A stretch of DNA of 42,971 nucleotides, taken from NCBI GenBank assembly GCA_027490225.1, contig JAIXYK010000015.1, positions 1 to 42,971 of the forward strand, in the 5' to 3' direction. The position numbers and the translations under genes were made by a program. Positions 1 through 42,971 of the stretch are shown piece by piece. Positions within the stretch are counted from its first letter, which is position 1. Each line of letters begins with the position of its first letter. The notes below the pieces were generated by a model. It saw only the letters and a list, made by a program, of their open reading frames with translations, was not told where the DNA came from and did not search any database. This DNA comes from Bacteroidota bacterium (GTDB taxonomy: Bacteria > Bacteroidota > Bacteroidia > M30B66).

Positions 1-80
1 ACAATCTGTCGTTTCAATGAAAAATTTATCCGTTTTCTTGTCTTTTTTTCGGCACCTGTGCCTTCATTGTTGTTGCTCAT
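1..80 (-). CDS. N-terminal fragment of an unidentified gene, cut by the window edge
   Basis: Only the first 26-27 codons are visible, starting at the ATG at 78-80 on the minus strand. The peptide begins MSNNNEGTGAEKK and is rich in Lys and Arg around residues 12-24 (KKTRKRINFSLKR). The basic stretch vaguely resembles the start of DNA-binding or transposase proteins, but this is far too little to name a family. The gene lies downstream of the efflux operon on the same strand and is separated from it by a terminator-like hairpin, so it is probably a separate transcription unit. That it is coding rests on the open frame and clean start only. Confidence 0.4.
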   Translation of the reverse strand, partial: MSNNNEGTGAEKKTRKRINFSLKRQI

Positions 81-85
81 TTTTT

Positions 86-104
86 TAGGTTTTTTGTAAA
101 CCTA
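86..104. promoter_or_regulatory. 7-bp inverted repeat upstream of the edge gene
   Basis: TAGGTTT (86-92) and AAACCTA (98-104) are perfect inverted copies separated by five bases. The repeat begins five bases upstream of the ATG at 78-80. Read on the minus strand it contains TAGGTTTA, one base away from the Bacteroidota -7 box. It could be an operator, or a hairpin in the leader. No -33 TTG is seen at normal spacing. Confidence 0.35.
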
Positions 105-133
105 TTTCAGGAGAAGACATATCCTAAAATAAC

Positions 134-165
134 AAAGCCCCGAAAATTAATTTTTTCGGAGCCTT
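134..165 (-). terminator. Rho-independent-like terminator of the efflux operon
   Basis: Read on the minus strand, a stem of about 13 pairs (AAGGCTCCGAAAA pairing with TTTTCGGGGCTTT, with two mismatches of which one is G-U) is followed by a T-rich run. It lies about 30 bases beyond the stop codon of the RND pump gene and fits as the end of the tetR-tolC-mfp-rnd transcript. Confidence 0.75.
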
Positions 166-195
166 GATTAAGAAACACTAACCTTATTTTTATAT

Positions 196-3100
196 TTAAA
201 TTAATCCGCCTTCATGGGGCTTTTCGCCAGATTTTTCCATTCCTAAACGTTTTTTTACCTTATGATAAATCAGGTACATTGAAGGAACAACCAACAAAGT
301 AAGGAACGTAGCCATAATTAATCCGAAAATCATTGTCCAAGCCAATGGTCCCCAGAAAGCAACGTTGTCGCCACCTAAAAAGAAATGCGGCTCAAAATGA
401 CTAAATAATGTTTGGAAGTTTAGGTTTAGTCCGATTGCCAAAGGAATTAACCCAAGTATCGCTGCAGATGCAGTTAAAATTACCGGAGTCATTCTTGTGG
501 CACCACCTTCAATGATTGCATTTTCAATCGATTCACCACGACCACGTAACTCATCGGTAAACTCTATTAATAGAATTCCATTTCTAATTACAATACCGGC
601 CAAGGCAAAGATTCCAACCCCAGTCATAACGATAGAGAACGTCATTCCAAAAATGGCAAATCCTAAGAAGACACCTATTAAAGAGAACAATACCGTAGAA
701 AAAATAATTAATGGTTTTACTACAGAGTTAAATTGAGTTACCAAGATTAGGAACATCAAGGCCAATGCACCAAGGAACGCTACCCCGAGAAAATCAGAAG
801 TTTCTTTTTGGTCTTCCTGCTCACCAGTCATTTTTACATCGTATCCTTCAGGAACATCAATTCCATTTATAATTTGATTTACTTGTGCTACAACCTCATT
901 CGCAGTAAATCCTGTCAAAACATTAGAAGATAAAGTTACAACACGTCTTTGGTTTTTACGGTTGATAGAACTGAAAGCATTTTCATTGCGCACACTTGCT
1001 ACAGCCGAAACTGGAAGTTGCTTGAACATTCCTGTTGAGAAATCTAAAAAGGAAATGTCCATGTTTAACAAGTCATCTACTCTTTTTCTGTATTGAGGAG
1101 CTAAGCGTAACTGAATTTCAGCATCATCATCTTTATCGCGGAATTTTGAAATTTCTTTTCCAAAAAGAGCGGTTCTTAATTCTAATGCAATCTGAGCTTT
1201 TGTCATTCCAAAAGAAAGAGCTCTGTCAGCGTCAATATCAACAATTATTTCAGGCTTATTGCGCACTAAATCAGATTTCAAATCTTCAATTCCCTGAATA
1301 TTCGAGCGGGAGATTTCATTTCTAACAGCAGTTTCAATTTTTACCAATTGGTCGAAATCATCTCCAGCAATCTCAATGTTGATTGGTTTACCTGTTGGTG
1401 GTCCACCTTGTTCTTTGTCAACAGAAATTTCAACTCCAGGAAGCCCTTTGGTTTGTTTTCTAATTTCTTCCAAGCATTCAGAAGTTGAGAAATTCTCACG
1501 TTCTTCAAAATTAACAAAAGCCACGGTAACCTTTCCTTTGTTTGGAGTTGCTACTCTGTCTGGATTTTGCGGGTCGCCTGCTCCAATTCCTACGTTGGTA
1601 ATTACAGATTCTACATTTTTATTGTTTTTACCAATAACGCCATATACTCTTTTTTCAACAATTTTTGTTACTGAATCGGTAACAGAAGCATCTGTTCCTA
1701 TTGGAAGTTTGATGTAAACGTATGCGAAATTAGGCTCTCCATTTGGGAAAAATTCAACTTTAGGGTTGGAAGCCCCGAAGACCATAATAGAAACAATAAA
1801 CAAAACCACAACACCTACTAAAATACCTACAGAGCGATATCCTTTCAACATAGTCCTTATTAATCTTCTGTAACTTTCTACAATAGAAGGCCATGTTTTA
1901 TTCTGGAAGCGTTCGTTTAAAGGACGTAATAGGTAGAAGTAAATTGGAGTTAAAATTAGCAACAACACTCCAAGATTCCCAACGGCATGAAAATCAGCTG
2001 CATGCGCTAAAATTGCTACAGCCCCAAAAATAATAAGAGGCGTTTTCATTTCCCCTTTTTGAACACCAGTAGAATGTGCATCTTTTTTCATGAAAGAAAC
2101 TGCGAAAACAGCGTTCATGATAAAGGCAACAAACAAGGATGCAAACAGGGTTAAAATCAATGTTACTGGTAAGTAGAACATAAATGAACCTACAATTCCT
2201 GGCCAGAATAACAAAGGAAAGAATGGTGCAATCGTGGTAAGTGTTCCTGCCAAAACAGGTATAAAAACCTCACCGGCAGCAGCTTTTGCAGAAGTTGCAA
2301 TGTCAAAGTCGTATTTGTGGAATATTCTATGGGTATTTTCAATTACCACAATTGCATCATCAACAATAATTCCCAATGCGAGTAGGAAAGAGAATAATAC
2401 AATTACATTCATAGTGAATCCTAAAGAAGGCATAAATAGCATTGCAAGAAGGAACGAAAGCGGAACCGAAAGTCCCACGAAGAATGCACTTTGCAAGCCC
2501 ATAAAGAACATTAGAATGATTACAACAAACACAAAACCGATGATTACGGTATTTACCAAATCGTTTAATTGTGTTTTTGTTTCTGATGAGGTGTCGCCAG
2601 TTATTGTAACTTGTAGACCTTCAGGAAATTTAGTTGCTTCAAATTCTTTGATGATTTCTTTGATTTTGTCTGAAGCTTCAATCAAGTTTGCACCTGAACG
2701 TTTAATTACATTTAAGGTAATAACAGGCTTCCCGTCAAGTCTTGCATAATCTTGTACATCTTTATAACCATCTTTAACTTCTGCAATGTCTTTTATAAAT
2801 GCTAAGTTTCCTCTTGCAGAACGGATGGTTATATTTCCAATTTCATCAACAGACTTAAATTCTCCAGCAACACGCATGGTTCTTCTTAAATCAGCAATGC
2901 GCAGCTCTCCACCTGAAATATTAATGTTTTCGCTGGCTACAGCTTTTTCAATATCTCCAAATGAAATTCCAAGGGCTTGCATGCGATACAAGTCCACATT
3001 AATTTGAATTTCGCGGTTCAATGCGCCTATCATATCCAAACGAGTAATTGCAGGAATTCCTTCAATTTTATCTTTTAAATCGTCTGCATATTTTTTTATC

Positions 3101-3579
3101 TGGTCTAAAGGAAAATCACCAGCCACGTTGATGTTCATGATAGGAAACTCAGAAAAGCTCACCTCTTGTACATCAGGGTCATTTTTCAAATCTGATGGTA
3201 AGTCCTTTTTAGCTTTTGCAACAGCGTTCGAAATCTTCTGCTTAGCAATATCTACATCAATTCCAGTATTAAACTCAACCATTACCATCGAAAAATCCTG
3301 AATGGAATTGGAAGTAATTTTTTTGATACCTGAAACTGACTTTATTTGTTTTTCTAGAGGTTTAGAAATTAAATTCTCAATATCCTCTGGAGATGCTCCA
3401 GGATAAATAGTTGCCACAAAAATGGTAGGCACAATAATATCGGGAAACTGCTCTTTGGGAATGCTGTTAAAAATATTGATTCCTGCTAATGTGATGAGGA
3501 AAATAACCACATACACTGCTGTTTTGTTATTTATAGCCCAATTTGTGGGCTTAAATTGTTTTATATGTTCCTGTTTCAT
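196..3579 (-). CDS. RND-family efflux pump inner-membrane permease (AcrB/HAE1 type)
   Basis: Proton-driven resistance-nodulation-division transporter, the inner-membrane engine of a tripartite pump. It has 1127 residues. The paired aspartates of the proton relay are present at 407-408 in GIIVDDAIVVIE, the position known in AcrB. The two large periplasmic loops and the duplicated half (around 590-1110) are present. An unusual feature is a hydrophobic stretch at about 511-551, between the first and second membrane halves, that could form two extra membrane segments. The protein is correspondingly longer than the roughly 1040 residues of typical HAE1 pumps. It is the last gene of an operon with a TetR regulator, a TolC-like channel and a fusion protein, 20 bases after the fusion-protein gene. 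Substrate cannot be predicted. The drug-type relay and the lack of a metal-pump context favour organic substrates. Confidence 0.95.
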   Translation of the reverse strand: MKQEHIKQFKPTNWAINNKTAVYVVIFLITLAGINIFNSIPKEQFPDIIVPTIFVATIYPGASPEDIENLISKPLEKQIKSVSGIKKITSNSIQDFSMVMVEFNTGIDVDIAKQKISNAVAKAKKDLPSDLKNDPDVQEVSFSEFPIMNINVAGDFPLDQIKKYADDLKDKIEGIPAITRLDMIGALNREIQINVDLYRMQALGISFGDIEKAVASENINISGGELRIADLRRTMRVAGEFKSVDEIGNITIRSARGNLAFIKDIAEVKDGYKDVQDYARLDGKPVITLNVIKRSGANLIEASDKIKEIIKEFEATKFPEGLQVTITGDTSSETKTQLNDLVNTVIIGFVFVVIILMFFMGLQSAFFVGLSVPLSFLLAMLFMPSLGFTMNVIVLFSFLLALGIIVDDAIVVIENTHRIFHKYDFDIATSAKAAAGEVFIPVLAGTLTTIAPFFPLLFWPGIVGSFMFYLPVTLILTLFASLFVAFIMNAVFAVSFMKKDAHSTGVQKGEMKTPLIIFGAVAILAHAADFHAVGNLGVLLLILTPIYFYLLRPLNERFQNKTWPSIVESYRRLIRTMLKGYRSVGILVGVVVLFIVSIMVFGASNPKVEFFPNGEPNFAYVYIKLPIGTDASVTDSVTKIVEKRVYGVIGKNNKNVESVITNVGIGAGDPQNPDRVATPNKGKVTVAFVNFEERENFSTSECLEEIRKQTKGLPGVEISVDKEQGGPPTGKPINIEIAGDDFDQLVKIETAVRNEISRSNIQGIEDLKSDLVRNKPEIIVDIDADRALSFGMTKAQIALELRTALFGKEISKFRDKDDDAEIQLRLAPQYRKRVDDLLNMDISFLDFSTGMFKQLPVSAVASVRNENAFSSINRKNQRRVVTLSSNVLTGFTANEVVAQVNQIINGIDVPEGYDVKMTGEQEDQKETSDFLGVAFLGALALMFLILVTQFNSVVKPLIIFSTVLFSLIGVFLGFAIFGMTFSIVMTGVGIFALAGIVIRNGILLIEFTDELRGRGESIENAIIEGGATRMTPVILTASAAILGLIPLAIGLNLNFQTLFSHFEPHFFLGGDNVAFWGPLAWTMIFGLIMATFLTLLVVPSMYLIYHKVKKRLGMEKSGEKPHEGGLI

Positions 3580-3599
3580 AATTCTATTTTTTACAGGAG

Positions 3600-4730
3600 T
3601 TATTTCAATGTAATTAACTGACCATCTACTACATCTTGATATCCTTTTGTAATTAACTCATCTGTAGTGGCAAGCCCTTCATTAATTACTATCATATCGT
3701 TATAGCTAATTCCAGTGCTCACTAATTTCTTTCTGGCCATTAATTCTTTTCCACTTTTTTCAGCTACCATTACAAAAGTTCCTCCGCTTGGTTCTTTTTG
3801 AATGTAGTTGGAGGGGATACTCACTACATTACTTAAATTTTGGTCATTAATAGAAACATTCGCTAACATATTAGGACGTAAATCTTCACCTCCGCTATTT
3901 AATCTAATGTCTACCTGAAACGTGCGAGATAATGAATTAACAGATTTTCCTATGAAACTAACCTTTCCGTCAAGTGTTTGATTAAGGTCGTTTAACCTAA
4001 CTTTAACAGGGTCGCCCATTTTAATTTTACTAATGTATGAATCAGCAATTTTCGTAGTAACTTTGATTTTATTGGTGTTTACAACTCTAAATGCGCCTAT
4101 AATTGTTGGTGTAGCAAATTCTCCAATTTTAACATTTACTTCATCAACCACTCCGTTAATTGGAGATTTAATGCGCGTCATTTCTAACTGCGCGTTTACA
4201 GAATTGATACTTTTTTGTAAAGATTCATATTGATTTTTCGATTGCAAGAATTGAATTTCTGTACCGATTTTTTGGTCCCACAATCTCTTTTGTTTATCGA
4301 AAGCAATTTTTGCAAAATCTAAATTTGTTTCTAATTGAGCGATGCTTTCTCTGATTGCTTTATTGTCTGTTTCTGCAAGTAATTGGCCTGTTTTTACAGC
4401 ATCACCTTCTTGAACGTAAACGCGGGTTACAACACCTGGCATTCCTGGTTGAACCATAATGTTTTCATCAGAATCAACAGTTCCCTGAACATCTAAAAAG
4501 TGTTGAAAAGGACCTGAAACAATTGGCGCGACAGCTACGAGCTTGGTTTTTTTATTCGCTGATGAGGTATCTAAAATGGCAATTTCTTTTTCTAATGCAC
4601 TTATTTTAGTTTTAAGGGCATCTTGTTCGGTTTTAAGTTTGCTGAGTTCCTCTTTTTTAGTTTCTAATGGAGATTTTTCGCCACAAGCAACAAAAATCAA
4701 TAGGATTGGGATATAAAGTAATTTTTTCAT
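3600..4730 (-). CDS. RND efflux periplasmic adaptor (membrane fusion protein), lipoprotein
   Basis: Adaptor that joins the inner-membrane pump to the outer-membrane channel. It has 376 residues. The N-terminus is a lipoprotein signal with the lipobox ending at Cys16 (IFVAC). A Lys/Glu-rich heptad-like coiled coil occupies about 22-54. The biotinyl-lipoyl-like half (VVTRVYVQEGDAVKTGQLL, about 100-120), the alpha-hairpin (about 130-180) and the second lipoyl half (IKSPINGVVDEVNVKIGEF) follow in the usual order, then the beta-barrel and membrane-proximal domains. The very early coiled coil ahead of the lipoyl domain is an addition to the standard layout. It sits between the TolC-like and RND genes with gaps of 24 and 20 bases, so co-expression is expected. 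Confidence 0.93.
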   Translation of the reverse strand: MKKLLYIPILLIFVACGEKSPLETKKEELSKLKTEQDALKTKISALEKEIAILDTSSANKKTKLVAVAPIVSGPFQHFLDVQGTVDSDENIMVQPGMPGVVTRVYVQEGDAVKTGQLLAETDNKAIRESIAQLETNLDFAKIAFDKQKRLWDQKIGTEIQFLQSKNQYESLQKSINSVNAQLEMTRIKSPINGVVDEVNVKIGEFATPTIIGAFRVVNTNKIKVTTKIADSYISKIKMGDPVKVRLNDLNQTLDGKVSFIGKSVNSLSRTFQVDIRLNSGGEDLRPNMLANVSINDQNLSNVVSIPSNYIQKEPSGGTFVMVAEKSGKELMARKKLVSTGISYNDMIVINEGLATTDELITKGYQDVVDGQLITLK

Positions 4731-4754
4731 TTTTATCGGATAAGCTGGATTGAA

Positions 4755-6104
4755 TTAAAATTTGTTTAGGTTTTTATCGAGAGCAACTCTCGCATTAAGT
4801 AGTTGAAAAATAGAGTTGATGTAGTTGCTTTGTGCTGAAAGCAATTCACTTTGTGCCTGAAGTACTTCTACACTGGAGCCAACACCTTCATTGTACTTTA
4901 TTGTTGTTCTGCTTTTAATTTTATCGGCTAATTCTACTGCATCTTTATTGCTTTTGTAAGTATTAAGTGCTGTAATATATTCGGTTAAAGATTGAGAAGA
5001 TTGTAATGCATAACCTTGTTGTTGTTGCAATTGCTGTACTTCTATTTTTTTAGTTTCTAGCTTGGCTTGGCTTACCCTTGCTGCTTGCCCGAAACCTTGA
5101 AAAAGAGGAACACTTAAATTTAAACCTACAATCGTTCCTCCCGATACACGATAAGTTGGGTCAGTTAGGTTTTCAAATTTATTTCCCAATCTGCTTTCTT
5201 TCCAAGAATAAAATGTACTTAAAGTAGGAAGATAATTTGCTTTTAACCTTTTCGTATTCAACATCGATATTTGATGGCTTGTTTCTAAAAGGGAGAAATC
5301 GATTGAGTTTTTTACATCAAATTTTGGTTCAGGATCTACTCCTGACGATGCTGCGCTTACAACGCCATTCAGTTCTTCAGTTAAAACGATTGATCCGTTT
5401 ACATCAAACCCCATTTGAAATTTTAGTAATTTTTCTGCCAGTACTTTTTGTTGTTCTAATGTGGCTAAGGTATTTTTTAGGTTAGTCATCAGAAGTTTTA
5501 ACCTATCAACATCCAGTTCTTCAATGAAACCTTCTTTGTTAAAAGCGGTTGTTTGTGCTATTGATTGCTCTAAATTGCTAATATTTTCTTGTAATATCTT
5601 TTTATTTTCTTGAAGAATCAAAACAGTATAGTATGCTTTGGTGACAGACTCTTTTGTTTCAATTTCAGATTTTCTCAAACTTTTTTTAGAAATTTCTAAA
5701 TATGTTTTTGAAGCTTGTAAGCCTACTAGATACTCGCCATTAAACGCTAACCAAGATGCAGTGTAACCATAGTTCAAGTTGTTTTTTACACCAAAAGCAA
5801 TTCTCGCAAGTTGTCCTGGAGGTGCCATTGGGTTGAAAGCACTTGCATCAATTACACTTACAGGAAGGCTTAAAAAGTTATTGTAACCACTTTCAGCATT
5901 TAATTGTGGAATTCCAATAGCTCTTGTTTCTTTTACCTTTTTGTTTGCGATTTCAATGTCAGTTGCGGCATTTTTTATACTATAACCGTTTTTTACAGCA
6001 TAATCTACCGCTTGCTGCAATGAAAATGATTGCGCAGTCCCGTCTTGACCTTTTATAAAAGGTGAAAAGAGAAGCAGAAGCAAAATAATTTTGTATTGTT
6101 TCAT
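4755..6104 (-). CDS. TolC-family outer-membrane efflux protein
   Basis: Outer-membrane channel of the tripartite pump. The start chosen is the ATG at 6102-6104 (MKQYKIILLLLLF), which gives a classic signal peptide. A start 13 codons upstream is possible but would put a polar stretch ahead of it and overlap tetR. The mature protein starts near Gln-Asp-Gly and has the duplicated long helical pattern of OEP proteins (SLQQAVDYAVKNGYSI near the start, a second copy with long Gln-rich helices near the end). About 449 residues, normal for the family. It begins 10 bases after the tetR stop codon, so it is probably co-transcribed with tetR and controlled by it. Confidence 0.92.
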   Translation of the reverse strand: MKQYKIILLLLLFSPFIKGQDGTAQSFSLQQAVDYAVKNGYSIKNAATDIEIANKKVKETRAIGIPQLNAESGYNNFLSLPVSVIDASAFNPMAPPGQLARIAFGVKNNLNYGYTASWLAFNGEYLVGLQASKTYLEISKKSLRKSEIETKESVTKAYYTVLILQENKKILQENISNLEQSIAQTTAFNKEGFIEELDVDRLKLLMTNLKNTLATLEQQKVLAEKLLKFQMGFDVNGSIVLTEELNGVVSAASSGVDPEPKFDVKNSIDFSLLETSHQISMLNTKRLKANYLPTLSTFYSWKESRLGNKFENLTDPTYRVSGGTIVGLNLSVPLFQGFGQAARVSQAKLETKKIEVQQLQQQQGYALQSSQSLTEYITALNTYKSNKDAVELADKIKSRTTIKYNEGVGSSVEVLQAQSELLSAQSNYINSIFQLLNARVALDKNLNKF

Positions 6105-6114
6105 ATTTAATTGA

Positions 6115-6726
6115 TTATTTATTGGTCGATAAGTATTGTTCAAGTAATTCTTGTCCTTTGGAATTTGAAATTCCTCTTATATGGTATTTTATGTTTTCTT
6201 CGAATAACTGAAGGGGTGTGAAATCCATGCTATTGGCTACTGATGGGTCAGTTAGCAATTCTACTTTTGAGGCATATAATTTTGAAATAATATGTGGATT
6301 GATATCTGTTCTGTAGATTCCTTCTGACTGTCCTTTTGTGATATTATCGAAAATTATCTTCACTATGAATTCTTTTCTGTATTGAGACATAACAGTCCAA
6401 GCTTCAGGGTAATATTTTTGCATTTCAAATAGTAAGGAAGGATGTAAATTCTTCAATTTTTCTCCCACTACATTGTTTACTTGCAACATTTCTTCGATAG
6501 CATTTAGTTGCATTTCATGAATTTTGCACACATTTGATTTATCTGCTGCAATTTCATGTTCAATAGATTTCTTTACCAAATCGGATTTGTCGCATACAAA
6601 CTGGTACAATGTTTTTTTAGAAATGCCCATTTCACGACATACATCGTCCATCGTTACGCTTCTAAGTCCATATCTCATAAAGATACTTTTAGCACTTTGT
6701 AATATTGACTCGAGTTTTTCAACCAT
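6115..6726 (-). CDS. TetR/AcrR-family transcriptional regulator of the efflux operon
   Basis: DNA-binding regulator, 203 residues from the ATG at 6724-6726. A longer reading frame upstream has no family resemblance and runs into the divergent gene. The N-terminal helix-turn-helix is clear (about residues 9-50, with VTMDDVCREMGISKKTLYQ as the recognition part). The C-terminal ligand and dimer half is divergent, as usual. It is the first gene of the operon, so it probably represses its own transcription together with the pump genes. A TAnnTTTG box ends four bases before the ATG, and an inverted repeat overlaps the -33 element (see the separate entries). The inducer is unknown. Confidence 0.9.
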   Translation of the reverse strand: MVEKLESILQSAKSIFMRYGLRSVTMDDVCREMGISKKTLYQFVCDKSDLVKKSIEHEIAADKSNVCKIHEMQLNAIEEMLQVNNVVGEKLKNLHPSLLFEMQKYYPEAWTVMSQYRKEFIVKIIFDNITKGQSEGIYRTDINPHIISKLYASKVELLTDPSVANSMDFTPLQLFEENIKYHIRGISNSKGQELLEQYLSTNK

Positions 6727-6730
6727 GGCG

Positions 6731-6762
6731 CAAAGGTAAAGCAAAATAAACTTAGGAAACAA
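6731..6762 (-). promoter_or_regulatory. Promoter of the tetR efflux operon
   Basis: On the minus strand TTG (6760-6762), a 21-base spacer, then TACCTTTG (6731-6738), a perfect match to the Bacteroidota TTG-N(17-23)-TAnnTTTG promoter. The box ends only four bases from the ATG, so the mRNA is predicted to be leaderless or nearly so. Confidence 0.7.
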
Positions 6763-6782
6763 AAAATACGTAAAATGTTTCC
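6755..6782. promoter_or_regulatory. Candidate TetR operator between tetR and the Rieske gene
   Basis: GGAAACA (6755-6761) and TGTTTCC (6776-6782) are perfect 7-base inverted arms 14 bases apart, a 28-bp site of the size bound by TetR-type dimers. The left arm covers the -33 TTG of the tetR promoter, so a bound dimer should block that promoter. The right arm ends 27 bases before the -33 element of the divergent gene. That TetR binds here is inference. Confidence 0.55.
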
Positions 6783-6808
6783 AATATATTTTATGTTCCT
6801 TTCGTTTA

Positions 6809-6839
6809 TTGGGAGAATTGGTTTTTTTACTTAGGTTTG
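6809..6839 (+). promoter_or_regulatory. Promoter of the Rieske oxygenase gene
   Basis: TTG (6809-6811), a 20-base spacer, then TAGGTTTG (6832-6839), a perfect match to the Bacteroidota consensus. Only three bases (GGC) separate the box from the ATG at 6843, which again points to a leaderless mRNA. Confidence 0.65.
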
Positions 6840-6842
6840 GGC

Positions 6843-7934
6843 ATGGAAATGAATCAAGATATTCGCTTTGCGAGAACTTTAGATGCATCATTTTATACTG
6901 ATATATCTACTTTCGAAAAAGTAAAGGAGAGCATTTTTGCCAAAACCTGGCATTGGATTGCAGATGCTCAGCAACTTTCTCTCAGCAATCAGGTGATTCC
7001 AGTTCAATTGTATCCTGGTTTTTTAGAGGAGCCGTTATTGGTAACACACGATAACAATGGTGATTTGCATTGTTTAAGTAATGTTTGTACCCATAGGGGC
7101 AATTTGTTGGTAAAGCAATCGGGTGTTTGCAATGCGCTGGTTTGCACATATCATGGCAGGAAGTTTTCTTTAGACGGTAAATTTCAGTTTATGCCGGAAT
7201 TTAAAAAAGTTGAGAATTTTCCAACACAAGCAGATGATTTAAAGGCTTTACCATTGATGAATTGGAACAATCTGCTTTTCACTTCCTTGAATCCAGAAAT
7301 TCCCTTTGAGTTGTTTATAAACGAAATGCAACAAAGATTAAGTTGGTTGCCAATTCATAAGTTTCGTTATGAACCTTTATATTCTCAAGACTATTTGGTA
7401 AATGCTAATTGGGCACTTTATTGTGATAATTACTTAGAAGGCTTTCATATTCCTTATGTTCATCCATCATTAAATCAGGTAATTGATTACAATAGTTATA
7501 CAACAGAACTGTTTCCTTATTCAACGTTACAATTAGGATTGGCAAAGAACGGAGAACAAACATTTGACATTCCTGCTGATTCGGTCGATGCTGGCAAAAA
7601 AGTAGCAGCCTATTATTTCTGGATTTTCCCGAATATGATGTTTAACTTTTATCCTTGGGGCTGCTCTATTAATATTGTGAAACCTATAAAGCAGAATTTA
7701 ACACGAGTTTCTTTCAGGACATATTTGTGGAAGCCAGAGTTGTTCGATTCTAAAGCGGCTACCATGTTAGAAAAAGTAGAGCGAGAAGATGAAAATATAG
7801 TGGAACAAGTTCAGCAAGGTGTACAATCTCGCTTTTACACTTCTGGGAGATTTTCACCAGATAGAGAGCAGGGGGTGCACCATTTTCACTGTTTGATTAA
7901 CAAATTTCTGATTGGAAATTTAAGTGTTCAATAA
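6843..7934 (+). CDS. Rieske [2Fe-2S] ring-hydroxylating-type oxygenase, alpha subunit
   Basis: Non-heme iron monooxygenase or dioxygenase catalytic subunit, 363 residues from ATG 6843 (ATG 6849 is also possible). The Rieske cluster ligands are visible as CTH (Cys82, His84) and CTYH (Cys101, His104). The catalytic domain has the mononuclear-iron motif CDNYLEGFHIPYVHP, with Asp195, His202 and His207 as likely electron-bridge and iron ligands, and a later acidic residue (REDE, about 310) as the probable third ligand. The length and motif resemble the choline-monooxygenase/CntA-like group rather than classic naphthalene dioxygenase, but the substrate is unknown. No reductase, ferredoxin or beta subunit is nearby. 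It is divergent from tetR and shares a promoter region with it. Confidence 0.88.
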   Translation: MEMNQDIRFARTLDASFYTDISTFEKVKESIFAKTWHWIADAQQLSLSNQVIPVQLYPGFLEEPLLVTHDNNGDLHCLSNVCTHRGNLLVKQSGVCNALVCTYHGRKFSLDGKFQFMPEFKKVENFPTQADDLKALPLMNWNNLLFTSLNPEIPFELFINEMQQRLSWLPIHKFRYEPLYSQDYLVNANWALYCDNYLEGFHIPYVHPSLNQVIDYNSYTTELFPYSTLQLGLAKNGEQTFDIPADSVDAGKKVAAYYFWIFPNMMFNFYPWGCSINIVKPIKQNLTRVSFRTYLWKPELFDSKAATMLEKVEREDENIVEQVQQGVQSRFYTSGRFSPDREQGVHHFHCLINKFLIGNLSVQ

Positions 7935-7944
7935 AATCGATAAA

Positions 7945-8958
7945 TTAGAATATAGCTTTCTCTTCCACTCTATTGGAAGCGATAATTTTGCCAGTTTCTT
8001 TTACCATATTGTCTACTTCTTTTGCAGAAATTTTAATTTGTGAAAGTAGCATTTTCAAATCTTCGTCTGCGGTTTCATTAATATTAATGAGTTCTACACA
8101 AGATAAAAGCCTTACCAATGGTCCTCTTATTTTGTGAGAATTATAAAAAGCAAATTCTGCCAATTGCTTGTTTCTAATAACTAAATCTTGTTCCTGAATT
8201 TTCTTTTGTGTTTGGTCTACCATACCACCAATCATTCTTATAGCCCTTCCGTCTTCATTTCTTATAATGATTCCTTTGTCTTCAACAATTGCATATGAGC
8301 CGTTCTTTCTTTTAAATCGGTATTCATCTGACCAAAAATCGGCGTCTCCGTTTTTAAAAGCATCTAGTTTTGAATAAACTCTTTGTTTGTCATCGGGGTG
8401 TAACAGCTCTACCCACCAGTCTATAGTGTCTTTTACTTCAGTTGCGGGAAAACCAAAAACTTTTTGAATACCTTCACCCCACCAGAGGGTTTCGTTTACC
8501 AAGTCCCAATCCCAGATTACATCATTTGTAGCTTTAGAAATTGTTTTGAATTTAATATCACTGTTGTACAGGTCTTCTCTTAATTGTTTTTCCTCAGAAA
8601 TATCTTGCCCAACTCCCCAAATATTTAAGTCGGCAATAATTGGATTTTTTCTAACCCTAATGGTTAATGAGATATATTTCTGTTTCCCATCTGCACAATT
8701 TATTTTTATTTGATCAATTGATTGAGAAAAGTCCTGGTGTTGATTCCATATTTTTATTATTTCTTCTCTGTAATTTCGTTCTGGAAATAAAAGCAAAAGT
8801 GCTTTTGGATTTCCTATGATAGTTTCCGCACTATAGCCAGTTTCTAATTCACATGCAGTGTTCCAAATACGGATAATTCCAGTTTTATCGAGCGCAGCTA
8901 ACATTACAGGAAATTGCTGTATTACCGTTTGAATGGAGATTGGTTTTTCTACAGACAT
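7945..8958 (-). CDS. Double-PAS protein with H-box (DHp-like) helix but no kinase ATPase domain
   Basis: 337 residues. PAS1 lies at about 8-122 (QFPVMLAALDKTGIIRIWN) and PAS2 of the PAS_3 kind at about 134-255 (WDWDLVNETLWWGEG, ending in MVDQTQKK). A helical segment at about 262-325 carries FAFYNSHKIRGPLVRLL, the H-box of histidine kinases with candidate phospho-acceptor His275. The protein ends there: there are no N, G1 or G2 boxes of a HATPase domain, and the stop codon at 7945 sits 10 bases from the convergent Rieske gene. It is cytoplasmic, with no membrane segment. It could be a sensor phosphorylated by another kinase or a pure dimerisation sensor. Its closest parallel in the window is the protein at 15646-16722. 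Confidence 0.8.
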   Translation of the reverse strand: MSVEKPISIQTVIQQFPVMLAALDKTGIIRIWNTACELETGYSAETIIGNPKALLLLFPERNYREEIIKIWNQHQDFSQSIDQIKINCADGKQKYISLTIRVRKNPIIADLNIWGVGQDISEEKQLREDLYNSDIKFKTISKATNDVIWDWDLVNETLWWGEGIQKVFGFPATEVKDTIDWWVELLHPDDKQRVYSKLDAFKNGDADFWSDEYRFKRKNGSYAIVEDKGIIIRNEDGRAIRMIGGMVDQTQKKIQEQDLVIRNKQLAEFAFYNSHKIRGPLVRLLSCVELININETADEDLKMLLSQIKISAKEVDNMVKETGKIIASNRVEEKAIF

Positions 8959-8990
8959 ATACTGATAAAGAATGTATAAAGATTAAAATT

Positions 8991-8998
8991 CAAAACTA
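8991..8998 (-). promoter_or_regulatory. Possible -7 box of the double-PAS gene
   Basis: TAGTTTTG on the minus strand matches TAnnTTTG and lies 32 bases before the start codon. No TTG is seen at the usual spacing, so this is a weak call. Confidence 0.35.
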
Positions 8999-9028
8999 CT
9001 AATGTTTCGTTTGAAATTTAAATTCTAT

Positions 9029-9069
9029 GAAATAAAAAAACCCTGAACAAAGTCAAGGTTTTTTATTTC
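9029..9069 (-). terminator. Terminator of the nrdB-nrdA operon
   Basis: A long A/T-flanked hairpin. On the minus strand AACCTTGA pairs with TCAGGGTT (one G-U pair) and is extended by A-run/T-run pairing up to GAAATA and TATTTC. It lies 12 bases past the nrdA stop and ends in a T run in the minus direction, as expected for an intrinsic terminator. Confidence 0.8.
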
Positions 9070-9081
9070 GATTGATTTATC

Positions 9082-11475
9082 TTAAGAACCGCACTGTTCG
9101 CAGTTTTCTGGGTTATCAAGTGAGCAAGTAAGCTGGTCATCAACGCTTTCTAGATTGTTTACCATTGGTTGAATTTGTGGTTCAGCTTGCATTTGCACTG
9201 TAAATTTAATGGCATCAGCAGCAGCTTTTGACCTTAAGTAGTACATTCCTGTTTTTAATCCTTTTTTCCATCCGTAGAAGTGCATGCTTGTTAATTTAGC
9301 AACACTTGGATTCTCCATAAATATGTTCAAAGACTGAGACTGGCATATATAAGCGCCTCTGTCGGCGGCCATATCAATCAAAGTTTTTTGTTTTATTTCC
9401 CAAACGGTTTTATACAAATCTTTAATATTATCTGGAACTTCGGCAATGTGCTGTACAGAGCCGTTTGCTGAAATAATTTTATCTTTTAAACGGTCATTCC
9501 AAACCCCAAGTTCAACAAGGTCTCTTAGTAAATGCTTGTTTACAATGATAAAATCTCCAGAAAGCACTCTACGTGTATAGATATTACTTGTATATGGCTC
9601 AAAACATTCGTTATTTCCTAATACCTGAGAAGTAGAAGCTGTTGGCATTGGCGCCAATAATAAAGAATTACGAACTCCGTATTTAGCAACTTCCTCTTTT
9701 AAAACAGACCATTCCCATCTATCTGAAGGAGTAACACCCCACATATCAAATTGGAAAATGCCTTTAGAAACTGGTGAACCTGGGTAGGTTTCGTAGTGTC
9801 CGTCTTTTTTTGCCAAATCTTTAGAAGCTGTCATTGCTGCATAATAGATAGTTTCATGAATTTCTCTATTCAATTGCTGTGCTTCTTCGCTTTCGAAAGG
9901 GTAACGCAATAGGATAAATGCGTCAGCCAAGCCTTGAATTCCAATACCGATTGGTCTGTGGCGCATATTAGAGCGCTTAGCTTCAATTACAGGGTAGTAA
10001 TTTCTGTCAATTATTCTGTTGAGGTTGTAAGTGATTTGATACGTAACCTCAAAAAGTTTGTTATGGTCGAATACTCCATCAATTATATACCTTGGCAATG
10101 CGATTGATGCAAGGTTACAAACTGCAACTTCATCAGGAGAAGTATATTCAATAATTTCAGTACAAAGGTTTGAAGATTTTATAGTACCTAAATTTTGTTG
10201 ATTGGATTTTCCATTACAAGCATCTTTATATAACATGTAAGGTGTACCGGTTTCAATTTGAGCATCTAATATGGCTGCCCATAATTCACGTGCAGGTATT
10301 GTTTTACGGGCTTTACCTTCTTCTTCGTATTGTGTGTATAAAGCTTCAAATTCTGCTCCCCAGCATTCTGAAAGTCCAGGTGCTTCATTGGGACAAAATA
10401 ATGACCAGTCTTCAGAAGCTTCAACTCTTTTCATGAATAAGTCAGATATCCAAAGGGCGTAAAATAAATCTCTGGCGCGCACTTCTTCTTTTCCATGATT
10501 CTTTCTCAAGTTTAAGAAGTCGAAAATATCAGCATGCCAAGGCTCAATGTATACTGCAAAAGAACCTTTTCTTTTTCCTCCACCTTGGTCTACATACCTT
10601 GCTGTATCATTAAATACGCGCAACATTGGTACAATTCCATTTGATGTTCCGTTTGTCCCTCTGATGTAAGAACCAGTTGCCCTTACATTGTGAATACTAA
10701 TACCGATACCGCCAGCGCTTTGAGAAATCTTAGCACATTGTTTTAAAGTATCATAAATTCCATCAATACTATCGTCTCGCATGCTTAGAAGAAAGCAGCT
10801 TGACATTTGTGGTTTTGGTGTACCTGCATTGAATAATGTTGGCGTAGCATGTGTAAACCAACGCTCCGACATTAAATCATATGTTTTAATGGCATTTTCA
10901 ATATCATCTTTGTGAATACCAACAGCCACACGCATTAGCATATGTTGAGGGCGTTCCACAACTTTGTTATTTAATTTTAAAAGATAAGATTTCTCTAAAG
11001 TTTTGAAACCAAAATAGTCATAACCAAAATCGCGGTCATAAATTATTGAAGAGTCTAATAATTCTGCGTTGTCTTTGATTATTTCAAACACATCATCTGC
11101 AATTAATGGCGCAGGTTGGTTAGTTGCAGGATCAATATAAAAGTATAAATCTTTAATTGTTTCTGAAAACGACTTTTTAGTTGTTTTGTGCAAATTGGAA
11201 ATTGCAATTCTTGACGCTAAAAGTGCGTAATCTGGATGTTTTGTTGTTAATGAAGCAGCAGTTTCTGCGGCGAGATTATCTAATTCTGTAGTTGAAACTC
11301 CAGGGTAAATTCCTTGAATTACTTTCATAGCCACATGCACAGCATCAACGTGCACAGGATCTAATCCATAACATAGTTTTTGAATACGAGCTGTTACTTT
11401 ATCAAATTTTACGGCTTCTTTACGGCCATCTCTTTTAATAACGTAAGATTGGGTGTTGGTGATTGTTGTGTTCAT
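9082..11475 (-). CDS. nrdA: Ribonucleoside-diphosphate reductase, large (alpha) subunit, class Ia
   Basis: Reduces ribonucleoside diphosphates to deoxyribonucleotides together with NrdB. It has 797 residues. The N-terminal ATP-cone ([17 protein letters not shown], about 11-100) gives allosteric activity control. The catalytic barrel shows the first active-site cysteine in MSSCFLLSM, the loop SNLCTEI with the thiyl-radical cysteine and its glutamate, and the second disulfide cysteine in [11 protein letters not shown]. The tail ends ENCEQCGS, the swinging redox Cys pair that is re-reduced by thioredoxin or glutaredoxin. It lies eight bases after nrdB in one operon and is followed by a terminator. 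Confidence 0.97.
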
Positions 11476-11483
11476 GTTGTCTT

Positions 11484-12515
11484 TTAAAACTCCTCGTTAA
11501 AACTAATGATGTTTTCTTTTTTGTCTTTGTTAACACCCGCTTTGGTGTATTCTGGTACGCGCTCTTCGAAGAAATTAGACTTCCCTTGAAGAGAAATTAA
11601 TTCCATAAAATCGAAAGGATTTGTTGCATTGTAAATTTTATTGTAACCCAATGCCACCATTAATCTATCAGCCACAAATTCAATATATTGTCTCATTAAT
11701 ACTGCATTCATACCGATAAGAGATACAGGTAAAGCGTCGGTTACAAAATCCTTTTCAATATCAACAGCATCTTTGATTATTTCTTTAACAGTAGACTCGG
11801 GCAACTTGTTTTCTAATTGTGAATATAACAAACAAGCAAAATCGCAATGTAAACCTTCGTCTCTTGAAATAAGTGAGTTTGAAAATCCTAAGCCTTTCAT
11901 CAAGCCTCTTTTCTTTAACCAGAAAATAGAGCAAAAAGAACCAGAGAAGAAAATTCCTTCTACAGCAGCAAATGCTACTAATCTTTCTGCAAAGCTTCCT
12001 TTGGTAATCCATCTCAAAGCCCAGTCTGCTTTTTGAGCTACGGCAGGCATATGGTCTATTGCATGAAACAATTTATCTTTTTCTTCAGCATCTTTTATGT
12101 AGGTATCAATTAATAATGAATAGGTTTCTGAGTGAATGTTCTCCATCATTATTTGAAAACCATAAAAACAACGTGCTTCAGGATATTGCACCTCGTTCAT
12201 AAAGTTAATCGCAAGATTTTCATTTACTATTCCATCACTTGCGGCAAAAAATGCAAGCACATGCTTCACAAAATGTTTTTCATCAGAATTCAATTTATTT
12301 TCCCAATCTGCAAAGTCTGAAGATAAATCTATTTCTTCTGCTGTCCAGAAACTTTGTTCTGACAGTTTGTACATGTTCCAGATAGCAGGATGTTTAATTG
12401 GAAATAATACAAAACGATCTTTATTTTCAATTAAAATTGGTTCTGTTTCTTGCTTGCGATCTGTAACCATCACGTTTAGTTCCTCGAGGCTTGCTGTTGT
12501 TAAGTTTGTGCTCAT
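11484..12515 (-). CDS. nrdB: Ribonucleoside-diphosphate reductase, small (beta) subunit
   Basis: Ferritin-like subunit that houses the diiron-tyrosyl radical. The start is taken at the ATG at 12513-12515 ([13 protein letters not shown]), giving 343 residues. A start nine codons upstream adds only a poorly conserved tail. Metal ligands are recognisable in [12 protein letters not shown] (Asp), ENIHSETY (Glu and His, with the radical Tyr four residues after His as in E. coli Tyr122) and [11 protein letters not shown] (Glu, His). The radical tyrosine is present, so this is class Ia rather than a Tyr-less class Ic protein. It precedes nrdA by eight bases. The 378-bp region upstream carries a repeated motif that may be regulatory. 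Confidence 0.96.
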
Positions 12516-12893
12516 GTATGTATTTAAAATATTGATTATCAAGTTGTTGCGTATTTTTCTAAGGCCAAAGATTTCAAAAAAAGTTAAATACTTTCTTTTC
12601 AGTTACTTATATCAAAAGCTTTAGGGGAAAACTTGCTTCACAAAAATCGTTTTGGAAATCATACCAGCCTAATCGTTTTTGTTAACATTTGACTTCACTT
12701 TTTAACATTTGCTTCACATAGCCTTTATCTGCTTGCTTTCAAGCGATTTATACATTCACTTAAAAGGGAACAAATTGAAGCCGAAACGAATTTTGCACAG
12801 TCTATGGCGCTAACAATTAAGCGTTTAAAATCATCTTAACAAATTGTAAAACGACAAAACAAAACAAATTCTTGTGTAGTTTATAAAACTTTC
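12516..12893. other. Intergenic region upstream of nrdB, no gene seen
   Basis: About 380 AT-rich bases between nrdB and the DUF3109 gene, both on the minus strand. No convincing reading frame is seen. It contains two 20-bp-spaced copies of a TTAACATTTG...CTTCAC motif and a partial third (separate entry). No perfect TAnnTTTG promoter was found. Near matches on the minus strand (TAACTTTT and AATCTTTG, between about 12570 and 12590) are the best candidates for the nrdB promoter. Confidence 0.5.
12682..12717. repeat. Tandem imperfect repeat upstream of nrdB
   Basis: TTAACATTTGACTTCAC (12682-12698) and TTAACATTTGCTTCAC (12702-12717) differ by one inserted base and start exactly 20 bases apart, that is two helical turns. 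A shorter echo, TTGCTTCAC, lies at 12633-12641 or so. The arrangement suggests cooperative binding of a regulator on one face of the DNA. It does not look like the NrdR box known from other bacteria. Confidence 0.55.
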
Positions 12894-13478
12894 TTAAAGA
12901 GAAGGCCGGCTCTTTTTAAGCTCTTTTGCGGTAATGCACAGTAGCTCAAACCATTCTTCCCCATAAGAGCGAATAAGTGCGTCTTTAAGAAATAAATATA
13001 CTGGAACATCTAGTTTTGAACCGCAAGCGCAAGCGGGTTTACAAATGTCCCAAGTATGGTAATTTAAAGCATCTATATCAACCAGTTTTTTTACCCTAAT
13101 TGGATACAGATGGCAAGAGATGGGTTTTCTGAATTTTGTTTTTCCATTTAACCATGCTTTTTCAATTCCACAGCCAGCAATACCATCTTTATCAAAAACT
13201 GTATATGCACAATGTTTTCCATCAACAAGTGGAGTAACTAAATCACCATCACTATCTAACAAATAATGGCCTTGCTGTTCAATCGCATTATTACCTTCTT
13301 CGGTTAGCTCTGACTTTATTTTACTATAAATCTCTTCTAATGTATCAGCTTCTTCAAAACTCAGCGGAGCTCCACCATCACCCAAAACACAACAAGCCCC
13401 TCTGCAGGCATTCAAATCGCACAAAAACTTTTTTTCAAATACGTCCTCCGAAACAAGAACATTCCCAACAATAACCAT
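12894..13478 (-). CDS. DUF3109 family cysteine-rich protein
   Basis: Soluble protein of unknown role, 194 residues from the ATG at 13476-13478. A longer frame upstream is only the mirror of the divergent TPR gene. Cysteines cluster in C-x4-C-x3-CC near the N-terminus (Cys20, 25, 29, 30: FLCDLNACRGACC), with more in GKHCAY, GIAGCGIEK, PISCHLYP and ICKPACACGS. This is the pattern of the DUF3109 family, related to the YkgJ-type CxxxCxxCC proteins thought to bind zinc or an iron-sulfur cluster. Metal binding is inference. It is divergent from the TPR gene over 64 bp. A perfect TAnnTTTG box lies four bases from the ATG. Confidence 0.85.
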   Translation of the reverse strand: MVIVGNVLVSEDVFEKKFLCDLNACRGACCVLGDGGAPLSFEEADTLEEIYSKIKSELTEEGNNAIEQQGHYLLDSDGDLVTPLVDGKHCAYTVFDKDGIAGCGIEKAWLNGKTKFRKPISCHLYPIRVKKLVDIDALNYHTWDICKPACACGSKLDVPVYLFLKDALIRSYGEEWFELLCITAKELKKSRPSL

Positions 13479-13482
13479 GGTG

Positions 13483-13490
13483 CAAAAATA
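13483..13490 (-). promoter_or_regulatory. -7 box of the DUF3109 gene
   Basis: TATTTTTG on the minus strand, four bases (CACC) before the ATG. The nearest upstream TTG is 24 bases away, one more than the usual spacing. A leaderless mRNA is predicted. Confidence 0.55.
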
Positions 13491-13530
13491 AACTTTCCTC
13501 TGTAAATAAAGCCACAAGCCATAATATATG

Positions 13531-13538
13531 TAATTTCG
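13531..13538 (+). promoter_or_regulatory. -7 box of the TPR gene
   Basis: TAATTTCG, matching TAnnTTyG, ends four bases (CGCC) before the ATG at 13543. No TTG lies at normal spacing. It is divergent from the DUF3109 box about 40 bp away. Confidence 0.5.
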
Positions 13539-13542
13539 CGCC

Positions 13543-14046
13543 ATGGAAAATGAAAACCTTGAATTTGAAGATATGTTACTTGAGGTGGATGAGCTCATTA
13601 GAAATAATAAAATTGCTGATGCCGTGTTACTCCTCGAAAACATTATCAACCAAACACCTGATTATGGTAAAGCCTACAATCACTTGGGTTGGATTTATGA
13701 AACTAAATTTAAAGATGTTTTAAAGGCGGAAAAGATGTACAAACAATGTTTGGCATACAATCCAGATTATCCTCCTGTTTATTTAAATTTAAGTATCGTT
13801 TTGTCTTTGCTTTCAAAATACGAAGAACAAGAAGCCCTTCTCAACAAAGCATTAGAAGTTCCTGGAATTGAAAAATCAGGAATCATCAATGAATTAGGTA
13901 TTTTGTATGAATTGAAACTTGATTACAACAAAGCCATCGAATACTATAAATCTGCTATAAAGCTTTCTCTTAGCGACAAGAATATTGAGACGTATCTTAA
14001 GTCAATAGACCGTTGTCGTTTAAAACGCGATTTTGATTTCGCATAA
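13543..14046 (+). CDS. Tetratricopeptide repeat (TPR) protein
   Basis: Cytoplasmic protein of 167 residues made of about four TPR-like helical pairs: around 16-50 (IADAVLLLENIINQTPDY), 42-76 (AYNHLGWIYETKFKDVLKAE), 77-110 (CLAYNPDYPPVYLNLSIVL) and 118-155 (ELGILYELKLDYNKAIEYY). No signal peptide or membrane segment. It probably acts in protein-protein contacts; partners are unknown. It is followed 38 bases later by glyS on the same strand and is divergent from the DUF3109 gene. Confidence 0.85.
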   Translation: MENENLEFEDMLLEVDELIRNNKIADAVLLLENIINQTPDYGKAYNHLGWIYETKFKDVLKAEKMYKQCLAYNPDYPPVYLNLSIVLSLLSKYEEQEALLNKALEVPGIEKSGIINELGILYELKLDYNKAIEYYKSAIKLSLSDKNIETYLKSIDRCRLKRDFDFA

Positions 14047-14084
14047 TTCTATATTTTCGCCAAAAATTTAATTGCCACCCCACA

Positions 14085-15551
14085 ATGATTCAACCAGAAG
14101 AACTTTTTAAAAAGGTTACTGCACATGCAAAAGAATACGGTTTTGTTTTCCAATCTTCAGAAATATATGATGGGCTCAGTGCCGTTTATGATTATGGGCA
14201 AAATGGTTCGGAATTAAAAAACAACATCAAAGCCTATTGGTGGCAAGCAATGGTGCAATTAAATGAGAATATTGTTGGTATTGATTCAGCAATATTTATG
14301 CATCCTAAAGTTTGGAAAGCTTCCGGTCACGTTGATGGGTTCAGCGATCCAATGATTGACAATAAAGATTCAAAAAAGAGATACAGAGCTGATCAATTGT
14401 TGGAAGAACAAATTGAAAAATATCAAAAGAAAGGCAAAACTGATAAGGCCGAACAATTAGAAGCAGACATGAACGAGGCCTTGAACGATAACAACTTGGC
14501 CAGATTGTTAGATTTAATTGTAGCCCACGAAATAGTTTGCCCAATAAGTGGTACAAGAAACTGGACAGAAGTTAGACAGTTTAATTTAATGTTTAGCACC
14601 CAGATGGGCTCTGTTGCTGATGATGCTGATACAGTTTATTTGAGACCAGAAACAGCACAAGGAATTTTCGTTAACTTCTTGAATGTACAGAAAACCGGTA
14701 GAATGAAAATTCCATTTGGTATTGCTCAAATTGGAAAAGCTTTTAGAAATGAGATTATTGCACGCCAATTCATTATGCGCATGCGTGAGTTTGAGCAAAT
14801 GGAAATGCAATTTTTTGTGCGCCCAGGCACTGAAGAACAATGGTATGCGCATTGGAAAAAAGCAAGGTTGCAATGGCACCTTTCATTAGGTACACCTGCA
14901 GAAAAGTATCGTTACCACGACCATGTGAAACTTGCACATTATGCAAATGCAGCTGTTGATATCGAGTTCGAATTTCCATTTGGTTTTAAAGAAGTAGAAG
15001 GAATCCACTCTCGTTCTGATTTTGATTTGAAGCAACATCAAGATTTTTCAGGAAAAAAGATGCAGTATTTTGATCCGGAAATCAATCAGAATTACATTCC
15101 TTATGTGATTGAAACCAGCATTGGATTGGATAGAATGTTTCTTTTGACCATGTGCAATGCTTATAAAGAAGAAGAAGTTGGCGAGGGTGATAAAATTGAA
15201 ACAAGGGTTGTGTTGGCTTTGCCGCCTCAGTTGGCACCTATTAAAGTGGCTATTTTCCCATTAACAAAAAAAGACGGTCTGCCAGAAAAAGCTAGGCAAA
15301 TAATGGATGAGTTGAAATTAAGCTTCAAATGCCATTATGAAGAAAAAGATGCTATAGGGAAAAGATACCGTCGTCATGATGCAATCGGTACTCCTTTTTG
15401 TGTAACTGTTGACCATGAAAGTCTTGAAAATGATACAGTTACCATAAGGCACCGCGATTCAATGGTGCAAGAAAGGGTGAGTGTAAAAGATCTTCATTCA
15501 ATTATCGACCAACAAGTAAGCATGTCTTCTTTGCTGAAAAAGTTATTGTAA
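14085..15551 (+). CDS. glyS: Glycyl-tRNA synthetase, homodimeric type
   Basis: Charges tRNA-Gly with glycine. It has 488 residues, a single-chain class II enzyme of the archaeal/eukaryotic-like alpha2 kind rather than the GlyQ+GlyS tetramer. The signature VYLRPETAQGIFVNF, motif 2 (FRNEI..RQFIMRMREFEQMEMQFFV) and motif 3 (ETSIGLDRMFLLTM) are all present, followed by the C-terminal anticodon-binding domain (APIKVAIFPLTKKDGLPEKA to the end). An early segment CPISGTRNWTEVRQFNLMF matches the form seen in Bacteroidota homologues. The TATTTTCG sequence in the short gap upstream could be a -7 box, so it may have its own promoter in addition to read-through from the TPR gene. Confidence 0.97.
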   Translation: MIQPEELFKKVTAHAKEYGFVFQSSEIYDGLSAVYDYGQNGSELKNNIKAYWWQAMVQLNENIVGIDSAIFMHPKVWKASGHVDGFSDPMIDNKDSKKRYRADQLLEEQIEKYQKKGKTDKAEQLEADMNEALNDNNLARLLDLIVAHEIVCPISGTRNWTEVRQFNLMFSTQMGSVADDADTVYLRPETAQGIFVNFLNVQKTGRMKIPFGIAQIGKAFRNEIIARQFIMRMREFEQMEMQFFVRPGTEEQWYAHWKKARLQWHLSLGTPAEKYRYHDHVKLAHYANAAVDIEFEFPFGFKEVEGIHSRSDFDLKQHQDFSGKKMQYFDPEINQNYIPYVIETSIGLDRMFLLTMCNAYKEEEVGEGDKIETRVVLALPPQLAPIKVAIFPLTKKDGLPEKARQIMDELKLSFKCHYEEKDAIGKRYRRHDAIGTPFCVTVDHESLENDTVTIRHRDSMVQERVSVKDLHSIIDQQVSMSSLLKKLL

Positions 15552-15616
15552 ATTTTTATATCATTTTGTAAATTTTATATGCTGATTTGATGCAACTATT
15601 CTTTTAAGAACAGGGT

Positions 15617-15643
15617 AAGTATATTGTAACTATTAATATACTT
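15617..15643. promoter_or_regulatory. Perfect 9-bp inverted repeat just before the PAS-receiver gene
   Basis: AAGTATATT (15617-15625) and AATATACTT (15635-15643) are exact inverted copies with a nine-base spacer, ending two bases before the ATG at 15646. The right arm overlaps TATACTTG (15637-15644), a one-mismatch -7 box. It is a candidate operator or a hairpin covering the start codon. Confidence 0.5.
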
Positions 15644-15645
15644 GC

Positions 15646-16722
15646 ATGCATCAGTTTAACGGAGAATCAGAAGCGGAAGAAGAATTAAACCGTAGTAAAA
15701 AAGAGCTTTCAGACATGTTTAATCAGTCTGTTGTGCCAATTTGTATTACTAACCATAGAGGTGAGTTTGTGCAAGTTAATGAAGCTTTTTGTAATTTATT
15801 TGAATGCATCACCTCAGATTTGTTAGGCAAGTCTTATATTGATGTTCATTTTCAAGACCTCGAACCTACTGCAAAACAGGAGCTTTTAGATGAGGCAACA
15901 AAAATATTTACCAGCAATGCAACTTTTCACAGAGAAATCAGCATGAAGTCTCTAAAAGGAAAACCGCTAGTTGTAGAGGTAATCTTGAAAAAAATTATGG
16001 TCAATGACAGACCTCATATTTCTGTATACATGATTGACCAGACTGAGAAAAGAGATTTTCAAAGAAGAATCATCGAGCAAAATAAAAAACTCAAAGAATT
16101 TGCATTTTTAACTTCACATAAATTGCGTCAACCGCTGGCTAATATTATGGGTTTGATTGAATTGGTGAAAAGCGAATCTCAATCTCAGAAAGACGTTACC
16201 ATTACTTTCGAAACCATTAGAATGCTTACCAGTCAGTTAGATGGTGTAGTGCATGAAATGAACAATGCTATTACAAAACTGGATGTTGAAGTTGAAAAAA
16301 GCCTTTTTCTTGAAAAAGAAGATGAAGGCAGAATTCAAGACGTTTGGATTGTAGATGATGACCAGGTTATTGGCTACATTACTCGTAAAATGCTAATTAA
16401 TGCTGACCCGAGTTTAAAAATTACTGAATACCTCAGCGCTAAAATGGCATTGGAAAAACTTAGGTTAGACCCGAAAGCTCCAGACATATTATTGCTTGAT
16501 ATTAACATGCCTGGTATTGATGGATTCGAATTTTTAGATGCTTTAAATAAAATGAACTGCTTTGTGAACGTATACATGTATTCATCATCTATTGATCCTG
16601 ATGACGTTAAAAGAGCACGTTCATATCCAATGGTAAGGGATTTTTTATCTAAACCTGTTGATGGGGAAACTGTTAGAAAACTACTAGATATTCAGACCTA
16701 CCAAAGAAGGCAAGTTTCATAA
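15646..16722 (+). CDS. PAS - H-box (DHp-like) - receiver protein without an ATPase domain
   Basis: 358 residues, cytoplasmic. A short coiled segment is followed by a PAS domain (about 22-135: MFNQSVVPICITNHRGEF to DQTEKRDF). The H-box region (about 140-215) contains EFAFLTSHKLRQPLANI with candidate phospho-acceptor His158. A complete receiver domain (about 232-350) follows with the acidic pocket DDD at 237-239, phospho-acceptor Asp285 (LLLDINMPG), Ser313 or 314 and Lys336 (LSKP). There is no HATPase domain between H-box and receiver, where a hybrid histidine kinase would have one. It could pass phosphate between an external kinase and its own receiver. The same H-box layout occurs in the protein at 7945-8958. 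The start is ATG 15646. Confidence 0.85.
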   Translation: MHQFNGESEAEEELNRSKKELSDMFNQSVVPICITNHRGEFVQVNEAFCNLFECITSDLLGKSYIDVHFQDLEPTAKQELLDEATKIFTSNATFHREISMKSLKGKPLVVEVILKKIMVNDRPHISVYMIDQTEKRDFQRRIIEQNKKLKEFAFLTSHKLRQPLANIMGLIELVKSESQSQKDVTITFETIRMLTSQLDGVVHEMNNAITKLDVEVEKSLFLEKEDEGRIQDVWIVDDDQVIGYITRKMLINADPSLKITEYLSAKMALEKLRLDPKAPDILLLDINMPGIDGFEFLDALNKMNCFVNVYMYSSSIDPDDVKRARSYPMVRDFLSKPVDGETVRKLLDIQTYQRRQVS

Positions 16723-16741
16723 AATAGATTGTTTATTTTTC

Positions 16742-16749
16742 TAATTTTG
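16742..16749 (+). promoter_or_regulatory. Probable -7 box of the ABC importer operon
   Basis: TAATTTTG, a perfect TAnnTTTG, 11 bases before the ATG at 16761. No clear -33 TTG is seen. Confidence 0.45.
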
Positions 16750-16760
16750 ACCATTATTTT

Positions 16761-17768
16761 ATGATGGAAAATCAACATTGGAAGAAATTCAAAATCAATC
16801 TTTTTAAGTCCTTAAATCCGATATTCAGATATTGTTCTTACTGCTTAATAATCTTTCTTTCTTTTTCGTGCAATGCGCCAGAAAAGAAAGGTAAAATTGC
16901 CATAGGGTTTTTAGATGCTTTTGAAGATGCCACCATTGCACAAGCAAAACAAGGTTTTTTTGTAGCACTTAAAGACAGTGGTTTTAATCCTGAAACCAAT
17001 ATTGAAGTTATTTATAGAAATGCGCAGGGTGATATTCCTGTTTTAGCGCAATCTGTTGACTATTTTATTTCACAAAATGTAGCTTTGATTGTTTCTAATA
17101 CAACTTTGTCTACAATAACTGCAGTTCAAAAAACAAGCAGTATTCCCGTTTGTATGATTGTGAGTCCAAGTCCCGAATTAGCTGGATTGCGCACCAAAGA
17201 TGGAAAAGACCCAATAAATTTGTTTGGTGTTTATGAAACGCTAGAATACATTGACACTGCGCTATTCTTGGTAAAAACGATGTTTCCAGATGCCAAGAGA
17301 ATTGGAACACTTATCAACCAGAGTGAGCCACAAAGCAGAGATGCTTTAGAACGAATTCAAAAGCAAGCAAAAGCAATGGGTTGCGAAGTTGTTTCTGTTC
17401 CGGCAAATAACTCAGCAGAAACACAATTAGCTGCAGAGTCATTAATAAACAAAGGAATAGATGTATTCTTTGCCTTGCCTGATAACACGATATTTTCTTC
17501 TTTTGAAACAATAGTAAAATCTTGTGACGCTGCAAAAATTCCCATTTTAACATCTGAAGCAGGACTTGTTTCTCGTGGAGCACTGGCCGCATTTGGCGCA
17601 GATATTTATGCTTGGGGCTATGAATCAGGATTAGAAGCTGTTTACTATTTGAAAACACATAAAATCAGAGCACCTAAAAAACTTTTAAAGCGCCAGCGTG
17701 TTTACAATCCTGTAAAAGCAAAAATGTTCAACATCACCCCTGATTCAACATTTCAAATTCTGCAATAA
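16761..17768 (+). CDS. ABC importer substrate-binding lipoprotein (TrpX-like, PF04392 family)
   Basis: Solute-binding protein of 335 residues. An N-terminal basic stretch and hydrophobic segment end in a lipobox-like LSFSC at 33-37, so it is probably a lipoprotein attached at Cys37. The two-lobed periplasmic binding fold is recognisable from KIAIGFLDAFEDATIAQAKQ, IEVIYRNAQGD, IVSNTTLSTITAVQKTSSIP and RIGTLINQSEP, the pattern of the family that includes streptococcal TrpX. The first in-frame ATG is used; the second ATG (codon 2) is equally good. The stop overlaps the start of the permease gene by one base. The ligand is unknown; tryptophan is only a guess from the family. Confidence 0.85.
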   Translation: MMENQHWKKFKINLFKSLNPIFRYCSYCLIIFLSFSCNAPEKKGKIAIGFLDAFEDATIAQAKQGFFVALKDSGFNPETNIEVIYRNAQGDIPVLAQSVDYFISQNVALIVSNTTLSTITAVQKTSSIPVCMIVSPSPELAGLRTKDGKDPINLFGVYETLEYIDTALFLVKTMFPDAKRIGTLINQSEPQSRDALERIQKQAKAMGCEVVSVPANNSAETQLAAESLINKGIDVFFALPDNTIFSSFETIVKSCDAAKIPILTSEAGLVSRGALAAFGADIYAWGYESGLEAVYYLKTHKIRAPKKLLKRQRVYNPVKAKMFNITPDSTFQILQ

Positions 17769-18637
17769 TGCAGTTTTATTTAACGGCAATAAGTTTGGCG
17801 CTTGCTCTTTCTGGGCTGGCCTGGGGAATATTTCTAACAATAAAGATTTTCAACATACCAGATATTACCACTGATGGTAGCTTTACTTTAGGAGCTGTAG
17901 TTTCTGCAGTGCATCTTTCAAATGGAGGTTCTTGGCCTGTCGCAATTTTACTTTCAATAGTAGCAGGAAGTTTGGCGGGAATGACCACTGGAATTATCCA
18001 TACAAAACTCAAAGTAAATGCACTTTTATCAGGTATTTTGGTAATGACCGCCTTGTATTCAGTTAATTTACTGTGGTTAGGAAAATCGAATTTACCTTTA
18101 CTACAAACTGATAACTTGTTTGCAACTACAAATCCGATTTTTAGCTTTTTTAATTATCAATTTTTCATCCTGATTTTAATAGTTGCTTTGTTATTTTCAA
18201 TGCTTCTTTTTATGTTGAAATCAGACTTTGGAATTGCCATGCGTGCTACAGGTAATGCTGAAGAAATGGCACAGGCTTATGGCGTCAATACCAATAAAAT
18301 GAAAATCATTGGATTGGCCATTGCTAATGGTTTAACGGCATTTTCAGGAAGTTTAATCGCTCAAATTCAGCAATTTGCAGATATTAATATGGGCGTTGGA
18401 ATTGTAATAGCTGGACTAGGTTCTGTAATGATTGGTGAAGCCATCATGCATTTTATTGGTAAAACAGGAATTGCAGCCAAATTGATGGGCGTTTTGTTAG
18501 GTTGTATTCTCTTTAGATGTGTAATAGCTTTTGTACTCGCATCTGGCGCCGACCCAAATTTGTTGAGGTTGATAACAGCAGGTATTGTGCTGGTCTTTGT
18601 TGGCTTAGCTAATTTTTCTTTTAAAAAATCAGGATGA
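17768..18637 (+). CDS. ABC importer permease (TrpY-like)
   Basis: Integral inner-membrane protein of 289 residues with about eight hydrophobic segments, of the branched-chain-amino-acid/ribose permease fold (PF02653). The segment IFNIPDITTDGSFTLGAVVSA near the N-terminus is characteristic of the TrpY/CD3073-like group, and ATGNAEEMAQAYGVNTNKMKIIGLAIANGL contains the EAA-like coupling loop. It is translationally coupled to both neighbours (TAATG overlap upstream, ATGA overlap downstream). Confidence 0.9.
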   Translation: MQFYLTAISLALALSGLAWGIFLTIKIFNIPDITTDGSFTLGAVVSAVHLSNGGSWPVAILLSIVAGSLAGMTTGIIHTKLKVNALLSGILVMTALYSVNLLWLGKSNLPLLQTDNLFATTNPIFSFFNYQFFILILIVALLFSMLLFMLKSDFGIAMRATGNAEEMAQAYGVNTNKMKIIGLAIANGLTAFSGSLIAQIQQFADINMGVGIVIAGLGSVMIGEAIMHFIGKTGIAAKLMGVLLGCILFRCVIAFVLASGADPNLLRLITAGIVLVFVGLANFSFKKSG

Positions 18638-19392
18638 TAGCTTTACAACAAATAAATAAGACATTTAACAAAGGAAATCCTTTAGAAATAAAAGCCCTCA
18701 AGGATATAAACTTGGAATTGAAAGCTGGTTCATTTCATGTTATAATTGGTGCAAATGGTTCAGGAAAATCTACTTTGCTCAATCTTTTGGCCGGAAACAT
18801 CCTTCCTGATTCTGGGCAGATATTATTAAACAATAAATCAATTGAAAAACTTTCAAACTTTGAAAGAAGTAAATTCATTGCCCGCATATTTCAAAATCCG
18901 GTTATAGGAACAGCACCAGATTTATCATTACTCGATAATTTTAAACTTGCTGCTTCAAGAACACATTCCAAAAAGCTTTTGATTAATAATAGCCTGGATT
19001 TTAAAAAGAAAGTAATTGATAGCATTGCCAGTTTGGGAACTGGTTTAGAAAACAGAATTAATCAGCCAATGAGTTCTTTTTCAGGTGGTCAGCGCCAAGC
19101 GCTTTCATTGCTAATGGCTACTTTCGATGACCTTCAATTGCTTTTGTTAGATGAGCCAACGGCGGCGCTAGACCCCTCTGCAGCAAAAACTGTAATGGAA
19201 CTTGCAAACAAAATTATATCAGAAAGAAAATTAACAGCCCTAATGGTTACCCACGATTTAAAACATTGTCTAGATTATGGAACCAACATCCTTCAAATGC
19301 AACAAGGGCAAATCATTAGAAGCATAGATAGTAAACAAAAAGAGCATTTAACGCTTTCTCAGCTTTATGCTTTTTTTGAAAACAAGCATTAA
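18634..19392 (+). CDS. ABC importer ATP-binding protein (TrpZ-like)
   Basis: Nucleotide-binding subunit that drives import, 252 residues. Walker A GANGSGKST is at 39-47, the Q-loop is in RIFQNPV, the ABC signature FSGGQRQ is around 149-155, Walker B LLLDEP is at 170-175, and the switch histidine is in MVTHD. All catalytic motifs are intact. Its ATG overlaps the permease stop by four bases. The three genes form one complete importer, with no enzyme gene that would reveal the substrate. Confidence 0.94.
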   Translation: MIALQQINKTFNKGNPLEIKALKDINLELKAGSFHVIIGANGSGKSTLLNLLAGNILPDSGQILLNNKSIEKLSNFERSKFIARIFQNPVIGTAPDLSLLDNFKLAASRTHSKKLLINNSLDFKKKVIDSIASLGTGLENRINQPMSSFSGGQRQALSLLMATFDDLQLLLLDEPTAALDPSAAKTVMELANKIISERKLTALMVTHDLKHCLDYGTNILQMQQGQIIRSIDSKQKEHLTLSQLYAFFENKH

Positions 19393-19427
19393 TTTTTTAC
19401 AGAACAAATTAGTGTTTTAAGAGTTAA

Positions 19428-19460
19428 TTGTAGGTTAACACAAGCTTTTGTTTAACTTCG
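19428..19460 (+). promoter_or_regulatory. Promoter of dxs
   Basis: TTG (19428-19430), a 22-base spacer, then TAACTTCG (19453-19460), with ATG 32 bases downstream. The box continues as CGCG, the same TAACTTCGCG string seen at the promoter at 29086. Confidence 0.55.
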
Positions 19461-19491
19461 CGTTTCGTTTCAACTTTTCGTTCCTCAATTA

Positions 19492-21414
19492 ATGAACATC
19501 ATTCCAGGAGAATTATTAGCTCAAATTAACAGCCCAGCTGATTTGCGCAAGTTTAAAGAAGACGACCTCATTCAGATTTGTAATGAACTTCGTCAATATA
19601 TCGTCGACATCGTTTCTGTAAAAGGAGGTCATTTTGGCGCAAGTCTGGGAACTGTTGAACTTTCAGTTGCCTTGCATTACGCGTTTAATACACCTTCAGA
19701 CCAACTTGTTTGGGACGTAGGTCATCAGGCATATGGCCATAAATTATTGACTGGGCGAAGAGAAGTATTCCATACCAATCGTGTATATGGCGGTATTAGT
19801 GGATTTCCAAAAAGAAGCGAAAGTGAATATGATACATTTGGAGTAGGGCATAGCTCTACATCAATTTCTGCTGCATTAGGAATGGCCGTTGCTTCAAGAG
19901 TGAAAGGTGATGCCGAAAAGCAACACATCGCAGTAATTGGCGATGGCGCCTTAACTGGCGGAATGGCGTTTGAAGGTTTAAACAATGCCGGTTCAGAAAA
20001 AAACAACATGCTGGTTATTTTAAATGACAATTGCATGTCTATTGACCCTAATGTAGGTGCATTAAAAGAATATTTAACAGATATAACAACATCTCCAACT
20101 TACAACAAGGTTAAAGATGAAGTTTGGAATTTATTAGGCAAAATCTCTAAGTTCGGACCTAACGCGCAAGCGATTGTTCAGAAAATGGAGAATGCTATAA
20201 AAAGTGCGGTACTCCAGCAGAGCAACCTTTTCGAATCTTTTAACTTTCGTTATTTTGGTCCTGTTGATGGGCATGATGTAAATCGTTTGGTGCAAGTAAT
20301 GAACGATTTGAAACATATTCCAGGTCCTAAATTATTGCACGTTTTAACTGTAAAAGGTAAAGGCTACAAATTAGCAGAAGAAGACCAAACCCTTTGGCAT
20401 GCGCCAGGTTTGTTTAATAAAGATACCGGCGAAATATTAAAGTCTCCCAAAAAAGGCCCTGAGCCTCCAAAGTACCAAGACGTGTTTGGTCATACCATTG
20501 TAGAATTGGCCAAAGAAAATAAAAAAATTGTAGGCGTAACACCAGCAATGCCATCAGGATGTTCTTTAAACATCATGATGAAGGAAATTCCAGACCGCGC
20601 ATTTGATGTTGGTATCTGTGAACAACACGCAGTTACTTTCAGTGCAGGAATGGCTACACAAGGCCTGATTCCTTTCTGTAATATTTACAGTACTTTTATG
20701 CAACGTGCTTACGACCAGGTAATTCACGATGTAGCCATCCAAAATTTACACGTAATATTTTGTTTAGACCGCGGAGGTGTTGCTGGTGCCGATGGCCCAA
20801 CTCACCATGGCGCTTACGACATTGCGTACATGCGTTGTATACCTAATATGATTGTTGCTGCGCCAATGAACGAACACGAATTGCGCAATTTAATGTTTAC
20901 AGCGATGGAGACACCAGCTCCTTTTAGCATCCGCTACCCACGTGGAAACGGAGTGCTGGTTGATTGGAGAAATTCCATGCAAAAAATTGAGATTGGGAAG
21001 GGTCGAGTTGTAAGAGAAGGAAACGACATTGCCATTTTAAGCATTGGCCACATTGGTAATATTGCTGCAAATGCCATTACCGATTTAGTCAAAAAAGGAG
21101 TTGATGCAGCACATTACGATATGCGCTTTGTAAAACCATTGGATGAAGCATTGCTGCACGAAATCTTTAAAAATCATTCAAAAGTTATTACCGTTGAAGA
21201 TGGTTGCGTGCAAGGTGGTTTTGGCTCTGCTATTTTAGAATTCATGGCAGACAATGGATATTCAGCGCAGGTAAGACGATTAGGTATGCCTGATAAAGTT
21301 GTAGAACACGGCTCTCAGCCAGAACTTTGGGCAGAGTGCGGCTACGATGAAGTTGCAATTATGGAAACTGCATTTCAATTACTCGGAATAAAAGAAACAG
21401 TCGTTTCTTATTAA
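19492..21414 (+). CDS. dxs: 1-deoxy-D-xylulose-5-phosphate synthase
   Basis: First enzyme of the methylerythritol phosphate route to isoprenoids: joins pyruvate and glyceraldehyde 3-phosphate using thiamine diphosphate. It has 640 residues. The N-terminal half carries the ThDP site (GDGALTGGMAFEGLNNAG and NMLVILNDN, with the conserved HFG and WDVGHQAYGHKLLTGR segments). The transketolase pyrimidine domain has DVGICEQHAVTFSAGMA with the conserved glutamate, and the C-terminal domain has VTVEDGCVQGGFGSA. The sequence is full length. It has its own predicted promoter. It supplies C5 units that the prenyl synthase at 33350 would use. Confidence 0.97.
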   Translation: MNIIPGELLAQINSPADLRKFKEDDLIQICNELRQYIVDIVSVKGGHFGASLGTVELSVALHYAFNTPSDQLVWDVGHQAYGHKLLTGRREVFHTNRVYGGISGFPKRSESEYDTFGVGHSSTSISAALGMAVASRVKGDAEKQHIAVIGDGALTGGMAFEGLNNAGSEKNNMLVILNDNCMSIDPNVGALKEYLTDITTSPTYNKVKDEVWNLLGKISKFGPNAQAIVQKMENAIKSAVLQQSNLFESFNFRYFGPVDGHDVNRLVQVMNDLKHIPGPKLLHVLTVKGKGYKLAEEDQTLWHAPGLFNKDTGEILKSPKKGPEPPKYQDVFGHTIVELAKENKKIVGVTPAMPSGCSLNIMMKEIPDRAFDVGICEQHAVTFSAGMATQGLIPFCNIYSTFMQRAYDQVIHDVAIQNLHVIFCLDRGGVAGADGPTHHGAYDIAYMRCIPNMIVAAPMNEHELRNLMFTAMETPAPFSIRYPRGNGVLVDWRNSMQKIEIGKGRVVREGNDIAILSIGHIGNIAANAITDLVKKGVDAAHYDMRFVKPLDEALLHEIFKNHSKVITVEDGCVQGGFGSAILEFMADNGYSAQVRRLGMPDKVVEHGSQPELWAECGYDEVAIMETAFQLLGIKETVVSY

Positions 21415-21441
21415 GATTTTACTAATTTATTTTGAATAGTT

Positions 21442-23388
21442 TTGCTGACCTCAACCGAGGCTAACAAAGTGAATCAAATATTATCTTCAATTAAAAGTTA
21501 TTTTTTAGATTGGAAGAAACAACCTTTGAGCGCATTATTGCTCATAATAGTTTTTTCTTTTCTTGGCTTTAAAGCAGCAAGCATCTCCTTTACTTGGGAC
21601 GAAGCAGCAAGTTACCTCTATTTTGTTCAGTATAATACTTGGAAGCCTTATGACACAGGTTTTATTGATGCCAATAATCATTTAATGAATACCTTTTTTA
21701 TGATTTTGGAGGGAAAGTATTTGCCAAAATCTGTTTTCTATTTAAGAATCCATTCTCTTTTTTCCTTTCTGGTTTATGCCGGAGCTGCATTTAGCATTTC
21801 TAAGGGTTTAGTTAAACAAGGCAGTGTTTTCATTTTGTTTAGTTTATTAATTATTCACCCATATTTTTTAGATTTTTTCTCTTTAGCAAGAGGTTACGCA
21901 ATGAGCTTTGCATTCGAAATGCTAGCATTGGCCTTGCTCCTTGCATTTATTAGTAAATCAAATAGCGGTTTGCCATTCCTTATAGCAATTGCATCTTGTT
22001 TTGCTGTATTGTGTAACTTTAGTCTGCTTAATTTTCACCTTGCAATTTTAGGCGTAACATCGCTTTATTGTTTTTATCTGTATTACCAGAAAATCTGGTC
22101 GCTTTCAAAGTTAATATTAGTGTTACTGCCAGGTCTTGTTATTACAGCTGTATTTTTTAGTAAGCTTTTTCCTCTCTTGTTTAAAATGAAAGAACTTGGA
22201 AATTTTTATTTCGGAGGTTCACTTGGGTTTTGGGAAGATACAGTTAACTCATTGGTAGTTAGCTTAAGCTATAATACACCTTGGGTTTTTTGGGTTGGGA
22301 TTTTCCTAAAATTTATAATTATCAGTGTTTTTTTAATTGTTCCTGTTTGGTTAATTTTTAGAAGGAATAATCTAATGGATGCAAGTTGGAAAAAGTTGTT
22401 TGCAGTATATTTAATTCTGGTAGTAATGATTTCTTCTACCATTATTCAGCATCATTATTTAAATACACTTTATCTAATAGAACGAACAGCACTTTTGTTT
22501 TTACCTGTATTTCTGGTTGCAACCATTATCTTTTTGTCAAATACAAAATTGACGGTTATTAAATGGGGGCTCTTTGCGTTTTTCAGTTTCCATTTAGTTT
22601 CCACTATTTCAGCAAGCAGTGTTTTCGAATGGAAAATGAATGCAAATAATAAAAAAGCTATTGATGTATTGAATAGTTTACCAATTCCAGAAGGACGTTC
22701 CCAAATAAATCTTTCTACATCTTTTGAGTATTATTCTGTAATGAAATTTTATTGCATGTATTTGGGAATAAATAAAATTGCTCCTTTACATATGAACTTA
22801 AATAATATTGATCCTGGCGGTGATTATTTCATGTATTCTAAAAAACGCAAAAGAGAACTTAATCTTCCTGCTGTAACTGAAATTTACCATGATTCCGTCT
22901 CTGATTTTACAATTGCAAAACGCTCGGTGCCTTATCAAAAAAAGCTTGTTTCAAATCATTTAATGGTCTTAAACAATATCGTTAAGCCTTATGATAAGCT
23001 TGCAATACAAAGTGATACCGGCTGGACAATGAAGCCTGAAAACATGTTTTCGAATGGGTTTAAAATAACAATAGACACTACAAATGCCAAAGCAAATGCA
23101 TTTATTGAATTAGATATTTTATTGAAAATCGACCAACCATTAACCAAAGAAATTGGAATTGCTTACAGCGGTGATAGGGGCGCTTCGAATATAGATTACA
23201 AATATTGTGAACTATATGCTATTCTAAACAAGCAAGTAGGAAAATGGGTGCATGTGAAATACGCTTATCCATTCCCCCAACCGTTAAAAGAAGGTGATGT
23301 TGTTTCTTCATTTTTATTTAATAATAACCAGCAACATATTAGTTATAAGCAGTTTAATATGAGCTTATTTTATTACATAAATCCTTAA
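21442..23388 (+). CDS. Polytopic membrane protein, GT-C/GT39-like glycosyltransferase candidate
   Basis: 648 residues with about ten or more hydrophobic segments up to about residue 390, then a soluble C-terminal domain of roughly 250 residues. The first loop has FTWDEAASYLYF and DANNHLMNTFFM, and a later segment has DFFSLARGYAMSFAFE. These are typical of Bacteroidota proteins with the GT-C fold, in which the acidic pair after the first membrane helix is catalytic. Function is otherwise unknown. The start is not ATG: the frame opens after TGA at 21433-21435, TTG 21442 is the first start-like codon, GTG 21469 is the alternative, and the next ATG lies within the membrane domain. It sits 27 bases after dxs on the same strand. 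Confidence 0.7.
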   Translation: MLTSTEANKVNQILSSIKSYFLDWKKQPLSALLLIIVFSFLGFKAASISFTWDEAASYLYFVQYNTWKPYDTGFIDANNHLMNTFFMILEGKYLPKSVFYLRIHSLFSFLVYAGAAFSISKGLVKQGSVFILFSLLIIHPYFLDFFSLARGYAMSFAFEMLALALLLAFISKSNSGLPFLIAIASCFAVLCNFSLLNFHLAILGVTSLYCFYLYYQKIWSLSKLILVLLPGLVITAVFFSKLFPLLFKMKELGNFYFGGSLGFWEDTVNSLVVSLSYNTPWVFWVGIFLKFIIISVFLIVPVWLIFRRNNLMDASWKKLFAVYLILVVMISSTIIQHHYLNTLYLIERTALLFLPVFLVATIIFLSNTKLTVIKWGLFAFFSFHLVSTISASSVFEWKMNANNKKAIDVLNSLPIPEGRSQINLSTSFEYYSVMKFYCMYLGINKIAPLHMNLNNIDPGGDYFMYSKKRKRELNLPAVTEIYHDSVSDFTIAKRSVPYQKKLVSNHLMVLNNIVKPYDKLAIQSDTGWTMKPENMFSNGFKITIDTTNAKANAFIELDILLKIDQPLTKEIGIAYSGDRGASNIDYKYCELYAILNKQVGKWVHVKYAYPFPQPLKEGDVVSSFLFNNNQQHISYKQFNMSLFYYINP

Positions 23389-23393
23389 ATTTG

Positions 23394-24128
23394 ATGCTTA
23401 AAGATACATCAACGCTTGCTCCCAAAGCACTAGATAAAAGTCAAACAAAGCTTGCAACAGCTGAATTGCTCGTTAAAATATCGAAGCTGCAAAATGTGCT
23501 CTATGCGCAAGGCAAATACAGCTTGTTAATCATTCTGCAAGGCATGGATGCATCTGGAAAAGACGGTGCAATAAAAAACGTATTTAGCGGAATTAACCCA
23601 CTGGGAACAAAACTAAAAGCCTTTAAAACACCAACTGAAGAAGAAGCCAAACACGATTTTTTGTGGCGCATCCATGCAAATGCTCCTGAAAAAGGTATGA
23701 TTCAGCTTTTTAATCGCTCGCATTATGAAGATGTGCTCGTTCCTAAAGTGCACAAATGGGTAAGTGAAGATGTTATAGAAGAACGCTATCAGCACATTAA
23801 CAACTTTGAAAAACTATTGCAAAGTAATGGAACTCAAATTTTAAAGTTTTACTTGCACATTTCACCGGAAGAGCAGCAGATAAGATTGAAAGAAAGAACC
23901 GAAAATCCAGAAAAGTTTTGGAAACACAGCGCAAAGGACAAGCAGGAAGCTGCGTTTTGGGATGAATACAAAGATGCTTACGAAAACATTTTTAAAAAAT
24001 GCAACGAGATGGCAAAATGGATAATAGTTCCTGCAGACCAAAACTGGTACAAAGATTTTGTTATTGCCACAGCAGTAGTGGAGTGTTTAGAGAAACTAAA
24101 GTTAGAATATCCTCCATTACAAGCATAA
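23394..24128 (+). CDS. ppk2: PPK2-family polyphosphate:nucleotide phosphotransferase
   Basis: Transfers phosphate between polyphosphate and nucleotides. It has 244 residues from ATG 23394. A Walker A-like loop GMDASGKDGAIKN lies at about 50-62, followed by the family signature FNRSHYEDVLVPKVH and the downstream RLKERTENPEKFWKHS and DEYKDAYENIF segments, all typical of PPK2. The single-domain length fits class I or III; I cannot decide from sequence whether AMP or ADP is preferred. The start is six bases after the stop of the membrane protein gene, so co-transcription is likely. It is followed by a strong terminator. Confidence 0.92.
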   Translation: MLKDTSTLAPKALDKSQTKLATAELLVKISKLQNVLYAQGKYSLLIILQGMDASGKDGAIKNVFSGINPLGTKLKAFKTPTEEEAKHDFLWRIHANAPEKGMIQLFNRSHYEDVLVPKVHKWVSEDVIEERYQHINNFEKLLQSNGTQILKFYLHISPEEQQIRLKERTENPEKFWKHSAKDKQEAAFWDEYKDAYENIFKKCNEMAKWIIVPADQNWYKDFVIATAVVECLEKLKLEYPPLQA

Positions 24129-24136
24129 GCAACAAT

Positions 24137-24172
24137 AAAAAAGGCTACCATTAATCAATGGTAGCCTTTTTT
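24137..24172. terminator. Bidirectional terminator between ppk2 and the S46 peptidase
   Basis: A perfect 16-bp stem (AAAAAAGGCTACCATT pairing with its exact complement) around the four-base loop AATC. Because the stem ends in an A run on one side and a T run on the other, it can stop transcription from both convergent genes. Confidence 0.93.
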
Positions 24173-24194
24173 ATTGGTAGTATATTTAGTGGTT

Positions 24195-26378
24195 TTAGCC
24201 TCTCTTCACTTCTTTTCCTTTTTTCATCAATTTCATTTCGTCTACAATATTTCCAGCTCCACCTAATTTATCAATTAAGAAAAGCACATAACGAATGTCT
24301 ACAGAAATGGTACGTTGAATTTTGTCTTCAAAGAAAATGTCTCCACTCATTGCTTCCCAGTTACCATCAAACGCACATCCAATCAATTGACCTTTACCAT
24401 TAATTACAGGACTTCCAGAGTTTCCACCAGTAATATCGTTATTGCTAATAAAACAAGTATTCAAAGTTCCGTTTTCTCCATAAATGCCATAATCTTTCGC
24501 ATTGTACAATTCTTTCAGTTTTGCTGGAACCACAAATTCAGGATTTGTTGGATCTTCTTTTTCAATTACACCTTTTATGGTAGTGTATTCTTCATATTCT
24601 ACAGCATCGCGAGGCTCATATTCTTTTACCTGCCCATAAGTTAAGCGCATGGTAGAATTTGCATTCGGGTAGAATTTCTTTTCTGGCATCATTTCTCTCA
24701 TACCGGCAATAAAACTTCTGTTTCCTCGCTCAATTCTTGCCTGAATTTCTGTGATTTTAGGTTGATATTTCCCTCTGTAATTACCTACAAAAGATGAAGA
24801 AGCCTGTAAAGCAGGGTCTTTTTCCAACACAGCAAGAGACGGATTATCTATAAACTTATTAAAGCTCTCCAAAGAACTAAATACAGAATTTTGATACACA
24901 TGCTCTGCATAAGCCTTGTAATTGTTTGCCCATTTTAGTTGAATGGTATCGAATATTGGAGGAAGTTGGTCTTTCGGCAAACCTTCGGCATACATCTGCA
25001 ACATTGCCGCAAACAATTTCTGGTCAGTTGGCTTATTGTAATCTTTGTACATCTCTTCGCCACTTGCCCTTAATTCACTTAAAGCTTCTGCTAACTCACC
25101 AGCTTTGGTGCTGTCAGCCATTAACTCTTTCATTTGGCCCATCTGGAAAGAAAACAACATAATTGAAGCTCCTTGAAAAACAGCCTCATTTAAGTAAGTT
25201 CTGTTCAAGGTAATTTTTCTAATTTCATCATAACCTTTTTCAATATCGCTTAAAGCAGAACCGTATTTAGCCATACGCTGAGGATCTTGTCCTGCCCATT
25301 GATTAAACTTGGTTTCAATGTCTTTTTTCTTTTGCACCACATTGTTGTTGCGCAATTGCTGCGATTGACCAATAAAATACTTCCAGTAATTGGCAGTTTG
25401 TGCATACTTGGCAGCGTATTTAATGCGGATGTCAGTGCTTGCATCCATGTCTTCGCGCATTATTTTTAATTTCTTATCGCGAATTTTTACAACCGCAGGA
25501 TTGGTTAAATCTAAGGCCGTTTGAATTCCAAATGATGTTAAATAACGGTCAGTTGTTCCAGGATAACCCATTACCATTGTAAAATCATCTTCTTTTACCC
25601 CATCTAAAGATATCGGTAAAGAATGTTTTGCCTTGTAAGGAACATTCGTTTTAGAAAATTCTGCTGGTTTGTTATCTGCATTTGCATAAACACGTAACAA
25701 AGAGAAATCTCCCGTATGTCTTGGCCACATCCAGTTATCCGTATCGCCACCAAACTTTCCGATAGATTCTGGCGGAGCACCCACTAAACGCACATCAGTA
25801 AAGGTTTCATAAACAAATAAGTAATACTCGTTTCCATTGAAAAAACTCTTTACAGCAGCGTTGTAGCCATTTCCATTCGTAGCTTCACCTTCTATCGTTT
25901 TATACAATTGACGCACCTTAGCCGTACGCTCAGATTCGCTCATAGAAGCATTTACCTCTGCTAAAATTCTTGTAGTTACGTCTTCAATTCTAACTAAAAA
26001 AGAAGCTGTAATTCCGCCGCTTGGCAATTCTTCTGCTTTAGATTTAGCCCAAAAACCATCAGTTAAATAATCATGTTCTACTGTGCTGTTGCTTTGTATA
26101 GCCTCATATCCACAGTGGTGATTGGTAAGTAATAAACCTTCTGTAGAAATTACCTCTGCAGAACAAGAACCTCCGCTAAGCATTACAACTGCATCTTTTA
26201 AGGATGATTTGTTAATGTCGTAAATTTCTTCTGCAGTTAACTTGCAACCTTTTTTCTTCATGTCCTCGTAATTGAGGCGTTTTAGAAACAAAGGCAACCA
26301 CATTCCCTCATCGGCTTTTAGTGTTTGCTGACAAAAAACGCCCACCAGCGTAAGACAGCTTAAAATTATTTTATTCAT
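24195..26378 (-). CDS. S46-family dipeptidyl-peptidase (DPP7-like)
   Basis: Periplasmic serine peptidase that removes dipeptides from oligopeptides, 727 residues. The signal peptide (MNKIILSCLTLVGVFCQQTLKA) is predicted to be cleaved before Asp23. The chymotrypsin-like triad is visible: His in LLLTNHHCGYEA (about 87-88), Asp224 in PRHTGDFSLL, and Ser654 in TGGNSGSPV. The residue 18 positions after the serine, which sets P1 preference in this family, is Gly672 (AFDGNWEA), as in DPP7 enzymes with hydrophobic preference, and not Arg as in the Asp/Glu-specific DPP11. There is no T9SS sorting domain, which is consistent with a periplasmic location. Monocistronic, convergent with ppk2. Confidence 0.95.
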   Translation of the reverse strand: MNKIILSCLTLVGVFCQQTLKADEGMWLPLFLKRLNYEDMKKKGCKLTAEEIYDINKSSLKDAVVMLSGGSCSAEVISTEGLLLTNHHCGYEAIQSNSTVEHDYLTDGFWAKSKAEELPSGGITASFLVRIEDVTTRILAEVNASMSESERTAKVRQLYKTIEGEATNGNGYNAAVKSFFNGNEYYLFVYETFTDVRLVGAPPESIGKFGGDTDNWMWPRHTGDFSLLRVYANADNKPAEFSKTNVPYKAKHSLPISLDGVKEDDFTMVMGYPGTTDRYLTSFGIQTALDLTNPAVVKIRDKKLKIMREDMDASTDIRIKYAAKYAQTANYWKYFIGQSQQLRNNNVVQKKKDIETKFNQWAGQDPQRMAKYGSALSDIEKGYDEIRKITLNRTYLNEAVFQGASIMLFSFQMGQMKELMADSTKAGELAEALSELRASGEEMYKDYNKPTDQKLFAAMLQMYAEGLPKDQLPPIFDTIQLKWANNYKAYAEHVYQNSVFSSLESFNKFIDNPSLAVLEKDPALQASSSFVGNYRGKYQPKITEIQARIERGNRSFIAGMREMMPEKKFYPNANSTMRLTYGQVKEYEPRDAVEYEEYTTIKGVIEKEDPTNPEFVVPAKLKELYNAKDYGIYGENGTLNTCFISNNDITGGNSGSPVINGKGQLIGCAFDGNWEAMSGDIFFEDKIQRTISVDIRYVLFLIDKLGGAGNIVDEMKLMKKGKEVKRG

Positions 26379-26463
26379 TTAGTATATTATTTCTTATACC
26401 GCAAAGAAACTCAGATTTCATTCAAATCACAATAAATTTTGTGCTTAATTCAGAAACAATTTT

Positions 26464-26481
26464 GCCAATAACACAATTGGC
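26464..26481. promoter_or_regulatory. Inverted repeat over the -33 region of the pirin promoter
   Basis: GCCAAT (26464-26469) and ATTGGC (26476-26481) are perfect 6-base inverted arms six bases apart. The right arm contains the predicted -33 TTG of the pirin gene. It lies midway in the S46/pirin divergent region and could serve as an operator. Confidence 0.4.
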
Positions 26482-26508
26482 TTTTAACATAAAAAGCAAT
26501 TATCTTTC
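26477..26508 (+). promoter_or_regulatory. Promoter of the pirin gene
   Basis: TTG (26477-26479), 21 bases, then TATCTTTC (26501-26508), one base off the TAnnTTTG consensus. It implies a leader of about 95 bases before ATG 26606. Confidence 0.5.
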
Positions 26509-26605
26509 GGTCTGTAAATCGCTTTGTTTGCTTTTCATTTATTTCAAGAACAACTAAGCATTTACTATTGTTATTATTGCAAAGAAAAATTCCAAACCCT
26601 TTCAA

Positions 26606-27748
26606 ATGAGCGATTCCTTAAAACGCAGAAGTTTCTTAAACCGTTTGTCTTTAGGGCTTTCAACAGCTTTGTTGGCCCCGCTAAACAGCATGTCAAACAG
26701 CATTAAAAATTCTATCAATCCTCAAGATACCAACGTGAATCCAATAAAATCTATAAAGCCACTCGGTTTTCAATGGGAAACCCAAGACCCATTTTTGTTT
26801 TGTGTACACCACGAAGATAAATTCCCACAAGGCAACGAACTCATGGGGCCAGCCCAAACCCATTTCAAAGGCCGACACATGGGCGACGATTTTATCATCA
26901 AAGACGGTTTCCGAATGTACCATGGTAAAACTGTTCCAGGATTTCCCGGCCATCCACACCGTGGTTTCGAAACCATTACCGTAGTGCGCGAAGGTTTGGT
27001 AGACCATGCCGATTCCTTAGGTGCTGCTGGTCGTTACGGCAATGGGGATGTGCAGTGGATGACAGCCGGCAAAGGTGTGCAGCATTCAGAAATGTTTCCT
27101 TTGCTCAAAGCCGATAAAGAAAACCCAATGGAGCTTTTTCAAATTTGGCTCAACCTGCCTAAGAAAAACAAAATGGTAAATCCACACTTTAAAATGTTGT
27201 GGAAAGAAGATATTCAACGCTATACCTACACCGATGGCAATAAAAATGTGAGCTCCGTTGAGGTAATTGCCGGAAAATTGGGCAATATAAAGGCTCCCAC
27301 ACCACCGCCAGATTCCTGGGCTGCCGACCCTAAAAACGAAGTAGGCGTATGGAACATTAAAATGCCAGCAAATGCTGTTTTTCTTTTACCAAAAGCTTCA
27401 GATGGCATTAACCGCACAGCTTATTTTTACGAAGGAAATAGCCTTTTTGTAGCTGGACAGGAGATTCCAAAATACAGCGCCATCGAATTAGTTGCCAATG
27501 TTGATATTACAATAAGGTCAACCGCCGAAACCAGTATTTTAATTCTTCAAGGCCGCCCAATTGGTGAAGTTGTAATTCAGTATGGCCCATTTGTAATGAA
27601 CACCAAAGAAGAAATAAACCAGGCATTCGAAGATTACCACCAAACAAAATTCGGAGGCTGGCCTTGGCCCAAATACGACCAGGTGCACGCCCGCAACAAG
27701 GGCCGTTTTGCCAAACACGCCGATGGTCGTTTAGAAGAAAAGGCATAG
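26606..27748 (+). CDS. Pirin-family cupin protein with a twin-arginine export signal
   Basis: 380 residues. The N-terminus MSDSLKRRSFLNRLSLGLS, followed by a hydrophobic stretch to about residue 26, fits a Tat signal (R-R-x-F-L at 7-11). Pirins are normally cytoplasmic or nuclear. The pirin domain follows: HPHRGFETITVV and MTAGKGVQHSEMF supply the expected three His and one Glu metal ligands. The C-terminal cupin half is present (TSILILQGRPIGEVVIQYGPFVMNTKEE). At roughly 340 residues after the signal it is longer than many bacterial pirins (about 230-290), with extra sequence in the second half. Some pirins are quercetinases, but the role here is unknown. Downstream is a hairpin-rich element starting immediately after the stop. 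Confidence 0.85.
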   Translation: MSDSLKRRSFLNRLSLGLSTALLAPLNSMSNSIKNSINPQDTNVNPIKSIKPLGFQWETQDPFLFCVHHEDKFPQGNELMGPAQTHFKGRHMGDDFIIKDGFRMYHGKTVPGFPGHPHRGFETITVVREGLVDHADSLGAAGRYGNGDVQWMTAGKGVQHSEMFPLLKADKENPMELFQIWLNLPKKNKMVNPHFKMLWKEDIQRYTYTDGNKNVSSVEVIAGKLGNIKAPTPPPDSWAADPKNEVGVWNIKMPANAVFLLPKASDGINRTAYFYEGNSLFVAGQEIPKYSAIELVANVDITIRSTAETSILILQGRPIGEVVIQYGPFVMNTKEEINQAFEDYHQTKFGGWPWPKYDQVHARNKGRFAKHADGRLEEKA

Positions 27749-27750
27749 AT

Positions 27751-27830
27751 TTTTTTGGGCGGCTGCCGGGCTATCGTTTCAAGCTCCTACGGAGGCTTTC
27801 CACTTCTATCCCTGCCGCGGCTGTATTGGT
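27751..27830 (+). repeat. GC-richer hairpin element, possibly a dispersed intergenic repeat
   Basis: Starts TTTTTTGGGCGGCTGCCGGG just after the pirin stop. It contains a hairpin AAGCTCC-TAC-GGAGGCTT (27781-27798, one bulged base) and continues TTTCCACTTCTATCCC. From memory, sequences beginning TTTTGGGC and containing GGGCTATC and TTTCCACT-CTATCCC are scattered between genes in many Bacteroidota genomes. A second, differently built copy lies at 28941-29025. It may also work as a terminator for the pirin gene. Confidence 0.45.
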
Positions 27831-27893
27831 AAATTTGTACATCATGGTCGATAGGTGAGCATGATGGTTTATGCAGCTTGTTATAATAATGTC

Positions 27894-27906
27894 ACCCCTT
27901 CGGGGT
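27894..27906. repeat. Small CCCC/GGGG hairpin
   Basis: ACCCC-TTC-GGGGT forms a five-pair stem with a three-base loop in an otherwise AT-rich stretch (ATAATGTCACCCCTTCGGGG). Similar short hairpins occur in Bacteroidota intergenic repeats. Its function is unknown. Confidence 0.4.
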
Positions 27907-27986
27907 TGGCATATTGGACAAAGACAGCATTTTATAAAATGAAACCTTAAAAAATCAGCGAAATGCAGATAATTACCAGAAATCCT

Positions 27987-28018
27987 AATTATTAATTCTT
28001 CATTATTAACTATTCATT
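27987..28018 (+). repeat. 32-bp AT-rich direct repeat, left copy
   Basis: Matches 28904-28935 at 31 of 32 bases (the single difference is at position 8: A here, C there). The two copies are 917 bp apart and lie on either side of the toxin-antitoxin pair and the gene remnant. The low complexity (AATTATT...TTCATTATTAACTATTCATT) weakens the case a little. Confidence 0.65.
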
Positions 28019-28035
28019 TTCACTATAAAAAGAAG

Positions 28036-28068
28036 TTGCATAATGCTTTTAAATTATTTCTAAATTTG
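28036..28068 (+). promoter_or_regulatory. Promoter of the toxin-antitoxin operon
   Basis: TTG (28036-28038), 22 bases, then TAAATTTG (28061-28068), a perfect Bacteroidota promoter. Transcription should begin within the palindrome that follows. Confidence 0.7.
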
Positions 28069-28070
28069 AC

Positions 28071-28082
28071 ACTCAATTGAGT
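28071..28082. promoter_or_regulatory. 12-bp perfect palindrome, likely autoregulatory operator
   Basis: ACTCAATTGAGT is its own reverse complement. It begins two bases after the -7 box and ends three bases before the antitoxin ATG, so it covers the expected transcription start. Antitoxins of RelBE/ParDE type commonly repress their own operon from such sites; binding here is inferred. Confidence 0.6.
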
Positions 28083-28085
28083 ATT

Positions 28086-28283
28086 ATGGAAGCAGTTATA
28101 ATAAATGCAGAAAATAAAGCAGACATTGCTTTTATAATAAAACTAGCTAAAAAGCTAGGTATGTCAGCAAAAGCATTGACAAATGCTGAAATTGAAGATT
28201 GGAAACTGGCTCAAAAAATTGATATTGGAATGAAAACTTCGACTGTAAGCAGAAACGAAGTGTTGAAGGCGCTAAATAAATGA
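28086..28283 (+). CDS. Antitoxin of a type II toxin-antitoxin pair
   Basis: Short protein of 65 residues from ATG 28086 (an in-frame TTG nine bases upstream lies in the palindrome and is less likely). It has an N-terminal beta-like stretch (MEAVIINAENKADIAFIIKLAKKLG) and a charged C-terminal half, as in small antitoxins that wrap RelE/ParE toxins. I do not recognise a precise family. The identification rests on size, the four-base ATGA overlap with the toxin gene, and the palindromic operator. Confidence 0.75.
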   Translation: MEAVIINAENKADIAFIIKLAKKLGMSAKALTNAEIEDWKLAQKIDIGMKTSTVSRNEVLKALNK

Positions 28284-28546
28284 AAGTAGAATTTAAAAAT
28301 TCTTTCTTAAAAGACTTGAAAAAGCTCAAGAATAAGTCTTTACAAAACTCAATTTATAACTGCATACTTCAAATAGAATCGGCTCCTAATGTTTCATCAA
28401 TTAAAAACATCAAAAAACTAAAAGGGTTTGAAACCCATTACAGAATAAAAATTGGTGATTATAGAATTGGTGTTAAACTAGAAAACGAAGTTATTTATTT
28501 GGTTGTTTTCGAGCACAGAAAAGACATTTACAAGTATTTCCCTTAA
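28280..28546 (+). CDS. RelE/ParE-superfamily toxin
   Basis: 88 residues. The opening VEFKNSFLKDLKKLKN and the later KLKGFETHYRIKIGDYRIGVKLENEVIYLVVFEHRKDIYKYFP are the classic RelE/ParE fold: helix with Lys-rich face, then RIKIGDYRIG strands and the final HRKDIYK-F segment that carries basic catalytic or binding residues in RelE-type ribosome-dependent mRNases. Family known: RelE cleaves mRNA on the ribosome, ParE inhibits gyrase. The terminal HRKDIY pattern leans towards RelE, but this is not certain. It is coupled to the antitoxin by ATGA. Confidence 0.88.
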   Translation: MKVEFKNSFLKDLKKLKNKSLQNSIYNCILQIESAPNVSSIKNIKKLKGFETHYRIKIGDYRIGVKLENEVIYLVVFEHRKDIYKYFP

Positions 28547-28621
28547 ATGAATCATTGTTTAAAAAACGAAACTCTTCAACCTTAAACAATTGCCCAATTA
28601 TTAACTTTTCTGTTTAATTAT

Positions 28622-28813
28622 TCATTCCAAACCAGCTTTTCTAAATACCTCACCTTGCCATTCCAAGGCTAAGGTATATAAATATATCTCGTTAATGGTT
28701 CTTTCTATTGTTTCGAAATCTCTTATATCACTTACGGCTTGGTTCCTCTGGCTGGCAGCGGTACGTTTTGCTTGTTCTTTATTTTCATTTAAAATTATTC
28801 GATTGATTGAAAC
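28622..28813 (-). pseudogene. C-terminal remnant of an unidentified gene
   Basis: On the minus strand an open frame of 63 codons ends in TGA at 28622-28624. The peptide looks protein-like: helical, charged, with no low complexity (for example NENKEQAKRTAASQRN, DFETIERTINEIYLYTLA, LEWQGEVFRKAGLE). It has no ATG, GTG or TTG start in frame, and a TAG stop lies directly upstream (28814-28816). Beyond that the same frame contains further stops. It is therefore best read as the decayed end of a gene, probably a helical protein. I do not recognise the family. It is below the size and start rules of simple ORF finding. Confidence 0.5.
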
Positions 28814-28903
28814 CTAATGGATATTTGGGTTAAAACCCTTGTCTATGTTAGCATTTAATGAAATGCATCTTCAAAAAACAAATTTAACCCTATCAATACC
28901 GCC

Positions 28904-28935
28904 AATTATTCATTCTTCATTATTAACTATTCATT
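28904..28935 (+). repeat. 32-bp AT-rich direct repeat, right copy
   Basis: Same orientation as the copy at 27987-28018, 31 of 32 bases identical. A looser partial echo (AATTATTCATTCC) lies at 28616-28628. Confidence 0.65.
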
Positions 28936-28940
28936 AAATG

Positions 28941-29025
28941 AATTTCCACTTCAATTGTATTCCCGCACGAGTGGGTGAGCCAAGCACCTTGTGCAGGCGA
29001 ACACGCGACCTGAAAGGGCGTGCCC
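28941..29025 (-). repeat. Second GC-richer intergenic element
   Basis: Read on the minus strand it starts TTTTGGGCACGCCCTTTCAG and runs through GC-rich hairpin-prone sequence (CTGCACAAGGTGC at about 28984-28996) to CCCGCACGAG-like bases. It shares the TTTTGGGC opening with the element at 27751-27830, in opposite orientation. It also contains TTTCCACTTC on the plus strand. It belongs, from memory, to the same loose type of Bacteroidota intergenic repeat. Confidence 0.4.
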
Positions 29026-29063
29026 AAAATTATTAGCTCTTTTGTTGTATTGCTACATTAAAA

Positions 29064-29093
29064 TTGCAATTCAACTACAACGTGTTAACTTCG
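29064..29093 (+). promoter_or_regulatory. Promoter of the MMPL-rfbA-SDR-prenyl synthase operon
   Basis: TTG (29064-29066), exactly 19 bases, then TAACTTCG (29086-29093), followed by CGGC. It matches the Bacteroidota consensus with T to C in the last TTTG and is near-identical to the dxs box. The ATG is 53 bases further on. A second box-like TACCTTTC lies at 29111-29118. Confidence 0.65.
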
Positions 29094-29145
29094 CGGCTCG
29101 TTTGGTGCCGTTACCTTTCGATGAAATTTGTAGATTTAGCAAACC

Positions 29146-31557
29146 ATGTGGGGAAAGCTGTCTCGTATTATTCTGCGCAATCGTTTGCCAATTTTGCTGG
29201 TAATTGGTGCCATTACAGTTGTAATGGGCTGGTTTGCTACCAAGGCAGAAATGACCTACACGCTGGCGCAAATTCTTCCTAACGATGACCCTGAATATGT
29301 ATCCTACAAGAATTTTAAGGAAAAATTTGGTGAAGATGCCAACGTACTGGTTATTGGATTTGAGTCAGATAGCCTTTTTAAGCTTGACCTGTTTAACGAT
29401 TGGTACACCACAGGCGAATCGCTCAAGAAAATAGAAAGCGTTAAAAATGTATTGTCTGTAACAGGCATTTACAACTTAACGCGCAACGATTCTCTTAAGA
29501 AATTCGACCTTTTGCCTGTTGTAAAACAACTTCCTAGAACCCAGCAGGAGCTTGATAGTATTCAACAAGTCGTATTGTCGCTTCCGTTTTACAAAGAACT
29601 GCTACTTTCTAAAACTGAAACTGGTAATTATGCAACTGTAATGCTCCTCACCTTGGACCAGCAAAGTATTGACAGAAAAGGAAGACGTGAGCTTATTAAC
29701 CAAATTACCGCATTAACCGATGCATTTGGCGAAAAACACAAAACAACCATCCATTATTCGGGTTTGCCTTACATACGAACCATCAACTCGGAAAAATTAA
29801 AAGGCGAGTTGGGTTTGTTTTTAGGCTTGTCGATGCTGGTAACGGCATTGGTGCTTTTTCTGTTTTTTAAATCGGTAAAAGCCATTATTTTCCCAATGCT
29901 GGTGGTGGTGCTAAGTGTAATATGGTGCGTGGGAACAATGGTAATGCTGGGCTACAAGATTACGGTGCTCACAGCTTTGATTCCTCCCTTGATAGTTATT
30001 ATAGGAATACCCAACTGTATTTTCCTCACCAATAATTTCCACAGGGAATACAAGGGCCATGGCAATAAAATGAAGGCCATTGCCAGGGTTTTGCAACGCA
30101 TTGGAAATGCCACTTTTCTAACCAATTTTAATACAGCCCTTGGTTTCATTACGTTTGCTTTTACGCAAAGTAAAATATTAAAGGAATTTGGTATTTTATC
30201 TTCTATCAATGTAATGCAGGTTTTTATTCTGAGCATTACAGTATTACCTATTTTTTATTCTTACATACAATCTCCAAAGCCAAAGCAGATAAAGCACTTA
30301 GACAATGTGCGGATGCAAAAAGTGGTAGATTTTTTAATTCTACTGGTTACCAGGTATAGAAAAGCCATTTACTTTAGTGCAGTGTTAATAGTTGGGTTTA
30401 GCATTTGGGGAATGACACAAATAAAAACCACAGGAAATTTTACTGACGACATTCCAGAAACCAATAAACTCATTACGGATCTTCATTTTTTCGAAAAGAA
30501 TTTTCATGGGGTAATGCCATTTGAAATTACCATCGACACCAAAAAGAAAAATGGTGTTATGAAACTCTCAACGCTCAAAAAAATAGAGCAGCTGCAGAAT
30601 GAATTAAAGAAATATCCTGAATTTTCTAAAGCCTTATCAATTGTAGAAGTGATAAAGTTTTCAAAACAAGGTTTCTATGGCGGAGATTCTACGGAATATC
30701 GCTTGCCCAACAATGAAGAAGTTACTTTTTTGCTGCCTTACGCACAAAATACGAATTTAAAAAGTTCTTCTACACGCTCATTTTTAGATAGCAACTCACA
30801 GGTAACTCGCATTAGCGTGCAAATGGCAGATATCGGCACCACAGAAATGTCGCGAATTAAAGCAGATGTAAAACCTAAAATTGATTCCATATTTTCTCCT
30901 GATAAGTACGACGTAAAACTTACAGGCTCAAGTATCGTATTTTTACAAGGAACTGATTATTTAATTGATAATTTATTGATGAGTCTAATTGCAGCCATCA
31001 TTTTAATAAGTGGCCTGATGTATTTTATGTTTTACTCATTCAAAATGCTGCTTATTTCATCTATTCCTAACATTATTCCTTTGCTTTTTACTGCAGGTTT
31101 GATGGGCTTCTTTGGTGTTTCTCTCAAAACATCCACCATTTTAGTTTTTAATATTGCTTACGGAATTACTGTAGATAGCGCCATTCACTTCTTTTCTAAG
31201 TATGGGCAAGATTTAAAACTCTATAAAAACGATATAAGAAAAAGTGTGATTTCATCGATGAAAGACACCACCAACAGCATTATTTACACATCAATAATCT
31301 TATTGCTGGGCTTTTTCATATTTGTATTTTCAAGTTTTGGTGGAACAATCGCTTTGGGCGTTTTGATTTCTATTACCATTTTCGTAGGATTGTTCACTAA
31401 TTTATTGCTACTACCATCTTTGTTACTTTCTATTGACCATGCATTTCACATAAAGGCCTACAAAGAGCCATTGATAATGGTTTTCGATGAAGAAGAAGAC
31501 ATAGATTTGGACAGCTTAACTATCAGAAAAAATCACAACGATACCGACGATTTATGA
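29146..31557 (+). CDS. MMPL/RND-superfamily transporter (lipid exporter-like)
   Basis: Integral membrane protein of 803 residues with two repeats, each made of one helix, a periplasmic domain and a bundle of about five helices. The first helix follows the N-terminus ([20 protein letters not shown]). The periplasmic segment opens with [19 protein letters not shown], typical of the MMPL/HpnN/patched-like group rather than tripartite drug pumps. The second bundle has [21 protein letters not shown], the family's proton-relay helix. Known relatives export hydrophobic lipids such as hopanoids or mycolic acid carriers. No fusion-protein gene is adjacent. It is the first gene of an operon whose next three genes overlap or abut: the rfbA ATG overlaps this stop. 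Confidence 0.85.
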
Positions 31558-32414
31558 AAGGAATAATACTAGCAGGAGGCTCAGGAACGAGGTTGCACCC
31601 TTTAACACTGGCTGTGAGCAAACAGCTAATGCCGGTTTATGATAAGCCTATGATTTATTATCCATTGTCAACTTTAATGTTGGCTGGAATTAAAGAAATT
31701 CTTATTATTTCTACACCTCACGATTTGCCGCACTTTAAAAAATTATTGGGAGATGGTAAAAGTCTTGGAATGGAGTTAAGTTATGCAGAACAACCCAATC
31801 CCAATGGACTTGCCCAAGCATTTGTTATTGGTGAGTCATTTATTGGAAACGATAAATGTGCGTTGATTTTGGGAGATAATATTTTTTACGCAGCAGGAAT
31901 GTCAGGTCTTTTGCAGAAAAATAACGATCCTGATGGAGGTGTTGTTTTTGCTTACCATGTTTCCGACCCTGAAAGGTATGGTGTGGTGGAATTTGATAAA
32001 GAAATGAAAGCCATTTCAATTGAAGAAAAACCTCTGCAACCTAAATCTAATTATGCGGTACCAGGGCTATATTTTTACGATAATTCTGTGGTAGAAATAG
32101 CTAAGAACTTGAAACCTAGTGCTCGTGGCGAATACGAAATTACGGATGTAAACAAACATTACCTGAAAGAAGGAAAATTGAAAGTTGGTGTTTTAGATAG
32201 AGGCACAGCCTGGCTGGACACTGGAACTTTCGACTCCTTAATGCAGGCAGGTCAATTTGTTCAAGTAATAGAACAAAGACAAGCATTGAAAATTGGATGT
32301 ATTGAAGAAGTTGCTTGGAGAAAGGGCTTTATTTCAGGAGATCAATTGGCACAATTAGCCGAACCTCTTAAAAAAAGCGGTTATGGTGATTACTTATTAA
32401 ATTTATTAAAATGA
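31554..32414 (+). CDS. rfbA: Glucose-1-phosphate thymidylyltransferase
   Basis: Makes dTDP-glucose from dTTP and glucose 1-phosphate, the entry step for dTDP-deoxysugars. It has 286 residues. The nucleotide loop [13 protein letters not shown] (residues 6-18), the [20 protein letters not shown] signature, LGDNIFY, and the later [20 protein letters not shown] and [14 protein letters not shown] segments are all intact. It overlaps the transporter gene by four bases (ATGA) and the SDR gene by four bases. No rfbB, rfbC or rfbD is within the window, so the rest of a dTDP-rhamnose route must lie elsewhere or the sugar is different. Confidence 0.95.
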
Positions 32415-33349
32415 CAAAATTTTTAATTACCGGTGGTGCCGGGTTTATTGGAAGTTGCCTGGCCGAAAAATTGGCCGAGAAGCCTGAAAACTATGTAGTA
32501 GTAGTTGACAATTTGCGAACAGGCGAACTGAAAAAAGTTCCTTCTTCTGTGCATAATAACATTCATTTTATAAAATGCGATGCAAACGATTACAGAGATA
32601 TCTCTGCAATTTTTTTCGCCTATCGCTTCGATTATGTTTTCCATTATGCAGCGCTTGTTGGTGTTTTGAGAACATTACAAAATCCTGTTTCAGTGTTAGA
32701 AGATATTGCAGGAATTGAAAATATCTTGAAGCTTTCTAAAAACACAGGTGTTAAGCGGGTTTATTTCTCTTCTTCCTCTGAAGTATATGGCGAACCAGTT
32801 GAGTTCCCTCAAAATGAGCATACAACTCCATTAAACTCTCGTTTGCCATACGCCATTGTAAAAAATGTGGGCGAGGCTTACCTGCGTTCTTACCAAAAAG
32901 AATATGATTTAGAATACACCATTTTCCGTTTTTTCAACACCTTCGGACCAAAGCAAAGTAAGGATTTTGTAATTTCTAAATTCTTAAAAGCCGCTTTAAA
33001 CAATGAGCCAATTTCTATTTATGGTGATGGCTCACAAACGCGTACTTTCTGTTTTATTGACGACAATATTGAAGCCTGCACCAATGCATTTTACCACAAT
33101 ATGTATGTGAATGATGTAGTAAATGTGGGCGGAACTATTGAGATTACCATTTTAGAAGTTGCTAAAACAATTATCAAATTGGCCAATTCTTCATCTAAAA
33201 TAGTATTTGTTCCAGCTTTGGAAGAAGGAGATATGACAAGAAGAAAGCCCGATACCACTAAAATGAGCAAATTAATAAATCGACCATTGATTACATTTGA
33301 GGAAGGTTTAAGAAAAGTAATTGCCGACACTTCATATATTTTAGGGTAA
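32411..33349 (+). CDS. NAD-dependent epimerase/dehydratase (extended SDR)
   Basis: Nucleotide-sugar-modifying enzyme, 312 residues. The Rossmann motif TGGAGFIG spans 7-14, with an acidic residue binding the adenosine ribose in [10 protein letters not shown]. The active site has the [10 protein letters not shown] stretch and the YxxxK pair Tyr147/Lys151, and the C-terminal substrate part has [10 protein letters not shown] and [14 protein letters not shown]. These last motifs resemble UDP-glucuronate decarboxylases and dTDP-glucose 4,6-dehydratases. The exact substrate cannot be fixed. It overlaps rfbA by four bases and abuts the prenyl synthase (TAAATG), so it likely acts on the dTDP-sugar made by RfbA or on a UDP-sugar. 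Confidence 0.88.
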
Positions 33350-34318
33350 ATGATAAAAGAACTTCAACAGTATATTTTTACTGAATTGGAGAAACTCCAT
33401 TTGCCAAGTTCCCCTTCGAATTTGTATGAACCAATTGGTTACACTATTGCGTTAGGTGGAAAAAGATTGAGGCCTGTATTGGTGCTTTTGGGTTGTGAAT
33501 TGGTAGGCGGTAAAAAGGAAGATGCCATTTATCCAGCATTAGGTATTGAGCTCTTTCACAATTTTACATTGTTGCACGACGATATTATGGACAATGCACC
33601 GTTACGGAGAAACAAGCCAACTGTGCACGCCAAATGGAATGCTAATATTGCCATTTTATCTGGTGATGTATTGTTTACTATTGCTTCTCAGCAAATTGCA
33701 AAAGCAGCAGCTCCCGTTTTGGCTGAGGTGTTAAGTGTGTATTTTAAAGTTGCTGTGGATGTGTGTGAAGGACAGCAATTAGACATGGATTTTGAGTCCT
33801 TAGACAACCTGGAGATTCCCGATTATATTGAAATGATACGCCTTAAAACTGCAGTTCTGCTTGGCGCTTCATTACAAATCGGCGCTTTATGTGGAAACGC
33901 GTCTAAAGAAATTGCTGAGCAATTATATGAAATAGGTGTAGAGCTGGGCTTAGCATTTCAGTTACAGGACGATTTGTTAGATGCTTTTGGAAACGAAGAA
34001 ACCTTCGGAAAACAAGTTGGTGGTGATATTATTTCAAATAAAAAAACCTGGCTCAAACTCAGGGCTTTAGAAAAAGCAAATGCATCCCAAAAACAGGAAC
34101 TCATAAAATGGTATAGCCTAAAAGAGTTTGATGCACCTGAAAAAGTAAATGCAGTAAAACAAATTTTTACCGATTTAGATTTGCCAAACGAAGCAAATAA
34201 TCTCATTCGCAGATATTATACTTCTGCTTTAAATAAATTGGAAGATTTGCATTTAACTGAAAGCGGTAAAACAGGAATTCTGGAATTTACGGAATCTCTT
34301 AAAACCAGGGTAAATTAA
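33350..34318 (+). CDS. Polyprenyl (trans-isoprenyl) diphosphate synthase
   Basis: Chain-elongating prenyltransferase of 322 residues. First Asp-rich motif DDIMD at 77-81, followed by RR; second motif QDDLLDAFG near 205. GGKRLRP (36-42) is the diphosphate-binding signature. The residue five before the first Asp is Phe72 (NFTLLHDD). In this family an aromatic at that position shortens the pocket and favours C20 or shorter products, so a geranylgeranyl diphosphate synthase is a reasonable guess over an octaprenyl synthase. The IPP units would come from the MEP route (dxs at 19492). The stop codon shares bases with the convergent radical SAM gene (TTAA). Confidence 0.92.
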   Translation: MIKELQQYIFTELEKLHLPSSPSNLYEPIGYTIALGGKRLRPVLVLLGCELVGGKKEDAIYPALGIELFHNFTLLHDDIMDNAPLRRNKPTVHAKWNANIAILSGDVLFTIASQQIAKAAAPVLAEVLSVYFKVAVDVCEGQQLDMDFESLDNLEIPDYIEMIRLKTAVLLGASLQIGALCGNASKEIAEQLYEIGVELGLAFQLQDDLLDAFGNEETFGKQVGGDIISNKKTWLKLRALEKANASQKQELIKWYSLKEFDAPEKVNAVKQIFTDLDLPNEANNLIRRYYTSALNKLEDLHLTESGKTGILEFTESLKTRVN

Positions 34319-35343
34319 GCAAAAACCGTAGTGCCTTCTGTGCAGTTTTTGCAAATATCAATTTCTTGTCTATTCGTTAAAACGGCATCTCTAAACTGAT
34401 TGTAAGCCGGACTTTTCCAAATTTCTGTAAAGCTTTTTTCTGGAAATTTTCCTAATTGATGTTGTGCGTCCTTATCGAAACAACAAGGCACCACAGCGCC
34501 ATTCCAGGTTACTACACAACCTTGCCACATGCGCCAGCAATGGTTTAGCAATTTGTTTTTAATTACCCATTTGCCCGATTTTAATTGACGGTACCTGGCA
34601 TATTTATCGTTGTGCGGAATGAGTGGGTTTCCATTTTCAAAATCATAAACCTGCGCTGTTTTAAAACGCACCTCATCCACACCAAGTTCGGCAGCAAGTT
34701 TTAAAACATCATCCGTTTGATGCTCATTTGGTCGAACCACTAAAAATTGAAAAATTACCGCTGGCGTCGCACTTTTTAATTCTTTTTTCCAATAAAGAAT
34801 GTTTTTTGTGCCCTCGATAACCTTTTCTAAATCTCCTTCTTTTCGATATTGTTCGTACGTTTCTTGAGTGGTTCCATCAATTGAAATTATCAATCTGTTC
34901 AATCCAGATGCTACAGTTCTTTTTGCTGTAGCGCTATCTAAAAAATGCGCATTGGTTGAGGTTGCTGTGTAAATGCGTTTTTGAGCTGCTTCGTTTATCA
35001 TTTCCGGCAGTTGCTTGTTGAGAAATGGCTCTCCCTGAAAATAGAAATTAATCGCCATGGTTGTTGGTGCTATTTCATTCAACAAACTCGAAAAAAAGTC
35101 TGTTTTAAGCATTCCTGTAGGTCGTGAAAATGAACGCAGACCACTTGGACATTCAGGGCATCGCAAATTGCAAGATGTAGTTGGTTCAATAGAAATGCTA
35201 ATTGGATGCCCCCATTGAATTGGTCTTTTTAACAGGCGAGACAAATAAAAAGATAGAAATATGTAGGTAGCATTTTGCAATCTTTTAAAAGTTAAACTTT
35301 TTACTCCTTCAATAGAATGCAAGATACTTGCTTTGGTAAACAT
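34315..35343 (-). CDS. Radical SAM protein with SPASM domain
   Basis: 342 residues. The radical SAM [4Fe-4S] motif CxxxCxxC is present near residue 58 as CNLRCPECP, followed by the GGEP-like FYFQGEPFLN. The C-terminal SPASM region has cysteines in HCWRMWQGCVVTWNGAVVPCCFD and DICKNCTEG, which should bind auxiliary Fe-S clusters. SPASM enzymes modify peptides, mature other proteins or rework small molecules. No precursor peptide or partner is seen nearby, so the substrate is unknown. A TAATTTTG box lies four bases before its ATG. It is convergent with the prenyl synthase. Confidence 0.92.
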   Translation of the reverse strand: MFTKASILHSIEGVKSLTFKRLQNATYIFLSFYLSRLLKRPIQWGHPISISIEPTTSCNLRCPECPSGLRSFSRPTGMLKTDFFSSLLNEIAPTTMAINFYFQGEPFLNKQLPEMINEAAQKRIYTATSTNAHFLDSATAKRTVASGLNRLIISIDGTTQETYEQYRKEGDLEKVIEGTKNILYWKKELKSATPAVIFQFLVVRPNEHQTDDVLKLAAELGVDEVRFKTAQVYDFENGNPLIPHNDKYARYRQLKSGKWVIKNKLLNHCWRMWQGCVVTWNGAVVPCCFDKDAQHQLGKFPEKSFTEIWKSPAYNQFRDAVLTNRQEIDICKNCTEGTTVFA

Positions 35344-35347
35344 TTGC

Positions 35348-35355
35348 CAAAATTA
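35348..35355 (-). promoter_or_regulatory. -7 box of the radical SAM gene
   Basis: TAATTTTG on the minus strand, a perfect TAnnTTTG, with four bases (GCAA) before the ATG at 35341-35343. No -33 TTG at usual spacing. A leaderless mRNA is predicted. Confidence 0.5.
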
Positions 35356-35419
35356 TAACATTAAGACAAAGCTTAATATTTATTTAATAACCATTATCAA
35401 TTTAACAGATTAAAATATT

Positions 35420-35427
35420 TATTTTTG
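35420..35427 (+). promoter_or_regulatory. Probable -7 box of the T9SS cargo gene
   Basis: TATTTTTG, a perfect TAnnTTTG, 26 bases before ATG 35454. No obvious -33 TTG. Confidence 0.45.
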
Positions 35428-35453
35428 ACCAAAACCCAAAGTGCTTACAAAAA

Positions 35454-36284
35454 ATGAAAAAACTATACATCATCACATTTTCTACAATATTAACAATAGC
35501 CCTAAGCGGATTATTTTCAGTTGATACACATTCTAATCCGAATGGAGCTCCAGCGGGTGCTGCTGGCGCCCCTAATGACCCAGCAAACGGCTGTAATAGA
35601 AGTGGTTGTCATTCAGGAAGTTCGACCCTAAGAACAGGTCTTATTAACTCAAATGTTCCATCAACAGGTTACGTTCCGGGTCAGATATATAGTTTTACCA
35701 TACAAATTACGGAAGCAGGTATTTCAAAATGGGGTTTTCAAGTTTCTCCTCAGGCTGATGATGGAACTTTACTAGGAACTTTAACGCTTACAGATGCTAC
35801 CCAAACAAGATTTGCAGCAGGAGGAGGAACTAAATATATAACTCATACAACTGCCGGGAACAGTGGTTCTACTGGAAGTAAATCTTGGACTTTTGATTGG
35901 ACAGCGCCAGCAGCAGGAACTGGAGACGTAACGTTTTATACTTATGTAATGGCATCAAATAATAATGGAAGCACTTCTGGAGACCAATTGTTCAGAGAGT
36001 CTGTTACTTTCCAAGAAAGCTCAGGTGTTGGTTTTAACGCTTTAAGTAATTCAAAGTTGGAAGTATTCCCTAACCCGTCTTCAACTGGCTATTTTATGGT
36101 AAATGGATTATCAACAGATTTAAACCTTGTAAAAATGTTTGATGTAAATGGTAAGCTAGTGCTGAATGAGCTTTTAACGTTTGGAAATAATACAATTTCA
36201 ACAGCTGGATTTGAAAAAGGAATTTACTTTGTTTCTTTAGAAGGAAAACAAGGGCGAACTGTAAAAAAGATAATCATACAATAA
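35454..36284 (+). CDS. T9SS-sorted protein with choice-of-anchor V (Reeler-like) domain and CX4CH motif
   Basis: 276 residues. A signal peptide (MKKLYIITFSTILTIALSGLF) is followed by a Gly/Ala/Pro linker and CNRSGCHSG, with Cys47, Cys52 and His53 in a CX4CH arrangement. Many relatives carry CXXCH, the c-type heme site, at this place. The central domain (about 65-190: SFTIQITEAGISKWGFQVSPQ to DVTFYTYVMASNNNG) resembles the Reelin-N-like choice-of-anchor V domain. The C-terminal 75 residues are a type A T9SS sorting domain (LEVFPNPSSTG...DVNGKLV...KGIYFVSLEG...KKIIIQ). So the mature protein is secreted or surface-attached. Heme binding is inferred. Confidence 0.85.
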   Translation: MKKLYIITFSTILTIALSGLFSVDTHSNPNGAPAGAAGAPNDPANGCNRSGCHSGSSTLRTGLINSNVPSTGYVPGQIYSFTIQITEAGISKWGFQVSPQADDGTLLGTLTLTDATQTRFAAGGGTKYITHTTAGNSGSTGSKSWTFDWTAPAAGTGDVTFYTYVMASNNNGSTSGDQLFRESVTFQESSGVGFNALSNSKLEVFPNPSSTGYFMVNGLSTDLNLVKMFDVNGKLVLNELLTFGNNTISTAGFEKGIYFVSLEGKQGRTVKKIIIQ

Positions 36285-36297
36285 TTCAATTAAAGTA

Positions 36298-37173
36298 GTG
36301 TCCTTAATTAATTATTTAGAAATCATTCAGGATACCACCGTAGTTGTTGCAAAACCTGTTGTTATTGATAGTAGTAAGAAAGATTCCTCTGCTACAGCAT
36401 CAGTAGCTCCATTAAAGTTAAAGAAAATTAAAAAAGTTGAGGTAAAGCAAGACGAAGGTCCGGTTTTACCCAACTTTTTTTTTACAACTTACAGCAAAGA
36501 CTTAAAAGTTGACTTGCGCAGGTATGACACAGATAGCTGGATTCTTCCCTTGCTTTTATTCGCGGTTTTCTTTTTAGGCATTATTAACACTTATTTCTTT
36601 AAAGAGTCGCGTCAACTTTTTTCCAGTATTTTTAAAAAAGGAAGTTTTAAAAAGTTATTGAATGAAGAAAATGTAATGATTAGAAGAACAGTCTTTTTGT
36701 TTGTTTTACTATTCTTAATCGTTACTCCCATATTTTCTTTTCAGGTGTATACTTTTTATAATGGACACCCAGATTATATCCCTTTAATTCCCCCTTACCT
36801 TCAGATATTGCTAATTCTTTCAGCAGCATTTGGTTTGAAGCTTTTCGGGATTCGTTTTTTGGGCTATATTTTCTCTTGCAGCTCGGTGGCCATGTCTTAC
36901 ATTTCGAGCATTATAGTTTCTTTTATTATTGCTGGATTGCTTCTCATTCCGATTGCATTGTTTATAAAAATTTCGCTTCCTGTATTTACTTTATATTTAG
37001 TTTATGCTGGAGTTGCTTTATTGTCAACTACTTATGTTGTTAGTTTGGTTGCTGGAATTATAAGTGCATGGAGAGAGGAAAAACTTTCGAAGTTCCATTT
37101 GATTTTATACTTTTGCACCCTTGAAATATTACCATTGTTTATAATCATAAAAACGGTAAAAGATTTATCATAA
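36298..37173 (+). CDS. DUF4271 membrane protein
   Basis: 291 residues. A polar N-terminal region of about 75 residues precedes around seven hydrophobic segments (starting SWILPLLLFAVFFLGIINTYFF). This architecture and its place directly upstream of hemD identify the DUF4271 family, whose role is unknown. The start is GTG at 36298; no ATG occurs before the membrane domain. It follows the T9SS cargo gene by 13 bases and precedes hemD by nine. Confidence 0.8.
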   Translation: MSLINYLEIIQDTTVVVAKPVVIDSSKKDSSATASVAPLKLKKIKKVEVKQDEGPVLPNFFFTTYSKDLKVDLRRYDTDSWILPLLLFAVFFLGIINTYFFKESRQLFSSIFKKGSFKKLLNEENVMIRRTVFLFVLLFLIVTPIFSFQVYTFYNGHPDYIPLIPPYLQILLILSAAFGLKLFGIRFLGYIFSCSSVAMSYISSIIVSFIIAGLLLIPIALFIKISLPVFTLYLVYAGVALLSTTYVVSLVAGIISAWREEKLSKFHLILYFCTLEILPLFIIIKTVKDLS

Positions 37174-37182
37174 AGCGAACAA

Positions 37183-37986
37183 ATGAGCTCTACGAAAAAG
37201 GCACAAATGGAAGAACAAACGGATCAATCTCGGGAACAAAAAGTGAGAACTATTTTAGTTACTCAACCTAAGCCAGAGACAGACAAATCGCCATATTTCG
37301 ATTTAGCGAAAAAGATGAACGTGAAAATTGACTTTAGGCCATTTATTCACGTAGAAGGCATCTCAGCAAAAGATTTCAGAAAAGATAAAATCAATATTCT
37401 CGAGCACACCGCTGTAATTTTGACAAGCCGCAATGCCGTTGATATTTTCTTTAGCCTTTGCACTGAAATGCGTGTTACTATTCCTGAATCCATGAAATAT
37501 TTCTGTATCAGTGAATCAACCGCTTTTTATCTTCAGAAATATGTTCAGTATCGCAAGCGTAAGATTTTCTACGGGAATCAAAAATTTACTGAATTACTTG
37601 ACGTTATTAAGAAAAACAAGTCTGAAAAATTCTTGCTTTTATGTTCTGACATTCATAAAGATGAGATTCCAGAAATATTAGAGGAAAACAAAATTAACTT
37701 CACTAAAGCAGTGGCTTACAGAACGGTTTGCAGCGACTTAAGCGACTTGGCCGAAGTAAAATATGATATGCTGGTTTTCTTTTCTCCTTCAGGAATAAAA
37801 TCGCTGTTTCAAAATTTCCCAGATTTTAAGCAAAATAATACACGCATTGCAGCATTTGGTTCTACAACCACAGCAGCTGTGCTCGAAGCTGGATTAATTT
37901 TAGATATTTTTGCTCCTCAACCAGCCGCCCCTTCCATGACAATGGCTATTGAAAACTATTTAAAGTTAGTAAACAAAGGCAAGTAA
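37183..37986 (+). CDS. hemD: Uroporphyrinogen-III synthase
   Basis: Closes hydroxymethylbilane to uroporphyrinogen III in heme and siroheme synthesis. It has 267 residues. HemD is poorly conserved, but the frame has its hallmarks: VRTILVTQPKP at the N-terminus, VILTSRNAVDIFF, an interdomain KFLLLCSD, VAYRTV, DMLVFFSPSGIKSLFQNF, RIAAFGSTTTAAVLEAG near the C-terminus. The N-terminal 20 residues are an unconserved, charged extension, so an ATG at codon 9 is an alternative start. It is part of the DUF4271-hemD-rnpA run; the next ATG follows its stop directly. Confidence 0.88.
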   Translation: MSSTKKAQMEEQTDQSREQKVRTILVTQPKPETDKSPYFDLAKKMNVKIDFRPFIHVEGISAKDFRKDKINILEHTAVILTSRNAVDIFFSLCTEMRVTIPESMKYFCISESTAFYLQKYVQYRKRKIFYGNQKFTELLDVIKKNKSEKFLLLCSDIHKDEIPEILEENKINFTKAVAYRTVCSDLSDLAEVKYDMLVFFSPSGIKSLFQNFPDFKQNNTRIAAFGSTTTAAVLEAGLILDIFAPQPAAPSMTMAIENYLKLVNKGK

Positions 37987-38382
37987 ATGGGATTAAATTC
38001 CCTATCTAAAAACGAACGACTACACGGTACTGTTCTCATTAATCACCTTTTTAAACAAGGCGACAAACTAAAAGTGAACCCATTTCGGGTAATTTGGTTG
38101 GATAGAAAAACAGAATTAAATATTCCTGTTAGGTTTGGTATTTCTGTTTCAAGAAGAATTTCTAAATTAGCAGTTAAAAGAAATTACATAAAACGTATTT
38201 GCAGAGAAGCATACAGAACATCAAAACAAGAGCTAATTTCATATTGTAAAGAAGAAGAAACAGGTCTAGATTTTTTCCTCATTTATTTAGGCCCAGTAGA
38301 TCCTGACCCAATTGAAATTCACAACAAAATAAATTTAATTTTAAACCGTTTAAAAGAGGCTCATGACAGGTATTGCAAGTAA
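37987..38382 (+). CDS. rnpA: Ribonuclease P protein component
   Basis: Basic protein that works with the RNase P RNA to mature tRNA 5' ends, 131 residues. [29 protein letters not shown] contains the RNR-type RNA-binding signature. The opening [21 protein letters not shown] fits the family. Its start abuts the hemD stop, and its end overlaps yidD by 20 bases. The usual upstream partner rpmH is absent here, a rearrangement seen in several Bacteroidota. Confidence 0.95.
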
Positions 38383-38584
38383 GTTTATTATTTTTTTGAT
38401 AAGAATTTACCAATATACCATTTCACCAATTTTACCAATGGCTTGCCGATATACACCAACCTGTTCTGCTTATGGAGTGGATGCCGTTATGAAATACGGA
38501 GCCATCAAAGGAACTTTTTTGGCTATTAAACGTTTTGCCAGTTGCAATCCTTGGGGAGGTCATGGTCATGATCCCGTACCATAA
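38363..38584 (+). CDS. yidD: Membrane protein insertion efficiency factor YidD
   Basis: 73 residues. The family signature is complete: [30 protein letters not shown], then [18 protein letters not shown]. It is a small amphipathic inner-membrane-associated protein thought to help YidC insertion. The start overlaps the end of rnpA by 20 bases. This is the standard rnpA-yidD pairing, without yidC in the window. Confidence 0.95.
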
Positions 38585-38595
38585 ATATTTATAAC

Positions 38596-40296
38596 ATGAA
38601 TATATCATTTTCTACCGGTCGTAAAATCCGGATTGTCATTGCAAGCGCATGTATCGCCTTGGTTTCTGTGTTTTCTTATTCTTTCAAAGAAGACTACTTC
38701 GAGTTATCTAAAAACATTGACATTTTCGTAACCCTTTTTAGGGAAGTAAATATGTATTATGTAGATGAATTGCAACCAGGAACAGTTATTAAAACTGGAA
38801 TTGATGCAATGCTCGAGTCGCTCGACCCATATACCAATTTTATTCCTGAAGATGATATTGAAGATGCCCGATTTATGACCACTGGTCAGTATGGTGGAAT
38901 TGGCGCGCTTATCAGAACCAAAGACGATTATATTGTTGTTTCCGAACCTTACGAAAATTCTCCTGCCGCCAAAGCAGATTTAAGAGCAGGTGATGTTTTA
39001 ATTGAAATTGACGGAAGAAATACCAAAGGAAAATCTACAAATGATGTAGTGAAATTCTTAAAAGGCCAGCCACAATCAACAGTTAAACTTCTAGTTCAAC
39101 GCGTTGGTGTAGAAAAACCTTTTGAAAAAGTTATTACCAGAGAAGAAATTAAAGTAAACAATGTTCCTTATTTTGGAATGATTGACGACAAAATTGGATA
39201 CATCAAACTTACTGGTTTTACAGATGAAGCAGGCAGAGAAGTAAAAGATGCCCTCACCAAATTAAAAGAGAATCCAGCACTTGAAGGTGTTGTGTTAGAT
39301 TTAAGAGGAAATCCAGGAGGTCTTTTAAGAGAAGCAATTAATATTGTAAATGTGTTTGTAGACAAAGGAATTGATATTGTGAGCACTAAAGGCAAGGTAA
39401 AAGAATGGGACAAAACATATAAATCTATTAATAACCCGGTTGATGTTTCAATTCCTATTGCAGTGTTGGTAAACAGAGGCTCTGCTTCTGCTTCTGAAAT
39501 TGTAAGTGGTTCATTGCAAGATTTAGACAGAGCCGTAATTATTGGTCAACGTTCTTTTGGAAAAGGTCTGGTTCAAACTTCTAGGCCATTAACTTACAAC
39601 ACCCAATTAAAAATCACGACTTCTAAGTATTACATTCCAAGTGGTAGATGTATACAAGCTAAAGACTATTCACATAGAAATGAAGATGGAAGTGTAGGTT
39701 CTGTGCCCGATTCATTAATCAAGGAATTTAAAACAAGCAAAGGCAGAAAAGTATACGATGGAGGTGGCGTAAATCCTGATATTACTTTAACTCCGCTTGA
39801 GTACGCACCAATTTCAAGAGCTTTAGCAACCAACAATCTTATTTTTGAATTCGCTACAAATTACAGAGCCAGAAACGAAACTATAAATCCTGCAAGAAAT
39901 TTTATGGTTGATGAGAATTTGTTCAATGAATTTGCTGAATATACCTCAAAAAAGGACTTCAAATATGAAACAGAAAGCGAAGAAATACTGGCAGAATTAA
40001 AAAAGACAGCAGAAAAGGAAAACTACTTTTCTGCAATTGAACCAGAATACAATAAGCTAAAAGAACGCATGATGCACGATAAGAGTGCAGACATACAAAA
40101 GTCTAAAGCGCAGTTAAGTGAATTGCTGGCAGACGAAATATCTAGCAGGTATTATTTTCAAAAAGGAAGAATAGAAAGTTCATTTAATCGAGACCTGGAA
40201 ATTAAAAAAGCAGTTGAAGTGCTTAAAAATAAGCAGTTGTATAGCGATATTCTTACAGGAAAATATACCGAAGAGGTAAAAAAGAAAGGGAAATAA
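38596..40296 (+). CDS. S41-family C-terminal processing peptidase (Ctp/Prc type)
   Basis: Periplasmic serine protease of 566 residues with an N-terminal hydrophobic signal or anchor (IRIVIASACIALVSVFSYSF). A PDZ domain lies at about 85-175 (YGGIGALI to KPFEKVITREE), followed by the S41 catalytic core: GYIKLTGFTDEAGREVKDAL, VLDLRGNPGGLLREA, the nucleophile Ser in RGSASASEIVSG and the general-base Lys in SFGKGLVQ. A long helical C-terminal extension (about 430-566) is charged and may bind partners. It starts 11 bases after yidD, so it is likely in the same transcript. Confidence 0.94.
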   Translation: MNISFSTGRKIRIVIASACIALVSVFSYSFKEDYFELSKNIDIFVTLFREVNMYYVDELQPGTVIKTGIDAMLESLDPYTNFIPEDDIEDARFMTTGQYGGIGALIRTKDDYIVVSEPYENSPAAKADLRAGDVLIEIDGRNTKGKSTNDVVKFLKGQPQSTVKLLVQRVGVEKPFEKVITREEIKVNNVPYFGMIDDKIGYIKLTGFTDEAGREVKDALTKLKENPALEGVVLDLRGNPGGLLREAINIVNVFVDKGIDIVSTKGKVKEWDKTYKSINNPVDVSIPIAVLVNRGSASASEIVSGSLQDLDRAVIIGQRSFGKGLVQTSRPLTYNTQLKITTSKYYIPSGRCIQAKDYSHRNEDGSVGSVPDSLIKEFKTSKGRKVYDGGGVNPDITLTPLEYAPISRALATNNLIFEFATNYRARNETINPARNFMVDENLFNEFAEYTSKKDFKYETESEEILAELKKTAEKENYFSAIEPEYNKLKERMMHDKSADIQKSKAQLSELLADEISSRYYFQKGRIESSFNRDLEIKKAVEVLKNKQLYSDILTGKYTEEVKKKGK

Positions 40297-40313
40297 TTGG
40301 AATTTATTAAGTT

Positions 40314-42173
40314 TTGAATCCTAAGTTAAGGTTACCTTTTCAAATCTTAAAACTCTATTCGTTTTGGATGCTGTCTTTCTTCATAACAAGGGCAGTTTTC
40401 CTTTTTTATAACTATTCAGATTTTTTTGAAATACGAGCAACTTCATTAATGAGGGCTTTTTTTGAAGCTTTGTATTTAGATACCGCCATGGCTTGTTATT
40501 TTATGACATTGCCTTGTTTAATTTTATTGTTGATTCAATTTGTACATCGAAACTGGTTATTTTCCATTTTCAACTGGCTGAATTACCTTTTTATATCGCT
40601 CCTTAGTATTATTACAATTTCGGAGCTTCCAATCTATGATGAATGGTCCCATAAACTTACGTACAAAGCGCTTTGGTTTTTGCACCAGCCCTCTGAAGTT
40701 TTCTTTACAGCTTCTTATAATCAGCTTTTTGGAGGACTTTTTGGAATATTCTTATTAGCTCTTTTGTTTCTTTTACTATACAAAAAATTTAGGATTCAAT
40801 TTGAGTTTAGAAAAAGTCCACTTTGGTTAAGATTGGTTTTTGTGCTCATTACTCCTTTTTTACTATTTACAGGAATTCGCGGTGGTTATTATCTTATTCC
40901 CATACAAGTTAGTGATGCTTATTTTTCGAATAACTATATCTTAAATGACCTTTCCACAAACTCTACTTTTCATTTAATGAGCAATGTTGCCCAGAATTTA
41001 GAAGCTTATGAGCCCTACAAATTCATGTCTTCTGCAGATGCAAAAAGTATTGTAGCAGAAATGTTTAAAGCAGAAAAAGATTCAACTACTCAAATCCTCA
41101 CAACCAAGCGGCCAAATATTGTATTAATAGTTTTTGAAGGTTGGTCGGCTGATGTTGTTGGAGAATTGGGTGGTTACAAAGGACTAACTCCACATTTTGA
41201 CAAGATTTGTAAAGAGGGCATTTCTTTCGATAGTTGCTACGCAAGCGGAAGTTTGAGTGACCAAGGAATGGGAGCTGTATTTTCTGCATTTCCAGCGCAG
41301 CCAAGAACATCTATTGTTACACAACCTTCTAAATATAAAAGTTTGCCAACAATTACCAGTCAACTTAAAAATGCAGGGTATAGTACTTCTTTTCTTTTTG
41401 GCGGAGAACTTAATTATGGAAACATCAGGTCTTATATGTATTACAATGGATTTGATAAAATTACAGAGGGAAGAGATTTTGATAATGCTGTAAAGCGAGG
41501 CCGTTTAGGTGTGGCTGACGGCCCCGCTTTACAAAGAAATTTGCTGGAAATATCTAATTTATCACCTCCTTTTTTTGCAGCACAATTTACCCAAAGCACA
41601 CATGGTCCATTCGACTTTCCCAAAGAACAAAAACACTTTACTTGGGGTGATAAAGAAAATGAATACATCAACTCGGTTTATTATGCTGATAGCTGTTTGA
41701 ATGTTTTTATGGAAGCAGCAAAAAAACAAGCATGGTATAAAAACACTTTATTTGTTTTTATTTCAGACCATTCTCATAATACACCTAAAAATTACGGATA
41801 TCACCAAATGCAATACAGACGCATTCCTTTTGTGTTGTTTGGTGATGTATTAAAGAAAGAGTTTACAGGACTGCACTATAATCAAATTTGTTCCCAGTTA
41901 GACTTTTCGGCTACCGTTTTAGCTCAACTTCAATTAAATGCTAGTGCATTTACATGGAGTAAAAATCAATTCAATCCATACATTAAGCACAATGCATTTT
42001 ATGCCTTCGATGAAGGTCTTGGCTATATTGAGCCTACGGGAAATTTCGTATGGCACGTAAGTGAAAACAGATTTGAATATGAAAGATATTATTCGCCCCT
42101 CAATAAAAATTTATTGCACCAGCGCGGTAAAGCCTACTTGCAAAGAATAACTGAACAGTTTTGGGAATTTTAA
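40314..42173 (+). CDS. LTA-synthase-family sulfatase-fold phosphotransferase, membrane-bound
   Basis: 619 residues with about five N-terminal membrane helices and an extracytoplasmic alkaline-phosphatase/sulfatase domain. That domain contains NIVLIVFEGWSADV (metal site), the nucleophile stretch ASGSLSDQGMGAVFSAFP, THGPFDFP and ISDHSHNTPKNYG. The nucleophile is likely the Ser before Asp (GSLSD), where Firmicute LtaS has Thr. Gram-negative members transfer phosphoglycerol, phosphoethanolamine or similar groups to envelope molecules; the substrate here is unknown. Start: TTG at 40314 gives the basic N-terminus common in the family; ATG 40368 is the alternative. Its stop overlaps the convergent gpx stop (TTAA). 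Confidence 0.88.
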   Translation: MNPKLRLPFQILKLYSFWMLSFFITRAVFLFYNYSDFFEIRATSLMRAFFEALYLDTAMACYFMTLPCLILLLIQFVHRNWLFSIFNWLNYLFISLLSIITISELPIYDEWSHKLTYKALWFLHQPSEVFFTASYNQLFGGLFGIFLLALLFLLLYKKFRIQFEFRKSPLWLRLVFVLITPFLLFTGIRGGYYLIPIQVSDAYFSNNYILNDLSTNSTFHLMSNVAQNLEAYEPYKFMSSADAKSIVAEMFKAEKDSTTQILTTKRPNIVLIVFEGWSADVVGELGGYKGLTPHFDKICKEGISFDSCYASGSLSDQGMGAVFSAFPAQPRTSIVTQPSKYKSLPTITSQLKNAGYSTSFLFGGELNYGNIRSYMYYNGFDKITEGRDFDNAVKRGRLGVADGPALQRNLLEISNLSPPFFAAQFTQSTHGPFDFPKEQKHFTWGDKENEYINSVYYADSCLNVFMEAAKKQAWYKNTLFVFISDHSHNTPKNYGYHQMQYRRIPFVLFGDVLKKEFTGLHYNQICSQLDFSATVLAQLQLNASAFTWSKNQFNPYIKHNAFYAFDEGLGYIEPTGNFVWHVSENRFEYERYYSPLNKNLLHQRGKAYLQRITEQFWEF

Positions 42174-42739
42174 GATAGTATTTTTTCAGGCTCAATCCCC
42201 GAACCATAGTACCCTTGTAACGTTCCGTTTTCATCAATTAGGTATTTGCTGAAATTCCAATCAGGTGCATGTGTATTCCAACCGTTTTCATCTTTGTTGG
42301 TTAACCACTGATATATTTCATTTTGGTCATTTTTCTTCAGAACGATTGACTTTTTCATCAACGGAAAAGTAACACCAAAATTTACAGAACAAAACTCTGC
42401 GATTCCTTTGTCGTCAGCCTTTTCTTGTTCTTTAAACTCGTTAGATGGAAAACCTAATATAATAAGATTGTTGCTTTCTTTTTCAAAGAGCGTTTGCAAT
42501 GAGCTATATTGATTGGTAAAGCCACAATTAGAAGCCGTATTTACAATTAATACTTTCTTGTTTTTAAATGCCGAAAAATCCAATTCCTCTCCGTTTCCTT
42601 TGATTCCTTTTAAGGCGTAAAAACTGTTTCTAGGAGAAATTTGATTTTTATTTAGAAGCACTTTGCCCAGCTTTCCTTTCTCGGCACCTTTCATTATTAA
42701 TGGATATAAAATGCTAGTTATTTTTTGTCTAATGTTCAT
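42170..42739 (-). CDS. Glutathione peroxidase-family protein (Cys type)
   Basis: Thioredoxin-fold peroxidase, 189 residues. Catalytic Cys72 lies in VNTASNCGFTNQYSSLQ; the Gln of the tetrad is in LGFPSNEFKEQE and the Trp in APDWNFSKYLID. Selenocysteine is replaced by Cys, as in most bacterial members, which usually rely on thioredoxin rather than glutathione. The first 38 or so residues (MNIRQKITSILYPLIMKGAE...) are an extension absent from the core family, weakly hydrophobic and perhaps a membrane-proximal or amphipathic helix. It is convergent with the LTA-synthase-like gene. Confidence 0.93.
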   Translation of the reverse strand: MNIRQKITSILYPLIMKGAEKGKLGKVLLNKNQISPRNSFYALKGIKGNGEELDFSAFKNKKVLIVNTASNCGFTNQYSSLQTLFEKESNNLIILGFPSNEFKEQEKADDKGIAEFCSVNFGVTFPLMKKSIVLKKNDQNEIYQWLTNKDENGWNTHAPDWNFSKYLIDENGTLQGYYGSGIEPEKILS

Positions 42740-42848
42740 CTTTTAAATAATTGCTGTTCTACTTTGTACAATAAAAGACAATTAGAAATTTCTATTGTTT
42801 AGATGGTAGGGTGAATTTATAATCGCATAACATTATCATCGCAACTGC

Positions 42849-42971
42849 CTATGCTTTAGGACAACTTCCGCAACGTTTCCCCTTTTTAAATTTCTTACAG
42901 CATTTCTTTTTTTTCTCTTTCAATTCACAACCGCAGCCAACACCGCAAGGCTCTTTGAGCAGAAATCCAGG
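42849..42971 (-). CDS. C-terminal fragment of a cysteine/lysine-rich protein, cut by the window edge
   Basis: The last 40 codons of a minus-strand gene end at TAG 42849-42851. The tail reads EPCGVGCGCELKEKKKKCC, then KKFKKGKRCGSCPKA: eight or so... in fact seven cysteines in 40 residues, many Lys. Cys patterns C-x3-C-x-C, CC and C-x2-C suggest a zinc or other metal knuckle. The rest of the gene lies outside the window. I do not recognise a named family, though similar lysine/cysteine-rich tails occur on Bacteroidota proteins. Confidence 0.55.
   Translation of the reverse strand, partial: PGFLLKEPCGVGCGCELKEKKKKCCKKFKKGKRCGSCPKA

Follow-up and report, generated by a model that had tools for sequence, protein, structure and literature searches.

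The window, a stretch of 42,971 nucleotides from a Bacteroidota genome, carries on its forward strand a gene (15646..16722) for a protein of 358 residues, P0001, in which a PAS domain, a DHp region and a receiver (REC) follow one another and which, judging from Pfam and from its orthologues, has no CA domain. The PAS domain (residues 20–134; 15703..16047) is present in the AF2 model and is matched by two Pfam families (PF00989, PAS, residues 20–121, E 2e-8; PF13426, PAS_9, residues 30–134, E 4.3e-8). The DHp helices, placed by AF2 and the HisKA match, are alpha1 (132–179, with a break at 160) and alpha2 (188–221; together 16039..16308); in hmmscan the HisKA match (156–205, E 1.7e-5) scores 25.2 bits against a cut-off of 26.9, and 29.9 bits when the protein is scanned with its frame neighbours. 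Three DHp residues matter below: the predicted phospho-acceptor His158 (16117..16119; codon checked, aligned in alignment A1), Arg161 at position H+3 (16126..16128), which is invariant across CA-less DHps, and Asp199 in alpha2 (column +41; 16240..16242; codon checked), which is near-invariant. The receiver (residues 233–346; 16342..16683; PF00072, Response_reg, E 3.5e-17; also found by fold search) has the acidic residues, phospho-Asp, Ser/Thr and Lys of an active site, with Asp285 (16498..16500; codon checked, invariant in A1) as the predicted phospho-acceptor. Neither P0001 nor the related P0002 has a Pfam match to HATPase, so both lack the CA/HATPase_c domain by which a histidine kinase is recognised, and the Hpt domain (PF01627) is absent among the families matched at E up to 1; NCBIfam assigns no specific family. 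The arrangement originally predicted, with a PAS domain, an H-box at His158, an intact receiver with Asp285 and no ATPase domain, is thus borne out by Pfam and by inspection of both codons. Position H+1 and position H+4, at which a kinase would have an acid and T/N respectively (roles taken from PMC3510030), are Lys159 and Gln162 in P0001 and Lys and Gly in P0002. A search of plasmids with P0001 gave 21 records, one of which covers at least 80% of it, at 26.6% identity.

The AF2 monomer model of P0001 (mean pLDDT 87.1, pTM 0.47) consists of the PAS domain, helices at 132–159, 161–179 and 188–221 (block pLDDT 67–91) and then the receiver, with His158 in the first helix of a predicted helical hairpin. 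Most matches of the full model in a fold search were PAS, LOV and receiver chains, and the receiver matched 3ilh (Z 19.2, rmsd 1.7 over 126). A model of the DHp alone (hairpin mean pLDDT 88.8) resembles HK853 (PDB IDs: 4jav, Z 9.5, rmsd 2.3 over 83; 4jau, Z 9.2, rmsd 1.5 over 79) and DivL (Z 8.8), but the search leaves the DHp fold unproven because unrelated helical hairpins score equally high (4afl, Z 10.2). Neither Spo0B nor ChpT is among the matches listed, which counts neither for nor against a likeness to them. Of the four-helix bundle that the original prediction had expected around His158, the models thus give a two-helix, DHp-like hairpin in a monomer, which the fold search cannot separate from generic hairpins.

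P0002 (7945..8958, reverse strand; 337 residues) is a PAS-PAS-DHp protein that ends after the DHp, as seen from Pfam and from four orthologues. Its HisKA match (residues 268–321; 7996..8157, reverse strand) is weak and below the cut-off (E 0.021, 15.3 bits), and Pfam matches two PAS domains and no receiver. The orthologues, in G002, G005, G006 and G007, are all about 350 residues long, end just after the DHp and have the H-box SHK[IV]R[GSA]PL. The unusual H-box said to unite the two window proteins is indeed similar in both (SHKLRQPL in P0001, SHKIRGPL in P0002), with Lys after the His in each, but it does not define a class: H+1 is diverse across the wider set of CA-less DHps described below, and the shared H-K was dropped as a signature. 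The genes around P0001, whose products were read without a family search and serve here as context, are an upstream glycyl-tRNA synthetase (glyS-like; 14085..15551, forward strand) and three downstream genes reading as an ABC transporter (16761..19392, forward strand). The glyS-like neighbour recurs beside the orthologues at L002, L003, L004, L006 and L008 (80–84% identical) and at L009 (78%), the first ABC-like gene lies downstream at L003–L007 (at L006 about 1.1 kb on) and the second at L003, L004, L005 and L007, counts that are affected by several short contigs. No kinase or separate receiver was seen around the window genes, and a profile search found no HATPase match on the window contig.

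P0001 has orthologues in seven other genomes of the same family, at 56–65% identity in six and 42% in one, and in all seven ORFs the DHp region leads straight into the REC, no CA intervening. None was found in G005, a genome 73% complete. The uncut orthologues (L002–L006) have 475–504 residues and an additional PAS-like stretch at the N-terminus, missing from the window copy; that at L007 is cut at the N-terminus by a contig end. In alignment A1, which holds 18 DHp-REC sequences (P0001 orthologues and relatives), the DDD triad, phospho-Asp, one Ser and the Lys of the receiver are invariant, and the His is present in 17 sequences. Loss of the His in orthologues had been named beforehand as counting against a phosphotransfer role, and it has occurred in two of eight. 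The G009 orthologue (L008 268–1737, apparently the same contig as L063, 3449–4918, of a Bacteroidetes MAG) has the H-box ASQLRKP, with Ser for the His and Ala for the alpha2 Asp, next to a well-kept receiver. In G004 (L009 1495–2238, reverse strand) the protein beside the glyS-like gene is 248 residues long and runs from a PAS-like stretch straight into a receiver 53% identical to that of P0001, with no DHp; the contig is 101 kb, so the missing DHp is not a contig-end effect. The His is present in the other six, and all eight retain the receiver. A receiver of the P0001 type can thus do something without the His.

The combination of a phospho-acceptor His and no CA domain is not confined to this family. 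We classified 178 DHps of this type in 16 genomes, 122 with CA and 56 without, the latter present in 14 of the 16; as the query profile (A2) itself contained CA-less members, their share is not a prevalence. Set A comprised the window genome, two family members and five genomes picked for DHp-REC or adjacent DHp and REC matches. Of its 174 matches we examined those in 30 loci, in three further loci and in 60 regions, of which 58 surround matches (mostly as far as about E 1e-9) and two were taken for HATPase-only genes; G000:C63, at a contig end, was left out. This gave 103 unique DHps, of which 65 have CA, 27 end 1–23 residues after the DHp, 10 are fused directly to REC and one (L234) was classed as other and excluded from tests. 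Set B was eight large, nearly complete genomes, picked by hand and not at random; 30 loci and 40 regions examined from 136 matches (to about E 5e-11) gave 57 DHps with CA and 19 without. Classification relied on models of the CA, the DHp and the receiver that were built from sequences of this analysis, and the CA model matches none of the 56 CA-less ORFs even at E up to 1. The 46 CA-less ORFs that have no C-terminal receiver stop 1–23 residues past the DHp. For 34 of the 56 genes no receiver lies in the ORF or within 300 nt, a count made on short flanks and with some ORFs N-terminally cut. The window genome itself has 30 HisKA and 39 HATPase matches by profile search, and four CA-less DHps among 14 classified with A2: P0001, P0002, L031 (a 724-residue PAS..DHp-REC protein) and L205 (a 433-residue PAS..DHp protein). 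In ten other CA-less proteins scanned, hand-picked and mostly short, HisKA passed its cut-off in two. Classic Hpt domains are few, with one match in the window genome and 34 across all 16, of which 27 exceed the cut-off, compared with 56 CA-less DHps in the part that was sampled. CA-less DHps are a widespread and mostly unlabelled class that is poorly seen by Pfam.

The class is distinguished less by what follows the His than by the freedom of that position. The phospho-His itself is kept in 54 of the 56 (Thr in L211, Asp in L242), and receivers fused to CA-less DHps keep the acidic residues, phospho-Asp and Lys. At H+1, D, E or N is found in 64/65 DHps with CA against 9/37 without in set A (Fisher p 3.3e-16) and in 56/57 against 7/19 in set B (Fisher p 1.9e-8), or 120/122 against 16/56 overall. 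Val, Lys, Ile, Leu or Met stands there in 29 of the 56 and in none of the 122, and the wider CA-less class shows V, K, E, I, L, Q, S, T, M and others. Among new loci found with a REC-PAS-DHp query (see below), D/N occupies H+1 in 17/17 DHps with CA, and D/E/N in 2/11 without; the contrast is weaker in receiver-seeded named loci (D/E/N in 36/43 with CA, where the others are four His, two Gln and one Tyr, against 4/8 without). Two other positions behave oppositely. Arg at H+3 is found in 56/56 CA-less DHps against 90/122 with CA, and the alpha2 Asp in 53/55 (the other two being Glu) against 44/122. The 11 further CA-less DHps from the REC-PAS-DHp query all have the His, the Arg and the alpha2 Asp, whereas the eight in receiver-seeded named loci all have the Arg and just four the Asp. 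The Arg/Asp pair is better called retained than gained because related CA-bearing kinases often carry it (20 read N-R-D and 20 D-R-D at H+1, H+3 and +41). A group of kinases with CA present (L084, L098, L101 and L077) has His at H+1, in the H-boxes SHHLRSH or AHHLRGP.

A tree computed for all 178 DHps, with column H+1 masked, has eight changes of CA status, compared with a mean of 47.6 (range 40–53) in 200 shuffles, so the CA-less DHps fall into a small number of old clades: the largest has 34 members, another has seven and holds the P0001 and L031 families, and the rest are smaller. The state of H+1 (D/E/N or other) changes twice among the 122 tips with CA and 15 times among the 56 without. 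The tree is a quick one of a short domain, and its supported branches gave one independent pair, which leaves a paired test powerless.

Gene order in relatives gives a picture of how such proteins may be wired. A REC-PAS-DHp query found matches in 57 of 295 genomes of the same taxonomic class, and we examined 30 loci, which lie close to the clade of the query since it was itself CA-less. Ten of these (L331–L338, L341 and L348, in eight genera, with L331 the query's own locus and L334 the same as the earlier L269) hold a CA-less REC-x-DHp protein. At all ten a gene for a CA-bearing kinase lies upstream on the same strand, adjacent or one receiver gene away; a separate receiver lies between kinase and REC-x-DHp at five, and a receiver lies just downstream at five. 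The order kinase, receiver, DHp-His, receiver matches a four-step relay. The same slot is taken by REC-x-CA or REC-x-DHp-CA proteins at L339, L340, L351 and L354. A similar order is found on a named Flavobacteriales contig (L136), where two CA-bearing ORFs are followed by REC-DHp and REC, and at L301 and L303, where short REC-DHp proteins follow a kinase. The REC-DHp proteins of these three loci (L136 4794–5498, L301 2512–3171 and L303 1345–2073; 220–243 residues) have a layout like a fused Spo0F-Spo0B. At L245 (2–6607; G197:C1) three SHDLQEP kinases in a row precede a receiver, a REC-x-DHp protein and a further receiver.

The second DHp-REC gene of the window genome (L031 408–5259; G000:C26:105407–110258) stands back to back with a REC-PAS-DHp-CA kinase, a pairing that recurs in G002, G006 and G008 (L035, L036 and L037). 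Over the whole set a CA-bearing ORF lies within 700 nt of five of the 56 CA-less genes; each of these kinases has a DHp region of its own, in one case (L269) with Arg for the His. The flanks examined showed no CA-only gene up to 700 nt away from the CA-less genes. We also considered whether stand-alone receivers of the P0001 receiver (SSSIDP) type pair mainly with CA-less DHps, and rejected this: among 78 in named loci, 37 lie just downstream of a DHp-CA kinase, five lie next to a CA-less DHp and 36 have no such neighbour.

The sequences show a conserved architecture in which the His and the Asp persist and H+1 has become free to vary, together with the gene order of relatives; from these we infer for P0001 the steps of a phosphotransfer, their direction, their gating, and the use of a separate kinase and a final regulator. 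P0001 would be a PAS-gated, HPt-like phosphotransferase in a His-Asp-His-Asp relay, a reading to which we give about an even chance. Its DHp would no longer serve a CA domain of its own and would work as a histidine phosphotransfer module: a separate kinase would phosphorylate a receiver, the phosphate would move from there to His158, and His158 would hand it to another receiver. The fused receiver, through Asp285, would either donate the phosphate or accept it, in a transfer gated by the PAS domain; P0002 would be the same kind of module with no fused receiver. Loss of the ATPase domain, a freed H+1, a mostly kept His and wiring between receivers are together the expected look of an HPt-like phosphotransferase. 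The members keep the His and have lost the kinase domain, as expected of a phosphotransferase derived from a histidine kinase, with the G009 and G004 orthologues as exceptions. The class as a whole makes a better case for a relay than P0001 does; for P0001 the reading is weakened because two of the eight orthologues have lost the phospho-His, and our confidence was lowered further because that of G004 has no DHp at all. Also counting against it are the surroundings of the window genes, where neither a kinase nor a separate receiver was seen, the 34 CA-less genes with no receiver in the ORF or nearby, the 16 CA-less DHps that still have D/E/N at H+1, and the weak H+1 contrast in the receiver-seeded named loci. 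The idea of a phosphorelay family, suggested from two neighbouring proteins, is supported for a class far larger than these two, with 56 of 178 DHps in 14 of 16 genomes, and is less secure for P0001 itself. The suggestion of a kinase supplied in trans holds only insofar as relatives encode separate kinases just upstream in their operons.

How the His would be phosphorylated, if it is, separates the relay reading from that of a split kinase, in which a complete or His-less kinase would pair with the CA-less DHp in a mixed dimer, the kinase's CA phosphorylating His158 in trans. Evidence for such an arrangement comes from L334 (1462–4001) and L337 (1–2550), in one genus, where the kinase upstream of the CA-less REC-x-DHp gene has the H-box SRDLQEP, with Arg for the phospho-His, and an intact CA, a pairing that is possibly a natural split kinase. 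The minority of CA-less DHps with D/E/N at H+1 and the recurring back-to-back pairing of DHp-REC and kinase genes would also fit, and split kinases are what PMC3591291 proposes for HisKA proteins that have no HATPase. The residue after the His is, however, reported in PMC3510030 to be needed for kinase activity and for nothing else in the kinases studied there, and more than half of the CA-less DHps carry there the aliphatic residues, Met or Lys that none of the 122 DHps with CA has. Delivery of phosphate by way of receivers is thus favoured over a borrowed CA because H+1 is hardly constrained in CA-less DHps. Moreover, the CA ORFs that lie nearby carry their own DHp, no CA-only gene was seen in the flanks, and the partners fused to these DHps are receivers and not CA domains. 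We therefore regard a split kinase as quite improbable for P0001.

A somewhat stronger competitor, still on the unlikely side, is that the DHp is non-catalytic and acts as a dimerisation or receiver-docking platform, or as a linker, in a receiver protein controlled by its PAS domain, with no need for phosphorylation of the His. The G009 and G004 orthologues, which keep the receiver with a Ser in place of the His or with no DHp, are what this would lead one to expect, as are the Thr and Asp at the His position in L211 and L242, and the A2 profile, mixed as it is, matches RetS (E 2.7e-6) and DivL (E 1.2e-3) as well as ordinary kinases. Against it stand the His in nearly all members of the class, in all of the further CA-less DHps and in most P0001 orthologues, and the complete active sites of the receivers; on sequence grounds, these receivers and the kept His argue for probable phosphotransfer in most members. 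The idea that such genes are an artefact of truncated kinases, frameshifts or pseudogenes draws on nothing beyond the short length of some ORFs, and given that no CA match is seen at E up to 1, that ORFs stop so uniformly past the DHp, and that CA-less orthologues recur in several genomes and form clades on the tree, we consider it to have next to no probability.

Returning to the phosphotransferase reading, a broader form of it, which we put forward tentatively as a little less probable than its opposite, is that the HPt step would in this group of Bacteroidota fall in good part to a large and barely annotated class of CA-less DHp sensors acting as dimeric phosphotransferases with their own PAS or other input, so that a His-Asp-His-Asp relay would take up signals during phosphotransfer as well as at its kinase. 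Their marks would be the free H+1, the invariant H+3 Arg and the near-invariant alpha2 Asp, and the last may take over part of the role of the lost acid. If this is true, many apparently incomplete kinases in these bacteria would be functioning components of relays, each with a sensory input, and would escape kinase counts that demand a CA or an above-cut-off HisKA match. They would also be natural sequences that seem to uncouple phosphotransfer from the autokinase reaction, a direct test of the role of the acid at H+1.

Kinase-derived phosphotransferases, HisKA proteins that have no HATPase, and pseudokinases are all known already. Hybrid histidine kinases (PAS-DHp-CA-REC) have the same order of PAS, DHp and REC as P0001, which differs in having no CA between DHp and REC and in not keeping the autokinase residue at H+1. 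Split histidine kinases are represented by CheA3/CheA4 of Rhodobacter and by EnvZ split in vitro; in these too a phospho-acceptor His has no ATPase domain of its own, whereas the CA-less DHps show no CA-only partner gene nearby and an unconstrained H+1. DivL senses DivK~P and RocA modulates CovS, and both resemble the present proteins as DHp-type proteins with no kinase activity that possibly bind partners. They differ in what is lost: DivL has Tyr for the His and retains the CA fold (PMC4211667, in part), and RocA has a putative CA that lacks key residues (PMC7028121, in part), while in the CA-less class the CA is gone and the His mostly kept. The nearest likeness is to Spo0B, ChpT and PhyT, with a DHp-type histidine module placed between receivers, here judging from gene order in relatives. 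PMC5898713 describes PhyT as relaying phosphate from SdrG, a single-domain regulator, to PhyR; it calls the ATPase domain of PhyT degenerated and compares the protein with Spo0B and ChpT. In the CA-less class, by comparison, the CA is wholly absent, and even a degenerate CA fold of the Spo0B/ChpT/PhyT kind is matched at E up to 1 in none of the 56 ORFs. Its proteins also join sensor and receiver domains to the DHp, and a single genome encodes several paralogues. We found no paper describing the class in the open-licence literature, subscription papers being mostly outside that scope; the retrieved passages of a clostridial minireview (PMC11210211) hold nothing bearing on it, and residue names gave no match in PMC7005713. 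A count in PMC3591291 puts 1556 of 42417 HisKA proteins in SMART as having no HATPase, and the H-E/D-x-x-N/T motif used for counting there is absent from P0001 and P0002. Truncated histidine kinases of Archaeoglobus fulgidus, with an HK-like architecture and no HATPase (PMC1183210, in part), resemble the CA-less class in their described architecture.
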